From Alphaproteobacteria bacterium (GTDB taxonomy: Bacteria; Pseudomonadota; Alphaproteobacteria; Bin95), in assembly GCA_022827685.1 (NCBI GenBank), contig JAJEIH010000054.1, positions 1-64,000 on the forward strand: DNA of 64,000 nucleotides. Direction: 5' to 3'. Shown in pieces: positions 1-64,000 of the stretch (positions are counted from its first letter, which is position 1; the number at the start of each line of letters is the position of its first letter). Under the pieces are notes generated by a model that saw only the letters and a list, made by a program, of their open reading frames with translations, did not search any database and was not told the origin of the DNA. The position numbers were made by a program, and so were the translations under genes.

Positions 1-46
1 GGCGAACGTCACGAAAGGCGGCAATGCCGGCGGAAAGGCTTGCCCC

Positions 47-509
47 CGCCGCTTCCGCTGACGCGAAAGCGGCCCCCCACCCAACCTCCCCCGCAAGCGG
101 GAGAGGAGCTTTCCGGCGGTGCTCGCCCGGCCTTCCTGCAGGCGGGAAGAGAGGAGTTCGGGCCGTCTCCGTTCTTCTCCCCTCGCTGGGCGGGAGGGGC
201 CGGGGGCGGGCCTCTCGGCGCGACGGGCCTCTGCCGGGCTCCGCCCGCCGCTTCCGCTGGCGCGCAAGCGGCCCCCTCCCGGCCTCCCCCGCAAGCGGGA
301 GAGGAGGTTTGCGGCGGGGGTTATCCGGCCTTCCTGCAGGCGGGAAGAGAGGAGTTCGGGCCGTCTCCGTTCTTCTCCCCTCCCGCTGGGCGGGAGGGGC
401 CGGGGGCGGGCCTCTCGGCGCGACGGGCCTCTGCCGGGCTCCGCCCGCCGCTTCCGCTGGCGCGCAAGCGGCCCCCCTCCCGGCCTCCCCCGCAAGCGGG
501 AGAGGAGGT
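47..509. repeat. Tandem GC-rich repeat, about 200-bp unit, 2.4 copies
   Basis: A unit of about 198-200 bp is repeated head to tail. The phrase CCGCCGCTTCCGCTG starts near 47, 247 and 447, and the phrase TTCCTGCAGGCGGGAAGAGA starts at 133 and 331. Each unit ends with a short inverted repeat of the form CCCGCAAGCGGG. The first copy is partial and slightly diverged, the next two are nearly identical. All reading frames through it give low-complexity Pro/Arg/Ala peptides, so I do not call a gene here. It fills the region downstream of the amidase at 613-1875. Confidence 0.85.
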
Positions 510-523
510 CAAAGAGCGGAGAG

Positions 524-650
524 GCTCATGCCCGAAACGGCTACAGCATATGAACCCTGCGCATGCGGATCATGACATCTCATGACACATCGCGAGAGAG
601 GCTCACGGCGCCTCATGACAAAACATGACATATCATGACATGCCCGAACT
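524..650 (-). repeat. Dispersed TGTCATG element, copy A
   Basis: On the minus strand this copy carries two blocks of the form TGTCATGNNATGTCATG, one at each end of a short hairpin (GAGGC...GCCTC), followed by TGCGCAGGG and a TTCGGGCATG tail. The same order occurs on the plus strand at 11227-11348 and 42605-42725. This copy runs into the amidase gene, so the last residues and the stop codon of that gene are encoded by the repeat. Function unknown. Confidence 0.85.
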
Positions 651-1875
651 CCCGGCTCGCGGCGGCCAGCGCCGCCTCCCTGCCGGGGCCGGCGACCGCC
701 TGCAGCGCGAAGGGCATGCCGTTCGCCATCCGGCCGCAGGGGAAGGCGAGCGCGGGCAGGCCGGTGAGATTGGCGAAGGCCAGCAGGTCGGCCTGGTTGG
801 CGGGCGGCTTGCGCGAGCGCGGGAACGGGCCGCAAGGCGCGACCGGCGCGATGATGACGGCATCGCCGATGCGCTCGGCGGCGCTTTCCCGGATGCGCCC
901 GACCGTCTCCCGCGCCGCCGCCAGCCGCTCGGGCGCCAGCGCCGCGCCGTAGCGGAGGAGGCCGCGCAACTCGTCGGAGGCGCCCTCCGGCATGCCGAGC
1001 GCCGCATGGGCTTCCGCCTCTATGACCAGCAGGCCCGCCTTGCGCGCCGCAGAAGGCTCGTAGCCCGGCCAGTCCAGCGCCGGCAGGTCGAGCGCGGGCA
1101 TGGCGTCCTCGACGTCCGCCTCGAGCGGATATCCGTCGAACGCCGAGAGCCTGACCGGATGCCAGCGCCCCTCCGGCGCCGCCCGCCGGGCCGCCATGAC
1201 CTCGAGCAGCGCCAGCGCGTCGTCGGCCGTACGCGCCAGCGGGCCCGCATGGTCGAAGCTCGGCGCAAGCGGCGCGACGCCGCCGAGCGGCACCGCGCCC
1301 CGCGTCGGCTTCAGGCCGAAGCAGCCGCAATAGGCCGCCGGCAGGCGCACGGAGCCCATGGTGTCGGAGCCGAGCGCGGCGGCCGCCAGCCCGGCCGCCA
1401 CGGCCGCGCCCGAACCGCCGCTCGACCCGCCCGCTGTCCAGCCCTCGCGGTGCGGATTGTGCGTCATGCCCCAATGCGGGTTGAAGGTCGTCGTGCCGAA
1501 GGCCGCCTCATGCAGGTTGGTCTTGCCGAGCAGCACCGCGCCCGCCTGCCGGAGCCGCGCGATGACGGGCGCGTCCGCCTCCGCGCGCGTCCCGCCCGGC
1601 AGGCCGTTCGCGGTCACGGTGCCGGCCATGTCGATATTGTCCTTGACCGCGATCGGCGCGCCGTCGATGGCGGATGCCGGCCGGCCCACACGCCAGCGCG
1701 CCGCGGATGCCGCCGCCGCCTCGCGCGCGGCCCCGGCGGTGACGGCGACATAGGCGTTGAGCCGGGGGTTCTCGCGCCCGATCCGGTCGAGATAGGCCTC
1801 GGTGACCGCGGCGGGGTCGAGACGTCCGGCGGCGTAGCCCGCGCGCAGCTCGGACAGGGAAAGCTCGGTGCTCAT
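613..1875 (-). CDS. Amidase signature family hydrolase
   Basis: A 420-residue amidase of the GatA/FAAH-like signature family, hydrolysing a C-N amide bond; the substrate cannot be read from sequence. The Lys-Ser-Ser triad is visible: Lys78 in AVKDNID, the cis-serine in TAGGSSGGSG (Ser151/152), and the nucleophile Ser175 in GSDTMGSVRLP. The usual GSDTGGS reads GSDTMGS here, an uncommon Met next to the catalytic loop. The ATG start overlaps the MFS stop (ATGA), so it is the last gene of a four-gene coupled operon. The C-terminus (REFGHVMICHVLS) is encoded by a dispersed TGTCATG repeat, so the natural end may have been replaced. Other members of the family act on indoleacetamide, nicotinamide or Gln-tRNA; with no gatB or gatC beside it, a catabolic role is more likely. 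Confidence 0.85.
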   Translation of the reverse strand: MSTELSLSELRAGYAAGRLDPAAVTEAYLDRIGRENPRLNAYVAVTAGAAREAAAASAARWRVGRPASAIDGAPIAVKDNIDMAGTVTANGLPGGTRAEADAPVIARLRQAGAVLLGKTNLHEAAFGTTTFNPHWGMTHNPHREGWTAGGSSGGSGAAVAAGLAAAALGSDTMGSVRLPAAYCGCFGLKPTRGAVPLGGVAPLAPSFDHAGPLARTADDALALLEVMAARRAAPEGRWHPVRLSAFDGYPLEADVEDAMPALDLPALDWPGYEPSAARKAGLLVIEAEAHAALGMPEGASDELRGLLRYGAALAPERLAAARETVGRIRESAAERIGDAVIIAPVAPCGPFPRSRKPPANQADLLAFANLTGLPALAFPCGRMANGMPFALQAVAGPGREAALAAASREFGHVMICHVLS

Positions 1876-3134
1876 GGCGCCGCCTCGCGGCTTCGTTGAC
1901 GGCGACCGTGCCACAGGACCAGGAGGCCGGCCAGCACATGCAGCCCGACGAGGCCCAGCAGCGGCCAGAGATAGGCGCCGGTCGCATCGAAGAGCCACCC
2001 GGTCGCGGCCGTCGCGAGGCTTGCCATGACGAACATGCCGGCCGCCGTGAGGCCGTAGGCCGTGCCGTAGCCTTCCCGGCCGAAGCCGTCCACCAGCAGC
2101 AGCGGCGGCAGCATCACGATGCAGCCGATGACGAAGCCGGCGACGGCCGAGGCGATGAACAGCAGGGCGGGGGGCTCCCCGGCCAGCAGCAACAGCAGCC
2201 CCAAAGCCTGGATCAGGTAACAGCCGGCGCCCAGAACCGGGAGCGGGACGCGGGCGACCAGCGCTCCCAGCACGAACCGGCCCAGAGCCGCGCTCACCGA
2301 CGCGATGCTGACCGCATAGGCCGCGCCGGAAAGTCCGAGAGGGCCTTGCAGCAGGGGTATCTGGTGCATCAGGAACCCCACCTGTGCGCCGAGCGAAAGG
2401 CTGCAGGCCGATGCAATGACCCAGAACCGCAGGTCGCCCAGAAACCGCGCCGGCGACGGCCTGTCCCGCGCGGCCGGCGCGGGCGCCGCGCCCGATTCCC
2501 TCGCGGCTTCCCGTCCTTCGGGCGGCCGGACGACGATGAGCGCGACCGGCAGCACCGAGAGGATGAGCGCCGCGCCGATGCCCGTCATGGCGGCGTCGAA
2601 TCCGTATCGGGCGGAAAGCCACGCCATCAGCGGCGGCATGACCGCGCCGCCGGCGCTCGCCCCGGTCAGCGCAATGCCGAGGGCAAGGCCGAGCCGGCGC
2701 CTGAACCACGGCACCAGCGCGGCGCTGACCGCCATGGCCGCCAGGCCCGGATAGGCGCTGCCCATGAGCGCGAAGATCGCGAAGAGCTGCCAGCGCGCCC
2801 CGAAGAAACCCGCCTCGAACGCCGCCAGCGCAAAGCAGCCCGCCGCCATGGCCAGCGCGCCGTACACCACCGTCGGCCGCGCGCCGAACCGGTCGGCAAT
2901 CCGGCCCATTGCAAGGCTGGCGGCCACATTCGCGAGCCAGAACCCCGCCACGACGCTCGAGAGGAGAGAGGCCGGCCAGCCGGTGGAGGCGCCCAGCACG
3001 GCCATGTAGAAGCCGTGGCCGTAAAATCCCACACCCCAGGCGTAGAACGCCATGACGAAGCCGCCCGCCGCCACCCACCAGCCGCGGTAGATGCCGCGGG
3101 CCGCGCCGTCGTCCGGCTGCAGGGCGAAGGTCAC
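1872..3134 (-). CDS. Major facilitator superfamily transporter
   Basis: A 420-residue polytopic membrane protein with about twelve hydrophobic segments and an MFS layout, including a central basic and polar loop (RPPEGREAARESG) after about residue 190. Its N-terminus (YRGWWVAAGGFVMAFYAWG) resembles the monocarboxylate/oxalate-formate antiporter-like branch of MFS. The start is GTG, overlapping the stop of the upstream ligase (GTGA); the stop overlaps the amidase start. Its place between a CoA ligase and an amidase suggests uptake of the small organic acid or amide the operon degrades. That substrate is inference. Confidence 0.85.
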   Translation of the reverse strand: MTFALQPDDGAARGIYRGWWVAAGGFVMAFYAWGVGFYGHGFYMAVLGASTGWPASLLSSVVAGFWLANVAASLAMGRIADRFGARPTVVYGALAMAAGCFALAAFEAGFFGARWQLFAIFALMGSAYPGLAAMAVSAALVPWFRRRLGLALGIALTGASAGGAVMPPLMAWLSARYGFDAAMTGIGAALILSVLPVALIVVRPPEGREAARESGAAPAPAARDRPSPARFLGDLRFWVIASACSLSLGAQVGFLMHQIPLLQGPLGLSGAAYAVSIASVSAALGRFVLGALVARVPLPVLGAGCYLIQALGLLLLLAGEPPALLFIASAVAGFVIGCIVMLPPLLLVDGFGREGYGTAYGLTAAGMFVMASLATAATGWLFDATGAYLWPLLGLVGLHVLAGLLVLWHGRRQRSREAAP

Positions 3135-4483
3135 CGCTCGTCGATCAGTCTCAGGGGCTTCTGCCGTTCGCGGATTTGCGTGAGCGCGGCCGTTCCGCCG
3201 GGCCGGGCGAGCTCGACTTCGACCTGCACGCCAAGGCCCCGCTTCAGGCGTTCGGCCACCTCCTCCGCCAGGCTCTCGCCGGGCTCCCGCGCCTCCACCG
3301 TGACCGCCATTTCCTCGCGCCCGCCGGCCCGGAACACGCGGCAGACATACTCCCCGGTCAGTGCCGCATGGTCCGCGAGAAGCGCCCCGATGGCCGTTGG
3401 ATAGACATTGATGCCGCGCAGCTTGACCATATTGTCAGACCGGCCCTCGAAGCCCGACATGCGGCGGAAATTGATGCCGGAGTCCGGGGCCGGGGCACAG
3501 AGCGTCGTCAGGTCCTTGGTGTCGAAACGGACGATCGGGTAAATGCCGGTCTTGAACAGCACGGTCGCGCAGAGATTGCCGGCGTGGCCGTCCTCGACGG
3601 GCTGCCCGGTTTCCGGGTCGAGCGCTTCCACGAGGTGCGCATCCTCGAAGATGTGCAGGCCGTTCCGGGAGGGGCTTTCGGCGGCGATGACGCCGGTATC
3701 GCCGACCCCGTACCAGTCATACACCGCCGCCCCGCCCCAGGCGTCGGAAACCGCCTGCCGGTCGCCGCGCCCGAAATGGCCGAGGACCAGGCGCAGCGGA
3801 ATCGTCAGGCCCTTCTTCTCAGCGGTTTCGGCAAGATGGCGGACATAATCCCCGAAGCCGACCAGCACCGTTGCGCCGAGCCGCGCCATGGTCTCGACCT
3901 GCTGCTCCGACGGCATGTCGCGCCCGGTGCCGGCGGGAACGAGCAGCGCGTCGGTGAAATGCGTCACCGCCTCGCGGACGTAATGGCCGCCATTGACGGT
4001 GCCGAAGCCGTAAACCGAGTGGACGACATCGTCGTCGCGCAGGCCCATCAGGCGGTAGGCGCGGGCCAGCAGCAGGTTCTGGATTTCGCGATCTTCGGCC
4101 CCGTAGAAGAGCGGCTGCGGCACGCCGGTCGTGCCGGAAGTCGTGTGGAACACGGCGAAGGAGTTGTCCGCATTGCGCCCGTCGAACGTTCCGAAGGGCG
4201 GGGCCTCGGCCACGCTCGCCATCAGGTCGTCCTTGGAGAAGGAGGGGACCCGCGCCAGGTCGTCGAGGCCGGAAATGTCGCCCGGCTCCAGGCCCGCCGC
4301 GGTCCAGCGCCCGCGGTAGAACGGCACCTGCCAGGCGCGCTCCATGACGCGGGCGAAGCGGCGCTCCTGAAGCGCCCTCAGCGCCTCGCGGGAAAGCGCC
4401 GCCGGCCCTTCCAGAAAGGCCCGGCCCATCGGGTAGTCGCGGAGCATGGCCGCGACATCGAGCCGGCCGAGCAGGCCGCTCAC
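3131..4483 (-). CDS. Phenylacetate-CoA ligase-like (PaaK-type) AMP-binding enzyme
   Basis: A 450-residue adenylate-forming enzyme of the PaaK branch. Visible marks are VPFYRGRW and SFSKDDL in the N-terminal region, the phosphate loop HTTSGTTGVPQP (about 113-124), the YDWYGVGDTG segment, FDTKDLTT, and the C-terminal SDNMVKLRGINVYPTAI hinge. The family forms an acyl- or aryl-CoA from acid, ATP and CoA. I start it at GTG 4483, which overlaps the stop of the deacetylase gene (GTGA) and matches the coupling used by the next gene; an in-frame ATG at 4447 is the alternative. The open frame continues further upstream but only through the deacetylase gene. The substrate is unknown; phenylacetate itself is unlikely because no other paa genes are present. 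Confidence 0.8.
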   Translation of the reverse strand: MSGLLGRLDVAAMLRDYPMGRAFLEGPAALSREALRALQERRFARVMERAWQVPFYRGRWTAAGLEPGDISGLDDLARVPSFSKDDLMASVAEAPPFGTFDGRNADNSFAVFHTTSGTTGVPQPLFYGAEDREIQNLLLARAYRLMGLRDDDVVHSVYGFGTVNGGHYVREAVTHFTDALLVPAGTGRDMPSEQQVETMARLGATVLVGFGDYVRHLAETAEKKGLTIPLRLVLGHFGRGDRQAVSDAWGGAAVYDWYGVGDTGVIAAESPSRNGLHIFEDAHLVEALDPETGQPVEDGHAGNLCATVLFKTGIYPIVRFDTKDLTTLCAPAPDSGINFRRMSGFEGRSDNMVKLRGINVYPTAIGALLADHAALTGEYVCRVFRAGGREEMAVTVEAREPGESLAEEVAERLKRGLGVQVEVELARPGGTAALTQIRERQKPLRLIDER

Positions 4484-5334
4484 GGCAGGCAGTCCGCTAT
4501 GTCCCGCCTGAGCGCCACCCAGACGCCCTCGTGCCCCTGCACATGATCGAGGAAACGCTCCAGCCAGCCGATGCGTCCGGGGCGCCCGATGATCCGCAGA
4601 TGCACGCCGAGGCTCATCATTTTGGGCGCCCCCCCGGCGCCCTCCCGGTAAAGCCGGTCGAACGTCTCCCGTGCGTAGTCGAACCAGTGCGCCGGCGTGT
4701 AGGCGGGGTCGGTCCACATCTTCATGTCGTTGGTGTCGAGCGCATAGGGCACGACCGCGATCCGGCCCGCGGGCTCCTCGTGCCAGAAGGGCAGGTCGTC
4801 CGAATAGTCGTCCATGTGGTAGGCGAAGCCTTCCTCGATCAGCAGCCGCCTCGTGTTCGGCGTCAGCAGGTAGCGGGACAGCCAGCCCCGGGGCCGCGCG
4901 CCGGTCGTCCGCTCGATCGAGGCCGCGGCGTCCCGGATGAAGGCGCGCTCCTGCGCCTCTTCCATGCGGAACTGGTGAACCCAGCGGTGCCCGTGCGCGC
5001 AGACCTCGTGCCCGCCCGCCGCAATCCGCGCGGCGAGCTCCGGCGCGCGCTCCAGCGCCACCGCCGCCGCGGTGAAGGTCGCCGTCAGCCCGCGCTCTTC
5101 CAGCAGCCGCATCACCCTGGGCGCGCCCGCCCTGATGCCGTAGGCGTAGTTGCTTTCATTGCCGTAATTGCGGACCGCGCGCCTCGGGCTGGCGCCGAGC
5201 TCGTCCACGGGCTCGGGATAAGGGTCGCCGTCGTCGATGCGGGCCTCCGCGCCTTCCTCGACATTCACCACCAGGGAGAGCGCAATCCGCGCCCCGCCGG
5301 GCCAGGGTGCCCGGCGCCAGTCGCCGTCGTTCAT
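4480..5334 (-). CDS. PuuE/CE4-like polysaccharide deacetylase family hydrolase
   Basis: A 284-residue NodB-homology (CE4) hydrolase. The segment SLVVNVEEGAE (about 20-30) stands where classical deacetylases have TFDDG and resembles the NYEEG motif of PuuE-type (cofactor-independent allantoinase-like) members; the GGHEVCAHGHRW segment (about 108-118) supplies the His pair. Members act on linear amides, cyclic ureides or N-acetyl sugars, so the substrate is open. The start ATG has a GAGAGG Shine-Dalgarno eight or so bases upstream. It is the first gene of the leftward operon with the PaaK-like ligase, an MFS transporter and an amidase. Together these suggest catabolism of an amide- or ureide-containing compound. 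Confidence 0.75.
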   Translation of the reverse strand: MNDGDWRRAPWPGGARIALSLVVNVEEGAEARIDDGDPYPEPVDELGASPRRAVRNYGNESNYAYGIRAGAPRVMRLLEERGLTATFTAAAVALERAPELAARIAAGGHEVCAHGHRWVHQFRMEEAQERAFIRDAAASIERTTGARPRGWLSRYLLTPNTRRLLIEEGFAYHMDDYSDDLPFWHEEPAGRIAVVPYALDTNDMKMWTDPAYTPAHWFDYARETFDRLYREGAGGAPKMMSLGVHLRIIGRPGRIGWLERFLDHVQGHEGVWVALRRDIADCLP

Positions 5335-5426
5335 CGGTTGCCTCTCTGCCGCCCTCGCTTCATGCGCCGCCCGTGCTAGGCTCCCGGCGGCGCGATACCC
5401 GCGCAGCATAGAATAAATCGTCTCCG

Positions 5427-6494
5427 ATGGCCGAAGTTCCCCTCAAGAAGCGCCGCAGGCCTTACACCTACCTGCTGCTGGCCCTGCCGGTGGCAGTGAT
5501 CGCCGTGGGCGTCAACGAGGCGATCCACTGGTGGCACAATGTCTATGAGCCGGACGCCCGGGTTGCGGCGGACTTCACGCTGCTCTCCTCCAGCGTCAAT
5601 GCGCGCGTCGCGGCGATCCGCGTCCGGAAGGGCGACGTCGTCGAGAAGGGCGCGCCGCTCGCGGACATGGACGATGTCGTCGCCGGGCTCGACCTCCGCG
5701 CGCTCGAAGCGGAGCTGGAAAAGCAGAAGGCCCAGCGCGGCCAGGTCGAGGCGGAACTGGCGCTCTTCAAGTCGGAGCTGGCCGACAAGATCGCCACCGT
5801 CGAGGAGACCGTCCGGCTTCTGCGCCTCGAGCTGGCAACGCTGGAGCGCCGCAAGCAGATCGCGGAGGACAATCTCAGGCGGAACAGGCGGCTCGGCCGC
5901 GATGTGGTGCCGCAAAGGCGGATCGACGAGGCGCGCGACGAACTGCTGGAGATGGAGAGCAAGCTGCGGGACATCCAGACCCGGATCGCCATGAACCTGC
6001 GGGAAGCCGCAGAGCTTGCCGGCACCGCCGGGCGGGAACGGCTGTTCGGTACCCGGCTTGCGGTCATCGATCGGGACATCGACAGGACCGCCGTCGAAGT
6101 CGAGCAGGCGCGCCGCCGGCTGGAGGACATGCATATCCGCGCGCCGGTCCGCGCCGTCATCGACGAGGTCCATGTCAATCCGGGCGCCTATGTCGAGGAC
6201 GGCGACCCGGTGTTCCTTATCCACGCGCCCGACCGGGTCTGGATCGAGGCCGATATAGACGAGTCCGACATCCGCCATATAGAGCCCGGCCAGACGGTTG
6301 CCATCGACTTCGATGCCTGGCCCGACGAGACGCTTGAGGGCCGCGTGCGGGCGATCGGGCGCACGACCGTCGACGAAAACGGGGCGAACGGCCGCAGCGG
6401 AGCGCGCAAAATCCCGGTATTCATCGACATTCCGGCGGTGGAGAAGACCGTCTGGCCGGGAATGCGCGCCACGGTCAACATCCGCATACGCTGA
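5427..6494 (+). CDS. HlyD/EmrA-type membrane fusion protein
   Basis: A 355-residue periplasmic adaptor. A basic N-terminus (KKRRRPYTY) precedes one transmembrane segment (about 12-32). A biotinyl-lipoyl-like half domain follows (SSVNARVAAIRVRKGDVVEKGAPL), then a long helical coiled-coil hairpin (about 90-200), a second half domain (VRAVIDEVHVNPGAYVEDGDPV) and a beta-barrel domain. Such proteins connect an inner-membrane transporter to an outer-membrane channel. Its stop codon shares one base with the start of the MFS gene that follows, which argues for a two-component export system; no TolC gene is adjacent, although one lies at 23199-24593. Confidence 0.88.
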   Translation: MAEVPLKKRRRPYTYLLLALPVAVIAVGVNEAIHWWHNVYEPDARVAADFTLLSSSVNARVAAIRVRKGDVVEKGAPLADMDDVVAGLDLRALEAELEKQKAQRGQVEAELALFKSELADKIATVEETVRLLRLELATLERRKQIAEDNLRRNRRLGRDVVPQRRIDEARDELLEMESKLRDIQTRIAMNLREAAELAGTAGRERLFGTRLAVIDRDIDRTAVEVEQARRRLEDMHIRAPVRAVIDEVHVNPGAYVEDGDPVFLIHAPDRVWIEADIDESDIRHIEPGQTVAIDFDAWPDETLEGRVRAIGRTTVDENGANGRSGARKIPVFIDIPAVEKTVWPGMRATVNIRIR

Positions 6495-7855
6495 TGGACC
6501 TCGCGCGCTTCAGTCCGCGCACGATCATGGCGGCGGCGACCGTCGCCATGCTGGTCCAGCAGGCCTTCTCCTATGTCTGCCAGATCGCGCTGCCGATCCT
6601 GGCCGACCAGATCGCCGAGGACTTCGGCATCTCGCGGGCCTGGCTCGGCTTCTACCTCTTCCTCCAGAATGTGGCCGCGATCATTGCGGCGGTCGGCTGC
6701 GGCGGCTTCATCCTGCGCTACGGGCCGCTCCGGGTGAGCCAGGTGGCCCTGCTGCTGATGGGATCGAGCCTGCTGGTGACGGCGTCGGCGCAGCTGTGGC
6801 TGTTCCCGCTCGGCGCCCTGCTGCTGGGCGCCGCCTCCGTCTCGACGCCCGCAAGTTCGCACATCCTGGCGCGGGTGACGCCGCTCAGGCTCGCGCCGCT
6901 GATCTTCTCGATCAAGCAGACGGGCGTGCCCGTCGGCGCGCTCATCGGCGGCCTGCTGGTGCCTTTCCTGCTGGCGCTCACCTTCTATTCGGACACGCTC
7001 GGCCTATCGGTCCGGCTCGGCCCTTACGGCGCCTCGTTCGTGACCTGCCTGGTCGTCTTCGCGGTGATGGTCTCTCTGGAGCCCGTCCGGACTTATTTCG
7101 ACGCCGACCGCCGGCCCGACACGAAGATCGCTTTCGGCGACCTTCCGGCAACCCTGAAGACGGTGCTCGCCATCCGCCCGCTGCGGGACCTGTCCTTCGC
7201 CGCCTTCGCGTTCGGCGGGCTGCAGGCGCTGTTTTCCGGCTTCTTCATCCTCTTCCTCATAGACGGGCTGGACTACTCCGAAGCGGAAGCAGGCTCCGCC
7301 TTCGCCATCGCATCCTTCTCCGCCGTGTGGGCGCGCATCCTGTGGGGGGCGCTCGGCGGCGGCGCCGTGTCGCCGCGCATCATCATGGCCGGCATCGGGC
7401 TGGTGGCCGGGCTCTCGGCGGTCGCGACGGCGCTCTACGGCGTCGAGTGGACCTTCTGGGAAATCACCGCCGTCGCCGTCGTCTTCAACATGACGGCGCT
7501 CAGCTGGCACGGCATCCTGCTGGCGGAGACCGCGCGGCTCGCGCCGGAAGGCCAGGTCGGCGGCGTCACCGGCGGCGTGCTGGCCTTCACCTCCATCGCC
7601 ATGATGATCTATCCGGCGCTTTACGGCGGCCTGCTCGCCTGGACAGGCTCCTATGGCATCGGCTTCATCCTCGGCGCGGTCCCCTCCTTCGCCGCCTTCG
7701 TCATCTTCGTCAATCCGCCTGTGGACGGCGCATGGACCGGCCTTGCCGCACGGTTCGGCCGCCAGCTCCTCTCAAGGCGCGCGCTCGCGCGCGCCGGGGC
7801 CGTGACCGCGCTCGGCTCGGCGCTGGGCGTCGCGTTCAACGCGGCGGGCTGGTGA
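6494..7855 (+). CDS. Major facilitator superfamily transporter (partner of the HlyD-like adaptor)
   Basis: A 453-residue multipass protein with about twelve membrane segments and an MFS fold: N-half with QIALPILADQIAEDFGIS and C-half after a cytoplasmic loop (RTYFDADRRPDTK). Start ATG overlaps the stop of the HlyD-like gene (TGATG), so the two are probably translated together as an efflux pair. It is shorter than the 14-segment EmrB pumps that normally pair with EmrA. The last 20 bases overlap the 3' end of the convergent hydrolase gene. Substrate unknown. Confidence 0.82.
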   Translation: MDLARFSPRTIMAAATVAMLVQQAFSYVCQIALPILADQIAEDFGISRAWLGFYLFLQNVAAIIAAVGCGGFILRYGPLRVSQVALLLMGSSLLVTASAQLWLFPLGALLLGAASVSTPASSHILARVTPLRLAPLIFSIKQTGVPVGALIGGLLVPFLLALTFYSDTLGLSVRLGPYGASFVTCLVVFAVMVSLEPVRTYFDADRRPDTKIAFGDLPATLKTVLAIRPLRDLSFAAFAFGGLQALFSGFFILFLIDGLDYSEAEAGSAFAIASFSAVWARILWGALGGGAVSPRIIMAGIGLVAGLSAVATALYGVEWTFWEITAVAVVFNMTALSWHGILLAETARLAPEGQVGGVTGGVLAFTSIAMMIYPALYGGLLAWTGSYGIGFILGAVPSFAAFVIFVNPPVDGAWTGLAARFGRQLLSRRALARAGAVTALGSALGVAFNAAGW

Positions 7856-8648
7856 CCCGGTCGAGGAAGGACAGCAGCGGCGCGTTGAAGGCCTCCGGCG
7901 CCTCGACATTCGAGAAGTGGCGCAGCCCCGGCAGCATGACGAGCTCGGCCCCGGCGATTCCATCCCGGAGTTCCTCCGCCCGCGCCGGCGGCGTCACCGG
8001 GTCGTCGCCCGCGCCCAGCACCAGCACCGGGCAGGAGATCCGGTCCAGCCGGTCCAGGTAGTCGAGATCGGCCACGGCCGAGGTCCCGGCGAGATAGCCC
8101 GTGATGTCCGTCGCGTTGAAGATGTCGCGGACGGCGGCGTAGTCCGGCCCGGCGGCATCGGCAAAGGCGTCGGAGAACCAGAGCTTGTGGGTCATGTCCC
8201 AGACCGGCGCCATGCCCGAGGCCCGGACCACCGCCTGGCGCTCCACGACCCACTGGCGGTACCAGGGCGTCGCGCGGGCCATGGTGTTGCAGAGCGCGGC
8301 GGCGCGCACACGGTCGGGATGGCCGATAGCCACACCCTGTCCGATCATGCCGCCGGTGGAAATGCCGATCCAGATCACCCGGTCGATCCCGAGCGCGTCC
8401 ATGACGCCCACGGCGTCGGAGACGAAACCGTCGAGCGAATAGGGCCCCTCGGGCGCATCGCTGGCGCCGTGGCCGCGCCAGTCGTAGAGCAGCAGCCGGT
8501 AGCGGACGGAAAGCGCCGGCGCCTGCCGGTCCCATATGCGGTGGCTGGTGCCCATCGCATGCGCCATCATCGCCACCGGACCGTCGGCAGGCCCTTCCCA
8601 GCGGTAGAAGAAGCGGTTGCCGCCGGTCTCGACATAGCCCTTCGTCAT
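7836..8648 (-). CDS. Alpha/beta hydrolase, enol-lactonase-like
   Basis: A 270-residue alpha/beta hydrolase. The nucleophile elbow is GISTGG with Ser97, the acid is in LGAGDDPVTP and the histidine in LRHFSNVE. Overall layout is close to 3-oxoadipate enol-lactonase (PcaD-like), but many hydrolases share it. The ATG overlaps the stop of the upstream enolase-superfamily gene (ATGA). The pair may act in sequence, a lactonizing or dehydrating enzyme followed by an ester or lactone hydrolase. The true substrate is unknown. Confidence 0.82.
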   Translation of the reverse strand: MTKGYVETGGNRFFYRWEGPADGPVAMMAHAMGTSHRIWDRQAPALSVRYRLLLYDWRGHGASDAPEGPYSLDGFVSDAVGVMDALGIDRVIWIGISTGGMIGQGVAIGHPDRVRAAALCNTMARATPWYRQWVVERQAVVRASGMAPVWDMTHKLWFSDAFADAAGPDYAAVRDIFNATDITGYLAGTSAVADLDYLDRLDRISCPVLVLGAGDDPVTPPARAEELRDGIAGAELVMLPGLRHFSNVEAPEAFNAPLLSFLDRVTSPPR

Positions 8649-9760
8649 CGGTCGATCCTGTAGGCCTCGACTTTTTCCGGGTCGAGCCGGATGCCGAAGC
8701 CCGGCCGGTCCGATACATGCAGGCGGCCGCCGCGGAGTTCCGGCGGGTCGAGCCACATGCCGGGCCAGATCGGGTCACGCTCCGGGTCCGCAAAGCACTC
8801 GACAGCAAAGCTGTTGGAGGCGCCGGCCAGCAGGTGAAGCGCGATCTGCGGCTCCTCGTGGTGGGTCATCCGCACATCGTGCAGCCGGCAGACCGCGGCC
8901 GCATCCAGCCACGCCGTCGGCCCGCCCGCTTCCGAAGCGTCGATATTGACCATATCGACGGCTCCCGCCTCCACCAGCCGGCGCGCCCCGTGCGCGGTGA
9001 TCTCGCTCTGGCCGGCATTGACGGGAATGGACGTCGCGCTGCGCAGGGCCGCCATCGCCGACACGTCGTCGAACCAGTGGCACGGCTCTTCGAACCAGGC
9101 GATGTCGAGCGGCTCCACCAGCCGCGCAAAGCGTTCGGCGCTGCGCTGGTCCCAGCCTCGGTTGGCGTCCACCGCCAGCATGAAGTCCGGGCCCGCGCCC
9201 TCGCGGCAGGCCGTCACGCGCTCCGCATCTTCCTCGGGCGAAAGGCCGCCCACCTTCACCTTGCAGCCCGCCATGCCCCAATCCTGCAGCTGGCGCATTT
9301 CCCGGCCCAGATCGTCCAGCGTCTTGCCGTCCTCGTAGTAGCCGCCGATGGAGAAGATCGGGAGCGACTCGCACGCGCCACCCATCAGGCGCGCCACGCT
9401 GACGCCGTAGATGCGCCCGAGGCCGTCCCAGACCGCGCTGTCCACGCAGGCAATCGCCTCCAGCAACAGTTTGGGAGCCATGGCTGCGCCGGGCACGCGG
9501 GCGAACATCCCGTCATAGTGCCGGCGCCAGTCGCGCAGGTCCCTGCCTACCACCAGCGGCGCCAGAACCTCCTCCACCAGCCGCGCGACCTCGCGTCCTT
9601 CGGAGCGGTTGTCGCCGTTATAGACTTCCGCAGTCGGCCCGTCCCTGACCGTCAGCCGGGTGACGACCGTGCAGCGGGTGGGCACCGCATAGGTGCTGCC
9701 GCCAAAGACCCGCGACAGCGGAATTTCTATCGGTATCGCTTCGATTCGCTCAACGATCAT
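8645..9760 (-). CDS. Mandelate racemase/muconate-lactonizing enzyme family protein
   Basis: A 371-residue enolase-superfamily enzyme. The C-terminal barrel shows Lys167 and Lys169 (CKVKVGG), metal ligands Asp198 (VDANRGW), Glu224 (WFEEP) and Glu253 (NAGQSE), and a catalytic His in MTHHEEPQ (about 300). The family abstracts a proton alpha to a carboxylate and includes sugar-acid dehydratases, racemases and cycloisomerases. I begin at MIVERIEAIPIEIPL, the usual family start, not at an upstream in-frame codon. It is the first gene of a two-gene unit with the hydrolase and is divergent from the membrane protein at 9832, leaving 71 bp for both promoters. Confidence 0.85.
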   Translation of the reverse strand: MIVERIEAIPIEIPLSRVFGGSTYAVPTRCTVVTRLTVRDGPTAEVYNGDNRSEGREVARLVEEVLAPLVVGRDLRDWRRHYDGMFARVPGAAMAPKLLLEAIACVDSAVWDGLGRIYGVSVARLMGGACESLPIFSIGGYYEDGKTLDDLGREMRQLQDWGMAGCKVKVGGLSPEEDAERVTACREGAGPDFMLAVDANRGWDQRSAERFARLVEPLDIAWFEEPCHWFDDVSAMAALRSATSIPVNAGQSEITAHGARRLVEAGAVDMVNIDASEAGGPTAWLDAAAVCRLHDVRMTHHEEPQIALHLLAGASNSFAVECFADPERDPIWPGMWLDPPELRGGRLHVSDRPGFGIRLDPEKVEAYRIDR

Positions 9761-9831
9761 GCAGGCCGCCTCCGGCAGACAGGGAAGGGAGCGGAGTTTG
9801 CAAGCTTGCATCCCCCCTGTCTAATGGCCGC

Positions 9832-11127
9832 ATGAGCGGGGCGGCCAAAGCGGGGATCGATCTGGGGACCTGCTACCGGTTTTTCATCCCGCTCATTTTC
9901 ATGACCGAACTCAACATGATCTCGAAGTCGGTCATCAATGCGTTCCTAGCGCGAATGGATGACAGCAGCATCGTGCTCGCGGCCTTCCACAGCGCCTTCA
10001 CGCTCTACTACTCCATCGCCAGCGGCACCGAGGTCTGCTCCCTCCTGACGCTTTCCTACATGCGCACCCGCCGGGCGCTCGGCCACCTGTTGCGGTTCAT
10101 GGTCGTCATCGTCGCGATTCCCTGGGCCGTGGCGCAATTGCTGGCCTTCACGCCGCTCGGCGACCTCGCATTCCGGATATTGTTCGGCATCAGCGACGCC
10201 GCGGTCGCCGAGGCCAAGACGGCAACCTTCCTGCTGTCGTTGAGCGCGCCGGTCCTGATTTGCCGGTCGATCGCCTTCGGCCTGCTGATGATCGGCCAGA
10301 AAACGATCTTCATCACCTGGGCGACCGTCGCGCGGCTGGGCTCGCTCGCGGGCTCGCTTGTCGTGCTGCCGCTCGTGCTGGAAGGCGCCGCGGTCGGCGC
10401 CGGCGCGCTGGTCTTCGCCATGTTCTGCGAGACGGTTGTCGCCGTCTTCTTCGCCCGGCGCATCTATGCCGGCCTGCCCGAGCACGGCGAACGGCCGCCG
10501 AGCGTCAGGGCGCAATGGCGGTTTTCCTGGCCGCTCATGCTGAACTCCTCGGCGGAGATGGGCATGGTCTTCGCCATCAGCGTGTTTCTCGGCCGCCTTC
10601 CCGATCCCGACCTGGCGCTCGCCGCCTTCGCAATCGTGTACGGCCTGGCGGGCCTGATGCTCAGCCCGCTGCGAAATCTGGTGCAGAGCGCCCAGACGCT
10701 CGTGCGCCGGGCCGGCGACCGGCGGGTGATCCTCAGATTCGCCGGGCAGCAGATGCTGTTCTTCGGGGCCGTCGCCGTGCTCCTGTTTCACACGCCGCTC
10801 GACCGCCTGGTGCTTTCCGAAGCCATGGGCCTCGAACCGGTGCTCGAAGCCTATTGCGCCCCCGCCATGCAGATTGCGTTCGCAATGGCCGCTTTCTGGG
10901 GCCTGTCGGCGGTCTTTCGCGGCCTTCTGGCGGGCGCAAGGGTCACGGGTGCGCTTGCCGTATCGGGTGTCGCCCGCGTGGCCGCCGCGGCGCTCGTCGC
11001 CGCTGCCGGGCTGCTGCTGTCCGGCGGCAACGGCGCCGTCATCGGCCTTGCCGCCTGGATGGCGGGCTATGGCGCGGAGGCCGCCATTCTGGCGCTCCGG
11101 GTGCGCCGGCTCGGACCGCCGGGCTGA
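9832..11127 (+). CDS. MATE/MOP-superfamily-like multipass membrane protein
   Basis: A 431-residue protein with about twelve hydrophobic segments and two similar halves, the second starting around RWRFSWPLMLNSSAEMG (about 225). The layout is that of MOP-superfamily exporters (MATE, lipid flippases, ANKH-like), and the N-terminal FFIPLIFMTELNMISKSVINAFLARM resembles the ANKH-like branch. No soluble domains and no signal for a particular substrate. It stands alone, divergent from the enolase-superfamily gene, and ends beside 1.1 kb of repeats. Confidence 0.65.
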   Translation: MSGAAKAGIDLGTCYRFFIPLIFMTELNMISKSVINAFLARMDDSSIVLAAFHSAFTLYYSIASGTEVCSLLTLSYMRTRRALGHLLRFMVVIVAIPWAVAQLLAFTPLGDLAFRILFGISDAAVAEAKTATFLLSLSAPVLICRSIAFGLLMIGQKTIFITWATVARLGSLAGSLVVLPLVLEGAAVGAGALVFAMFCETVVAVFFARRIYAGLPEHGERPPSVRAQWRFSWPLMLNSSAEMGMVFAISVFLGRLPDPDLALAAFAIVYGLAGLMLSPLRNLVQSAQTLVRRAGDRRVILRFAGQQMLFFGAVAVLLFHTPLDRLVLSEAMGLEPVLEAYCAPAMQIAFAMAAFWGLSAVFRGLLAGARVTGALAVSGVARVAAAALVAAAGLLLSGGNGAVIGLAAWMAGYGAEAAILALRVRRLGPPG

Positions 11128-11226
11128 CCCGTATTCCGGTCCGGGCCGCAGATCGCCGCCCCGGCAGGCGGCCGCCACTTGCAATCCGGCCTCGCGTCCG
11201 CCGCCGGAACGGGAACATTCATCGAA

Positions 11227-11348
11227 CATGTCATGGAATGTCATGTTTTGTCATGCGGGCCCGGCGGGCCCTCTGCGATATGTCATGGAATGTCATGTTC
11301 TGCATGCGCAGGGCGCATATCCTCTGTCCCGTTCGGGCATGGGCTCCG
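11227..11348 (+). repeat. Dispersed TGTCATG element, copy B
   Basis: Two copies of ATGTCATGGAATGTCATG flank a strong palindrome GGGCCCGGCGGGCCC; a TGCATGCGCAGGGCGCATAT block and the tail GTTCGGGCATGGGCTCCG follow. The 3' half is nearly identical to copy C at 42605-42725. Copy A at 524-650 has the same order on the minus strand. Confidence 0.88.
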
Positions 11349-11429
11349 CCTCCGCCCCCGAGCCTGCCGCATGCACACATCTCCGGCGTTGGCGTCGCAT
11401 CGCATGGCCCGCAATCGTCACTCTGCGCC

Positions 11430-11570
11430 CCCCTTTGTCACCCCGGCCCCCGAGCCGGGGTCCAGCACGGCCGGTGCGCCGGATCCGGCCGTCGCGCCCG
11501 CCCTCCAGCGATGGCAGCGGTCGGGAAAGTCGCGGCTGGACCCCGGATCAAGTCCGGGGTGACAAAGGGG
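11430..11570. repeat. Long inverted-repeat (hairpin) element, copy 1
   Basis: Left arm 11437-11465 and right arm 11536-11563 are inverted repeats of each other apart from a few changes (the right arm has GATCAAGT where the left predicts GCTCGGGG). Flanking CCCCTTTGTCACC and GGTGACAAAGGGG extend the pairing. Each arm is itself a palindrome around CCCCGG...CCGGGG. The left arm is identical over 29 bases to that at 45577-45605. REP-like hairpins of this type occur in many alphaproteobacterial intergenic regions; they probably spread as non-autonomous elements. Confidence 0.85.
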
Positions 11571-11742
11571 AGGCCGGGGCGACAGGTGGGGCCGGCGGGC
11601 GTACCGGATGCGAGCCGGGACGAGATGTGCGCATGCGGCAGCCCGCAGGCGGGAGAGGAGGGTCCGCGCGTCCTGCCGGTCTCCCTGAAGCCGTATCCAT
11701 CTGCGTCCCGCATGTTGTTCACTCATCCCGTTTCGTTCCACT

Positions 11743-12032
11743 TCGTTCCGTTCTTCCCGCCGTTCGGTCGCCGGAGCGGCGGGACCCTGATTCGCGCGTA
11801 TCCTGCGCGCCCGCGCCCGCGCGTGCCGGCGCGCGTATAGCGGCGGCGCGGTTCGCGCGCCTGATTGCGCGCGCGAGACGCAGGGCGCACCTCTCCCGTG
11901 CGTTTCTCAGGGGTTTTTTCGCGCCGGCGCGAACGGCGAAACGAAGCGGCCCCGCGGAGGCCGCCTCCCTCCTCCTGCTATCCATAATAACACAGATTCT
12001 GTGAGGTCAATCCCCCATCGCAGAATTATTTC
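11743..12032 (-). repeat. 290-bp dispersed element with promoter, copy 1
   Basis: This stretch matches 42790-43073 from CGTTCCGTTCTTCCCGCC to AGAATTATTTC with small indels. The best-kept core is around GATTGCGCGCGCGAGACGCA and CTCAGGGGTTTTTTCGCGCC. On the minus strand the element begins with an AT-rich promoter-like segment and continues into the G+C-rich core. Both copies lie beyond the 3' end of a leftward gene (nfeD here, the RND gene at the other). A transcribed non-coding RNA is possible but not shown. Confidence 0.82.
11982..12010 (-). promoter_or_regulatory. Candidate leftward promoter in the 290-bp element, copy 1
   Basis: On the minus strand TTGACC (12005-12010) is followed by TATTAT (11984-11989) at 15 bases, or TTATGG at 17. 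A perfect 13-bp palindrome, CACAGATTCTGTG (11991-12003), occupies the spacer and could be an operator. The equivalent place in copy 2 has a better -35/-10 pair but no palindrome. Confidence 0.35.
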
Positions 12033-12253
12033 CAAAAAATTTGGAATCGAGATGCGGCTTCATTGCCCGTTTCAGTTTGCAAGGCTCGAATGCAAGGCCG
12101 GGATATGGAGGCTCTATCGTCGCCTTGGCCCGCGAGCCGGAGCCTTGCAACGGCGGGTGCTATGGTGTCGAGGCCCCCGGCTCGCCCGTCGGGCGTCCGG
12201 GACGACGAAAGGGAATGCGGTCGGCCCCTATTTCAGCCCGAAAGGAGTCCGCC

Positions 12254-12754
12254 CTAATTCTCTTCAGCGGCCTCCTCTTCGGCCTCTTCTTCGAGGACTT
12301 CGCGGACGACCAGTGTCACGCCGTCGACTTCCACGACGATCACTTCGGTATCCGCCGGCAGATCGTCCTCGGGTGACGCCAGGCGGAGCGCCCACATCGT
12401 GTCCCCGATCCGCACCCGGCCGCGGCCGCTGACGGTCGCATCGCGCAGCGTGGCGCGGGTGCCGACCATGCTGCGGCCGCGCCGGTTCAGGGTCGGATGG
12501 TCGGTCGGCCCCTGCCTGAAGGCGACGAAGCGCCGCCCCAGGAAGATCGACGCCACCGACAGGACGGCGAAGACGACCAGTTGAATCTGCCAGTCCAGGT
12601 CCGGAACGGCGGCAAGCAGCAGGCCGGTCAGGACCCCGGCGATCCCGAGCCAGAGAAAGACGACGCCCGGGACGAGGATCTCCACCAGCATCAGGAGGAC
12701 GCCAAGCGCCAGCCAGTGCCAGTAGGAAATATCTTCAGGCGAGAACCCTTCCAT
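12254..12754 (-). CDS. NfeD family membrane protein
   Basis: A 166-residue short-form NfeD protein: three hydrophobic segments (about 10-75, GVLLMLVEILVPGVVFLWLG and following), then a C-terminal OB-fold domain (about 85-150; MVGTRATLRDATVSGRGRVRIGD). It ends in a strongly acidic tail (LEEEAEEEAAEEN), longer than usual. Short NfeD proteins pair with SPFH proteins such as QmcA; the SPFH gene lies 10 bp upstream in the same direction, the classic arrangement. The pair is thought to organise membrane domains or quality control. Confidence 0.9.
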   Translation of the reverse strand: MEGFSPEDISYWHWLALGVLLMLVEILVPGVVFLWLGIAGVLTGLLLAAVPDLDWQIQLVVFAVLSVASIFLGRRFVAFRQGPTDHPTLNRRGRSMVGTRATLRDATVSGRGRVRIGDTMWALRLASPEDDLPADTEVIVVEVDGVTLVVREVLEEEAEEEAAEEN

Positions 12755-12764
12755 CGGCCCGGCC

Positions 12765-13766
12765 TCAGGCGCCGGAGCCGGAAGGCGGCACCGAGCGTCC
12801 CCGGCGCGGGGCGGGCGGGTCCGACTCCCCGTCCTTGCCGAAGGCTTCCCTCGCGATCTCGGTCAGGCCCGCAAGCGCTCCGATCACGCCGGAGGCCTCG
12901 AGCGGCATCAGCACGACCTTCTGGTTGCGGGCGCTGGCAATGCCCTCAAGCGCCGTGACGTATTTCTGCGCGACGAAATAGTTGATCGCCTGGACATTGC
13001 CCTCGCCGATGGCCTTCGAGACCATTTCGGTGGCGCGCGCTTCCGCCTCGGCCTCGCGTTCGCGCGCTTCGGCGTCCCGGAACGCCGCTTCGCGCCGGCC
13101 TTCGGCATCGAGAATCGCCGCCTGCTTCTGCCCTTCGGCGCGCAGGATTTCCGCCTGCCGGACACCCTCGGCCTCCAGGATGACCGCGCGCTTCTCCCGC
13201 TCGGCCTTCATCTGGCGCGCCATGGCGTCCACCAGTTGAGCGGGCGGCGTGATGTCCTTGATCTCGATGCGCGTGATCTTGACGCCCCAGGGCGCGGTCG
13301 CCTCGTCCACCACCTTCAGCAGCTCGGCGTTGATCTTGTCGCGCTGCGACAGCAGCTCGTCGAGGTCCATGGAGCCCATGACCGTCCGGATATTGGTCAT
13401 GGTCAGGTTGAGGATCGAGATTTCGAGGCGGCGCACTTCGTAGGACGCCTTCACCGCGTCCAGAATCTGGAAGAACACGACGCCGTCCACGGTCACCATC
13501 GCATTGTCGCGGGTGATGATCTCCTGCGACGGCACGTCGGTCACCTGCTCCATCACGTTCTGGCGCTGGCCGATGCGGTCCACGAGGGGAACGATCAGAT
13601 GCAGCCCGGGCGCCAGCGTGCGCGTGTAGCGCCCGAACCGCTCCACCGTGAACTCGAAGCCCTGCGGAACCGTCTTCACGCCCATGAAGACGAGCGCCAC
13701 GGCGAAGACCAGCACGATGAGCACGAACACCGAAAACGGACTCAACAAAGGTATCGCGTCCAGCAT
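12765..13766 (-). CDS. SPFH/band 7 (stomatin-like, QmcA-type) membrane protein
   Basis: A 333-residue SPFH protein. One N-terminal membrane anchor (about 10-31), an SPFH domain (about 33-200; [32 protein letters not shown]), then a long Ala/Glu-rich coiled coil (about 200-275; [20 protein letters not shown]). The start ATG has a GGAGA about ten bases upstream. Family members oligomerise as rings at the inner membrane and regulate proteolysis; E. coli QmcA is the closest named type. It forms an operon with nfeD. Confidence 0.92.
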
Positions 13767-13905
13767 TTTCCGGTTTTCTCCAACGGGTTGGCGGGAGCGT
13801 CGCTCTCCGTCCACAGAATAGGCGAATCGCGGTTGCCGGAACAGGCGGAATCGCCAAAGGGCCTGCCGGGCAGGCGTCGAAGCGGCCCGCGCGCGACCCC
13901 CGGTT

Positions 13906-16083
13906 TCAGCGCCGCTCCGCCGCTTCCCGGATCGCGCGCCAGATGCGGAACGGGCTGGCCGCCCCCTCGAAGCGCGTGACGCCGAGCGGCGCCAGCGCAT
14001 CGAGAATGGCGTTGGTGACGGCGGGGTATCCGGCGATGGCGCCTGCCTCTCCGCAGCCCTTTACGCCCAGCGGATTGGTCGTGCAGCGCGTCGGCGTGAA
14101 CGCGACATCGAAGGACGGCAGGTCGTCGGCGCGCGGCATGGCGTAGTCCATGAAGGAGCCGGTCAACGGCTGGCCCGTTTCCGGCTCGAACACCGCCTCC
14201 TCCAGCAGGGCCTGGCCGACGCCCTGCGCGATGGCGCCATGCACCTGGCCGGCGACGATGGCGTCGTCGATATGCTCGCCGTAATCGTCGAAGGCCGCGT
14301 AGCGCACCAGGCGCACGGCCCCCGTCTCCGGGTCGATCTCGACTTCCGCCAGATGGGTGCCGTTCGGGAAGGTCATCCACTCCCGCGCCCAGTGGTAATA
14401 GGTGTCGAGCGCGCCCTCATCCGCGAGTTCGAACAGGCCGACCGCCCGGTCGGTGCCGGCAACGCGGAACGCGCCGGCTTCGTATTCGATATCCGCCTCC
14501 GCCGCCTCCAGCCGGTCCGCCGCCAGCGTCCGTCCCTTCTCGATGACGATCCCGCTCGCGCGGAAGATCGCCGTGCCGGCCATGTAGGTCGCGCGCGAGG
14601 AGCCGTGGCCGCCTCCCATGGCGATCTCGTCCGTGTCGCCCTGGACGAGGCGGATGCAGCCGCTCGGCAGGTCGAGGCAGCGGGCCACGATTTCCGGGAA
14701 GGTGGTCTCGTGCCCCTGGCCGATATGCTGCGTGCCGGTGACGAGGTCCACACGGCCGTCGCCGTGGAAACGCAGTTCGACATTCTCCTCCGGGTAGCCG
14801 CCGGTCGCCTTGATGTGGCAGGCGAAGCCGAGCCCGCGAAGCAGGCCCGCCGCCTCGCTCCCGCGCCGGCGCTCCGCGAAGCCCCCGGCGCTTCGCTCGG
14901 CAAGCGCAAAGCCCTCGCGGAAGGCGCCGCTGTCCACGGTGAAGCCGAGCGCATTCGTCATCGGCAGGCCGGACACGAGATTTCGACGCCTGAGCTCCTC
15001 CCGGCCAGTGCCGGTTTCCGCCGCCGCCTTGTCGATCAGGCGTTCGAGAATGTTCACCATTTCGGCGAATCCGGGGCCGCGCGTCACGCCCTCGGGCGGC
15101 GTATTGGTGAGCACGGCGCGGATATGCAGCGCGACTGCCGGAATGGCATAGACCGAGCCGGCGAGATGGACGAATTGCCCGGTCTGGACGCCGCCCGCGA
15201 CATTGCCGAACCAGGCGCCCGCATTCGCTTTGCTCGCTATCCTGAGCGCAAGAAAGCGCCCTTCGCCGTCGAGCGCGAGTTCGGCTTCAGCGCGCTGGCC
15301 CCGGCACTGGTGGTCGGTCAGGAAGGTTTCGGAGCGCGTGGCCGTCCAGCGCACGGGACGGCCCAGCCGCCGGGCCGCCCAGAGCAGCAGCGGATATTCC
15401 GGATAGTTGAAATTCTTGACGCCGAAGCCGCCGCCCACATCCTCCGCGATGAAGCGCACCCGCCCGGGCTCGACGCCCAGGCACGCCGCCACATGGTCGC
15501 GGTTGACATGCAGGTTCTGGCTGGAAAGCCGCAGCATATAGCGGCCTTCCTCCGGGTCGTAGGAGCCGGCCGCGCCCCGCGGCTCCATCGGGTTGATGAC
15601 CACGCGGTGGTTCAGAAGCGCGATCCCGACCCGGTGGGCGGCGCGGGAGAATGCTGCTTCCACGGCCTCGCCGTCGCCCGTCCGCCAGTCGAGGCAGGCC
15701 TTTTCCGGCTCCGGATCCAGCGCCTCATAGACGACCCGCACCCGGTCCGCCGCGTCCTGGGCCTCGTCCGGCGTGGCCCCGGTGACGAAGGCGACCGGCT
15801 GGCCCGCATAATGGGCGGTATCGCGCGCCAATAGCGGCTGCGCCTCGCAGTCGAACGGCTCGCCCGTCTGCATGTTGGCGGGCTGGTAGGGCCGCAGCCC
15901 CCCGAGGCCGGCAATGTCCGCCGCGGTGAACACCTGCGCGCCGTTGCCCTCGACCGCCCGGATTCGGGCATGGGCGTGCGGGCTGCGGACGAACGCCGCC
16001 CAGAGCGCGCCCGGCACCTCGATATCGTCCAGATAGCGGCCCCGTCCCGTTACGAACCGGGCGTCCTCGCGCCTGCCTGCCAC
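13906..16083 (-). CDS. Molybdenum hydroxylase large subunit (CoxL/XdhB-like), without its usual partners
   Basis: A 725-residue protein of the xanthine dehydrogenase/aldehyde oxidase/CO dehydrogenase large-subunit family. It opens with the typical [19 protein letters not shown] segment; molybdopterin-binding stretches include [12 protein letters not shown] and [12 protein letters not shown], and the catalytic glutamate is Glu679 in [13 protein letters not shown]. The CoxL-specific active-site loop AYRCSFR is not present, so CO oxidation is unlikely. The start is GTG with GGGAG about ten bases upstream; no good ATG exists. The FAD and 2Fe-2S subunits that normally accompany it are absent from this window, so it must find partners elsewhere or work differently. 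It is divergent from an amidase gene. Confidence 0.85.
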
Positions 16084-16137
16084 GTTCCCCGCTCCCGCTT
16101 TCGGGCTATAGTAGCCCTGTTGCGAGGGGAGAGTCTT

Positions 16138-17523
16138 ATGGCCGAGCTCTGGGAGTTGTCTGCGGAGGAAGCGGTTGGCCGGCTCAAGGCGGGCGAAGTG
16201 TCGCCGCTGGAGCTGGTGGACGCGTCCATCGCCCGGATCGAGGCCGTGGACGGGGCGGTGAATGCGCTGCCGCTGCACCGTTTCGAGCGCGCGCGGGAAG
16301 ACGCGAGGCGGCTTCAGGACATCCCGCCCGGGGAGCGGGGGCTGCTCGCCGGCCTGCCCATCGCCATCAAGGACCTGATCGACGTCGAAGGCATGCGGAC
16401 GACCTATGGCTGCCCGCTCTACGCCGACAATGTCGCGGCCAAGTCCGACCCGCTGGTGACCCGGCTGGAGGCGCGCGGCGGCATTGTCGTGGCCAAGTCG
16501 AGCTCGCCGGAAATGGGCATGATGCCGGTGACGACGAACCGGGTCTTCGGCCACACGCGCAACCCCTGGAACCTCGGGACGACGCCGGGCGGCTCGTCGG
16601 GCGGCGCCTCGGCGGCGCTGGCGGCGGGCGAAGTGCCGCTCGCCCATGGCTCCGACATAGGCGGCAGCCTGCGCATACCGGCGGCGTTCGCGGGCGTGTG
16701 CGGCCTGCGCCCGAGCCCCGGGCGGGTGCCGCGCACCCATTCCCACCGCTGCTTCAACCCGATGTCGGTGCAGGGCCCGATGGCGCGCAGCGTGGGCGAC
16801 ATCGCGCTGTTCATGGATGCGATGGCCGGCTACCTGCCGAGCGACCCGCTGAGCCTGCCGGACCATGACGGTTCCTTCCGGGCCGAGGGCAAGCGGCCCG
16901 CCCGCATCGGCTATGTCGCCGATATCGGCCTCGGCGGCGTCGAGCCCGATGTCGCCGCCGTGGTGGAAGGCGCGCTCGCCAGGCTGGACATTCCGGTCGA
17001 ACCGCTTGCGCTGGATTTCGGCGACATGGCCCGGCTGTTTTCGGTGATGATCGGGCACAACACGCTGATCGAGCGCGCCGACTTCATCGCCGAAAACCGC
17101 GACAGGCTGGAGCGCGTGCTGGGGCTGCTGCTCGACTATGCCAACAGGCTCACCGCCGAGGATTTCATCTGGGCCGAGCGCGAGCGCGCCGCTGTCTTCC
17201 AGCGCCTGTCCAACGCCTTCGAGCAGGTCGATGTCATCGTCATGCCGACGGTCTGCTGCACGGCCTTTTCGGTCGAGGAGCGCGGCGCGCGGGTGGACGA
17301 ATGGTCCGAGGCGCCGCCGCCCTGGTTCCAGCAATGCTGGGGCACGGTGCTGACCTCCTGCCCGATTCTCGCGATCCCCGCCGGCCTCTCTCCCGACGGC
17401 ATGCCGGTCGGTCTGCAGATCGTTGCGCCGGTCAGGCGGGAAGACATGGCGATCGCCGCGGGCCGCGCCATCGAGCAGGCGGTCGGCTCCCTGCCGGCCA
17501 TCGACCCGCGGCCGGCCTCCTGA
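16138..17523 (+). CDS. Amidase signature family hydrolase
   Basis: A 461-residue amidase with an intact triad: the lysine in LPIAIKDLIDVEG, the cis-serine in TPGGSSGGASAALAAG and the nucleophile in HGSDIGGSLRIPAAF. It is not close to the other amidase in the window (613-1875), whose signature reads differently. ATG with a GAGGGGAGAG Shine-Dalgarno. It is followed by a RidA gene 28 bp downstream. RidA proteins remove reactive imines or enamines; amidase plus RidA suggests degradation of a nitrogenous compound, but the substrate is unknown. Confidence 0.87.
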   Translation: MAELWELSAEEAVGRLKAGEVSPLELVDASIARIEAVDGAVNALPLHRFERAREDARRLQDIPPGERGLLAGLPIAIKDLIDVEGMRTTYGCPLYADNVAAKSDPLVTRLEARGGIVVAKSSSPEMGMMPVTTNRVFGHTRNPWNLGTTPGGSSGGASAALAAGEVPLAHGSDIGGSLRIPAAFAGVCGLRPSPGRVPRTHSHRCFNPMSVQGPMARSVGDIALFMDAMAGYLPSDPLSLPDHDGSFRAEGKRPARIGYVADIGLGGVEPDVAAVVEGALARLDIPVEPLALDFGDMARLFSVMIGHNTLIERADFIAENRDRLERVLGLLLDYANRLTAEDFIWAERERAAVFQRLSNAFEQVDVIVMPTVCCTAFSVEERGARVDEWSEAPPPWFQQCWGTVLTSCPILAIPAGLSPDGMPVGLQIVAPVRREDMAIAAGRAIEQAVGSLPAIDPRPAS

Positions 17524-17551
17524 CCCCCTGACCCCAAGCGGAGACCCCTTC

Positions 17552-18016
17552 ATGGCCGGAAAGATCGACGCCCGCCTCGCCGAGCTCGGCATAGAGCTGC
17601 CCGAAGCGCCCGCGCCCGCCGCCAACTACGTGCCCTGGGTCAGGAGCGGCAAGCTGCTGTTCGTGGCGGGGCAGGTTTCCGGCAACAACCAGGGCATCCA
17701 CAAGGGCCGCCTCGGGGAGGATCTCGGCCTCGACGAGGGCGTGGCCGCCGCGAGGGCCTGCGCGCTCAACCTCATCGCTCAGGCGAAGGCCGGCTGCGGG
17801 GGCGACCTCGACCGGGTGGCGCGGGTCGTCAAGCTCGGCGGCTTCGTCAACTGCACGCCGGGTTTCGTCCAGCATCCCCAGGTCGTGAACGGCGCCTCGG
17901 ACCTCATCGTCGAGATATTCGGCGAGAAGGGCCGCCATGCCCGCTTCGCCGTGGGCGCGCCGTCCCTGCCGATGGGCTTCGCGGTCGAGGTCGATGCCGT
18001 GTTCGAGATCGACTGA
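17552..18016 (+). CDS. RidA (YjgF/YER057c/UK114) family protein
   Basis: A 154-residue RidA-fold protein of the longer subtype, starting MAGKIDARLAELGIELPEAP. The family features seen are GKLLFVAGQVSGN, the mid-helix ACALNLIAQAKAG and the C-terminal VGAPSLPMGFAVEVDAVFEI. The usual catalytic Arg of RidA (in the CR-A-R-V-LP motif) is not in its normal setting, so this is probably another subfamily and not the imine deaminase itself. Start ATG with GCGGAGA eight bases upstream. Lies between an amidase and a COG3146 acyltransferase gene. Confidence 0.85.
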   Translation: MAGKIDARLAELGIELPEAPAPAANYVPWVRSGKLLFVAGQVSGNNQGIHKGRLGEDLGLDEGVAAARACALNLIAQAKAGCGGDLDRVARVVKLGGFVNCTPGFVQHPQVVNGASDLIVEIFGEKGRHARFAVGAPSLPMGFAVEVDAVFEID

Positions 18017-18023
18017 GCCGCCT

Positions 18024-19184
18024 GTGCCCGACGGCAAGGAACCGATCTCCGTCCGGATCGCGCCGGCCATCGACGCGGTCCCCGCTGCAGATTGGGACGC
18101 CTGCGCCGGGGACGGGAACCCCTTCGTTTCCCATGCCTTCCTGAAGGCGCTGGAAGACGGCGGCGCCGTCGGGGCCGATACCGGCTGGCTGCCGCAGCAT
18201 CTGGTGGTCGAGGACGAAGCGGGCCGCGTGTCCGGCGTCGCCCCCTTCTACATGCGCGGCGACAGCTACGGGGAATATGTCTTCGACCATGGCTGGGCGC
18301 ATGCCTATGAGCGCGCGGGCGGGCGCTACTATCCCAAGCTGCTTTGCGGCGTGCCCTTCTCGCCGGTGCCGGGCCCGCGCCTTCTGGTGCGGCCGGGCGA
18401 TTTCGCGGAACAGGCCCGGGCGGCGCTCGCATCGGCGATGGTCGAAATCGGCAGGCGGGCCGGCGTGTCGTCGGTGCATGTCAACTTCCTGCCGAAGGAA
18501 GAGTGGGACTATCTGGGCGAGTTCGGTTTCCTGAAACGGCTCGGCCAGCAATATCACTGGCACAATGACGGCTACGGCACCTTCGACGATTTCCTGGCCG
18601 CGCTGAACTCGCGCAAGCGCAAGACCATCCGCAAGGAACGCCGCACGCTGGAGGAATGGGGCCTCACCTTCGAGGCGCTCACCGGCGGCGACCTCAGGGA
18701 GGAGCACTGGGACACCTTCTTCCGCTTCTACCGCAACACGGTGGACCGGAAATGGGGCGGCGCCTACCTCACGCGCGACTTCTTCTTCCGCCTGCACGAG
18801 ACCATGGCGGACAACACGGTGCTGATCGTCGGCCGGCGCGAAGGCAGAATCGTCTGCGGCGCGCTCAACATGCGCGGCGCGGACGCGCTCTACGGGCGCA
18901 ATTGGGGCTGCGACACGCGCTTCCGCTTCCTGCATTTCGAGGCCTGCTACTACCAGGCCATCGACTACGCGATCCGCGAGGGCCTCCAGCGGGTCGAAGC
19001 CGGCGCGCAGGGCCAGCACAAGATCCAGCGCGGCTATGTCCCCGTCGAGACCTACAGCGCGCACTGGATCGCCGACCGCAATTTCCGCCGCGCGGTCGCG
19101 GACTATCTGGAGCGCGAGCGCGACGCTGTCGGCGACGAAATCGAGTTCCTCGCCGACTTCACGCCGTTCCGGAAAGAGGGATAG
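18024..19184 (+). CDS. COG3146 (DUF482) GNAT-fold acyltransferase
   Basis: A 386-residue protein of the COG3146 family, which has a GNAT-like, FemAB-related fold. Typical stretches are NPFVSHAFLKALEDGGAV, HGWAHAYERAGGRYYPKLL, PFSPVPGPRLL, HWHNDGYGTFDDFLAAL, RKRKTIRKER and FEACYYQAIDYAI. Conserved across proteobacteria with no settled substrate; an amino- or acyl-transfer to a peptide or envelope component has been proposed for the fold. The start is GTG seven bases after the ridA stop; no ATG is in a suitable place. Confidence 0.82.
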   Translation: MPDGKEPISVRIAPAIDAVPAADWDACAGDGNPFVSHAFLKALEDGGAVGADTGWLPQHLVVEDEAGRVSGVAPFYMRGDSYGEYVFDHGWAHAYERAGGRYYPKLLCGVPFSPVPGPRLLVRPGDFAEQARAALASAMVEIGRRAGVSSVHVNFLPKEEWDYLGEFGFLKRLGQQYHWHNDGYGTFDDFLAALNSRKRKTIRKERRTLEEWGLTFEALTGGDLREEHWDTFFRFYRNTVDRKWGGAYLTRDFFFRLHETMADNTVLIVGRREGRIVCGALNMRGADALYGRNWGCDTRFRFLHFEACYYQAIDYAIREGLQRVEAGAQGQHKIQRGYVPVETYSAHWIADRNFRRAVADYLERERDAVGDEIEFLADFTPFRKEG

Positions 19185-19281
19185 CCCTCAGGCGAGCCGG
19201 GCGAGGTGACGAAAGGAGCGCGACGGGAGGGGCCGCGTGCAACGCGAAACCGGCGGGCACAGATGTGCGAGGCCTGCAGGC

Positions 19282-20092
19282 TCAATTCCTGTTGAAGCCG
19301 AATTCCCCACGCGATTGCAAAACCCGCTTCCAGTGCGTTTCGCGTTCGACAATCATGGCGTTGGCAATACGGGCGGTATTGCTCTCCAGAAGCGAAAACC
19401 GGAAATGCTTCCGGCAATAGTCCAGACTGCGGTCCTTGAGCAATTTCTTCAGGTCGGCATTGTTGCCATGTCCGGTCGCGCTGTAGTCCCGCCAACGAGA
19501 CCAGATGCCCCCATCGCCGTAAGCAGCCCCTACATACAGCCGCCCCGTTCCCGCGTCGGTAATCAGATAAACGCCCTTTGCGTTCTCCAAAGCACCGCGC
19601 CAATCGGGCCGGTCGCCGCGGATCAGCGATTCCAGTTCGCCGAAACCGATGTCGATCCAGTCATGACCCCGGAAAATCGATCCCGGAATACTCCTCCCTC
19701 AAAATTTCGCTGACTGTAAACTCGTGTAGCCGTTTCTCAAATTTCACACGAGTTCCCCGTTGGCGGTAAGGAGAATGCAGTTTGAGGCGCCCGATAAAGT
19801 CGCGACCCTGTTCGGTCAGGATTACGACGTATTTGTCCGGCCACCGCTCCATGACTTCCCACACGCCGCCGAACAACCAGATTTTAGGCTCCCGATAGAA
19901 ATCGATCACAGAGAAGATATACCGGCGGTTGAACTCGTCTCTGTCAGGTCGCCACTCCTGCCATCCTTGCCATTCTTCCCGGCTGCGAACGAAAACGTCG
20001 AGCGGTTGCTCGAATCCGTTGTAGCGGGCGAAGTGCAGCTTGTAGAGAGCCGGCTCCCGTATCGGCCAAATGTCGGTGAGATGAATCGCCAT
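19282..20092 (-). pseudogene. GIY-YIG nuclease family gene split by a one-base frameshift
   Basis: The N-terminal part (19661-20092, 143 residues, MAIHLTDIWPIREPALYKLH to DFPGS) and the C-terminal GIY-YIG part (19282-19590, 102 residues with GVYLITDAGTGRLYVG, GIWSRWRDY and IVERETHW) are the two halves of a known type of single protein of about 270 residues. Reading on past the stop in the next frame restores HDWIDIGFGELESLIRGDRP and joins the second half without a gap. The expected TATGAC reads TCATGAC on the minus strand, so one extra base near 19665 explains it. Both domains look otherwise intact, so the lesion is recent, a base-call error, or a programmed shift. It begins six bases past the valS stop. 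Confidence 0.85.
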
Positions 20093-20098
20093 ACGCCC

Positions 20099-22720
20099 TC
20101 AGCCCAGCCGGGCGAGCGCCCCTTCCAGCGCCGCGCGCTGGCCGGCGAGTTCGCTGCGCTGCTCCCGCTGGTCCTCGACCACTTCGGCCGGCGCGCGGGA
20201 GAGGAACCGCTCATTGCCGAGCTTGCCGTCGATGCCGGAGATCCGCGCATCGATCTTCGCAACCTCGCGGTCCAGCCGTTCGCGCTCCTTGTCGAAGTCG
20301 ATCACCTCGGCGAGCTTCAGCGCCACCGTTGCGCCCGGCAGGGCCACCTCGACCGAACCCTCCGGCGCCGGGCCATCCGACAGGCTTTCCAGCCGCGCCA
20401 GCCGGAGTATCTGCGGCGCGTTGCGCGCAGCGCGGGCGGCGGTCTCCCCGTCGGCGCCGACAAGCGCGGCGTCGATCTTCGCGCCCGCCGGGACATTGAG
20501 CTCGGACCGCACGCGGCGGACCTCGGAGATCAGCTGGATGGTCCAGCCGATCTCGCCCGGCGGCTCGCCCGCTTCGTCATCGGGCCAGGCCGCGCCGATC
20601 AGCCCGCCTTCCACCAGCCCGAGCGCCTCGTTCAACTCCTCGGTCACGAACGGCATCAGCGGATGCAGCATCCGCAGGACGCGGTCCAGCACCCAGGCGG
20701 CGGCGGCGCGGGTCTCTTCCGCGGCCTCGCCGCCCTCGGCGAAAACCGGCTTGGCGAACTCGATGAACCAGTCGCAGAACTCGCCCCAGACGAAGCGGTA
20801 GAGCACGTCCGCCACCTCGTTGAAGCGGTAGGCGTCCATCGCCGCCTCCACCTGCCGGCGCGTCTCGACGGTCCGGGCGACGATCCAGCGGTTCAGCGTC
20901 TGCTCGACGCCGGCGGGATCGAATCCGGGCCGGGGGGCGCAGCCGTTCATCTCGCAGAAGCGCGCGGCGTTCCAGAGCTTGGTGGTGAAGTTGCGGTAGC
21001 CTGCGACCCGGCTTTCGGAGAGCTTGATGTCGCGGCCGGGCGCGGCGAGCGCGGCCAGCGTGAACCGCAGCGCATCGGCCCCGTAGCTCGCGCACATGTC
21101 CAGCGGGTCGATGATGTTGCCCTTGGACTTGGACATCTTGGCGCCGTGCTGGTCGCGCACGAGCGCATGGATATAGACGGTGCGGAACGGCACATCGCCC
21201 ATGAAGTGCAGGCCCATCATCATCATCCGGGCGACCCAGAAGAAGATGATGTCGAAGCCCGTCACCAGAACGTCGCCGGGATAGTAGCGCTTGAGTTCCG
21301 GCACGGCTTCGGGCCAGCCCAGCGTCGAGAACGGCCAGAGCGCGGAGGAGAACCAGGTGTCGAGCACATCCGGGTCCTGCAGCAGTTCCACGTCCGGCCC
21401 GAAACGCGCCTCGGCCTCGGCCCTCGCCCCGGCCTCGGTCTCCGCCACGAACACCGAGCCCTCGGGACCGTACCAGGCCGGAATCCGGTGCCCCCACCAG
21501 AGCTGGCGCGAGATGCACCAGGGCTGGATGTTGCGCATCCACTCGAAATAGGTCTTGGCCCAGTTTTCCGGCACGAAGCGCGTGCGCCCGGTCTCGACCG
21601 CCTCGATCGCCGGTTTCGCCAGGGTCGCGGCGTCGGCATACCACTGTTCCGTCAGGTACGGCTCGATGGGCACGCCGCCGCGGTCGCCATAGGGGACCGT
21701 GTGGCGGTGGCGCTCGACGCGCTCCAGGACGCCCGCCGTTTCCAGATCGGCGACCACCCGCTCGCGCGCGGTAAACCGCTCCAGGCCGCGATAGGCCTCC
21801 GGCACCGCGTCGTTCAGATGCGCGGTCCGGTCGAAGATGTTGACGGTCTCCAGCCCGTGCCGCCGCCCGACCTCGAAGTCGTTGAAGTCGTGCGCCGGCG
21901 TGATCTTGACCGCGCCGGAGCCCTGTTCCGGGTCGGCATGGGCGTCGGCCACGATGGGAATGCGCCGGCCCACCAGCGGCAGGATGCAATGGCCGCCGAC
22001 CAGGTGGCGGTAGCGCAGGTCGTCCGGATGCACCGCCACGCCCGTATCGCCCAGCATCGTCTCGGGCCGCGTCGTGGCGACGGTCAGGCTCTCGCCTTCG
22101 CGGCCTTCGACGGGATAGCGGATATACCAGAGATGGCCGTCGGTCTCGGTCTGCTGCACCTCCAGGTCCGAGATCGCGGTCTCCAGCGCCGGGTCCCAGT
22201 TCACCAGCCGTTGGTCCTTGTAGATCAGGCCTTCGCGGTAAAGCTGCACGAAGACCCTGATGACCGCTTTCGACAGGCCCTCATCCATGGTGAAACGCTC
22301 GCGCGCCCAGTCGGCTGACGCGCCGAGCGAACGCAGCTGGCGGGTGATCTGCCCGCCCGATTCCGCCTTCCACTCCCAGACCCGGTCCAGGAACTTCCCG
22401 CGTCCGAGATCGGTCCGCTTGAGGCCTTCCTCGTCGAGCTGGCGTTCCACCACCATTTGCGTCGCGATTCCGGCATGGTCCGTGCCGGGCTGCCAGAGCG
22501 CGTCCCGGCCTCTCATGCGCTGGTAGCGGATCAGGATGTCCTGCAGCGTGAAGGTCAGGCCGTGGCCCATATGCAGGCTGCCGGTGACATTCGGCGGCGG
22601 CATCATGATCGTGTAGGGCCGGGCGTCCGCCCTCACGCCCGCGGCAAAGGCGCCGGCGCGTTCCCAGGCGTCATAGCGCGGCGCTTCCACCGCGTCCGAA
22701 CGGTAGGTCTTCTCCAGCAT
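20099..22720 (-). CDS. valS: Valyl-tRNA synthetase
   Basis: An 873-residue class I aminoacyl-tRNA synthetase charging tRNA-Val. The HIGH motif is HMGHG (His50-His53) within PPPNVTGSLHMGHG, and the second signature is KMSKSKGN after RDQHGA. The editing domain (TTRPETMLGDTGVAVHPDD, DHAGIATQ) is intact, and the C-terminus has the Glu/Arg-rich coiled-coil arm (DKERERLDREVAKIDARI). Full length for the family. Last gene of a pcm-tolC-popZ-valS run, an alphaproteobacterial order, followed by the GIY-YIG gene. Confidence 0.98.
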   Translation of the reverse strand: MLEKTYRSDAVEAPRYDAWERAGAFAAGVRADARPYTIMMPPPNVTGSLHMGHGLTFTLQDILIRYQRMRGRDALWQPGTDHAGIATQMVVERQLDEEGLKRTDLGRGKFLDRVWEWKAESGGQITRQLRSLGASADWARERFTMDEGLSKAVIRVFVQLYREGLIYKDQRLVNWDPALETAISDLEVQQTETDGHLWYIRYPVEGREGESLTVATTRPETMLGDTGVAVHPDDLRYRHLVGGHCILPLVGRRIPIVADAHADPEQGSGAVKITPAHDFNDFEVGRRHGLETVNIFDRTAHLNDAVPEAYRGLERFTARERVVADLETAGVLERVERHRHTVPYGDRGGVPIEPYLTEQWYADAATLAKPAIEAVETGRTRFVPENWAKTYFEWMRNIQPWCISRQLWWGHRIPAWYGPEGSVFVAETEAGARAEAEARFGPDVELLQDPDVLDTWFSSALWPFSTLGWPEAVPELKRYYPGDVLVTGFDIIFFWVARMMMMGLHFMGDVPFRTVYIHALVRDQHGAKMSKSKGNIIDPLDMCASYGADALRFTLAALAAPGRDIKLSESRVAGYRNFTTKLWNAARFCEMNGCAPRPGFDPAGVEQTLNRWIVARTVETRRQVEAAMDAYRFNEVADVLYRFVWGEFCDWFIEFAKPVFAEGGEAAEETRAAAAWVLDRVLRMLHPLMPFVTEELNEALGLVEGGLIGAAWPDDEAGEPPGEIGWTIQLISEVRRVRSELNVPAGAKIDAALVGADGETAARAARNAPQILRLARLESLSDGPAPEGSVEVALPGATVALKLAEVIDFDKERERLDREVAKIDARISGIDGKLGNERFLSRAPAEVVEDQREQRSELAGQRAALEGALARLG

Positions 22721-22755
22721 GCGGAATCCGCTCTATCGGATGGGGAAAAGGCCCG

Positions 22756-23202
22756 TCAGCGCCTGCCGGACCGCGACAGGCGTTGAATCTCCTCTTCGAC
22801 CAGACGCTCCACGATGTCGGGCAGATGCCTGTCCAGCCATTCGTTGAGCATCGGCTTCAGCATGGCGCGGACCATATCCTCTATGGTCTCGCCGCCTTCG
22901 CTGACGGGCAGCCGCCTCGCGGCGGTTTCGTCCTCTTCGACCGCCTGCGCCAGACCGGCGAACGCCTCTGCCGAAGCGGCCGCCGCGGAGGTCGAAACCA
23001 GTTCCTCGTCTCCGGCGCCCGCTTCCGCGCCGCCTTCCGGCGGCACCTCGTCCGTGAGTTCGAGAATGTCGTCGTCCGGGTCCCGCTGTGCGGAGCCTGC
23101 GTTTTGCGTTTCGTCGGAGACGGCCTTGCCGATGGATGCCATGATTTCCTCCATGGTCCGCTCGTCCTCGCCGCGTCCGGCGCCGCCGGCAGGATCGGTC
23201 AT
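22756..23202 (-). CDS. popZ: PopZ-like polar organizing protein (DUF2497)
   Basis: A 148-residue acidic protein. The N-terminal MEEIMASIGKAVSDE helix, a disordered Pro/Glu/Asp-rich middle and the C-terminal helix TIEDMVRAMLKPMLNEWLDRHLPDIVERLVEEEIQRLSR give the PopZ/DUF2497 layout. In Caulobacter PopZ condenses at the pole and tethers the ParB-parS centromere and signalling proteins. The start ATG overlaps the tolC stop (ATGA) and has GGGAG upstream. Strong sign of an alphaproteobacterium. Confidence 0.9.
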   Translation of the reverse strand: MTDPAGGAGRGEDERTMEEIMASIGKAVSDETQNAGSAQRDPDDDILELTDEVPPEGGAEAGAGDEELVSTSAAAASAEAFAGLAQAVEEDETAARRLPVSEGGETIEDMVRAMLKPMLNEWLDRHLPDIVERLVEEEIQRLSRSGRR

Positions 23203-24593
23203 TTTTCCCGGCTCCCGCTGAATATCGCGCCCGGGTCCCACCGGAGAGTGCGGACACGGTCATAGTTCGCGCGGAAATCGTAAGGCGACACGGGCACCTG
23301 CTGGACCTCGGCGGTCAGGCGGCCCATCGCCGCAGCCAACTGGTAGCTCGCGACCGCTTCCGAGCGCTTCGTGCGCACGACATTCACGCGGGCGTCCAGA
23401 AGGTCCTGCTCCGCGTCCAGAACGTCGAGCAGGGTGCGGGTGCCGACCTCGGCTTCCTGCTGCAGGCCGTCCAGCGCGATCTCCGAGGCCCGGACCTCGG
23501 TGGACAGCGACTCCAGCCGTGCGCGGGCCGAGGCGAGGTTCTCCCATGCCCTGACCGCCTGCTCGACGGCGATGCGGCGGTGGTTTTCGGTTGCGGCCCG
23601 CAGGCGCGAGGCGGTTTCAATGGCCGCTCGGCGGCGCGACGCGACGCTTCCGGCTTCATAGAGGGGCACCGACACCACGGCCGATATGACGGCGTCGTTG
23701 TTCCTGTTGTCCCGCCCCCCGGCATCTCTTCGATGCGTGACACTGCCGACAAGGTTGACCGTCGGCAGCAATTCGCTGCGGATCGCCTCCACATCCTCAA
23801 GCGCCGCGCGCTGTTCGTACGAAGCGGCCACCACGTCCGGATTATCCTGCGCCGCGGCTTCAACAGCCTCTTCCTTCGCCTCGGGAATGCCCGCCAGCAT
23901 GGGCGGCTCCTCCAGCCGTTCCGGGAGGTCGCCGACCACACGCTGGTAACCGGCCCGCGACGCCTCCAGTTGGCCCGCTGCACCCGCGCGCTCCGCGATG
24001 GCGCGCGCCAGGCGAGCTTCCGCCTGCGCGACATCGGTGCGCGTGACCTCGCCAACCTCGAACTGGTCGCGCGCCGCCTGAAGGCGGCGGCGCAGCACGT
24101 TGACGTTGTTGACCGTCAGCTCCACCACGGCCTGATCGCGCACCACGTCCATGAACGCAATGCCGGTGCTGAGGAAAACGGCCTGCTCGACGGAGGTGAG
24201 CCGCGCCCGCTGGGCGGAGACGCGATGTTTCGCTCCCTGCAACCGGGCGGCGGTCTGCTGCCCCTTGTAAAGCGGCTGCCTCGCCTCGAGTTCCAGGGTT
24301 GCGGGACGGCGTTTCTCGGAAATGTCCGGGCGCCCGGCCGGAGTCTTGGTGTCATAGTGTCCGAAACCGGCGCTGCCGCGCGCCGTCACCGTCGGCCGCC
24401 AGCCGGACAGCGCCTGCGGCACGCCCTCGTCCGTTGCGCGCAGGCGCGCGCGCTCCGCTTCGAGTTGCGGGTTCGCGGCATAGGCCTTGGCCATCGCCTC
24501 CAGCAGCGTGTCGCCGGCCGCCGCCTGGGGCAGGGCGAGCGCCAGCGCCGCGGCGGCGGAAAGAGCGGCAAATCGGACCCGTCGGGCGCTCAA
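23199..24593 (-). CDS. tolC: TolC family outer-membrane efflux protein
   Basis: A 464-residue TolC-like protein. A signal peptide (RRVRFAALSAAAALALALPQAAAG, cleavage near residue 27) is followed by two repeats of the outer-membrane efflux domain, with long helices such as QAEARLARAIAERAGAAGQL and STEVRASEIALDGLQQEAEVGTRTLLDVLDAEQDLLDARV; the last is the TolC hallmark. The start is TTG overlapping the pcm stop, with AGGAG eight bases upstream. Acts as the outer-membrane exit duct for drug pumps and type I secretion; the HlyD/MFS pair at 5427-7855 could use it. Confidence 0.92.
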   Translation of the reverse strand: MSARRVRFAALSAAAALALALPQAAAGDTLLEAMAKAYAANPQLEAERARLRATDEGVPQALSGWRPTVTARGSAGFGHYDTKTPAGRPDISEKRRPATLELEARQPLYKGQQTAARLQGAKHRVSAQRARLTSVEQAVFLSTGIAFMDVVRDQAVVELTVNNVNVLRRRLQAARDQFEVGEVTRTDVAQAEARLARAIAERAGAAGQLEASRAGYQRVVGDLPERLEEPPMLAGIPEAKEEAVEAAAQDNPDVVAASYEQRAALEDVEAIRSELLPTVNLVGSVTHRRDAGGRDNRNNDAVISAVVSVPLYEAGSVASRRRAAIETASRLRAATENHRRIAVEQAVRAWENLASARARLESLSTEVRASEIALDGLQQEAEVGTRTLLDVLDAEQDLLDARVNVVRTKRSEAVASYQLAAAMGRLTAEVQQVPVSPYDFRANYDRVRTLRWDPGAIFSGSREK

Positions 24594-25243
24594 AACACGA
24601 ACTCCTGCCTGGGCTCGAAGCCCGCAACATAGGGGGTGCCGGCATCGAAGACGGTGCGCGACGACACCACGCCGCCCCGTTTCGTAAAGACTTCCGCCCG
24701 GCCAAGCCCGCCGCCGGACCGCACCACCGCGGCGAGCCGCCCGCCTTCCGCCAGCTGGTCCAGCAGGGCCGCCGGAACGGATGCGACGGCGCCCTGGATG
24801 ACAATGAGATTGAACGGCGCCTCCTCCGGGCAGCCCGCCTCCAGCGGCCCTTCGACCACCAGGACATTGTCGCTGCCCGCCTCGGCGAGCGCCTTGCGGG
24901 CGTCTTCCGCGAGTCCCGCGTCGCTTTCCAGGGCCACGACCGCGCTCGCGATCCGGCCCAGAACGGCGCTCGAATAACCGAGCCCGGCGCCGATATCGAG
25001 CACATAGTCGTCCGGCCCGGGCTCGGCGCACTGCACCAGGCGCGCGAAGACCATCGGCTCGACCAGAACGCGGCCCCGGAACGCAAGGTCCTCGTCCACA
25101 TAAGCGACCGGCTTCAGCGCGATCGGAGCGAACTCCTCGCGCGCCACATTGCCCATTGCATCCAGCAAAGACGAATTCGTGACCCGGCCGGCCCGCAACT
25201 GGCATTCCACCATATTCGCCCTTTGGACGACAAATTCGCTCAT
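24590..25243 (-). CDS. pcm: Protein-L-isoaspartate O-methyltransferase
   Basis: A 217-residue SAM-dependent methyltransferase. N-terminus MVECQLRAGRVTNSSLLDAM and VAREEFAP match the PCMT family, and motif I is VLDIGAGLGYSSAVLG. It repairs or marks isoaspartyl residues in damaged proteins. The family's usual YEDLALPIG block reads YVDEDLAFRGRVLVEPM, typical of the alphaproteobacterial branch found upstream of tolC. First gene of the pcm-tolC-popZ-valS run. Its promoter should lie in the 175 bp shared with the divergent ybjN-like gene. Confidence 0.92.
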   Translation of the reverse strand: MSEFVVQRANMVECQLRAGRVTNSSLLDAMGNVAREEFAPIALKPVAYVDEDLAFRGRVLVEPMVFARLVQCAEPGPDDYVLDIGAGLGYSSAVLGRIASAVVALESDAGLAEDARKALAEAGSDNVLVVEGPLEAGCPEEAPFNLIVIQGAVASVPAALLDQLAEGGRLAAVVRSGGGLGRAEVFTKRGGVVSSRTVFDAGTPYVAGFEPRQEFVF

Positions 25244-25418
25244 CGCCGCATGCCTGCTTCCCGATTTCGCTGAATATAGCCCGTCCTGCGGGCATGACAA
25301 CGCCATGCGCCTCCTGGCCGGGTCCACTTTTTGTCTGCCCGGAAAGACCCGGGCTTTTCCACAAATTGCGGTTTTAGATCATTGGCAATACGACATATTG
25401 TGCTGTATTGGAGGGCCC

Positions 25419-25913
25419 ATGTTCGAGCGAAGAACTTTTGCCGAGGCCCCGAACCCGATCGATCTGGTCGAAGACATCGTTCGGGCGCGCGACTGGGCCT
25501 ACAGCCGGGACGATTCACGAACGCTCTCGGCCGAACTCCCGGGAAGCTGGGGCGAGACCTCCGTTTGCGCGGCCTGGCACAAGCCGCCCGCCGTCATGCA
25601 GATTGCCGCAGCATGCCGGCTGCCGGTGCCTCTGGACGGGCAGAATGCGCTGCTGGAAATGCTCGCCTATGCCAACGATATCCTGGAAATCGGGCATTTC
25701 TGCTTCGAACGCGACGCCGGGGCGCTCTGCTTCCGCCACGCCATTCCGCTCCGCGGCGTTTCGGCCTCCAGGGAACTGGTGGAGGACATCCTGCTCGCCG
25801 CCACCAGCGGGCTGGACCAATTCTATCCGGCGTTCCAACATGCGTTATGGGGCGGCAAGTCGCCGGCGAAGGCCGTGGCGGCCGCGATGATCCATCCGAT
25901 GGGCGAGGCATGA
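25419..25913 (+). CDS. YbjN domain protein
   Basis: A 164-residue soluble protein with a YbjN (type III chaperone-like) fold: NPIDLVEDIVRARDWAYSRDD, then beta strands (ETSVCAAWHKPPAVMQIAAACRLPVP) and the C-terminal helix SASRELVEDILLAATSGLDQFYPAFQHAL. Function is not well defined; E. coli YbjN affects stress and motility. The ATG has GGAGG seven bases upstream. It overlaps proC by four bases (ATGA), the usual alphaproteobacterial pair. Confidence 0.85.
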   Translation: MFERRTFAEAPNPIDLVEDIVRARDWAYSRDDSRTLSAELPGSWGETSVCAAWHKPPAVMQIAAACRLPVPLDGQNALLEMLAYANDILEIGHFCFERDAGALCFRHAIPLRGVSASRELVEDILLAATSGLDQFYPAFQHALWGGKSPAKAVAAAMIHPMGEA

Positions 25914-26728
25914 GCACTCCTAATCTGATCCTTGTCGGCTGCGGCAAGATGGGCGGCGCACTGTTGACGGGCTGGCTGGAACAGCGTTTCGCCGACCAGA
26001 TCGTGGTCGTCGAACCGGAAGAGGCCGCGACGCGGGAATTTCAGGGCCGGCCCGGCGTCCACATCACGACGGCGCTCGAAAATGTCACCGACCGGATGCG
26101 CCCGGACGCGGTCATCTTCGCGGTCAAGCCCCAGGTGATGGGCGATGTGGTTCCGGCCTATTGCAGATATACCGGGCACGGGGCGCCCGTGTTCCTCTCG
26201 ATAGCCGCCGGGACCCCGGTCGCGTTCTTCGAGAAGGTTCTGGGCCGCGGCGCCGCCGTTGTCCGCGCCATGCCGAACACGCCGGCGGCGGTCGGGCGCG
26301 GCATCGCCGCCCTCACCGCAAACCGGGGCGTCGATCCCGCGCAAATGGCGCTCTGCCAGACGATCTGCGAGGCCGTTGGCGAGGTCGTCTGGCTGGGGGA
26401 CGAGGCGGCCATGGACGCGGTGACGGCCGTTTCCGGCAGCGGGCCGGCCTATGTCTTCCATCTGGTGGAGGCGCTCGCCGCGGCCGGCCAGCGCGAGGGG
26501 CTGCCGGCCGACATGGCGATGCGCCTCGCCCGCGCCACCGTTTCCGGGGCGGGCGAGCTGTTGAACCGGTCGCCCGAGAGCGCGGATGTGCTGAGGCGCA
26601 ATGTCACGAGTCCGGGCGGGACCACCGCCGCCGCCCTCGACGTGCTGATGGCGGACGACGGCATGGCCGCGCTGATGCGCCGCGCCGTCGCCGCGGCCGC
26701 CAGCCGTTCGCGGGAACTGGGCGGTTAG
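25910..26728 (+). CDS. proC: Pyrroline-5-carboxylate reductase
   Basis: A 272-residue NADPH-dependent reductase for the last step of proline synthesis. The Rossmann loop is LVGCGKMGGALL (8-19), the central block VVRAMPNTPAAVGRGIAAL, and the C-terminal dimer domain carries AVSGSGPAYVFHLVEAL and NVTSPGGTTAAAL. All family landmarks are present. Translationally coupled to the YbjN gene. Confidence 0.97.
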   Translation: MSTPNLILVGCGKMGGALLTGWLEQRFADQIVVVEPEEAATREFQGRPGVHITTALENVTDRMRPDAVIFAVKPQVMGDVVPAYCRYTGHGAPVFLSIAAGTPVAFFEKVLGRGAAVVRAMPNTPAAVGRGIAALTANRGVDPAQMALCQTICEAVGEVVWLGDEAAMDAVTAVSGSGPAYVFHLVEALAAAGQREGLPADMAMRLARATVSGAGELLNRSPESADVLRRNVTSPGGTTAAALDVLMADDGMAALMRRAVAAAASRSRELGG

Positions 26729-26806
26729 CCGGCGCTTGACCGGCCCGGGCGGCGTCCCTATACAGCCGCGTTCCGAACGAGACCGTTCCGGCAAGGAGTG
26801 AAGGCG

Positions 26807-27112
26807 ATGTCGCGGCGCTGCGCGATCACCGGCAAGGGCGTGATGACCGGCAACAATGTCAGCCACGCCAACAACAAGACCCGCCGGCGCTTTCTGCCGA
26901 ATGTGCAGTCCAGGACCCTGTTGAGCGAAGTCCTGGGCGAGGCGGTGCGGCTGCGGATCTCCGGCCACGGCCTGCGCACCGTGGAGCATAACGGCGGTCT
27001 CGACGCCTTCCTTCTCGGCCGCCCCGATTCGAAGCTGACGATCGAAGCCCGGCGCATCAAGCGCCGTATCGAGAAGGCGAAGGCCAAGCGCGAAGCCCGC
27101 GAGGCCGCCTAG
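26807..27112 (+). CDS. rpmB: 50S ribosomal protein L28
   Basis: A 101-residue basic protein beginning [29 protein letters not shown], the conserved L28 N-terminus. AAGGAG lies ten bases before this ATG; an in-frame GTG nine bases earlier overlaps that site and is rejected as the start. The C-terminus is extended and Lys/Arg-rich ([17 protein letters not shown]). Its stop overlaps that of the convergent purA by three bases. Confidence 0.97.
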
Positions 27113-28398
27113 TCGGCGAAGGGATCGTACATCGCTATCGTGTCTTCGCGGTCCGGTCCCGTGGAAAGCAGGGCCACCGGGCAGCCGATCAGTTCCTCGA
27201 CGCGCCGGACATATTTGACCGCCGTGGCCGGCAACTGGGCCCAGCCCGTGGCGCCCGCCGTGCTCTCGGACCAGCCTTCCAGCCGTTCATAGACCGGCTC
27301 GACCGCCGCCTGATCGGCCTGGCTGGCCGGCAGGCGCGACAGCATGCGCCCGCCGATACGGTATCCGGTGCAGACCTCCAGGGCGTCGAGCCCGTCCAGC
27401 ACATCGAGCTTGGTGAGCGCGATGCCGTGCATGCCCGAAAGCCGCACCGCCTGGCGCACGGCCGCGGCATCGAACCATCCGCAGCGCCGTGGCCGCCCGG
27501 TGACGGTGCCGAACTCGCGGCCGCGCTCGGCAAGATGCGCGCCGACATCGTCCTTCAATTCAGTGGGAAACGGGCCGCCGCCGACGCGCGTCGTGTAAGC
27601 CTTGGCGATGCCGAGCACATAGCCGACCGCGCCCGGCCCCATGCCGCTGCCGACCGCAGCCGCCGCTGCAACCGTGTTCGAGGAGGTCACGAACGGATAG
27701 GTGCCGTGGTCCACGTCGAGGAGGATGCCCTGCGCGCCTTCGAACAGGATCCGCCTGCCGGACCGCCGCAGCCCGTCCAGCCGCTCCCACACGCAATCGA
27801 CGTAAGGCGCCAGCGGGCCGCGGACTTCAACGAGGCCCGCAATGAGCTCGTCCGGCGCGATTTCTTCCGCGCCCCATCCCCGCAGCAGGGCGTTGTGATG
27901 CTCCAGCAGGTGGCCCACCTTGTCGCGGAGCGCCGCATCGTCATACAGGTCGGCGACCCGGATCGCGCGCCGCCCGGCCTTGTCCTCATACGCAACGCCG
28001 ATGCCGCGCCCCGTCGTGCCTATGGCGCCCTTCCCCCGCCTTTGCTCGCGGAGTTGGTCCACGCGCCCGTAGAAGGGCAGGATCAGCGTCGCGCTTTCCG
28101 CGAGGCGCAGCGTTTCGGGAGACACCGCAACGCCCTGCCCGCGCAGGCGGTCCATCTCCTCCAGCAGCGCCCAAGGGTCCACCACCACGCCGTTGCCGAT
28201 GATCGAAAGCGTGCCCCGCACCACGCCGGACGGCAGCAGGGAGAGCTTGTAGGTCTCGTTGGCGACCTGCAGGGTGTGGCCGGCATTGTGTCCGCCCTGG
28301 AAGCGTACTACGACATCGGCCCGCTCGGCCAGCCAGTCCACGACCTTGCCCTTGCCTTCGTCGCCCCATTGCGCGCCGATTACGGCCACATTGGTCAT
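27109..28398 (-). CDS. purA: Adenylosuccinate synthetase
   Basis: A 429-residue enzyme joining IMP and aspartate with GTP in AMP synthesis. The phosphate loop is QWGDEGKGK (about 10-18), the catalytic GGHNAGHT follows (about 38-45), and the C-terminal [11 protein letters not shown]-like segment reads [15 protein letters not shown] lies ten bases before the ATG, which overlaps the hisZ stop (ATGA). Last gene of the serC-serA-hisZ-purA run. Confidence 0.98.
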
Positions 28399-29519
28399 TC
28401 CGGGTCTCCGTCCAGGGATTCGATGCCGCCGGCGCCCAGCAGGTAGCTGCAGCCGAGGCGGCGCGCTTCGGCTTCCGGATCGCCTGCCGGCGCAAGCGCC
28501 TGCACCGTAATCCAGCCGTCGGCCTGCCAGCGCCGGCGTTCCGCGCCGCCCGTGCCGTGAGGCAGGAACAGGCGGGACCGCGGCGCAGGCGGCGTCAGCA
28601 GGCGGTGGATGGCGTCGAGATAGAGAGTGACGCCCGTGCCCGTCTCGCCCTCGGCGCGGTAGCGGCCGCCGCGGCCCACTTCGCCGCGACCGCCGCTCGC
28701 GAACAGGCTGAACGCCGCGCCCGAGTAATACTGGAAGCCGCGGTGCTCCACCGGATCGACGGTGATCCGCAGCCCGGGGGCCGCCGCCGCCACTGCCGCC
28801 GCAACGTCCAGCAGGCGGTCCCGAAGCGCGGCCGCGGCCGCCGGCAGGTCCAGCGAAGAGAGCGCCGGCGCCACCGTCTCGTAAGGACCGGTCGCCGCCA
28901 TCAGGGCCGTGAAGCGCGGCCCGCCCCGCGCCGCGACGGCCGCCGCATCCTTGCGGCCGAGCGCATCGCCCAGCACGGCGTCGTCCTCGAGGCCGGCATC
29001 GGCGAGCAGCGCCCTCACCAGCGCCGGCGCGCCCAGGTCGATGCTCACCCCCGGCGCACCCAGCGCCTCCAGCGCCTCGTAGCCGAGCCGGGCGACCTCG
29101 GCGTCGGCCGACACGCTTTCCGCGCCGATCAGCTCGACCCCGGCCTGGGCCACCTGGCGCTCGGCGTGGAGCTGGGAGACGCCGACCCGCAGCACCTGCC
29201 CCGCATAGGCAAGGCGCAGCGGGCGCGGCTCGCCGGCAAGCCGGGTGCGCGCAATCCGGGCGACCTGCAGCGTCATGTCGGAGCGCAGCGCCAGCATGTG
29301 CTGCGAAACCGGGTCCATGATGCGGAAGGTGTCGGCCGCAATCGCCGCGCCTTCGTCGGCGAGGAAACTCGTCTCGAACTCGGCGAGCGGCGGGTCCACC
29401 CGCTCGTAGCCGTTCAGCGCGAAGAGCTCCAGCAGGCGCGCCTCCACGGCCGCCTCGAAGGCGGCGTCAGGGGGCAGGACATCGCGCAGTCCCGCCGGAA
29501 GCAAGGCTCTGTCGGTCAT
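28395..29519 (-). CDS. hisZ: ATP phosphoribosyltransferase regulatory subunit
   Basis: A 374-residue histidyl-tRNA-synthetase paralog, HisZ. The class II fold is visible ([59 protein letters not shown]), but the tRNA-binding anticodon domain is missing. It activates a short-form HisG for the first step of histidine synthesis. Overlaps purA by four bases. The short HisG is not in this window. Confidence 0.93.
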
Positions 29520-29590
29520 GGTGCGAACTGCTTGCGGCGGCCCCAAGGCTACACGGTTTGGCCGGAATGTTGCACGACGGACCGCCCCGC

Positions 29591-31168
29591 TCAAAACCGC
29601 AGCACCAGGGGGCGGGCGATGGTGTCCGGGAGGGCGGCGATGCGCTCCAGCACGCGCTCGGGGCAGTCTTCGTCGATTTCGATCAGCGCGAGCGCATGGC
29701 CGCCCGCCGCCGGCCGGCCGAGATGGAAGTTGGCGATGTTGACGCCTTCCTCGCCCAGGATCGTGCCTATCTTGCCGATGACGCCCGGCCGGTCGTGGTT
29801 CCTGAGGAAGAGCATGATCGACCCGAACGCCGCCTCGAAATGGATGTCCTGCACGCGCACCAGCCGCAGCCGGTCTCCGAACAGCGTGCCGGCAACGGTG
29901 CGGCTGCGCCCGCCCATGGCGGCGCGGACCTCGATCAGCGCCCGGTAGCCGTCCGCCTCGCCGGTCGAGGTTTCGCGAAGCTCGATGCCGCGTTCGCGGG
30001 CGATCAGCGGGGCGTTCACCATGTTGACCGAGTCGAGCTGGCTCGACAGCACGCCCTGCAGCACCAGGCCGGAGAGCGGGCGCGTGTTCAGCCGCGCCAT
30101 GTCTCCCCGCCAGGCGATGTCGATGCCGGTGATCGCATCGTCGCAAATCTGCCCGACAAAACGGCCGAGCGCGTCCGCCAGGCCCATATAGGGCTTGAGC
30201 CTCGGCGCCTCCTCGGCGGTGACCGAAGGCGCGTTGAGGGCGTTGACGACGGCGCCGGTATTGAGGAAGGCCGCGATCTGGCCGGCCACCTCGACCGCCA
30301 CATTCTCCTGCGCCTCCGCCGTGGAGGCGCCGACATGGGGGGTCGCCACCACGTTCTCGCGGCCGAAAAGCGCGCTCGCCTCCGCCGGCTCGACCTCGAA
30401 GACATCGAAGGCCGCGCCGGCCACATGGCCGCTGTCCAGCGCGGCCGAGAGGTCCGCCTCGACGACGAGCCCGCCGCGCGCGCAATTGACGATGCGCACG
30501 CCGGGCTTCATCCGGGAGATCGCGTCCGCGTCGATCATGCCGCGCGTCCGGTCGGTCAACGGCGTGTGCAGCGTGACGAAATCGGCTTCGGCGAAGAGCG
30601 CCTCCAGACCCACCTTGGCGGCGCCGAGGTCCCGCGCCCGGTCCTCGGAAACGAAGGGATCGAAAACCAGGACCCGCATCGCGAGCCCGCGCGCCCGCTG
30701 GCAGACGGCGGCGCCGACATTGCCGCAGCCGATGACGCCGAGCGTCTTGCCGGCGATCTCGCTGCCCATGAAGCGGGACTTCTCCCACTTGCCGGCCTGG
30801 GTCGAGCGGTCGGCCGCCGGTATCTGGCGCGCGAGCGCGAACAGCAGCGCAATCGCGTGCTCGGCCGTCGTGACCGTATTGCCGTAGGGCGTGTTCATCA
30901 CGACCACGCCGCGCTCCGTCGCCGCCGTGATGTCGATATTGTCCACGCCGATGCCGGCGCGGCCGACGACCTCCAGGTCGGGCGCGCTGTCTAGCAGGCC
31001 GGCCGTGACCTCCGTGGCGGAGCGCACCGCCAGGCCGTGGACGCCCGCCATCCGCGCGGCGAGCGCTTCCGGCGCGAGACCCGGCGCTTCCTCGACCTCC
31101 AGCCCCGCCGCGCGGAGGATTTCTCCGGCGCGGGCGCTCAGGCGGTCAGCGATCAGCACCTTCTTCAT
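29591..31168 (-). CDS. serA: D-3-phosphoglycerate dehydrogenase
   Basis: A 525-residue long-form PGDH. The NAD-binding loop is GVIGCGNVGAAV (about 145-156), with the 2-hydroxyacid signatures MKPGVRIVNCARGGLV and AFDVFEVEP and the catalytic His in VVATPHVGAST. An intervening domain (about 315-450) and an ACT domain (about 450-525; DRPGVIGKIGTILGEEGVNIANF) follow, so serine feedback is likely. Eight bases separate it from the serC stop. Confidence 0.97.
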   Translation of the reverse strand: MKKVLIADRLSARAGEILRAAGLEVEEAPGLAPEALAARMAGVHGLAVRSATEVTAGLLDSAPDLEVVGRAGIGVDNIDITAATERGVVVMNTPYGNTVTTAEHAIALLFALARQIPAADRSTQAGKWEKSRFMGSEIAGKTLGVIGCGNVGAAVCQRARGLAMRVLVFDPFVSEDRARDLGAAKVGLEALFAEADFVTLHTPLTDRTRGMIDADAISRMKPGVRIVNCARGGLVVEADLSAALDSGHVAGAAFDVFEVEPAEASALFGRENVVATPHVGASTAEAQENVAVEVAGQIAAFLNTGAVVNALNAPSVTAEEAPRLKPYMGLADALGRFVGQICDDAITGIDIAWRGDMARLNTRPLSGLVLQGVLSSQLDSVNMVNAPLIARERGIELRETSTGEADGYRALIEVRAAMGGRSRTVAGTLFGDRLRLVRVQDIHFEAAFGSIMLFLRNHDRPGVIGKIGTILGEEGVNIANFHLGRPAAGGHALALIEIDEDCPERVLERIAALPDTIARPLVLRF

Positions 31169-31176
31169 CGCCGCGC

Positions 31177-32328
31177 TCAGAGCTTCCCGACCTCGGCCTC
31201 GAAGGCCCAGTCCAGCCAGGGCATGAGCGCCTCCAGGTCGCTGCGCTCCACGGTGGGGCCGGCCCAGATGCGCAGGCTCGGCGGGGCGTCGCGGTGGTTG
31301 GCGATGTCATGCGCCGCGCCCTCGGCGTCGAGCCGGGCCGCCAGCGCCTGCACGAAGGCCCTCAGCCGGTCCTCGGGCAGGCCGGCGACCCGGGGATCGG
31401 TGAAGGCGAGGCAGACCGAGGTCGGCGAGCGCGCCGCCGGGTCGCGCGCGAGGAAGTCGATCCAGTCCGTCCGGGCCACCCATTCCCCGATGACGGCGGC
31501 ATTGGCGCGGGTTCGGGCGACGGTCCCGGCGAGGCCGCCGACGCTCTCGACCCAGGCCAGCGCATCGAGCGCGTCCTCGACGCACAGCATGGAAGGGGTG
31601 TTCAGCGTCTCGCCGCGAAAGACGCCGTCGATGAGCGCGCCGTTCCGGGTCAGCCGGAAGACTTTCGGCAGCGGATGCGGCGGCGTCCAGGCCAGCAGCC
31701 GCTCGACCGCGCGCGGGCCGAGCGCCAGCATGCCGTGCGCCCCCTCGCCGCCGATGGCCTTCTGCCAGGACCAGGTGACGACATCGAGCCGGGACCAGGG
31801 CATGTCGATGCCGAACACGGCCGAGGTGGCGTCGCAGATCGCGAGGCCGCGCCGGTCTTCGGCGATCCACTCCCCATCGGGCAGGCAGACCCCGGAGGTG
31901 GTGCCGTTCCACACGAAAACGAGGTCGCGGCCGGGGTCCGCTTCCGACAGGTCGGGCAGGCCGCCATATTCTGCTTCCAGCAGGCGCATGTCCGCGATTC
32001 CGAGATGGTCGCGGACATCCACCGCCCATTGCGCCCCGAAGTTCTCCCACGCCAGCACATCGACGCCGCGCGCGCCGAGCAGGGACCAGAGCGCCATCTC
32101 GACGGCCCCGGTATCGGAGGCGGGCACGATCGCGAGTCGCCAGTCCTCCGGCATGCCGAGCAGCCGGCGGCTTCTGTCGATGACCTCCGCCAGCTTGTCC
32201 TTGCCGGGCGCGGAACGATGGGAACGCCCCACCAAAGCGTCGGCGAGGACGGCCGGGGACCATCCCGGCCGCTTGGTGCAGGGTCCGGAGGAGAAGTTCG
32301 GATTGGCGGGTCGCACGGTCGGCTTCAT
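31177..32328 (-). CDS. serC: Phosphoserine aminotransferase
   Basis: A 383-residue PLP-dependent enzyme making phosphoserine. The N-terminus MKPTVRPANPNFSSGPCTKRPGW is that of the alphaproteobacterial SerC branch; the PLP lysine is in SWQKAIGGEGAHGML and PASDTGAVEMALW binds the phosphate. I start at MKPT on family grounds; an in-frame ATG five codons upstream (32343) is possible. First gene of the serine-histidine-purine operon, with a structured leader before it. Confidence 0.93.
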   Translation of the reverse strand: MKPTVRPANPNFSSGPCTKRPGWSPAVLADALVGRSHRSAPGKDKLAEVIDRSRRLLGMPEDWRLAIVPASDTGAVEMALWSLLGARGVDVLAWENFGAQWAVDVRDHLGIADMRLLEAEYGGLPDLSEADPGRDLVFVWNGTTSGVCLPDGEWIAEDRRGLAICDATSAVFGIDMPWSRLDVVTWSWQKAIGGEGAHGMLALGPRAVERLLAWTPPHPLPKVFRLTRNGALIDGVFRGETLNTPSMLCVEDALDALAWVESVGGLAGTVARTRANAAVIGEWVARTDWIDFLARDPAARSPTSVCLAFTDPRVAGLPEDRLRAFVQALAARLDAEGAAHDIANHRDAPPSLRIWAGPTVERSDLEALMPWLDWAFEAEVGKL

Positions 32329-32348
32329 CGCGTCTCGCACCATTTCGT

Positions 32349-32392
32349 GGCAGCAGGCAACCTATTCCTTGCGCCGCCGCATTCAACGCGGC
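32349..32392 (-). ncRNA. serC leader RNA-like hairpins
   Basis: On the minus strand just before serC, GGCGGCGCAA can pair with TTGCCTGCTGCC across a GGAATAGG loop (32349-32378). A second hairpin, GCCGC-GTTGAAT-GCGGC, lies at 32376-32392. The two stems share three bases, so they cannot both be complete, which would fit a switch. The position and the hairpin/GGAATAGGTTGCC pattern agree with my recollection of the alphaproteobacterial serC RNA motif; I could not run a covariance search. Confidence 0.6.
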
Positions 32393-32453
32393 TGCGAGTC
32401 GCGGAAATGACGGTCAGGCGGATGCGGTGCGGCGAAGCGGCGGGACACGCCGG

Positions 32454-33431
32454 CTACGGTTCGAGGCCGGCGATCATCCTTCGGGCGAGGGCGCGGGCTT
32501 CGGCGCGGTTCGTCGGGATCGTTCCCGTCGGGCCGCGGGCGGCCCAGCCGACGGCGTAGAGGCCAGGCTCCGGCTCCGGGCCAGTGGGCCAGACGCCGTC
32601 TATAGCGGCCTTCCCGTAGCCGATGCAGGTGACGGCAAGGTCGGCCGGCAGGACGCCGCGATCGGTTTGAACTGCCTCCAGCCGCCCTGCACCCAGAAAG
32701 GCCGTTGCCTGTGTGTGGAAATGGAAACGGATCGGAATGCCACGCCCCGGTGGACGCGCCGAAAATTCCTTCAGCATGACGGTGGCCTCGCTGCCCGCAT
32801 CCTCGAAGGCATCCAGATCGGGCCAGGCGGTGGCAAGCTCGCCGATTTCGAGAAGCTCGGCCGGGCTAAAGCGCACGTCTTCCGGGCCGCCGCGGATCAG
32901 CAGGTCGATGCGCTCCAGCGCCAGCGGATTCAGGCAGTCGATCTCGCGGTGTTTCGCCAGCAGGCGGACGGCGTCGAGCGCGACATTGCCGGCGCCGACG
33001 ACGACCGCCCGCCTTGCTCCGGCGAGACGGGCCGGCGGGGCGGCCTCGGGGTGGCCGTTGATCCAGCGGATGAAGTGCCCGGACGGTTCGGCCAGCTCCT
33101 CCCCGGGGACGCCCAGCCTGCGGTCCACCGGCGCGCCGGTCGCCAGCGCCACGGCGTCATAGTCGCGGCGGAGGGAGGCGAGGCCTATGTCGCGGCCGAC
33201 CTCGACGCCGAGATGGAGCCGCGCCGCGCCTTTGTCGAACGGCCGGCGCAGCACGCGGGTAATGGCGCGTGTCGCCTCATGGTCCGGGGCCACGCCGAAG
33301 CGCACCAGGCCGAAAGGCTCGTCCAGCCGCTCGAACACGTCGATGACGGCGCCGGGCGCGGCCCGGCCGAGCGCGTCCACCAGGTAGCAGCCCGCCGGGC
33401 CGGACCCGGCGATAGCGAAACGGGCCGTCAA
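32454..33431 (-). CDS. FprA/adrenodoxin-reductase-like FAD-dependent NADPH oxidoreductase
   Basis: A 325-residue flavoprotein. FAD-binding loop AIAGSGPAGCYLVDAL (6-21), then RLDEPFGLVRFGVAPDH, the typical adrenodoxin-reductase block, and the NADPH loop VVVGAGNVALDAVRLL (about 148-163). It is shorter than classical FprA (about 450) but covers both dinucleotide domains (last block PTNRAEARALARRM). Its start overlaps the boxB stop by four bases (ATGA). Such enzymes pass electrons from NADPH to a ferredoxin or flavodoxin. In this place it is the natural candidate for the reductase of benzoyl-CoA epoxidase, normally BoxA. That assignment is inference. Confidence 0.85.
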   Translation of the reverse strand: MTARFAIAGSGPAGCYLVDALGRAAPGAVIDVFERLDEPFGLVRFGVAPDHEATRAITRVLRRPFDKGAARLHLGVEVGRDIGLASLRRDYDAVALATGAPVDRRLGVPGEELAEPSGHFIRWINGHPEAAPPARLAGARRAVVVGAGNVALDAVRLLAKHREIDCLNPLALERIDLLIRGGPEDVRFSPAELLEIGELATAWPDLDAFEDAGSEATVMLKEFSARPPGRGIPIRFHFHTQATAFLGAGRLEAVQTDRGVLPADLAVTCIGYGKAAIDGVWPTGPEPEPGLYAVGWAARGPTGTIPTNRAEARALARRMIAGLEP

Positions 33432-34852
33432 TGCAGCTTCACATACTCGTAATCGACCGGCTTGCCGTCGATGCCGCGCGCGGGCGGGGCGATCCAGCCC
33501 GCCATCTTTCCGGGCTCGGTGACGGCGTGCATCAGCGAGCGGATATACGCCTTGTCTTCCTCCGTCGGCAGCCAGCCGGGCAGGCGCTTGCGGTAAAGGT
33601 CGTCGGCCATCGGCGCGCCGTCGGGGGCGACGGAGGCCCCGGCCCAGCGGCCGATGGTGCGGCGGAAGCGCGTCGAGGGCAGGAAGAGTTCGGCGTCGAA
33701 GCCCGCGCGCCTGATCGTCCGGTTCCAGCGCGTCATGCCGATGGCGCAGTCCTTCACATAGAGGCCGCGCGTGATCTCGTTCATCGCATTGCGGGTCGGC
33801 ACCTCCTCCTCGGCGACGCCGCCCGCTTCGTCAGGCACCGCGATGCGCTCGGCGGTGTCGAGGCACACATGGTCCTCGAACGTCGCTTCGTCGGGCCGGC
33901 CCTTGAGGCCCGCGGCGAAATAGGTTGCGGCGTTGGACGAGGTCTCGGAGCCGAACAGGTCGAGCGAGGAGGAGAACCAGAAATTGATGTAGCGCTGGAG
34001 CGTCGGCAGGTCGATGGCGCCCTGGCCGCGCACCGCGTCCGGGTCGTCGGTGCCGAGGGCCTGCATCACCTCCAGCGTGCGCCGGACGATCCGCCCGATG
34101 CCCGTCTCGCCGACGAACATGTGGTGGGCCTCTTCCGTCAGCATGAAGGAGCAGGTGCGCGCGAGCGGGTCGAAGGCCGACTCGGCGAAGGACTTCAGCT
34201 GGTACTTGCCGTCCCGGTCGGTGAAATAGGTGAACATGAAGAAGGAGAGCCAGTCGTCTATCGGCTCGTTGAAGGTAGTCAGGATGCGCGGATTGTCCGG
34301 GTCGCCGGAGTGGCGGTAGAGCAGTTCCTCCGCCTCCTCGCGCCCGTCGCGGCCGAAATGGGCGTGCAGCAGATAGACCATCGCCCAGAGGTGGCGGCCC
34401 TCCTCGACATTGACCTGGAAGAGGTTGCGCAGGTCGTAGAGCGAGGGGCAGCTGTGGCCGAGGCGGCGCTGCTGCTCGACCGAGGCGGGCTCGGTGTCGC
34501 CCTGCGTCACGATCAGCCGGCGGAGCGCGGCCCGGTGCTCGCCCGGAACCTCCGGCCAGACGGGCTTGCCCATCTCGTCGCCGAAGCCGATGGTGCGGTC
34601 CCGCTCCGGCTCGGCGAGGAAGATGCCCCAGCGGTATTCCGGCATCCGCACATAGCCGAAGCTGGCCCAGCCCCTGGCGTCGACCGCCGTGGCGGTGCGC
34701 AGATAGACGTCCGCCGCCTGGAAGCCCTCGGGCCCGAGTTCGCTCCACCAGTTGAGGAAGCGCGGCTGCCAGTGCTCCAGCGCGCGCTGCAGCCGCCGGT
34801 CGGCGGAGAGATCGATATTGTTGGGGATGCGCCCCCGGTAATCGACAGCCAT
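33428..34852 (-). CDS. boxB: Benzoyl-CoA 2,3-epoxidase
   Basis: A 474-residue diiron oxygenase, the length of known BoxB. It converts benzoyl-CoA, O2 and two electrons to 2,3-epoxybenzoyl-CoA. The iron ligands of the family map onto Glu121, Glu151 and His154 (NVEEGRH), Asp212, and Glu241 and His244 (TEEAHH), all present. The N-terminus RGRIPNNIDLSADRRLQRALE HWQP and segment LFQVNVEEGRHLWAMVYLL are characteristic. The ATG shares one base with the boxC stop (TGATG), and the stop overlaps the FprA-like gene. No ligand is missing, so it should be active if electrons are supplied. Confidence 0.96.
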   Translation of the reverse strand: MAVDYRGRIPNNIDLSADRRLQRALEHWQPRFLNWWSELGPEGFQAADVYLRTATAVDARGWASFGYVRMPEYRWGIFLAEPERDRTIGFGDEMGKPVWPEVPGEHRAALRRLIVTQGDTEPASVEQQRRLGHSCPSLYDLRNLFQVNVEEGRHLWAMVYLLHAHFGRDGREEAEELLYRHSGDPDNPRILTTFNEPIDDWLSFFMFTYFTDRDGKYQLKSFAESAFDPLARTCSFMLTEEAHHMFVGETGIGRIVRRTLEVMQALGTDDPDAVRGQGAIDLPTLQRYINFWFSSSLDLFGSETSSNAATYFAAGLKGRPDEATFEDHVCLDTAERIAVPDEAGGVAEEEVPTRNAMNEITRGLYVKDCAIGMTRWNRTIRRAGFDAELFLPSTRFRRTIGRWAGASVAPDGAPMADDLYRKRLPGWLPTEEDKAYIRSLMHAVTEPGKMAGWIAPPARGIDGKPVDYEYVKLH

Positions 34853-36474
34853 CACACACGCCTCCAGTCGAAGCCCGGCCGCGCACCGGTGCCGAAACGC
34901 TTGAGCGCCCCGTCCTCGCCTACGGCGTTGGGGCGGCTGAAAATCCAGTTCTGCCAGGCGGAGAGCCGGCCGAAGATCTTGGTGGCGAGCGTCTCCGCGC
35001 CGCCGAAGCGCAGGCTCGCCTCCATGCCGGTCAGCGCGTCCGGCGAGAGCGCCGCGCGCTCCTCCAGCGCGATGCGCACCTCGTCGTCCCAGTCGAGTTC
35101 GTCCGGCGCGAAGGTCACGAGCCCGGCGGCCAGCGCCTCTTCCGGGCCGAAGCTCGCAGCCTCGAATTCCGGCACCGCGCCCGAGAAGCGGCAGTCGAGG
35201 CGGGTGCGCCCGTTCGCCGTTTCGAGGCCGCACCGGTTCAGCGCGCCGAACGCGATCCGGGGCGCGGTCTCCGGCTCGTCGAGAGGAAGGAACATGAAGC
35301 TGCGGTCGGCGGCGAGCGCCAGTTCCAGCAGCGGGCCGGCGAAGCAGGAGCCGGGCTCGATGAGCGCGATCAGCGAGCGTGAGGTGACGTCCAGCCGGGC
35401 GAGCGCGCGCCGCCACCAGGCGATGGTCTCACGCAGGAATCGGTCCGTTTCAGCACCGTCGGCCAGCAGCGCATCCACGGCCAGCAGCGCCTCCGGGTCG
35501 CCCTCGGTCTTCAGCACCCAGGCGCCGACCTGCTCGTGGTTTGTGCGCAGCATCAGCACCGCGTCTTCGAGCTCGCGCGCGGCGGCGAGCGGCCACCAGT
35601 GGGCGGCGCGTTCGACCGCAACCGGCGCGGCGGGACCGGAGACCGTGATTTCCGCGAGCCGGCGCGCATCGTCGATCCGCACCCGTACATTCGGGTAGCG
35701 GTAGCCGTCCGCTTCGATATGCCGTTCCAGCGGCGTAAGCGCCACCGGGTCGCCCGCGGGAAGGCCGGGTCGGGCGGCGAGTTCCTCCGCGCGCGCCTTC
35801 ACCGCGGCCTCGAAGCGCTGCGGCGGCGCGGTGCGGTCCACCAGGCCCCATTCGAGCGCCCGGCGGCCGCGCGCGCCGTCGGGGTCGGTGCAGAACACGT
35901 CGGCGAGGTCGCGGCGGACGCGGCGCTTGTCGGTGATGCGTGTCAGCCCGCCCGTGCCCGGCAGCACGCCCAGCAGCGGCACTTCCGGCAGGCTGACCGC
36001 GCTCGACCGGTCGTCCACCAGCCAGATCTCGTCGCAGGCGAGCGCCAGCTCGTAGCCGCCGCCCGCCGCCGTGCCGTTGCAGGCGGCGATGAAGGCGATG
36101 CCGGAGCGCCGGCTCGCATCCTCCATGAAGTTGCGGGTCTCGTTGGTGAACCGGCAGAAATTGACCTTCGCGGCATGGCTCGACTGGCCGAGCATGTAGA
36201 TGTTGGCCCCGGCGCAGAACATGCGCTCCATGTCGCTGGTGACGATGACCGCGCGCACTTGCGGATGCTCGAAGCGCAGCCGGTTGAGGGCGTCGTTCAG
36301 CTCGATATCGACGCCGAGATCGTAGGAGTTCTGCTTGAGCCGGTAGCCCGGACGGAGACCCCCGTCTTCATCCACCCTGAGCGTGAGAGTGGCGACGGCT
36401 CCCTCGACGGCGAGCGACCAGTGCCGGTAGCTCTCCGGTTCGCGGTCGTAGGCGATGAGCGCATTGTCGATCAT
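34852..36474 (-). CDS. boxC: 2,3-Epoxybenzoyl-CoA dihydrolase
   Basis: A 540-residue member of the crotonase superfamily, opening the epoxide ring to a dihydro-aldehyde-CoA and formate. Oxyanion-hole segments are MFCAGANIYMLGQ and CNGTAAGGGYELALACD, followed by LPEVPLLGVLPGTGGLTR; the second, degenerate crotonase-like half (about 290-540) is typical of BoxC. The C-terminus AWQNWIFSRPNAVG is also characteristic. It lies 7 bp past the boxR stop, and a candidate operator covers its Shine-Dalgarno region (AGGAA on the minus strand). Confidence 0.96.
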   Translation of the reverse strand: MIDNALIAYDREPESYRHWSLAVEGAVATLTLRVDEDGGLRPGYRLKQNSYDLGVDIELNDALNRLRFEHPQVRAVIVTSDMERMFCAGANIYMLGQSSHAAKVNFCRFTNETRNFMEDASRRSGIAFIAACNGTAAGGGYELALACDEIWLVDDRSSAVSLPEVPLLGVLPGTGGLTRITDKRRVRRDLADVFCTDPDGARGRRALEWGLVDRTAPPQRFEAAVKARAEELAARPGLPAGDPVALTPLERHIEADGYRYPNVRVRIDDARRLAEITVSGPAAPVAVERAAHWWPLAAARELEDAVLMLRTNHEQVGAWVLKTEGDPEALLAVDALLADGAETDRFLRETIAWWRRALARLDVTSRSLIALIEPGSCFAGPLLELALAADRSFMFLPLDEPETAPRIAFGALNRCGLETANGRTRLDCRFSGAVPEFEAASFGPEEALAAGLVTFAPDELDWDDEVRIALEERAALSPDALTGMEASLRFGGAETLATKIFGRLSAWQNWIFSRPNAVGEDGALKRFGTGARPGFDWRRV

Positions 36475-36477
36475 ATA

Positions 36478-36494
36478 TGCACTATATTTCCTGT
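36478..36494 (-). promoter_or_regulatory. Candidate BoxR operator, boxC side
   Basis: ACAGGAAATATAGTGCA on the minus strand is 16/17 identical to 37356-37372. It overlaps the last codons and stop of boxR and the region just before the boxC ATG. Either it is a BoxR operator or a shared translation-initiation segment. The half TGCA is the recognised core of BoxR operators in betaproteobacteria as I recall them, but the full spaced pair is not clear here. Confidence 0.5.
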
Positions 36495-37354
36495 CCGGCC
36501 AGGGTCAACCCTTCGCGGATCATGCGGCGCGCGGTGCGCTCCAGATCGTCGAGGCACTCTTCGAGCGGGCGGCCCGAGGTGTCGAGGCGGGCGTCGGCGC
36601 GGGCGTAGTCTGGGCTGCGGGCGGCGAGGATCGCGCGCAGGTCCGCCATCGCTTCCGGGTTGTCGGCCATCGGCCGGCGGTCGCCCTGGGCGGCGACGCG
36701 CGCCATGTGCTCTTCCGGCGAGGCGGTCAGCCAGACGGTGTGGGTCCGGGCGAGCAACAGGTCGAGGCTCCCGGCTTCCGCGACGATGCCGCCGGGCGTG
36801 GCGATCACCGCGCGCGCCCGCTCCTCCACGAGCCGGCCCAGCGCCCGGTATTCCTGCCGCCGCAGGCCGGGCTGGCCAGACAATGCCAGGATTTCCGCGA
36901 CATCGGCGCCGTAGTCCCGCTCGATCTCGCGGGTAAGCTCGACGAAGGGCCAGCCGAGGCGCTCCGCCAGCAGGCGGCCGAGGGTGGTTTTTCCCGCCCC
37001 GCGCAGACCGATCAGGGCGACCCGTTCCGCCTTGTCGGCGGCGCGGCCGAAATGGCGCTCCAGCAGCGCGCCGGCGGCGGCCCGGTCTTCGGGGCCGAGC
37101 CACTCCAGCAGGGCCGTTGCGGCATCGCGGGAGGGGGGCGAAAACAGCGCTGCAAGGTCCACGCCGATGGCCGCCCCGATGCGGGCCAGCACGCCGATGG
37201 AAGGGTTCGCCCTTCCGTTCTCCAGTTCGGCGAGATAGCGTTCCGAGACCGCGCTATCCCGCGCCAGGATGCGCCGGCTCATGCCGCGCGCGGCCCGGAG
37301 CGTGCGCAGCCTGGCGCCGAGCGGCGCTGCGAGGTTTTCCTTGGCGGCTTCCAT
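36482..37354 (-). CDS. boxR: BoxR-type regulator: XRE HTH fused to shikimate-kinase-like domain
   Basis: A 290-residue regulator. Residues 12-68 are an XRE helix-turn-helix (LGARLRTLRAARGMSRRILARDSAVSERYLAELENGRANPS), and residues 110-285 a shikimate-kinase-like domain with Walker A GLRGAGKT (116-123). This fusion is the hallmark of BoxR/BzdR, repressors whose kinase-like domain binds benzoyl-CoA. It opens the leftward boxR-boxC-boxB-reductase unit and is divergent from the flavodoxin; only 13 bp separate the two start codons. MEAAKENL was chosen as start because a more upstream in-frame codon would lie inside the flavodoxin gene. Confidence 0.93.
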   Translation of the reverse strand: MEAAKENLAAPLGARLRTLRAARGMSRRILARDSAVSERYLAELENGRANPSIGVLARIGAAIGVDLAALFSPPSRDAATALLEWLGPEDRAAAGALLERHFGRAADKAERVALIGLRGAGKTTLGRLLAERLGWPFVELTREIERDYGADVAEILALSGQPGLRRQEYRALGRLVEERARAVIATPGGIVAEAGSLDLLLARTHTVWLTASPEEHMARVAAQGDRRPMADNPEAMADLRAILAARSPDYARADARLDTSGRPLEECLDDLERTARRMIREGLTLAGQEI

Positions 37355-37355
37355 T

Positions 37356-37372
37356 ACAGGAAATATAATGCA
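37356..37372 (+). promoter_or_regulatory. Candidate BoxR operator, boxR/flavodoxin divergence
   Basis: ACAGGAAATATAATGCA sits between the divergent start codons of boxR and the flavodoxin gene and includes the flavodoxin ATG. It matches the sequence at 36478-36494 at 16/17 positions. It also forms part of an imperfect palindrome TCCATTA...TAATGCA (37350-37372). AGGAA inside it is the only Shine-Dalgarno for the flavodoxin. Binding here could block both arms. Confidence 0.5.
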
Positions 37373-37841
37373 CGACATGAACAGCACTGTCACCATCTAT
37401 GTCGCGACGATGACCGGCACGGCCGATCTCGTCGCCGAGGAAGTCCAGGCTGCGCTGGAGGACGAGGGTGTGCAGGTGGAGCTTCAGCCGATGGACGATC
37501 TCGACGCGGGCGCCTTCGCCGCGCCCGGCCTCTACCTAGTGGTCAGCTCCACCTACGGCCAGGGCGACGTGCCGGACAACGGCCAGGCGCTTGCCGACGC
37601 ACTGGAGCGCGAGCGCCCCGACCTCGCCCATGTCCGCTACGGCCTCTTTGCGCTCGGCGACATGACCTATGCGCGCACCTTCTGCGGCGGCGGCATGACC
37701 TTCGACCGCATCCTGAGCGAACTCGGCGCAAGGCGCGTGGGCGAGCCGATGCGCCACAATGCGTCCTCCGGCCTCCTGCCCGAGGACGAGGCGGCGGACT
37801 GGGCGCGGTCGTGGTATGAAAGCGCCGTGGCGGAGGCGTGA
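37368..37841 (+). CDS. Short-chain flavodoxin (MioC/CPR-domain type)
   Basis: A 157-residue flavodoxin. The FMN phosphate loop is ATMTGTADLVAEEV (about 13-26), the second loop SSTYGQGDVPDN (about 60-71), and the third GLFALGDMTYARTFCGGG (about 92-109), with the DRILSELGARRVGEPM end that matches MioC and cytochrome P450 reductase FMN domains. It would carry single electrons between an NADPH reductase and an oxygenase. It heads the plus-strand arm and overlaps the benzoate-CoA ligase (GTGA). Placed opposite boxR, it is the likely electron carrier for BoxB. An in-frame ATG three codons later is possible. Confidence 0.85.
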   Translation: MHDMNSTVTIYVATMTGTADLVAEEVQAALEDEGVQVELQPMDDLDAGAFAAPGLYLVVSSTYGQGDVPDNGQALADALERERPDLAHVRYGLFALGDMTYARTFCGGGMTFDRILSELGARRVGEPMRHNASSGLLPEDEAADWARSWYESAVAEA

Positions 37842-39331
37842 GCGACATGGCCGGTTACAACGCGGCGGCGGACCTGATCGGGCGCAACCTCGCGGCCGGG
37901 CGCGGCGCGAAGACGGCCGTGATCGACAGCCGTGGCGCCCACAGCTATGCCGACATCGACGCGGCGACCAGCCGGTTCGCCCATGCGCTCTGCAGGCTCG
38001 GCATCCGGCGCGAGGAGCGCATCCTGCTCTGCCTCAACGACACGGCGGACTTCCACACCTGCTTCCTCGGCGCCATCAAGGCGGGCGTCGTGCCGGTGCC
38101 GGTCAACACGCGGCTCACCCGCGACGACTACGCCTTCATGCTGCGCGATGCCCGCGCGCAGGCGGCGTTCGTCTCGGCGAACCTCGCCCCGGTCTTCGAG
38201 GGCCTGCATGACCGCGTGATTCCGGACGGGGACGGGCTGGCGCGGTTGACCGCGCCCGAGAGCCCCGTGTTCGCAGCCGCGGAAACCGTCGAGGACGAGA
38301 TGTGCTTCTGGCTCTACACCTCGGGCACGACGGGTCAGCCGAAAGGCGCGGTGCATCTTCACGGCGACATGGCGCGCACGGCCGAGCTCTATGCCGGGCC
38401 GACCCTGGGCGTGGGCGAGGATGACGTGCTGTTCTCCGCCGCCAAGCTGTTCTTCGCCTACGGGCTCGGCAACGGCCTGACGTTCCCGATGGCGGCGGGC
38501 GCGACCGCCGTGCTGCTCGAAGGGCCGCCGGAGCCGGGACCGATCTGCCGCCTGCTGCGCGAGGCCCGGCCCACGATCTTCTTCGGCGTACCGACCCTGT
38601 TCGCCATGCTGCTGGCGAGCGGCGAGGCGCCGGGACCCGGCGAACACGCGCTCCGGCTTGCTGTCTCCGCCGGCGAGGCGCTGCCGCCGGAAATCCTGCG
38701 CCGCTGGCAGGAGGCCGTCGGCGTGGACATTCTGGACGGCCTCGGCTCGACCGAGATGCTGCATATCTTCATCACCAACCGCGTCGGCGACATCGCGCCG
38801 GGAGCGTCGGGGCGCCCGGTGGAGGGCTACGAGGTCCGCCTTGTCGATGACGACGACCGGGTGATCGAGGAGGCGGGGGCGCTCGGCGCGCTGGAGGTGA
38901 AGGGGCCGACCAGCGCGGTGTTCTACTGGAACCGGCGCGAGCGCTCGGTCGAGACCTTCCGCGGCGCCTGGACGCGCACCGGCGACAAATACACGCGGGA
39001 TGAAAACGGCGTTTACGCCTTCGCCGGGCGCGCGGACGACATGCTCAAGGTCGGCGGCATCTATGTCTCGCCCTTCGAGGTGGAGGGCGCGCTGCTAAAG
39101 CATGAGGCGGTGCTGGAGGCGGCGGTGGTCGGCGCCGAGGACCCGGACGGCCTTGTCAAGCCCAAGGCCTTCGTGGTGCTGCAGGAGGGCAGGGAGGCCG
39201 GCGCGGCGGAACTGCAGGACTTCGTGCGCGGCCAGCTTGCGGCCTACAAATATCCGCGCTGGGTCGAATTCGTGGACGAACTGCCGAAGACGGCGACGGG
39301 CAAGATCCAGCGATACAAGCTCAGGGCATGA
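37838..39331 (+). CDS. bclA: Benzoate-CoA ligase
   Basis: A 497-residue adenylate-forming ligase producing benzoyl-CoA. The phosphate loop is LYTSGTTGQPKG (159-170), and the benzoate-CoA ligase group shows KLFFAYGLGNGLTFPM and DGLGSTEMLHIFITN, both present. TRTGDKY and KVGGIYVSPFEVE mark the hinge, and the catalytic lysine is in KTATGKIQRYKLR. The start is GTG overlapping the flavodoxin stop; an ATG three codons in is possible. Substituted benzoates may also be substrates. It overlaps the next hydrolase gene (ATGA). Confidence 0.93.
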   Translation: MSDMAGYNAAADLIGRNLAAGRGAKTAVIDSRGAHSYADIDAATSRFAHALCRLGIRREERILLCLNDTADFHTCFLGAIKAGVVPVPVNTRLTRDDYAFMLRDARAQAAFVSANLAPVFEGLHDRVIPDGDGLARLTAPESPVFAAAETVEDEMCFWLYTSGTTGQPKGAVHLHGDMARTAELYAGPTLGVGEDDVLFSAAKLFFAYGLGNGLTFPMAAGATAVLLEGPPEPGPICRLLREARPTIFFGVPTLFAMLLASGEAPGPGEHALRLAVSAGEALPPEILRRWQEAVGVDILDGLGSTEMLHIFITNRVGDIAPGASGRPVEGYEVRLVDDDDRVIEEAGALGALEVKGPTSAVFYWNRRERSVETFRGAWTRTGDKYTRDENGVYAFAGRADDMLKVGGIYVSPFEVEGALLKHEAVLEAAVVGAEDPDGLVKPKAFVVLQEGREAGAAELQDFVRGQLAAYKYPRWVEFVDELPKTATGKIQRYKLRA

Positions 39332-40128
39332 GCGGTCCGCCGGTCCTGGACGGCCGGCTCGCCCTCGACGACGGCGAGATCGAATACCGCCGGATCGAGG
39401 GCGGCCCCGACCGCCCGACACTGGTCTTCCTGCATGAGGGGCTCGGCTGCGCGGCCCTCTGGCGCGATTTCCCCGACCGCGTGGCGGCGGCAACGGGCGC
39501 GGGCGCGCTGGTCTATTCCCGGCTCGGCTATGGCGGGTCGTCGCTGCCGGCCGGCGGCGCATTCCCGCTCGACTACATGCATGTCGAGGCCGAACGGCGC
39601 CTGCCGGCGATCCTTGCCGCCCTCGATATCGAACGGCCCGTGCTCGTCGGCCACAGCGACGGCGGCTCGATCGCGCTCATCCATGCCGGCGCCTTCCCGG
39701 ACGCCGTGGCCGGGCTGGTCGTCATGGCCCCGCATGTGTTCGTCGAGGACTGCTCGATCCGCGCCATCGAAGAGGCCCGGCGCGCCTTCGACACGGGCGG
39801 CCTCGACAGGCGGCTCGCCCGCTGGCACCGGGACGCCGCCGGGACCTTCGACGCCTGGAACCTGGCCTGGCTCGACCCGCGCTTCCGCGACTGGAACATC
39901 GAACGCTACCTGCCGAAAGTGAGCGCGCCGCTGCTGGCGTTCCAGGGCGAGGCAGACCCCTACGGCACGCGCGCCCAAACCGACCGCATTGCCGCTCAGG
40001 TGTCCGGACCGGCGGACATCGTGCTGCTGCCCGGCTGCGGCCATGCCCCCTGGCGCGAGGCTGCGGACTCCGTCATGCCGGCCATGACGGATTTCGCCGC
40101 GCGCCTTGCCGGCGGCTACAGGTTGTAA
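39328..40128 (+). CDS. Alpha/beta hydrolase of the box cluster
   Basis: A 266-residue alpha/beta hydrolase. LVFLHEGLGCAALWRDFP gives the oxyanion-side HEGLG loop, GHSDGG holds the nucleophile serine, and the histidine is in PGCGHAPWRE. Similar hydrolases are commonly found beside benzoate-CoA ligases in box clusters; a role as thioesterase clearing stalled CoA esters, or esterase releasing benzoate, would fit. Translationally coupled to the ligase. It ends with a 13-bp overlap into the convergent beta-barrel gene. Confidence 0.82.
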   Translation: MSGPPVLDGRLALDDGEIEYRRIEGGPDRPTLVFLHEGLGCAALWRDFPDRVAAATGAGALVYSRLGYGGSSLPAGGAFPLDYMHVEAERRLPAILAALDIERPVLVGHSDGGSIALIHAGAFPDAVAGLVVMAPHVFVEDCSIRAIEEARRAFDTGGLDRRLARWHRDAAGTFDAWNLAWLDPRFRDWNIERYLPKVSAPLLAFQGEADPYGTRAQTDRIAAQVSGPADIVLLPGCGHAPWREAADSVMPAMTDFAARLAGGYRL

Positions 40129-41399
40129 ACGAGGTTCAGGCCGATATAGGTGTCGCGGCGCACCCCGTAGAGGGCGTCGTCCGGCCAGTCGACGCCGTGG
40201 AACGCCGTGCCCTCGAGCTCGAACGACCAGTTGTCGCTCAGCCGCGTCTTCGCCTCGATGCCGAATACCCGCCCCGCATGGTCGAGGTCCTCCGCCACGC
40301 TCAGGGTGAACTCCGTGCCCTCGACATCGTTGAGCGCCAGGCGGACGGCGAGGAACAGGTCGTTCTCGAAGGCGTTGGTCGCGCGCTCCGCTCCCCGTCC
40401 GTCCCAGTGCCATTCCGCCAGCAGGGTGATTTCCGCCTCCGTGTCGAAGACGGAATACAATGTGTGTTCGCCGCCGAGTATCCACGCGCCGAAATCGTCT
40501 TCCTCACCCTGGAACCCGTTCTCGGGCGCGGGCCGGTTGCTGGCGCCGAGGCGGCGGATGGCCTCCAGCTTGAACAGCCACGGTCCCGTGGTGAGCTGCG
40601 CGTCCAGCCCGAACTGGCGGATTTTTTCGTAGTGCGGTTGCAGCACGAAGTTGCCGGCATTGCCCAATACAACAGGCCGCAGCACCGGTTCCCGGCTCTG
40701 GCCGTCGAAATAGCTCAGGCCGAGATCGACGAGGCCGAAGCTGCCGCTGTAACGGACCGCCCAGTCCATGTGCCGTTCCTCGGCGGCGCTGTCGTATGTC
40801 GCCCTGTCGTTGTCCACGACGAATTCGCTGCGCAGCCTGCCGGCCCGGCCCGGATAGGTGCGCTCGCGGTGCCAGGGCAGGAGGAACAGCTCCAGCACGC
40901 CCCAGTCCGCGGACCATGTGCCGTGCGCCATCGGCTGGCCGAGCTTGGTCTTCTCGTCGGGATGCTCGACCAGGTCCGTCTGGTTGACGATATCGACGAT
41001 GTTGCGCACCTCGGCCACGCCCCAGGCGACCCGGTCCACGCCGAGGCGCAGCTCCCACTCGCCGTCGCCGGCCTCGCCGTAGAGCAGCAGGAAGGCTTCG
41101 CGGAGGTCGGCATGGGTGCGGCGCGGGTCGGCGCTGTCGTAGCGGAAGAAGGGCGAGACGGTGATGCTGCGCCCCTCCTCGTCCTCGGCATAGAGTTCCG
41201 GCTTGGCCGTGAAGCCGCTCGCATGGGAGCGCTGTCCGGGATGCTGGGCGCTGTCCGGATACAGGCGGCTTTCGATGCTGAACCTGCCGGACAGCTCGAC
41301 TTCGATATCGGCGGCCTGCGCCGCCGCGCTGAACGCGGCGAGGAGCGAAAGCGCCAGCCCAGCGGCAACGCTCGGCAAGACCCCGCGGCGCCGGCTCAT
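40116..41399 (-). CDS. Predicted outer-membrane beta-barrel protein
   Basis: A 427-residue protein with a signal peptide ([29 protein letters not shown], cleavage about residue 30) and then alternating aromatic beta strands, such as [25 protein letters not shown] and [12 protein letters not shown], with acidic turns, to a final strand ending IGLNLVYNL. The last residue is Leu, not the common Phe. I see similarity in layout to DUF1302/AlgE-like barrels but cannot name it. The ATG overlaps the squalene synthase stop (ATGA), so it is coupled to isoprenoid synthesis. Confidence 0.75.
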
Positions 41400-42466
41400 G
41401 CGGCCAGGCCGCCCGCCTCCCGGACGCGGGGAAGACCGCGTCCGAGGCCGGTGAACAGGAGCTTCAGGGCGGCGTCGGAGCGCGCCAGCGCGCTGGTGGT
41501 CACGACCACGGCCTTTACGGCGCGCCGCGAAATCTTGACCTCCTGGCCGCTCCCGAATGCAGGCGTGGTGTATGTGCGGCGCAGGGTGAGCACCGCCATG
41601 CCGAGCGCCCAGAGGCAGAAGCGGCGAATGCCCGTTTCGTGCGCCGGTATGAGCAGGATGTAGCGGAGCGCATTGGAAAGGTGCTGGCCGGCAATCGCGA
41701 TGAGCCTGTTGAGCCCTTCGACGAACCCCGGATCGGCCTGGCCCGGCGCGAGCGAGCGGAGGTCGAAGCCGGCCGCCAGGAAGACGCTGCGCGGCAGCCA
41801 GCACGCCCCGCGGCTCCGGTCCTCCCATATGTCCTTCAGGATGTTGGTCATCTGGAGGCCCTGTCCGTAGGAGGCCGACAGGGCGAAGAGCTCCTCGCGC
41901 CGCGCGTCGATTTCCTCCGAATAGTCGCAGAAGAGCTCCGTCAGCATTTCTCCGACGACGCCGGCGACATGGTAGCAGTAGCGGTCGAGCTGCTGGAGGT
42001 CGTTCAGCCCTTCGAGGCTGGCGCCTTCCTGAAATTCCACCATGCCGTGCGTCATGATCCTCACGCAGCGCAGCATTGCGCGGCGCTGCGGGGCGGAGAA
42101 GCTGTCCGTGATCCGCATGACGCGGCCGACATTGTCGATGAGTTCGCGTTCCGCCTCGGTCGTGGAGCGGGTCAGCAGGGCGCCGAGGTCCTGCGCAAAG
42201 GCCCCGGCAGGCTCGCCGCCTTCGACAACGCCGACCCAGCGTTCGGAGAATTCGCGCTTCTGGCCCGCAGAGAGGGCGGCTTCGTCCTCGATGGTGTCCG
42301 CGATCCGGCAGAGCAGATAGGCATTGCCGACCGCGTCCCGGAGCGGAGGGGGCAGTTGGGGAATGGTCAGCGCGAAGGTGCGGGAAACGCCCTGCAGGAT
42401 CTCCGCCTGGTAAGCAAGGTCGCGTTCGAGGGCGGTTTCGCCAGTTGCCGTTTTCAGCTTCGACAT
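41396..42466 (-). CDS. Squalene/phytoene synthase family protein, squalene synthase type
   Basis: A 356-residue head-to-head prenyl synthase. The first Asp-rich motif is RIADTIEDE (Asp57-Asp61), and the second [14 protein letters not shown] (Asp212, Asp216), with [12 protein letters not shown] near the N-terminus and [17 protein letters not shown] between. This pattern fits farnesyl-diphosphate farnesyltransferase (squalene synthase) better than phytoene synthase or HpnC/HpnD. The C-terminus shows hydrophobic stretches. No squalene cyclase is in the window. Start chosen at [10 protein letters not shown] after an AAGCGGG; the frame remains open upstream through noncoding sequence. Confidence 0.82.
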
Positions 42467-42604
42467 CCCGCTTTCAGCCGGATTCCGCCACAAAGGCCTG
42501 CCGGTTCCATGGTTTCCGACCGGACAGTCCAAGTCAAGCAGCGGTTCGCACGCCGCCGGACAGGGGCGGGCGGCTTCGCCGCGCCGGGAAGACCCCTCAC
42601 GGTG

Positions 42605-42725
42605 TGTCATGAGATGTCATGTTTTTGCCGTGAGGGCCGGCAGGACCCCGCAGGATGTGTCATGGAATGTCATGATCTGCATGCGCAGGGCGCATATCCT
42701 GTGGTCCGTTCGGGCATGGGCTCCG
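42605..42725 (+). repeat. Dispersed TGTCATG element, copy C
   Basis: TGTCATGAGATGTCATG (from 42605) and TGTCATGGAATGTCATG (from about 42658) flank a G+C-rich spacer. Then come TGCATGCGCAGGGCGCATAT and GTTCGGGCATGGGCTCCG-type tail, nearly identical to copy B. It lies in the region upstream of the squalene synthase gene. Confidence 0.88.
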
Positions 42726-42789
42726 GGTATTCCATCCGGTTTCTCCGGCTCCTCGTCTTTGGCATGGGCCTGTCCTTTCGGTCCGTCGT

Positions 42790-43073
42790 CGTTCCGTTCT
42801 TCCCGCCGCCCGGCTCGTCGGCGGCGGGACCCTGATTCTCGCGTATCCTGCGCGCGCCTGTGCCGGCGCGGGCGCGCGTTTCGCGCCGGCGCGGTTCGCA
42901 CGCCTGATTGCGCGCGCGAGACGCAGGGCGCACTTCTCCCGTGTGTTTCTCAGGGGTTTTTTCGCGCCGGCGCGCAACAGGAGAGGGGGCGGCTCCGCGG
43001 ACGCCTTTCCTGTCCTGCTGCCCCATATAGGTTGCCGGCGTTGCGGCGTCAATTCACATTAGAGAATTATTTC
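42790..43073 (-). repeat. 290-bp dispersed element with promoter, copy 2
   Basis: Matches 11743-12032 across its length with indels. The conserved core includes GATTGCGCGCGCGAGACGCA and TTTCTCAGGGGTTTTTTCGC. On the minus strand it begins with a promoter-like AT-rich segment. Reading frames differ between the copies at the 5' end, so a shared protein is not supported. Confidence 0.82.
43024..43052 (-). promoter_or_regulatory. Leftward promoter in the 290-bp element, copy 2
   Basis: On the minus strand TTGACG (43047-43052) and TATATG (43024-43029) are 17 bases apart, or CTATAT (43025-43030) at 16. TTGAC with CTATAT is the typical strong housekeeping promoter of alphaproteobacteria. It would drive the 290-bp element and perhaps the squalene synthase operon. 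Confidence 0.55.
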
Positions 43074-43134
43074 TGAAGTAAAGAACAAATGTTTTCGGGA
43101 AATCGGGCCCGCGCATATCGAGAAGGCCGGTGGT

Positions 43135-45429
43135 CTATCGCTCCCTGCGGTCGATCGCCATCAGCAGGGGCGGGAGAAGCAGGAAGTCGGCGAGCAGCGC
43201 GAAGCCGAGCGTGATCGCCACCATCAGGCCGAGCGACCAGCTGATTTCGAAACCGGAGAAGGCGAATACCAGAAAACCCAGCGACAGGACCGCAGTCGTG
43301 GTCCACAGGGCCCGCCCGACGGAGCGGAAGGTGCGGCGCACGGCTCCGGCCGGGTCGAGGCCTTCACGGCGAGCCCGCAGGTAGTTCGTCAGGAAATGGA
43401 TTGTATCGTCCACGACGATGCCGAAGGCGATTGCGGTCATCACCGAGCCGGCAAGACCGACCCGCCCGACGAGGTAGCCCCACAGGCCGAAGGTCATGGC
43501 CGCCGGGATGAAATTGGGCAGCAGGCTGACAAGCCCGAGGCGGATACTCCGGAAGACCCCGATCAGGATCAGGGAGATCAGCGCCATTGCGATGACCGTG
43601 CCGGTGAGCATGCTTGCAATGTTGCGCTGCGAGAGATGCGCGAAGACGATGCTGAACCCCGATGCCTCGGTCAGGAGAGCCGGCGCATTGGCCCGAAGCC
43701 AGTCCTGGGCCCGCGCGTCGAGTTCGCGCTGCTGCCGCGACGTCAGGCTTCGGGTCACGACGCTCATCCGCGTTGCGGACTTGCCGACGTCGATCCGGTC
43801 GTTGAGGTCGCTGCCGAACGGGAGCGAAAGCTCGTAGAGGAGGAGATACTGGGCCGCCAGTTCCTTCTCTTCCGGCAGGCGGTAGAAGGCCGGGTCGTCG
43901 CCGTGCATGTTCCTGTTGAGGCGCTTCATGATGTCCGTGAACGCCTGGACGTGCACCACTTCCGGCTGTGCCCGGCCCCATTCCGCAAAGGCGTCCACCG
44001 CCTGCAGGTATTCGGGATCGGTGATGCCTCCTTCGCGCCCGGCGTCGAGGGAGAATTCCAGCGTTTCCATGCCCGTCAGATTGTCGATGACGAAGTCCGT
44101 GTCGCGCCGGAACTCGTAACGCTCGTCGAAATATCTCGTCCAGTTGTCCGTAAGGTCGATGCGCGGGATGCCGGAGACCAGGGCGACGGTGAGCACGGCC
44201 ATGGAAAGGAGCAGGACCCTGCGGCGCTCCACGACAAACTCGCCGAAACGCTCGAAGAAACCCGCGCTCCCGCCGAAGGCGCGCGGTGCGCGCACCGGCA
44301 GAACGGAGAGCAGGGCCGGCAGCAGGGTGACCGAGTAGAGGAATGCGCACAGCACACCGAAGGCGACCAGGTTGCCGAGCACGCGGAACGGCGGCGAATC
44401 GGATGCGTTGAGGCTGAGAAACCCGATCGCGGTGGTCGCGGTGGTGAGAAAGACGGGCCAGATATTCTCGCGGAGCGCCCCGGCAATGGCTTCGTTTCTG
44501 CCGAGCCCCCGCCCCATTCCTTCCAGGACGCTCGCCACGATGTGGATCGTATGCGCCACGGCGACGGTCGTGACGATGATCGGGATGCCCGAATTGGCCG
44601 GGTTGAGCACCGTCCCGATCCAGCCCGCGAAGCCCATCGTGGTGTTTACGGTAAAGCTCAGCGCTATGACGAGCGCGAGAGTGCCGAAGACGGAACGCAG
44701 GAGAACGCCGGATGCGACGGCAATGATCGCGAACACGAGAGGGATGAGGGTGCGCGCTTCCTCCTCGGTCGTCTCCGCGAAAGCCCGGTGCATGACGACA
44801 TCGCCGGTCAGATGGTATTCGAGGTCCGGATGGGCGGCGCGGGCCTCTTCCAGAAGCGCGCGAAGATAGCCGTTGATCTCGGCGATCGAGGCGTCGGCGT
44901 CGTCCGTGAGTGCGAAATGGACCGCCAGCCCCGCCACCCGCCCGTCATGGGATACGAGGCGGCCCGCGAGGTCGATTGCGTTCAGTGCGATTTCCTCGAC
45001 CCGCGCAAGGTCCTCGTCGGCAAGCGCGTCCGCCCCTTTTACGAGCGGCCCGACGATCAGATCGTCCTCGAACGATTCGCTGTGGGTGTAATTGGTCAGG
45101 GAGTCGACCCGGGTGGACAGCGGCGCCTGCCAGGCCGCTTCGGTCAGTTCCTCGACGGCGGCGAGGGTCTCGCGGGTGAACACCGAGCCCTGACGCGGAG
45201 CGATTGCGACCAGCGCGACATTGGATGCGGAATAGGTCTCCTCCAGCGCATCGAGTGCGGCCAGCTGCGGGTTGTTCTCGTCGAACAGGCTGCGGTAATC
45301 GTTGGTCACGCCGATGAAGGGCGCGCCTGCCGTCGCCGCCAGCATGACGAGCCCCGCAAGCGCAACGACCGCCCATCGGTATCGAAGAACGAATTCGATA
45401 TAGCGGTCGAGAGGCGATGACGCCGTCAC
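43135..45429 (-). CDS. RND/MMPL superfamily transporter
   Basis: A 764-residue transporter with two six-segment halves: first TM about 17-37 (WAVVALAGLVMLAATAG), a large periplasmic loop (about 38-215), TM2-6 (about 220-390), TM7 at about 415-435, second loop to about 610, and the last TM bundle to the end. MMPL-type features are RSVFGTLALVIALSFTVNTT and IAFGIVVDDTIHFLTNYLRARREG. It resembles the COG1033 exporters that move lipids, including hopanoid- and sterol-linked ones. GTG start with GGGGGGGAG about seven bases upstream. It lies beyond repeats but in the same direction as the squalene synthase and barrel genes. Confidence 0.85.
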   Translation of the reverse strand: MTASSPLDRYIEFVLRYRWAVVALAGLVMLAATAGAPFIGVTNDYRSLFDENNPQLAALDALEETYSASNVALVAIAPRQGSVFTRETLAAVEELTEAAWQAPLSTRVDSLTNYTHSESFEDDLIVGPLVKGADALADEDLARVEEIALNAIDLAGRLVSHDGRVAGLAVHFALTDDADASIAEINGYLRALLEEARAAHPDLEYHLTGDVVMHRAFAETTEEEARTLIPLVFAIIAVASGVLLRSVFGTLALVIALSFTVNTTMGFAGWIGTVLNPANSGIPIIVTTVAVAHTIHIVASVLEGMGRGLGRNEAIAGALRENIWPVFLTTATTAIGFLSLNASDSPPFRVLGNLVAFGVLCAFLYSVTLLPALLSVLPVRAPRAFGGSAGFFERFGEFVVERRRVLLLSMAVLTVALVSGIPRIDLTDNWTRYFDERYEFRRDTDFVIDNLTGMETLEFSLDAGREGGITDPEYLQAVDAFAEWGRAQPEVVHVQAFTDIMKRLNRNMHGDDPAFYRLPEEKELAAQYLLLYELSLPFGSDLNDRIDVGKSATRMSVVTRSLTSRQQRELDARAQDWLRANAPALLTEASGFSIVFAHLSQRNIASMLTGTVIAMALISLILIGVFRSIRLGLVSLLPNFIPAAMTFGLWGYLVGRVGLAGSVMTAIAFGIVVDDTIHFLTNYLRARREGLDPAGAVRRTFRSVGRALWTTTAVLSLGFLVFAFSGFEISWSLGLMVAITLGFALLADFLLLPPLLMAIDRRER

Positions 45430-45811
45430 CCGGTCTCCCCCCCGTAACGGTTCGCCGCCGCTCCGTTTCGCCTTTCCGCCGTCGCCGGCGGAACGGCCCG
45501 AAAGGAACCGGCGCCGCCCACCCTACCGGATTCACACATCTGTCTGCGGCGGTTTCGCCTCTTATGGCGCCCACCCGTCACCCCGGCCCCCGAGCCGGGG
45601 TCCAGCCATGGCTTGCGACGAGGCCGCAGCCGGCGGAGAGCAGACTCGACCGCTGAACCTGCGGCGAGAACCGAGGCTGGACCCCGGCTCGGGGGCCGGG
45701 GTGACGACAAGGGGTGCGGAGACAAGGAAAGGGGCGCGGAGCGGAATGTGGCCGGGCCGGCGGACGCACTGGACACGATCCGGGACGGGATGTGCGCATG
45801 CGGCAGGCCGC
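45430..45811. other. Intergenic region with hairpin element
   Basis: A 382-bp stretch between the MpaB-like gene's 3' end and the RND gene's start. It contains hairpin element copy 2 (45577-45705) and a TGTGCGCATGCGGCAG tail (45791-45806) also seen at 11626-11640. The 45430-45570 part should carry the RND promoter; I see no convincing -35/-10 pair. Confidence 0.65.
45577..45705. repeat. Long inverted-repeat (hairpin) element, copy 2
   Basis: The 29-base arms at 45577-45605 and 45677-45705 are perfect inverted repeats of each other, and each arm folds on itself (CCCCGGC...GCCGGGG). The left arm is identical to that of copy 1 at 11437-11465. The 71 bases between the arms are unrelated to those in copy 1. 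Looks like a non-autonomous mobile or REP-pair element. Confidence 0.88.
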
Positions 45812-46966
45812 CTACCATGGCTGCGACTTCTCGTGTTTGACGTGGTCGGGCAAATCGTAGGTCAGGCCGCTGTCCTCATATACGGAAATCTGGAGAAGCC
45901 GGCTGAAATTGTCGGCCCGGACCACCAGCCCGCTCTTCAGCATGCGCTGGATACGCTGTTTCAGGCGGAAACCGAACAAGGTTCCGAAGACCCGGGTCGG
46001 GGGATACTGGAAATGCCCGGCCAGTTCGTTCCCTATGAGCGCGCGGGACAGTTTGTAGGCAAGGGCGATGACCTGTCTTCGCTCTTCATCGTCCCCGATG
46101 TCCACGATGCCGGGAATGGCGCCGATCAGTGCATTCGCCATCGCCGCCGAATCCGGATCGGGCGGCGGCTCGCATATATTCGCAACCCGGTAAATCCTGT
46201 CCGCCTCCGCGCCGTTCTCGTAAAGGATCGATTCGGGAATGCCCATCAGGTAGCCGGAATAGCGCCAGACATCGAGAATGCTTTCTTTCTCTTCTTCCGT
46301 GAAACGCGCGCCCACCAGTTGCGCATAATCGAGGAGCCGCTTGGAAAAAACCGAAATGGCGAAACCGAGATGGGCCGCGTGCAGCGGCGTGCCCCAGGCG
46401 CCGTCGTTCCATTCCTCGTGCCTTGCCAGCAGGCTCCTGATCCGGGCATGCACGAAGCGCACGCGGGTCGAGAGCTTCCATCCGTCCCCGTCCCGCTGCA
46501 GGCCGCCGGGGAAAAAGATTTCGAGCAGTTGGCGGTTGTTCTGCTGGAGGCGCCTTTTGGTGGCCGCGACACGGCCGGTAATGCTGAAGGATTTGGCTAT
46601 GAGCGTCGAAAACCCTTCCACGAGAACGCCGGCGACGAATGCAACCAGCATGAGGTCCGCATTGGCGTGGAAGGCGCGCACTCCCGACTGAAAAGCGCTG
46701 TAATCCAGCCAGTCCGGCTCCCGGAAATCCTCGAAGAAACGGCGCAGCGGCTCCGGCGCGGCCCGCAATTCCGCTTCCCGCTGCTCTATTCCCGCTCCGA
46801 CGAACCTGTGAAGTCTTGCGGGATGCAGCGAATAAATCTCCTCCATTACCGGATCGAGCTCCGGATCGCCGATCATGGTGTGCCGGATATACCTGTCGGC
46901 CAGCGCGCTGTCGTAGCGCCGGGCTTTCCCGTAGCCTTCGATATAGGCTGACGGCGCGTCAAGCAT
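45812..46966 (-). CDS. MpaB/latex-clearing-protein-like oxygenase family (DUF2236)
   Basis: A 384-residue mostly helical protein. It shows the DUF2236 pattern: ALADRYIRHTMIGDPELD, FHANADLMLVAFVAGVLVEGFSTLIAKSF, STRVRFVHARIRSLL (the conserved Arg-rich helix of the family), the WNDGAWGTPLHAAHLG segment and VWRYSGYLMGIPESIL. The family includes heme b enzymes such as latex-clearing protein, which cleaves polyisoprene, and MpaB, which cleaves an isoprenoid side chain. Heme ligands are not certain from sequence alone. Its nearness to a squalene synthase is suggestive only. Confidence 0.75.
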   Translation of the reverse strand: MLDAPSAYIEGYGKARRYDSALADRYIRHTMIGDPELDPVMEEIYSLHPARLHRFVGAGIEQREAELRAAPEPLRRFFEDFREPDWLDYSAFQSGVRAFHANADLMLVAFVAGVLVEGFSTLIAKSFSITGRVAATKRRLQQNNRQLLEIFFPGGLQRDGDGWKLSTRVRFVHARIRSLLARHEEWNDGAWGTPLHAAHLGFAISVFSKRLLDYAQLVGARFTEEEKESILDVWRYSGYLMGIPESILYENGAEADRIYRVANICEPPPDPDSAAMANALIGAIPGIVDIGDDEERRQVIALAYKLSRALIGNELAGHFQYPPTRVFGTLFGFRLKQRIQRMLKSGLVVRADNFSRLLQISVYEDSGLTYDLPDHVKHEKSQPW

Positions 46967-47352
46967 GCCCGCTACTTCCGCTGCCCCGACGGGCCAGAAA
47001 CAGCCGGGTATCTTCCACGGGAGAGGGACGGATCCATATGGTGTTCCGATATTGGGCTGCGCCGCACTTAAACACTTGCAGTTTCTGTCGAACCGGACGC
47101 TAAAGCAACCACGGATGGCCGCCGCTTCGATACCGGCATCCGGTCGCCCTTTATCTCACCGGCCGGCGAATAGTCTGCTACAGTGCCGCCGCCGGGGCTG
47201 CGCCGGCCGAGGGGCAGGGGGGCATGAACGAATCCGGGGTCGAACACAGGACCGGCGCCGACATTGGCGGCAGAATGGATATTGCCGTTTCCGAAGCCTG
47301 ACTCAACGCTGCCAGGGTCGTCACAGGCGGCGATCCGGAGGAGATTGGCGCC
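46967..47352. other. Intergenic region with a hyuA 5' relic
   Basis: A 386-bp stretch. The first 200 bases show no gene; the rest holds a duplicated piece of the hyuA upstream region and start (47170-47301), followed by the Shine-Dalgarno of the small membrane ORF. Confidence 0.7.
47170..47301 (+). pseudogene. Relic duplicate of the hyuA promoter and first codons
   Basis: ATAGTCTGCTACAGTGCCGC at 47170-47189 is identical to 47608-47627 upstream of hyuA. Both are followed by a G-rich Shine-Dalgarno (GGGGCAGGGGGGC) and an ATG. The relic reads MNESGVEHRTGADIGGRMDI and stops after 25 codons, against MNGSGTEYRIGIDIGGTFTD for hyuA. A local duplication that has decayed past the phosphate loop explains it. 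It might still be transcribed, since the shared 20-mer may be a promoter. Confidence 0.8.
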
Positions 47353-47559
47353 TTGTCCGAGCCGCAACAGATTCATGACGGATGGTGGGCCCGTCTCGAC
47401 GCCTGGGCGGACACCGCCTCGATCTGGGTCCTGCTGCTTTGCATCGTCCTCTTCATCGTTCATGTCCGCACCCATCCTCGCGGGTTCCGGGACCGGCGTA
47501 TCGTCGGGGCGTGTCTCGCCGGCGCTGCCGTCTCGATCGCGTATCGGTTGTCCACCTGA
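47353..47559 (+). CDS. Small predicted membrane protein
   Basis: A 68-residue ORF from TTG with GGAGGAG about ten bases upstream. It has one clear hydrophobic segment (ASIWVLLLCIVLFIVHV, about 21-37), then basic residues (RTHPRGFRDRR) and a second weaker segment (IVGACLAGAAVSIAYRL). It lies between the hyuA relic and hyuA. I do not recognise a family. It could be a real small membrane protein or chance. Confidence 0.4.
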   Translation: MSEPQQIHDGWWARLDAWADTASIWVLLLCIVLFIVHVRTHPRGFRDRRIVGACLAGAAVSIAYRLST

Positions 47560-47662
47560 CCCCGGCGCCGCCGCCCGATGCGGCTTTCCTCCGCCTGCGC
47601 CCGCCCGATAGTCTGCTACAGTGCCGCGGCTGCGGGGCGGCGGCCGGGAGAGGCAGGGGGAC

Positions 47663-49720
47663 ATGAACGGCTCTGGGACGGAATACCGAATCGGCATCGA
47701 CATAGGCGGCACCTTTACGGACCTCGTCGCCGTGGACGGCAAGGGCGAGACCCGGATCGCCAAGGCGCCCTCGACGCCGGCGGACCAGTCCGTCGGGGTG
47801 CTGGACGGGCTCGAGCGCCTGGCCGGGACGATGGGGCTGGATGTTGCAACCCTGCTCGGGCGCACGGAACGCATCGTGCATGGCACCACGGTTGCGACCA
47901 ACGCCATACTGGAGCGCAAGGGCGCCACGGTCGGCCTGCTGACGACGGAGGGCCACCGCGACGTGCTGGAAATGCGCGAGGGCCTGAAGCCGGACCGCTA
48001 CAATCTCCGCATCCCGCCGCCGGAACCGCTGGCGCCCCGCCGCCGGCGGCTCGGCGTCCGCGAGCGGCTGCGCGCCGACGGCGCGGTCGAGACGCCCCTA
48101 GACCCCGCCTCCCTGGACGAGGCGGTGGAGGCGCTGCGCGGGCAGGGCGTCAACTCGGTCGCCATCTGCTTCCTGCATGCCTGGCGCGACAATGCGCATG
48201 AGCGCGCGGCGGCGGACGCCGTGCGCCGGGCGATGCCGGAAGCCTATCTGTCGCTTTCCTCGGACGTGTTCCCGCAAATCAAGGAGTTCGAGCGCGTCTC
48301 GACCACGGTGGTCAACGCCTATGTCGGTCCGGCCCTTTCCGGCTATCTCGGCCGGCTCGCCGCCCGGCTGGCGGAGAACGGCTATGCCGGGCCGCTGCTT
48401 ATCATCCTGAGCCATGGCGGCGTCGCGCCGCTGGAAGAGGCGGTCCGGCTGGCGGCGGGTACGGTGCTGTCGGGGCCTGCCGGCGGCGTTGCGGGGGCGC
48501 GCTACTCGGCCCGGCTGCTCGGCTCGGGCGACCTCATCCCGTTCGACATGGGCGGCACGAGCACCGACATCTCGCTCATCTCCGGCGGCGAGGCGGCGCT
48601 GTCGTCGGACCGGGGCATTGCCGGGGAACGGATTGCGCTCTCCTCGCTCGACATCGCCAGCATCGGCGCCGGAGGCGGCTCCATCGCGCATGTGGATGCC
48701 GGCGGCGTGCTGCATGTGGGCCCCGAGAGCGCGGGAGCCGATCCGGGCCCGGCCTGCTATGGGCGCGGCGGCTCCCTGCCGACCGTGACGGATGCGAGCC
48801 TGGCGCTGGGGTTCCTCGATGCATCCAACTTCCTCGGGGGGCGCGAGAGGCTCGATACCGGGGCGGCGGAAGCGGCCCTCGATGCGCTCGCGGCCGACCT
48901 GGGAGTCGAGCGCATGACGGCGGCGGAGGGCGTCCACCGCGTGGTGCATACCAACATGGCGGAGGGTATCCGCCTGGTATCCGTCAGGCGCGGCGTGGAC
49001 CCGCGCCGCTTCGCGCTGCTCGCCTTCGGGGGCGCCGCCGGCCTCCACATCACCGATGTTGCGCGCCAGCTGGACATTTCGCGGGTCGTGGTGCCGAGGG
49101 TGGCCTCCGTGCTGTCCGCCTGGGGGATGCTGGCGACGGACCTGCGCTTCGAGGCCTCCCGCACCCATATCGGCGACGCCGCGGCGCTGGACGCCGCCGC
49201 CGTGCGGTCCGTCTATGACGAGCTGGAGAGCGCCGCCCGCGAACGCCTTGCCGCCTGCCATTCCGGCGAGGTCGCGGTGCGGCGCGCCGCCGACATGCGC
49301 TATGGAGAGCAGATATTCGAGGTGGACGTCGTGCTGGACGGCCTCGACTGGCAGGCGGACGACCTGCTGGAGCGGATCGCGGAGCGCTTCCATGACCGCC
49401 ATGAGGCGCTGTTCACCTATGCGCTGCGCGAGGACGATGTGGTGCTGGTGAACGCCCGCGCCGCCGCGGTCGGGCGCCTGCCGGGCCTGCCGGAAGAGCG
49501 CGTGCCCGATGCGGGCGCGGACGCCGCGCCCCGCGCGCGCCGGCAGGTCCATATGGGCGGCTGGCTGGACGCCCCGATCTACGATTTCGCCGCGCTCAGG
49601 CCCGGCCAGGCGCTGGAAGGGCCCGCAGTGGTGGAGAGCGACCTCACGACCGTGGTCCTCCGCCCCGGGGACCGCGCGACCGTGACCCCGCTCGGCTGGC
49701 TGGACATCGCCGTCGGGTAG
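47663..49720 (+). CDS. hyuA: Hydantoinase A/oxoprolinase family protein
   Basis: A 685-residue ATP-dependent hydantoinase/5-oxoprolinase A-type protein. The N-terminal phosphate loop is IGIDIGGTFTDLVAVDG (about 10-26), then RIVHGTTVATNAILERKGA, the second nucleotide block FDMGGTSTDISLISGG and GAGGGSIAHVDAGG, and the C-terminal Hydant_A half. ATG with AGGGGG nine bases upstream. The B subunit (hyuB) that normally accompanies it is absent here. The substrate may be a hydantoin, oxoproline or, in related acetone or acetophenone carboxylases, a ketone. Confidence 0.88.
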   Translation: MNGSGTEYRIGIDIGGTFTDLVAVDGKGETRIAKAPSTPADQSVGVLDGLERLAGTMGLDVATLLGRTERIVHGTTVATNAILERKGATVGLLTTEGHRDVLEMREGLKPDRYNLRIPPPEPLAPRRRRLGVRERLRADGAVETPLDPASLDEAVEALRGQGVNSVAICFLHAWRDNAHERAAADAVRRAMPEAYLSLSSDVFPQIKEFERVSTTVVNAYVGPALSGYLGRLAARLAENGYAGPLLIILSHGGVAPLEEAVRLAAGTVLSGPAGGVAGARYSARLLGSGDLIPFDMGGTSTDISLISGGEAALSSDRGIAGERIALSSLDIASIGAGGGSIAHVDAGGVLHVGPESAGADPGPACYGRGGSLPTVTDASLALGFLDASNFLGGRERLDTGAAEAALDALAADLGVERMTAAEGVHRVVHTNMAEGIRLVSVRRGVDPRRFALLAFGGAAGLHITDVARQLDISRVVVPRVASVLSAWGMLATDLRFEASRTHIGDAAALDAAAVRSVYDELESAARERLAACHSGEVAVRRAADMRYGEQIFEVDVVLDGLDWQADDLLERIAERFHDRHEALFTYALREDDVVLVNARAAAVGRLPGLPEERVPDAGADAAPRARRQVHMGGWLDAPIYDFAALRPGQALEGPAVVESDLTTVVLRPGDRATVTPLGWLDIAVG

Positions 49721-49735
49721 GGCGGCGCCGGGGCG

Positions 49736-51352
49736 CTACCGCGCATCCTCAAGCACCATCGCGGCGGCCTTCTCGCCGATCATGATGGTCGGCGCGTTGG
49801 TGTTGCCGGCGACGATGGTCGGCATGATCGAGGCATCGGCGACGCGCAGGCCGGCGATGCCGTGGACGCGCAGCCTCGCGTCGGTTGCCGAGTCCGCCTC
49901 CGGGCCCATGCGGCAGGTGCCGACCGGGTGGTAGTTGGCGACGGCGCGCGCCCGCACGTCGGCCAGCAGGTCCTCGTCGCTCTCGCAGGCGGGGCCCGGC
50001 AGCACTTCCTCCGCCATGAAGGGCGCGAGCGCCGGCTGGCCGGCGATCTTCCGGCACAGCCGCATGCCGTAAAGGATCGCCTGGCGGTCGTATTCGCTGC
50101 GCAGGAACTCGTAGCGGATCGCCGGCGCGGCAAGCGGGTCCGGGCTCCTGAGGCGCACCGAGCCGTCGCAGTCCGGGCGCAGATGCACCGGGCTCAGCGT
50201 GAAGGCGGAGAAGGGATGCGGCTCGATCATGTCGGGCGTGCGGCGCGCCGCGCTCCAGCTCAGCATGTTGATCTGGAGGTCGGGGCCTTCGAGGCGCGGG
50301 TCGGTGCGCACGAACGCGCCGGCGCAGATGCCCGTGCTGGTGAGCGGGCCGTCGCCGAAGAGCACGTAGCGCGCGCCGGCCGCAAGGCGGCGCGGCAGGC
50401 TCAGCGCCAGGTCGTTCGCGGTCACCGGCCGGGCGCAGCGGAAGCTGATATAGGTGTTGAAGTGGTCGCGGAGATGGGCGCCGACGCCGGGCAGGTCCCG
50501 CACCGGCCGGATGCCCATTTCGGCGAGATGCTCCGCCGGGCCGACGCCGGAAAGCTGGAGCAGGTGGGGCGAGCCGAACGCGCCGCCGGACACGACGATC
50601 TCGTGCCTTGCATTCGCCCGCTTCGGCCCGGCCGGCGTCTGGTATTCGATGCCCGCCGCGCGGCCGTCCTCGATCAGCAGCCGGCGCGCCTGGGCGGAGG
50701 TCTCGATGTGCAGGTTGGGCCGCTTTTTCGCCGGAGCCAGATACGCCTTCGCGGAACTCCAGCGCCGCTTGCGCGAGGCGGTGAACTGGTAGAAGCCGGT
50801 TCCCTCCTGCTCCGGCCCGTTGAAGTCCGGATTGGCGGGGATGCCGGCCTCGACGGCGGCGTCCACCATGGCGCGGTGCAGCTCCCATTCGCTCGGCACG
50901 TCCGAGACCCGCAGCGGACCGCCCGCGCCGTGCAGACCGTCCGCGCCGCGCTCATTGTCCTCGGCCCTGACGAAATAGGGCAGCACCGAATCCCAGTCCC
51001 AGCCCTCCAGCCCGCGCTGGCGCCAGCCGTCATAGTCGCGCGGCTGGCCGCGAATGTAGATCGTGCCGTTGATCGAGCTGCTGCCGCCGAGCACCCGCCC
51101 GCGCGGCTGGAAGAGCCGGCGGCCGTCCAGCGCCTCGACGGGCTCGGTTTCGAATTTCCAGTTGACCCGCCCGTCGATGAACAGTTTGGGAAAGCCGAGC
51201 GGGATGTGGATCCAGGGGTCGGTGTCGCGCGGGCCCGCCTCCAGCAGCAGAACGGAGTAGCGCCCGGACTCGGAAAGGCGCGCGGCCACGGCGCAGCCGG
51301 CCGAGCCCGCACCGGACACGATGAAGTCGAACTCGGCATTGTCGGCCAGCAT
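49736..51352 (-). CDS. GMC family oxidoreductase (choline dehydrogenase-like)
   Basis: A 538-residue FAD-dependent alcohol dehydrogenase. The dinucleotide loop is FIVSGAGSAGCAVAARL (about 10-26), the first GMC signature GRVLGGSSSINGTIYIRG and the C-terminal VANYHPVGTCRMG (catalytic His) and GNTNAPTIMIGEKAA. Members oxidise choline, glucose, polyethylene glycol or long alcohols; the substrate here is unknown. It lies 24 bp past the CaiB-type gene in the same direction. Confidence 0.9.
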   Translation of the reverse strand: MLADNAEFDFIVSGAGSAGCAVAARLSESGRYSVLLLEAGPRDTDPWIHIPLGFPKLFIDGRVNWKFETEPVEALDGRRLFQPRGRVLGGSSSINGTIYIRGQPRDYDGWRQRGLEGWDWDSVLPYFVRAEDNERGADGLHGAGGPLRVSDVPSEWELHRAMVDAAVEAGIPANPDFNGPEQEGTGFYQFTASRKRRWSSAKAYLAPAKKRPNLHIETSAQARRLLIEDGRAAGIEYQTPAGPKRANARHEIVVSGGAFGSPHLLQLSGVGPAEHLAEMGIRPVRDLPGVGAHLRDHFNTYISFRCARPVTANDLALSLPRRLAAGARYVLFGDGPLTSTGICAGAFVRTDPRLEGPDLQINMLSWSAARRTPDMIEPHPFSAFTLSPVHLRPDCDGSVRLRSPDPLAAPAIRYEFLRSEYDRQAILYGMRLCRKIAGQPALAPFMAEEVLPGPACESDEDLLADVRARAVANYHPVGTCRMGPEADSATDARLRVHGIAGLRVADASIMPTIVAGNTNAPTIMIGEKAAAMVLEDAR

Positions 51353-51376
51353 GTCGCGCCCTCCGCGGCCCCGCCG

Positions 51377-52588
51377 TCAGGCCACGGCGCCGGATGCCCT
51401 GAGCGCGGCGATCTCCCCCGGCGCGCGGCCGAGTTCTGCCAGAATCTCGTCCGTGTGCTGGCCGGTTTCCGGCGCGGGGGCCGGCGCCGTCTTCTCCGAG
51501 CCTTCGACCCAGACCGGCGCCGCGACCGTGTGGGTGGAGAGGCCCGACGGGTCATCATGGGGCACGACGATCTCCGCGGCCCTCATCTGCGGGTCCTCAG
51601 GGATGTCCTCGGTCCTGCCGACCACGCCGAACGCAAGGCCCTCTGCCTCCAGACGCTCCCGCCACACGGGCCAGGGCTCGCGGATGAACACTTCGTCCAG
51701 AACGGAAATCAGCTCGCGCGCATGGCGGTGCCGGGCCGGTTTCTCGGCGAAGCGCGGGTCCGAGCCGAGGTCCGGACGGTCGAGCGCGCGCAGCAGGTTC
51801 GGCCACTGCTTGTCCTCGTTTACCAGGCTCAGAATGAACCAGCGCCCGTCCGCGCAACGGTAGTGGTTGGCGACGCCGGTCGCCCAGTTCTCGCGCTTCG
51901 GCCGGGTCGGGATGTCGAGGCCGCAAAGCGCCGCCTGGGCGTAGAAGGCGTTGCACCACACGCCGTTCGCCATGAGGTTGGTGTGGACCTTGCCGCCCTT
52001 GCCGGTGACCTGGCGGCGGTAAAGCGCGGTCATGATCGCGGCGAACAGCGCCACGCCCGTCGGATGGTCGCCCATGCCGGGGAGCGAGCGGGCGGGCGAG
52101 CCCTCCGGGTCGGGGCGGACCAGGTCCATCAGCCCCGTGCGCGCCCAGAGCGCGGTGGAGTCGAAACCGGTCTTGCCGGCCTCCGGCCCCGCCTCGCCAT
52201 AGGCGGAGAGCGAGGCGTAGATCAGACGCTCGTTGAGGGGGGCTATGTCCTCGTAGCGGAGCCGCAGCTGTTCGCGCACGCGGGGCGGATAGTTGGTGAT
52301 GAACACATCGGCCGCCGCCGCGAGTTCCCGCAGCACCTCCCACCCGGCCTCCTGGCGCAGGTCCAGCGCGAGACCGCGCTTCGAGCGGTTGTCCATCATC
52401 CAGGAATAGTCCACACGGGACGAGGGAAACCCGGGAAAGGCCGACAGGCCGCGATAGGAATCGCCGGTCGGCGGCTCGACCTTGATGACGTCCGCGCCAA
52501 AGTCCGCGAGCATGGTGGCCGCCACCGGCGCGGCGATGAAGCTGGCCACGTCGAGAACCTTGAGGCCCGCAAGAAGAGGCTCCGCCAT
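51377..52588 (-). CDS. CaiB/BaiF family CoA transferase
   Basis: A 403-residue class III CoA transferase. N-terminus LAGLKVLDVASFIAAPVAATMLADFGADVIKVEPPTGDSYR and GLALDLRQEAGWEVLRELAAAADVFITNYPP are diagnostic; the catalytic Asp would lie in the segment AGPEAGKTGFDSTALWARTG. It moves CoA between an acyl-CoA and a free acid. In one leftward unit with the GMC oxidoreductase downstream and hspQ 21 bp upstream. Confidence 0.92.
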   Translation of the reverse strand: MAEPLLAGLKVLDVASFIAAPVAATMLADFGADVIKVEPPTGDSYRGLSAFPGFPSSRVDYSWMMDNRSKRGLALDLRQEAGWEVLRELAAAADVFITNYPPRVREQLRLRYEDIAPLNERLIYASLSAYGEAGPEAGKTGFDSTALWARTGLMDLVRPDPEGSPARSLPGMGDHPTGVALFAAIMTALYRRQVTGKGGKVHTNLMANGVWCNAFYAQAALCGLDIPTRPKRENWATGVANHYRCADGRWFILSLVNEDKQWPNLLRALDRPDLGSDPRFAEKPARHRHARELISVLDEVFIREPWPVWRERLEAEGLAFGVVGRTEDIPEDPQMRAAEIVVPHDDPSGLSTHTVAAPVWVEGSEKTAPAPAPETGQHTDEILAELGRAPGEIAALRASGAVA

Positions 52589-52609
52589 GGCGGCTCACTC
52601 CGGTTGGAT

Positions 52610-52939
52610 TCAGTTCTTGTAGTGGGCGAGAGGCGTGTACTGGCCGTCCTCGTATTCGCCGAACATCTCGTCCACCTGCGGATGCCGGCAGGGGCGGCCG
52701 GAATGGTCTTCGAGAAGGTTCTGCTCGGAGACGTAGGCGATATAGGTCGTCTCCGCGTTCTCCGCGAGCAGGTGGTAGAAGGGCTGGTCGCGGCGCGGGC
52801 GCACCTCCGCCGGGATCGACTCCCACCATTCCTCGGTGTTGGAAAAGGTCGGATCGACGTCGAAAATCACGCCCCGGAACGGGTAGCGGCGATGCCGCAC
52901 CACCTGGCCGATCCCGAATTTGGCTTCCCGCATGTCCAT
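52610..52939 (-). CDS. hspQ: Heat shock protein HspQ
   Basis: A 109-residue HspQ/YccV-type protein that binds hemimethylated DNA and, in enterobacteria, stimulates Lon. Core blocks are KFGIGQVVRHRRYPFRGVIFDVDP, QPFYHLLAENAETTYIAYVSEQNL and HPQVDEMF. ATG at 52939 or 52933. The Lon gene it may modulate is at 61076. Confidence 0.92.
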   Translation of the reverse strand: MDMREAKFGIGQVVRHRRYPFRGVIFDVDPTFSNTEEWWESIPAEVRPRRDQPFYHLLAENAETTYIAYVSEQNLLEDHSGRPCRHPQVDEMFGEYEDGQYTPLAHYKN

Positions 52940-53046
52940 GGGCTTCTGTCTTCGTCAGACGAAAGGTCGATCAGCGCGGACGCCCCCCGCGCTTCGTGGG
53001 CAAGAGCATAGTGCAGCCGAAGCATCCGGCAAGCGGCCGGACCGGC

Positions 53047-54219
53047 TCAGCCCGGACGGGGCCGTCCCGCGGGCGGGATGAAGGCGATGGCGCAGGCCGC
53101 CGCGACGGCGCAAACGGCGACCGCGAAAAACGGCCACTCGTAGCTGCCGAGCTCGTCATAGGCGAGGCCAGCCAGCGGCGGGCCGAACAGCGTGCCGATG
53201 CCGACGCTCGAATAGAGCAGCCCGATGATGGCCCCGACGGAGCGCAGCCCGAACAGGTCCGCCGTCACGGACGGCGCCAGCGCGACAAAGCCGCCATAGC
53301 AGAGCCCGAAAACGCCGGCGACGGCCGCCAGGTGCCAGAACGGTCCGACCAGCATCCATGCCGCCAGCATGGCGCCCATGCCGGCGTAAAGCAGCGAGAG
53401 GCAGAGCTTCCGCCCGATACGGTCCGCCACGGGAGCCAGGACGAACCGCCCGACTGTGCTGCCGACCCCGACGAGCGGCACGAGAGCGTTCGCCTCGACC
53501 AGAGAAAACCCCCGGTCGAGCGCATGGGGCACCGCATGCACGAAGGGAATGAAGATGCCGAAGGCGAGCACCAGGGTCGCGGCGTAGAGTATCCAGAACG
53601 TCCGGCTCGACAGCGCGTCGCCGACGGTAAAGCCCGGCAGGGCGGGGCCGGCGGCCGGTCCGGTCTCCGGCGCGGTCACGAAATGCGCCGCGCCGCCGCC
53701 CAGCACCAGCACGCCGAGCGCCAGCGCCAGATAGGCGAAGCGCCAGTCCACCGCCTCGATCAGGACGACGGCTATGAGGGGGGCGGCAAGCGTGCCGACG
53801 CCGATGCCGGCAACGGCGAAACCGGAGGCCATGCCCCTCCTTGCGGTGAACCAGCGCTGGACCGCGCCGACGGCCGGCACATAGGCCAGCCCGACCCCGA
53901 ATCCGACCCCGAGGCCGTATCCGAGGCACACCTGCCATAGCGTGGTCGCATGGGCGGCGACAAGCAGGCCGGCCCCGACCACGGCCATGCCGGCAATGCA
54001 CAGCTCTCGGGGCCCCATGATGTCGGCGATCCGCCCCGAGACCGCGCCGAAACCGAAATAGAGAAACGCCGCCAGCGAAAAGACCAGGCTCGTCTCGGCG
54101 CGAGTCGCGCCGAACTCCCGCTCGAGCGAGGGGAAGAAGGTCGAGAAGGTGTAGGCAGCTCCGAATCCGACGAACAGGACGACGAAGGTCGCCCCGACGA
54201 CGCCCCAGCCGTTTCTCAC
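53047..54219 (-). CDS. Major facilitator superfamily transporter
   Basis: A 390-residue MFS protein beginning RNGWGVVGATFVVLFVGFGAAYTFSTFFPSL, with about twelve segments and a central loop. The pattern RWFTARRGMASGFAVAGIGVGTLAAPLIAV is typical of the oxalate-formate or monocarboxylate porter branch. The start is GTG overlapping the TauD stop (GTGA). Together the two likely take up and oxidise an organic acid. Confidence 0.87.
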   Translation of the reverse strand: MRNGWGVVGATFVVLFVGFGAAYTFSTFFPSLEREFGATRAETSLVFSLAAFLYFGFGAVSGRIADIMGPRELCIAGMAVVGAGLLVAAHATTLWQVCLGYGLGVGFGVGLAYVPAVGAVQRWFTARRGMASGFAVAGIGVGTLAAPLIAVVLIEAVDWRFAYLALALGVLVLGGGAAHFVTAPETGPAAGPALPGFTVGDALSSRTFWILYAATLVLAFGIFIPFVHAVPHALDRGFSLVEANALVPLVGVGSTVGRFVLAPVADRIGRKLCLSLLYAGMGAMLAAWMLVGPFWHLAAVAGVFGLCYGGFVALAPSVTADLFGLRSVGAIIGLLYSSVGIGTLFGPPLAGLAYDELGSYEWPFFAVAVCAVAAACAIAFIPPAGRPRPG

Positions 54220-55076
54220 GCGGCGGTGGGTCCGATTCCGGCGACGGTCGTGCGATGCATCACCCGGCGGTATTTCCCCTTGTTCCAGGGCCGGCCGCGA
54301 TGCAGGCAGCAGCGGTTGTCCCACATGACCAGATCGCCCTGCCGCCAGCTGTGGGCGTAGGTGTAGCGCCCCTGCACGATTCGCTCGGTCAGGCTGCGCA
54401 GGAAGGCGCGGCTCTCCTCGACATCGCGGCCGCGTATGTGGCTCGCATGGGCGCCGGCGTAGAGGTTGCGGCGGCCGTTGGCCGGGTTGCTGCGGACCAC
54501 GGCCTGCGGCACCGGCGGCGTCTCGCTGCGCTGCGCCTCGTCCACAAGGTCGCCGCGTATCAGCCCGCGCGAATAGGCGAAGTCATGGATGGCGACCAGA
54601 CCGTCCAGTTCCTCCTTGAGGGCGTCGTCCAGATCGTCCCAGGCGGCGCGGCCGGTAGCGAATTCCGTTTCGCCCTCTTCGGGGGGCACCTCGCGCCCGG
54701 ACAGCAGCGAAGCCGTGGCGGGCACGCGCTTGAACGAGCTGTCCGTGTGCCACATCTCGTTGCCGGAGTTGTACACATTGCGCCAGTCTTCCACCGGAAG
54801 GATCGTGTCGGTTTCCGGATCGACATTGGAGATGAGGGCAATCTCGGACCCCGCGCCGGCATTGGAGCGCACCGTGCCTTCCAACGGCCCGAACCGCCTT
54901 GAAAATTCGATCTGCTGCCGGTCGTCTATCTGCTGGCCCCTGAACACCAGAACCGAATAATCGTTGAAAAGGCGGGCGATTTCGGCAAAGTCGGAATTGC
55001 TCACGCCCTCGGCGATATCGACGCCCGAGACTTCGGCGCCGAACACCGGGGTCAGCTGCTTGAAGGTGACGGTCAT
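54216..55076 (-). CDS. TauD/TfdA family 2-oxoglutarate-dependent dioxygenase
   Basis: A 286-residue Fe(II)/2-oxoglutarate dioxygenase. Metal ligands are His110 and Asp112 (MWHTDSSF) and His259 (RCCLHRG), and the 2OG-binding Arg is Arg275 (MHRTTV). The family includes taurine, 2,4-D and alkylsulfate dioxygenases. Coupled to an MFS transporter. 54 bp separate it from the divergent transketolase-like gene. Confidence 0.92.
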   Translation of the reverse strand: MTVTFKQLTPVFGAEVSGVDIAEGVSNSDFAEIARLFNDYSVLVFRGQQIDDRQQIEFSRRFGPLEGTVRSNAGAGSEIALISNVDPETDTILPVEDWRNVYNSGNEMWHTDSSFKRVPATASLLSGREVPPEEGETEFATGRAAWDDLDDALKEELDGLVAIHDFAYSRGLIRGDLVDEAQRSETPPVPQAVVRSNPANGRRNLYAGAHASHIRGRDVEESRAFLRSLTERIVQGRYTYAHSWRQGDLVMWDNRCCLHRGRPWNKGKYRRVMHRTTVAGIGPTAA

Positions 55077-55130
55077 GGCGTTTCCTCCCGGCAGCGATTG
55101 AACCAGCCTGGAAGGCGGTTGAAAAGAAGC

Positions 55131-57419
55131 ATGGACGCGGAACGCCTTGCAGACCTGGAAGCGCTCGAGCGCAAGGTGCTCTGGCTGTCTTCCTGGATGA
55201 TCCACAACGCCAACCACCTCCGCGAAAGCCGCGACGGGTTGAAGGTGGGAGGGCACCAGGCGTCCAGCGCGTCGGTCGCGACGATCCTGACGGCGCTCTA
55301 TTTCGACACGCTGAAGCTGGGCGACCGGGTGGCGGTGAAGCCCCATGCAAGCCCGGTCTATCATGCCATCCAGTATCTGCTCGGACGGCAGTCGCGCGAG
55401 AAACTGGAGCGCTTCCGCGCATTCGGCGGCGCGCAGAGCTACCCCTCGCGCACCAAGGACAGCGACGACGTCGATTTCTCCACCGGCTCGGTCGGGCTCG
55501 GGGTGGGGATCACCACATTCGCCTCCATCATGCAGGACTATGTGCGCATGAAGGGGCTGGGGGACGGCAGCCCGCCCGGACGGATGGTGGCCGTAATGGG
55601 CGATGCCGAGATCGACGAGGGCAATATCTTCGAGGCGATGCTCGAAGGCTGGAAGCACGATGTCCGCAATCTGTGGTGGATCATCGACTACAACCGCCAG
55701 AGTCTGGACTCGGTCGTGACCGACCGCCTGTTCCGACGCTTCGACGGCATTTTCCGGGCGATGGGATGGCAGGTCCACACGCTCAAATACGGGAAGCGCC
55801 TTCAGGCGGCCTTCCGGAAACGGGACGGCAAGGCTCTGGAACGCTGGATCGACGATTGCCCGAACTCCCGCTACTCGGCCCTCGTGTACAAGGGCGGGGC
55901 GGCCTGGAGAGAGGCGCTGGAGGACGACCTCGGCCATCTCGCCGGAATCCGCAGCCTGCTGAAGCGCCATGACGACGAGCAGCTGCACGGCCTCATGACC
56001 AATCTTGCCGGGCAGGACATGGCTGCCGTGCTCGAAGGGTTCGCTGCGGTCGAGGACGACCGGCCGACCTGCTTCATCGCTTACACGATCAAGGGCTACG
56101 GCCTGCCCTTCGCGGGCCACAAGGACAATCACGCCGGCCTCATGAATCCGGACCAGATGGAAGCGTTCCGGGCATCCGTCGGCATCCGGCCGGGCGAGGA
56201 GTGGGAACCCGAGGCCGGGCTCGACATCGCGCCGGAACGGCTGCACGCGGCCATTGAAGGTTCATCCTTCTTCTGCAGTCCGCCCCGCCGCCTGGAAGCG
56301 CCGCCTGTCGCGCTGCCCGACCGGCTGGAGGCGCCGGCCGGCGCGCGCATGTCCACCCAGGAGGCGTTCGGGCGAATTCTGGTCGAAATCGCCCGGGAAG
56401 GCGGACCGCTGGCGGACCGTATCGTGACCGCCTCGCCGGATGTCACGGTTTCCACGGGGCTCGGCGGCTGGGTGAACCGGCGCGGCATATTCGCGCGCGA
56501 AGTCGTGGAGGATGTCTTCCGGGAAGAGAATGTCGTCTCGGCCCAGCGCTGGCGGCAGGGTCCGACCGGCCAGCATGTCGAGCTCGGCATAGCGGAGAAC
56601 AACCTGTTCCTTTGCCTGGCCGCGCTCGGCCTTTCGGCGGAACTTACCGGCGAACGCCTCTTTCCGGTTGGAACGCTTTACGACCCGTTTATCGCCCGGG
56701 GGCTGGATGCCCTCAATTACGCCGCATACCAGGACGCGCGCTTCATGGTCGTGGCGACCCCCTCGGGCGTCACGCTTGCTCCGGAAGGCGGCGCGCACCA
56801 GTCCAGCACCACGCCGAACATCGGCATTGCCCAGCCCGGCTTGACCGCATTCGAACCGGCTTACGCCGACGAGCTTGCCGCAATCATGCATTGGGGTTTC
56901 GAGCACATGCAGGCCAGGGACGGCGGATCGGTTTACCTGCGCCTTTCGACCCGCCCGCTCGACCAGCCGGAGCGCGAGCTGGACGTTTCAGCCGTGATCT
57001 CCGGAGGCTACTGGCTGGAGCCTCCGGCGGACGGAACGGAGCTTGCGATCGTCGCCATGGGGCCGGTGCTTCCCGAAGCTCTGGCAGCGCTTGCGGCAAT
57101 TCGCGAAGACGTTCCCGGAGCGGGCCTGCTGGCGGTCACCTCCATCGACCGCTTGCACGGCGACTGGCTGGCGCGCGGCGACGGGAGCTGCGTGGCGCAG
57201 CTGTTGGGCCGGGTGTCGCGCAGGGGCGGGCTGGTGACCGTTCTCGACGGCCATCCGAGCGCGCTCGGGTGGCTCGGCTCGGTTGCCGGACATCGCGTCG
57301 AGGCATTGGGGACGACGGATTTCGGCCAGTCGGGCGACATCCCCGACCTTTACCGGGCTCACGGTCTGGATGCGGACGCCATTCTCGGGGCGGCCGCGAG
57401 GCTTTCGCTGCGCTCTTGA
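55131..57419 (+). CDS. ThDP-dependent transketolase/AceE-like enzyme
   Basis: A 762-residue protein containing a full ThDP fold. The diphosphate-binding motif is VMGDAEIDEGNIFEAM...DYNRQSLDS (about 165-200), close to the GDGEMDEPES...NLQRLDG form of homodimeric pyruvate dehydrogenase E1. Other landmarks are GGHQASSASVATILTALYF, HASPVYHAIQYLLGR, YTIKGYGLPFAGHKDNH and, in the pyrimidine half, QHVELGIAENNLFL. It is about 120 residues shorter than AceE, and no E2 or E3 gene adjoins it. So it may be a stand-alone 2-oxoacid decarboxylase or ketolase. Start chosen at MDAERLADLEALERK (AAAAGAAG upstream). Confidence 0.85.
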   Translation: MDAERLADLEALERKVLWLSSWMIHNANHLRESRDGLKVGGHQASSASVATILTALYFDTLKLGDRVAVKPHASPVYHAIQYLLGRQSREKLERFRAFGGAQSYPSRTKDSDDVDFSTGSVGLGVGITTFASIMQDYVRMKGLGDGSPPGRMVAVMGDAEIDEGNIFEAMLEGWKHDVRNLWWIIDYNRQSLDSVVTDRLFRRFDGIFRAMGWQVHTLKYGKRLQAAFRKRDGKALERWIDDCPNSRYSALVYKGGAAWREALEDDLGHLAGIRSLLKRHDDEQLHGLMTNLAGQDMAAVLEGFAAVEDDRPTCFIAYTIKGYGLPFAGHKDNHAGLMNPDQMEAFRASVGIRPGEEWEPEAGLDIAPERLHAAIEGSSFFCSPPRRLEAPPVALPDRLEAPAGARMSTQEAFGRILVEIAREGGPLADRIVTASPDVTVSTGLGGWVNRRGIFAREVVEDVFREENVVSAQRWRQGPTGQHVELGIAENNLFLCLAALGLSAELTGERLFPVGTLYDPFIARGLDALNYAAYQDARFMVVATPSGVTLAPEGGAHQSSTTPNIGIAQPGLTAFEPAYADELAAIMHWGFEHMQARDGGSVYLRLSTRPLDQPERELDVSAVISGGYWLEPPADGTELAIVAMGPVLPEALAALAAIREDVPGAGLLAVTSIDRLHGDWLARGDGSCVAQLLGRVSRRGGLVTVLDGHPSALGWLGSVAGHRVEALGTTDFGQSGDIPDLYRAHGLDADAILGAAARLSLRS

Positions 57420-57458
57420 GCCGTCCGGCTTTTCGATATAAGTCTCCGCCCCTCCCCG

Positions 57459-57544
57459 GCGGGCGTGGCGGAATTGGTAGACGCGCCGGATTTAGGATCC
57501 GGTGGCCTGCGGCCGTGGGGGTTCAAGTCCCTCCGCCCGCACCA
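57459..57544 (+). tRNA. tRNA-Leu (anticodon UAG)
   Basis: A complete class II tRNA with encoded CCA. The acceptor GCGGGCG pairs with CGCCCGC, the anticodon stem CCGGA/TCCGG holds loop TTTAGGA (anticodon TAG), a long variable arm (TGGCCTGCGGCCGTG) is present, and the T arm has GTTCAAGTC. A leucine tRNA reading CUN. Confidence 0.97.
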
Positions 57545-57594
57545 GGGACCGCCCGGCCGGGCGTCGTCGACCGTAACCAGTTGAAGCCCTTCAT

Positions 57595-58947
57595 ATGCAG
57601 ATTACCGAGACACTTGCCGACGGGCTGAAGCACGACTTTCGCGTTGTCGTGCCGGCCGAAGACCTGCGCTCAAAGATCGACGACAAGCTCGCCGAATACG
57701 GCGCGAACATGCGTCTGCCGGGGTTCAGGCCGGGGAAGGCGCCGTTGAAGATCCTGCGCCAGCGCTTCGGCAGGGCGGTCGAGGGGGAAATCCTTCAGGA
57801 CACCATCAACCGCGGCACGCAGCAGGCGATAGAGGAACGGGGGCTGAAACCGGCGGTTATGCCGCAGATCGACATGGTCTCGGACCTCGCGAACGGGCTG
57901 CCGGCCGGGACGGATCTGGAATACACCGTGAGTGTCGAGGCGCTGCCGGACATCGAGCCTATCGACTTCGCTTCCCTGGAACTCGAGCGCCTCGAAGCCG
58001 AGCCCGCCGACGAGGTCGTCGAGGAAGAAATCGGCCTCATCGCACAGCGCACTGCCGAATTGACGCCGGTTGAGGACGGGCGCGCCGCTGCTGAGGGTGA
58101 CACGCTGACCATCGACTTCGAAGGCAAGATCGATGGCGAGGCGTTTGCGGGCGGGGCTGCCGAAGACTACGAGATCGAGCTCGGCACCGGTGAGTTCATT
58201 CCCGGCTTCGAGGACCAGCTGGTCGGCGCGTGCGCCGGCGAGTCCCGCGATGTCGAGGTCGAGTTCCCGGAGGAGTACAATGCGGCGCACCTGGCCGGCA
58301 AAGCCGCGGTGTTTTCGGTAGAGGTCAAGGAAATCCGGGAGCGGAAGGCCGCCGATCCGGACGACGAGATGGCCAAGCGGATCGGTTTCGACGATCTGGC
58401 AGCGCTGCGCCAGAGCGTCATCGACCGCATCAAGGGACATTATGGCGGGGTCGCCCGCATGATCGTCAAAAGGCAGCTCTTCGACCGGTTGGAGAAGGAG
58501 CACGACTTCCCCCTGCCCGAGAGCATGGTCGAGACCGAGTTCGAGTCGATCTGGGGCGAAATCGAGAGGCGGCTGGAGGAATCCGACGCGGAAGAGGTTC
58601 GCGAGGGCAAGACCGATGACGAGTTGAAGGACGAGTACAGGAAGGTCGCGGAGCGGCGCATCCGCCTCGGCCTCCTGCTTGCAGAAGTCGGCCGGCAGAA
58701 CAATATCGAGGTCAACCAGGAAGACCTGCAGCGGGCCATGGCTTCGCAGATTCAGCAGTTTCCCGGGCAGGAAGAGGTCGTATTGGACTTCTACCGCAAG
58801 AACCCGTCAGCCCTGTCCCAGTTCGAAGGGCCGATTCTGGAGAACAAGGTGGTCGAATTCATTCTCGAACTCGCCCAGGTCACGACCCGCGAGGTGAGCG
58901 CCGAGGAGTTGATCGCGGCGTCCGAAGGCGTTTCCGAAGAGGAGTAG
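57595..58947 (+). CDS. tig: Trigger factor
   Basis: A 450-residue ribosome-associated chaperone. The N-terminal ribosome-binding domain has the signature GFRPGKAPLKILRQRFG (about 43-59). The FKBP-type PPIase domain follows (about 150-245; EGDTLTIDFEGKIDGEAF, EFIPGFEDQLVGA), then the long C-terminal arms (about 250-430) and an acidic tail (SEGVSEEE). First gene of the tig-clpP-clpX-lon group. Confidence 0.98.
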   Translation: MQITETLADGLKHDFRVVVPAEDLRSKIDDKLAEYGANMRLPGFRPGKAPLKILRQRFGRAVEGEILQDTINRGTQQAIEERGLKPAVMPQIDMVSDLANGLPAGTDLEYTVSVEALPDIEPIDFASLELERLEAEPADEVVEEEIGLIAQRTAELTPVEDGRAAAEGDTLTIDFEGKIDGEAFAGGAAEDYEIELGTGEFIPGFEDQLVGACAGESRDVEVEFPEEYNAAHLAGKAAVFSVEVKEIRERKAADPDDEMAKRIGFDDLAALRQSVIDRIKGHYGGVARMIVKRQLFDRLEKEHDFPLPESMVETEFESIWGEIERRLEESDAEEVREGKTDDELKDEYRKVAERRIRLGLLLAEVGRQNNIEVNQEDLQRAMASQIQQFPGQEEVVLDFYRKNPSALSQFEGPILENKVVEFILELAQVTTREVSAEELIAASEGVSEEE

Positions 58948-58956
58948 GCGGCGGCC

Positions 58957-59589
58957 ATGCGCGATCCGAAGGAAGTCTATATGAACACGCTCGTGCCCAT
59001 GGTGGTGGAGAGCACCAACCGGGGCGAACGCGCCTACGACATTTATTCCCGGCTGCTCAAGGAAAGGATCATCTTTCTGACGGGGCCGGTCTTCGATCAG
59101 GTGGGTGCGCTGATTGCGGCGCAATTGCTGTTTCTGGAGGCGGAGAACCCCAGCAAGGACATCTCGTTCTATATCAACTCGCCGGGCGGCGCGGTGACGG
59201 CCGGCCTCGCGATCTACGACACCATGCAATATATCCGCTGCGATGTCTCGACCGTGTGCATCGGGCAGGCCGCTTCGATGGGGTCGCTGCTGCTGTCCGC
59301 CGGGGCCCCGGGCAAGCGCTACGCACTGCCCAATGCGCGGGTGATGGTGCATCAGCCTTCCGGCGGATTTCACGGCCAGGCCAGCGACATAGAAATTCAT
59401 GCGCGCGAGATCCTGGCGCTTCGGGGCCGGCTGAACGAAATCTATGTGAAGCACTGCGGCCAATCGCTTGAAAAGGTGGAAGAAGCGCTCGACCGCGACC
59501 GATTCATGAGCCCGGAGGAAGCCCGGGAGTTCGGCATCGTGGACGAGGTGGTCGAACACCGTATTCCGGGCGAAGAGGAACCGGCCTGA
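58957..59589 (+). CDS. clpP: ATP-dependent Clp protease proteolytic subunit
   Basis: A 210-residue serine peptidase. Catalytic Ser107 (GQAASMGS), His132 (MVHQPSGG) and Asp181 (LDRDRFM) are all present. It forms a tetradecameric chamber fed by ClpX or ClpA. Nine bases separate it from tig, whose last codons carry its AGGAG. Confidence 0.98.
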
Positions 59590-59710
59590 AAAAGCTGCCG
59601 CAGGCGCAGCAATCCATGTCGATACGGAAAGCGTTGGCCCGGCGGGCAAACCCGGCTAACATGCCGGTGCGGCTTTCGGGCTGCCGCTTCGGGGAATGTT
59701 GGGATCGAAG

Positions 59711-60973
<1,263 letters not shown>

Positions 60974-61075
60974 ACGGGCTGCGGCCTCTTCCCAGATTAA
61001 GGACCGTGCGAGGCGGTTGTAAAATGATGTCATCGAGGCAGCCTTGCCACTCACAAAGCCTCCCGGGGATGCATC

Positions 61076-63484
61076 ATGAGTAGTTCCAGCGGCGACCTCT
61101 ATCCCGTTCTTCCCTTGCGGGACATCGTCGTCTTTCCGCACATGATCGTGCCGCTCTTCGTCGGGCGCGAGAAGTCCGTGCTGGCTCTCGAAGAGACGAT
61201 GAAGAACGACAAGCACATCCTGCTGGTCACGCAGAAGGATGCGGCCATCGACGAGCCCGGTCCGGACGATATTTTCCGCATCGGCACCGTGGGCTCCGTG
61301 CTCCAGCTGCTGAAGCTGCCCGACGGCGCCGTGAAGGTGCTGGTCGAGGGGCAGAGCCGCGCCGAAATCCTCGCCTATACCGAGCGGCCCGAGTTCTTCG
61401 AGACGGCGGCCCGGGACATTCCGGAAAGCGCCCATGGCGACCCGCAGGAGCTGTCCGCGCTGGTCCGCTCCGTCATCTCGCATTTCGAGAACTATGTGAA
61501 GCTCAACAAGAAGATCCCGCCCGAGGTCATCGCCACGGTCGGCCAGATCGAAGACCCCTCGAAGCTCGCGGATACGGTGGCGGCGCATCTGAGCCTGAAG
61601 ATCGCCGAGAAGCAGGAGCTGCTCGAGACCATACCGGTCTTCGAGCGCCTGGAGCGCGTCTATGCCTGCATGGAAGGCGAAATGGATGTGCTCGAGGTCG
61701 AGAAGCGGGTCCGCTCGCGCGTCAAGCGGCAGATGGAGCGCACGCAGCGCGAGTACTATCTGAACGAGCAGATGAAGGCGATCCAGAAGGAGCTGGGCGA
61801 CGGCGGGGAAGGCCGCGACGAGCTCTCGGAGATCGAGGAGACGATCAAGAAGACACGTCTCTCCAAAGAAGCGGCGGAGAAGGCAACCGCGGAGCTCAAG
61901 AAGCTGCGCAGCATGAGCCCGATGTCGGCCGAGGCCACGGTTGTGCGCAACTATCTCGACTGGATGCTCGGCATCCCCTGGAAAAAGCGGACCAGAGTGA
62001 AGAGGGACGTGCGCGCCGCGGAGATCGTTCTCGACGAGGACCATTACGGCCTTGAAAAGGTCAAGGAGCGTATCGTCGAATATCTGGCGGTCCAGAACCG
62101 TGTGCGGAAGCTGAAGGGGCCGATCCTCTGCCTGGTCGGTCCGCCCGGCGTCGGCAAGACGTCGCTCGGCAAGTCGATCGCGCGCGCCACGGGCCGCAAT
62201 TTCGTGCGCATGTCGCTGGGCGGGGTGCGCGACGAAGCCGAGATCCGGGGACATCGGCGCACCTATATCGGCTCCATGCCCGGCAAGATTGTCCAGGGCA
62301 TGAAGAAGGCCAAATCGTCCAACCCGCTCTTCCTGCTGGACGAGGTGGACAAGCTGGGCGCCGACTGGCGCGGCGACCCGTCGTCGGCGCTTCTGGAAGT
62401 GCTCGACCCGGAGCAGAACGGCACCTTCAACGACCACTATCTCGAAGTGGACTACGACCTGTCGGATGTGATGTTCATCACGACGGCGAATACGCTCCGG
62501 CTGCCGCAGCCCCTGCTCGACCGCATGGAGGTGATCCGCATTCCCGGATACACCGAGGATGAGAAGGTCGAGATCGCCCGCCGCCACCTGATCGACAAGC
62601 AGTTGGCCGCTCATGGACTCAAGAGCGGAGAATGGACGATTTCGGACGGCGCGCTGCGCGACCTCATCCGCTACTACACGCGCGAGGCCGGCGTCCGGAA
62701 TCTCGAACGCGAGCTTGCAAACCTGCAACGCAAGGCGGTGAAGGAGCTGGCGACGAGCGAGGCCGGAGCAATCGAAATCGAGAACGACAATCTCGAGACC
62801 TATGCGGGCGTGCGCAAGTTCCGCTTCGGGCAGACCGAGCTGGAAGACCTTGTCGGCGTGTCGACGGGGCTCGCCTGGACGGAGGTCGGCGGCGAGATCC
62901 TGTCGGTCGAAGCCGTCGTCATGCCGGGCAAGGGCAATGTGAAGCATACGGGCAAGCTTGGCGACGTGATGCAGGAATCCGTCGAGGCGGCGCGCAGCTT
63001 CGTCCGGTCCCGGATGTTGCGGTTCGGCATCGCGCCGCCGGAGTTCGACCGCCGGGACATTCATGTCCATGTTCCGGAAGGGGCGACCCCCAAGGATGGA
63101 CCGTCGGCGGGCGTGGCCATGTGCGCGTCGATCGTTTCGGCACTGACCGGGATCCCGATTCGCCGCCATGTCGCCATGACCGGAGAGATCACGCTGCGCG
63201 GCCGCGTTCTGCCGATCGGCGGACTGAAGGAAAAGCTGCTCGCGGCGCTGCGGGCCGGAATCACCACGGTGTTGATCCCCGAGGAGAACATGAAGGACCT
63301 CGCGGAGATACCCGACAATGTGAAGAACAGCCTCGAGATCGTTCCGGTGGAGACGGTCGATGAAGTGCTGGGCCGGGCGCTGACCGATATCCCGACGCCG
63401 ATAGACTGGCAGCCTCCAGAGGCGGCGGAAACCCCGCCGCCGGCCGTGGAAGGAGCGACTTTCGGAGGGATGGTTACGCACTGA
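61076..63484 (+). CDS. lon: ATP-dependent protease Lon
   Basis: An 802-residue LonA protease. The N-terminal substrate domain begins [19 protein letters not shown], the AAA+ module has Walker [10 protein letters not shown] and Walker [12 protein letters not shown], and the C-terminal peptidase carries the Ser in [10 protein letters not shown] and Lys in [10 protein letters not shown] (Ser-Lys dyad). Degrades misfolded and regulatory proteins. HspQ in this window is a potential modulator. Confidence 0.98.
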
Positions 63485-63488
63485 TATG

Positions 63489-63516
63489 CAATCGGGTTCT
63501 ATATGGTTCCCGATTG
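63489..63516. other. Inverted repeat after lon
   Basis: CAATCGGG and CCCGATTG form an 8-bp stem with a 12-base AT-rich loop right after the lon stop. There is no clear run of T after it, so it may be a weak terminator or an operator for the hup gene. Confidence 0.4.
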
Positions 63517-63594
63517 TGTATCGTTTCTCTGGACGTTTGCGGTGAATCGGGTTAGCTACTGCATCGTCCTCAGCGAAGACGGGAGGGAGAAATA

Positions 63595-63867
63595 ATGAAC
63601 AAGAACGATCTGGTTGGAGCTGTCGCAGTATCGGCGAACTTGCAGCGGGCCGAGGCCGCGCGGGCCGTGGAGGCCGTTTTCGATACGATCAGCAAAGCCC
63701 TTGCCGACGGTCAGGATGTGCGCCTGATCGGTTTCGGGACCTTTTCGGTAGCCCATCGGCCGGCTTCGAAGGCGCGGAACCCCAGGACGGGTGAGACGAT
63801 CGATGTTGCGCCGTCGAACCAGCCGAAGTTCAGGGCCGGGAAGGGCCTGAAAGACGCCGTAAACTAA
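63595..63867 (+). CDS. hup: DNA-binding protein HU
   Basis: A 90-residue HU/IHF family protein, MNKNDLVGAVAVSANLQRAEA at the start, the DNA-binding arm GFGTFSVAHRPASKARNPRTGETIDVAPSNQPKFRAGK and a full C-terminus. It compacts and bends DNA. ATG with GGGAGGGAG at the right distance. Following lon is the usual order. Confidence 0.97.
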   Translation: MNKNDLVGAVAVSANLQRAEAARAVEAVFDTISKALADGQDVRLIGFGTFSVAHRPASKARNPRTGETIDVAPSNQPKFRAGKGLKDAVN

Positions 63868-63894
63868 CGGCAGGTCGGGCGAGCCCGGGCCTGG

Positions 63895-63970
63895 GGGCGA
63901 TTAGCTCAGCCGGGAGAGCACCTCGTTTACACCGAGGGGGTCGGCGGTTCGATCCCGTCATCGCCCACCA
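63895..63970 (+). tRNA. tRNA-Val (anticodon UAC)
   Basis: A complete tRNA with encoded CCA: acceptor GGGCGAT/ATCGCCC, D arm GCTCAGCCGGGAGAGC, anticodon stem CCTCG/CGAGG with loop TTTACAC (anticodon TAC), T arm GGCGG-TTCGATC-CCGTC. It lies 27 bases after hup. Confidence 0.97.
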
Positions 63971-64000
63971 CTAATATTTCTGCTTATTCAATTGACAGTT

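Follow-up and report, generated by a model that had tools for sequence, protein, structure and literature searches.

AmeABCD of Castellaniella defragrans was described, in the accessible text of the source, as an efflux system for an isoprenoid, with an HAE3 RND pump, a LolA-superfamily/DUF1329 periplasmic protein and a DUF1302 outer-membrane protein encoded together (PMC6394551). At the locus investigated here a DUF1302 protein was found as well. The locus differs from that description by the lack of a LolA/DUF1329 gene alongside (the LolA_like protein of this genome is of the PF17131 type), by the attached genes for a squalene synthase (SQS) and an oxygenase, and by a likely C30-derived cargo. 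BstABC of Methylococcus capsulatus, the candidate found in the literature for sterol passage to the outer membrane, shares with our system an RND pump and sterol genes. The pump is encoded beside the sterol genes and was put forward as a carrier of sterols to the outer membrane; BstB and BstC are PhnD-like and TRAP-T-like proteins (PMC10942540), and the proteins found here are LolA_like and barrel. The hopanoid transporter HpnN is an HAE3 RND protein; the transporter of our locus scored far under the cutoffs of the HpnN models (95.7 versus 751.85 bits and 29.7 versus 1100 bits).

Sterol clusters of sponge symbionts were already published as msb (PMC7074536) and CSGs (PMC9531527). As far as the accessible parts of these sources go, they resemble the cluster described below in ERG24, CYP51 and cyclase, with FDFT1 or SMT flanking in the CSGs and msbE as a bifunctional epoxidase/cyclase. 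The msb SQS is located on another scaffold, and the same parts mention no linkage of SQS to transport. The accessible part of PMC4919349 mentions neither fused enzymes nor squalene synthase. In Thalassolituus oleivorans, TOL_3187 (MMPL plus LolA-like domain) lies beside the predicted porin TOL_3188 and was expressed on n-C28 alkane (PMC6304351, accessible text). This arrangement, tied to alkane growth, resembles a fused MMPL-LolA gene adjoining a barrel homologue in G009. PP_0765/0766 were linked to growth with Tween 20 (PMC10866462, accessible text). In the literature outside preprints and most subscription journals we recognised no description of SQS linked to RND, LolA and barrel.

Gene content of the locus

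The window was the whole stretch of DNA analysed, 64,000 nucleotides in length. The following features were considered:

37838..39331, + strand, benzoate-CoA-ligase-family enzyme (TIGR02262, 6e-205), kept in genus loci
39328..40128, + strand, alpha/beta hydrolase, its gene convergent with that of the barrel (PF12697, 1.2e-15), kept in genus loci
40116..41399, - strand, predicted outer-membrane beta-barrel, 427 aa, distant DUF1302 member (4.7e-7, and model)
41396..41399, - strand, ATGA stop/start overlap of SQS with barrel, four bases (from the sequence)
41396..42466, - strand, squalene synthase of the one-gene type, 356 aa (PF00494, structures, motifs)
42509..42539, - strand, promoter-like block GCTTGAC-N14-CGGAAACCAT, 42 bases 5' of the SQS start
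43135..45429, - strand, MMPL/RND inner-membrane transporter, 764 aa, nearest to the HAE3 subfamily (PF03176, 2.6e-31)
45812..46966, - strand, 384-aa oxygenase of the MpaB/Lcp type (resembling rubber oxygenase), its gene paired with that of the RND pump (PF09995)

The original prediction of a squalene synthase gene overlapped over four bases by a barrel gene, with an MMPL/RND gene upstream in the same direction, was confirmed. The domain search with SQS yielded Pfam SQS_PSY (8.1e-55), the PDB search yielded eukaryotic squalene synthase structures (3e-18), and the Asp-rich motifs DTIED and DIWED were both invariant in the five genus sequences aligned. The NCBIfam model squal_synth matched at 2.4e-33 with 115.8 bits, under its equivalog cutoff of 286.75; assignment to the family is based on the Pfam match, the structures and the motifs. 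Squalene, made from farnesyl diphosphate, is supported as the product by family and motifs. The ATG at 42466, rather than position 42610, is the likely start; the database queries began one codon downstream of ATG 42466. SQS was rare in the class. Of 385 genomes, four had a match at E <= 1e-30, namely the window genome, two others of its genus and one with a 35% match. In a tree of 41 sequences (window plus 34 loci) the genus SQS was sister to two Bacteroidota SQS (support 100/97), and both Bacteroidota genomes carry a fusion of squalene epoxidase and oxidosqualene cyclase (SQE-OSC), in one case split over two contig ends. The SQS alignment was made without L041 (G249, the 35% SQS), and L143, with a run of N, was omitted from alignment and tree. 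A frameshift in the G007 SQS was ruled out, as it proved to be a run of N.

The barrel ORF extends from 41828, and the ATG overlapping the SQS stop is at 41399. The DUF1302 match was narrowly above the cutoff (29.6 versus 23.2 bits); the barrels of L153 and L207 were at or near it, a paralogue on contig C87 was below it, and L029 and L032 gave no DUF1302 match. The predicted structure (mean pLDDT 68.7, pTM 0.66) has about 18 strands besides a helix at its N-terminus. MOMP, AlgE and OprD-type proteins were the nearest solved folds among the matches listed (Z 19-20). FadL was absent among the matches listed (50 per fold search with the barrel model), which proves nothing, and the barrel profile had no match among PDB sequences.

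The transporter scored above the cutoff of the MMPL model; TIGR00921 (HAE3) matched at 5.3e-44 with 150 bits versus a cutoff of 352. Its gene lies on the strand of SQS, 668 bases upstream of it, and orthologues were found in G003, G004 and G005 (92-93%). A Sterol-sensing Pfam match was rejected as a sign of sterol cargo because it is not specific, being present in 5 of 7 MMPL proteins checked, that of a halogenase-linked module included. A 130-aa ORF at 45426-45818 was rejected as a gene, with no Pfam match and no gene call.

The oxygenase had been absent from the original prediction. MPAB_Lcp_cat (PF09995) matched it at 6.9e-21 (75.8 bits versus a cutoff of 23), and a six-sequence profile matched rubber oxygenase (5o1m/5o1l) at 2.5e-16, in an alignment that includes the RxxHAxxR stretch; the conserved His aligns with rubber oxygenase, in which it serves as haem ligand. 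MPAB genes were located near SQS in 5 of 80 SQS loci (L139, L153, L207 and the Acidobacteriota MAGs L146 and L209, both without a detected barrel homologue in their genomes). Among the five readable genus genomes, two have MPAB close to SQS. MPAB-MMPL pairs were also found apart from SQS. The 80 SQS loci gave 19 MMPL matches, some of them weak. No LolA_like gene was found at the window locus, and the sole one found in the genome is on contig C87; the loci of G005, L153 and L207 carry one. This partner of the barrel family, like the sterol cluster, had also been missing from the original prediction.

Gene order within the genus

Locus genes were called with a codon-usage script that overlooks genes where a locus is low in GC or divergent, and tblastn and profile searches were run alongside. 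SQS and barrel were found side by side in six of the eight genus genomes, remaining together while the gene order upstream of SQS varied. The convergent hydrolase and CoA ligase genes were kept beside the barrel as well as SQS was; both probably stand outside the system. Of the five genus genomes readable at this point, MMPL adjoined SQS in two (G000 and G004, versus G001, G005 and G006), a count without G007 and G002 (contig ends) and without G003 (MMPL present, no long SQS).

The ATGA overlap recurs in G007. As a conserved coupling it was rejected, since the junction differs in G004, G006 and G001, where the barrel start was called downstream of the SQS stop, and in G005, where a LolA_like gene lies between SQS and barrel. 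The promoter-like block is situated between MMPL and SQS and was found once per locus at constant spacing in all six genus loci examined; a generic sigma-70 promoter scan did not call it and yielded nothing exceeding shuffles. Given this conserved promoter-like block in front of SQS, the RND pump is probably a unit separate from SQS-barrel.

Same genes in other lineages

In another lineage, L153 and L207 have LolA, barrel, SQS, MPAB and MMPL clustered, and a third MAG, L208, has SQS, barrel and LolA_like grouped, all in gene orders different from the window. The L153 genome carries an SQE-OSC fusion (73%); none was found at E <= 1e-20 in the genomes of L207 and L208, and at L208 a C-terminal remnant of the fusion lies between SQS and barrel. 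Given this recurrence in three MAGs and the 6 of 8 genus genomes, the SQS-barrel pairing is more than chance, though within the genus the two convergent genes are retained there too, and regrouping in a distant lineage hints at a little-known route for sterol-type lipids across the bacterial envelope. The linkage of all three genes originally predicted held in part: SQS, barrel and MMPL occur together in L153, L207, G000 and G004, but MMPL does not adjoin SQS in the three other readable genus genomes.

Outside the genus, SQS was found at none of 7 loci with barrel homologues and MMPL at 5 of them, which is the situation the original prediction had named as speaking against it. The barrel family is part of a wider module of RND, LolA_like and barrel. 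Other LolA/MMPL loci adjoin SMT, P450 or KshA-type Rieske genes (G005, G406), and related modules without any sterol gene exist, in one case next to a halogenase gene and a small peptide-like one. The topology of the barrel tree leaves a single versus multiple origin of the SQS-linked barrels undecided.

Sterol cluster in the window genome

A search for a cyclase in the genome had been suggested, and an oxidosqualene cyclase was found, fused to squalene epoxidase, within a sterol cluster on contig C59. The cluster comprises SMT (Sterol_MT_C, 5.1e-22), the fusion protein (1140 aa, SE 1e-21 plus cyclase domains, DCTAE motif), CYP51 (3.3e-104 to 6mcw), ERG24 (ERG4_ERG24, 4.4e-67), SdmA and SdmB. 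Among the NCBIfam models, SdmA, SdmB and osq_cycl were below their cutoffs and squalene_cyclas above. Judging from these genes, the window bacterium seems capable of synthesising animal-like sterols. Two SQS_PSY genes on C46 were not accepted as a clear HpnC/HpnD pair, one being HpnC-like and the other short and HpnD-like, both below cutoff.

The SQE-OSC fusion, complete or truncated at contig ends, was present in 4 of the 6 genus genomes with SQS-barrel (G000, G004, G005, G007). G001 and G006, estimated to be 100% and 75% complete, retain SQS-barrel, and neither cyclase nor CYP51 was found in them; G001 has SMT, split over two contig ends. In G004 the cyclase piece is cut by a contig end and CYP51 was not found. 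The positions of the stops show neither the G004 nor the G007 cyclase to be dead: that of the former falls at its natural C-terminus, that of the latter eight codons from the contig end.

Proposed route and alternatives

The reading we prefer, which we hold to have an even chance of being right, is that SQS supplies squalene for sterols and an Ame-like RND-LolA-barrel system moves a squalene-derived lipid, with cargo and direction inferred. The SQS-barrel unit would join the first committed triterpenoid step to the outer-membrane end of this lipid route. Squalene from SQS would be the starting step, and the SQE-OSC fusion with the other C59 cluster genes would, by gene content, convert it to a demethylated, C24-methylated sterol. 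By likeness to AmeABCD, the RND pump would draw the lipid from the inner membrane, the LolA_like carrier encoded on C87 would shuttle it across the periplasm and the barrel would pass it at the outer membrane, preferably outward. Oxidation of this isoprenoid may be the task of the MpaB/Lcp-type enzyme. The synthesis-and-transport set of the original prediction is favoured by the genome's own cyclase and sterol cluster and the regrouping in three MAGs of another lineage. It is weakened by the SQS-barrel genomes without a detected cyclase (G001 and G006) or fusion (L207 and L208), the promoter-like block between MMPL and SQS, the related modules free of sterol genes, the lack of LolA_like at the window locus, the SQS-free barrel loci outside the genus and the variable MMPL adjacency.

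These last two observations would also agree with an accident of neighbourhood, in which a general hydrophobe module lost an intervening LolA_like gene and the locus was then inherited in the genus. The LolA_like gene separating SQS from barrel in G005 fits as well, as do the hydrolase and CoA ligase genes, kept in place with no obvious link. We consider such an accident unlikely, however, as the three other-lineage MAGs put SQS by LolA and barrel in other orders, two of them also with MPAB and MMPL, and as SQS and barrel stay together within the genus while the upstream order varies. The locus might instead import host or environmental sterols or hydrocarbons, with SQS as a co-regulated lipid gene. 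The growth-linked PP_0765/0766 (PMC10866462) and TOL_3187/TOL_3188 (PMC6304351), as far as their accessible descriptions go, are consistent with import, and so are SMT without a detected cyclase in G001 and the KshA-type Rieske gene near LolA/MMPL in G005. A biosynthetic enzyme next to an uptake system would be odd, AmeABCD is presented as efflux in its accessible text (PMC6394551), and sterol genes are clustered in the genome itself, all of which makes import rather improbable. A cleaved squalene product, formed oxidatively by SQS and the MpaB/Lcp-type oxygenase and exported by RND-LolA-barrel, would explain the five SQS loci with MPAB, including the two in Acidobacteriota genomes without a detected barrel homologue, and suits the rubber oxygenase match; with MPAB near SQS in just two of five readable genus genomes and MPAB-MMPL pairs existing away from SQS, we regard it as very doubtful.

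If synthesis and outward transport of a squalene-derived lipid do belong together, a second set with a predicted barrel, distinct from BstABC, would offer a testable full envelope route. The bacteria concerned are, judging from isolate codes, probable sponge symbionts. A tentative extension, which we think is more probably wrong than right, is a dedicated synthesis-to-surface line in these bacteria, where MPAB and/or the sterol cluster would modify squalene and RND-LolA-barrel, unlike BstABC, would deliver a sterol or cleaved squalenoid to the surface or the host. Together with SMT, this would bear on bacteria feeding alkylated sterols, biomarker sterols included, to their hosts.

Among the other SQS loci, SQS adjoins SdmB-SdmA-ERG24-CYP51 and the start of SQE-OSC at L144, and many gammaproteobacterial SQS loci carry a large MMPL gene with a cyclase.

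Gene Organization at the Squalene Synthase Locus

Four genes of the window are transcribed from the minus strand, listed here in transcription order.

45812-46966, minus strand, MpaB/Lcp-type oxygenase (MPAB), first
43135-45429, minus strand, MMPL/RND transporter (MMPL), second
41396-42466, minus strand, squalene synthase (SQS), third
40116-41399, minus strand, barrel, last

The oxygenase and pump genes are separated by 382 bases, the pump and SQS genes by 668 bases; SQS and barrel genes have the sequence ATGA in common, and plus-strand genes for a CoA ligase and a hydrolase converge on the barrel gene end. The original prediction had described SQS, barrel, pump and overlap correctly, and had read them as a synthesis-and-export set for a triterpenoid or other isoprenoid lipid. 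This idea held in part: two lineages combine SQS with modules of this kind, and the window genome has a sterol pathway, but barrel and pump were not specific to SQS. We infer what the module carries, in which direction it moves this cargo, and what the oxygenase does. A GC-rich inverted repeat seen by eye between the oxygenase and pump genes (window 45580-45700) looks like a dispersed palindromic element.

A 31-base block, GCTTGAC-N14-CGGAAACCAT, was found 5' of SQS as one copy per locus in 6/6 loci examined, which probably gives SQS-barrel a promoter of its own. Also upstream of SQS, two alike stretches of about 38 bases with CATGACAT..CATGACAC were noticed by eye (window 42585-42673), possibly a regulatory repeat.

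Conservation Within the Genus

Comparing the window genome (G000) with seven others of its genus (G001-G007), SQS was accompanied by the barrel in G000, G001, G004, G005, G006, and G007. The G002 barrel gene was broken off by a contig end; G003 had a diverged barrel only, and no long SQS was found there. MPAB preceded MMPL in G000, G004, and G005; the MPAB in this position in G007 and at one G003 locus is more diverged. MMPL was next to SQS in G000 and G004, not so in G001, G005, and G006; in G007 the SQS upstream region was assembled for 818 bases only.

The middle component absent from the window locus is a PF17131 LolA_like protein. As the gene order in G005 is SQS-LolA_like-barrel, and the G005 protein as query (E <= 1e-10) detected LolA_like in the window genome only on contig C87, next to a second barrel, the tight SQS-barrel overlap looks like a derived state.

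Sterol Genes

Contig C59 of the window genome carries genes for a sterol methyltransferase (SMT), a squalene epoxidase-oxidosqualene cyclase fusion (1140 aa, with DCTAE motif), CYP51, an ERG24-type reductase, SdmA, and SdmB, a pathway that would use squalene. Of 537 Ircinia MAGs, 115 are reported to have clusters of CYP51, ERG24, and cyclase, with SMT or FDFT1 usually on the flank (PMC9531527). A bifunctional epoxidase/cyclase is described for the msb cluster (PMC7074536), and a fused SMO/OSC enzyme as well as functional bacterial SMTs in PMC10070321.

Within the genus, G000, G002, and G005 have a full-length fusion; contig ends interrupt it in G004 and G007, and searches of G001, G003, and G006 found none. 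CYP51 was found in G000, G002, G005, and G007. SMT was found in G000, G002, G003, G005, and, divided over two contig ends, in G001; identity is only 46-50% for the SMTs of G003 and G005 and for one of the two G002 copies. With this distribution, and with no cyclase found in G001, estimated 100% complete, the tie of SQS-barrel to a full sterol pathway is incomplete. At G002:C74:5091-6792 an SMT-like gene (46%) precedes a fragment that shares 95% identity with the epoxidase-cyclase of the window genome, possibly contamination or a recent transfer; the full G002 copy is 87% identical.

Squalene Synthase Loci in Other Lineages

Scanning named genomes gave 179 relatives. Near SQS in the best 80 of 179, a barrel homologue was found in 8/80, LolA_like in 4/80, MPAB in 5/80, and MMPL in 19/80. 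Of the 8 loci with barrel, five are from the genus and three from MAGs that bear the label Rhodobacter or Rhodobacteraceae; judging by isolate codes, these MAGs presumably derive from sponge metagenomes. Among the three, L207 has the order LolA-barrel-SQS-MPAB-MMPL on a single strand; L153 has the same genes, but MPAB is inverted, and in L208 barrel and LolA accompany SQS. Searching these three genomes (E <= 1e-20), the fusion was found in that of L153 (73% identical) and not in those of L207 and L208. Between SQS and barrel, L208 retains a short C-terminal fusion remnant in two frames (2284-2486).

An SQS tree was built with 41 rows, taken from the window plus 34 of the 80 loci. It places the window genus as sister to L144 plus L145 (100/97 support) and the Rhodobacter trio in a separate clade. 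In L144, a Bacteroidota MAG, SQS (71%) lies next to SdmB-SdmA-ERG24-CYP51 and the beginning of the epoxidase-cyclase; genome searches of L144 and L145 found no barrel homologue. A barrel tree of 19 rows separated the SQS-linked barrels into two clades, each with 100/100 support. As no resolved fork joins them, the linkage may have arisen once or twice.

The arrangement in many gammaproteobacterial loci resembles that of hopanoid clusters, SQS lying beside a cyclase and often a large MMPL. In Acidobacteriota MAGs (L146, L159, L183, L185, L189, L209) two squalene-synthase-like genes lie close to each other and separate into two groups in the SQS tree; L146 and L209 also have MPAB nearby.

The Barrel Protein and Sister Modules

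The barrel matched DUF1302 narrowly above the cut-off. Its AlphaFold model (nine sequences) showed an N-terminal helix and about 18 strands at moderate confidence. Using Foldseek and VIA-align, MOMP, AlgE, OprD-type, and general porins were the top matches listed, with best VIA-align rows of Z 19-20 over about 290-330 residues; a fold common to barrel and porins does not show the cargo. Barrel homologues occurred in 15/60 relatives (8/8 genus genomes, 7/52 others). At the 7 loci outside the genus, MMPL lay inside the fetched flank in 5/7 and SQS in 0/7.

Published systems that bear comparison with the RND-LolA_like-barrel module are AmeABCD (PMC6394551), BstABC (PMC10942540), PP_0765/0766 (PMC10866462), and TOL_3187/3188 (PMC6304351). 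No report tying SQS to such a set was found in the literature searched, the coverage of which is incomplete.

Sister modules too accompany sterol-type enzymes: in G005 a LolA-MMPL pair adjoins a GPP34-P450 fusion and SMT, with a KshA-type Rieske gene one step beyond, and in a further genome, G406, LolA-barrel-MMPL has a GPP34-P450 fusion on one side and a KshA-type Rieske gene on the other. Fusions of a GPP34 (GOLPH3-like) domain to cytochrome P450 were noticed near LolA/MMPL and KshA-type Rieske genes at loci L137 (4568-6595) and L230 (5371-7407).

One sister module has a halogenase and a small protein resembling nitrile hydratase instead, so the family probably varies in its cargo. This second RND, LolA_like, and barrel set, seen at L130:13076-15843, L027:11197-14667 (contig C87 of the window genome), and L231:4984-11242, lies with a gene like tryptophan halogenase and one for a 77-aa protein. 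At L231 this small protein matches nitrile hydratase alpha, as leader-type peptides do, and the set is possibly a halogenated peptide exporter.
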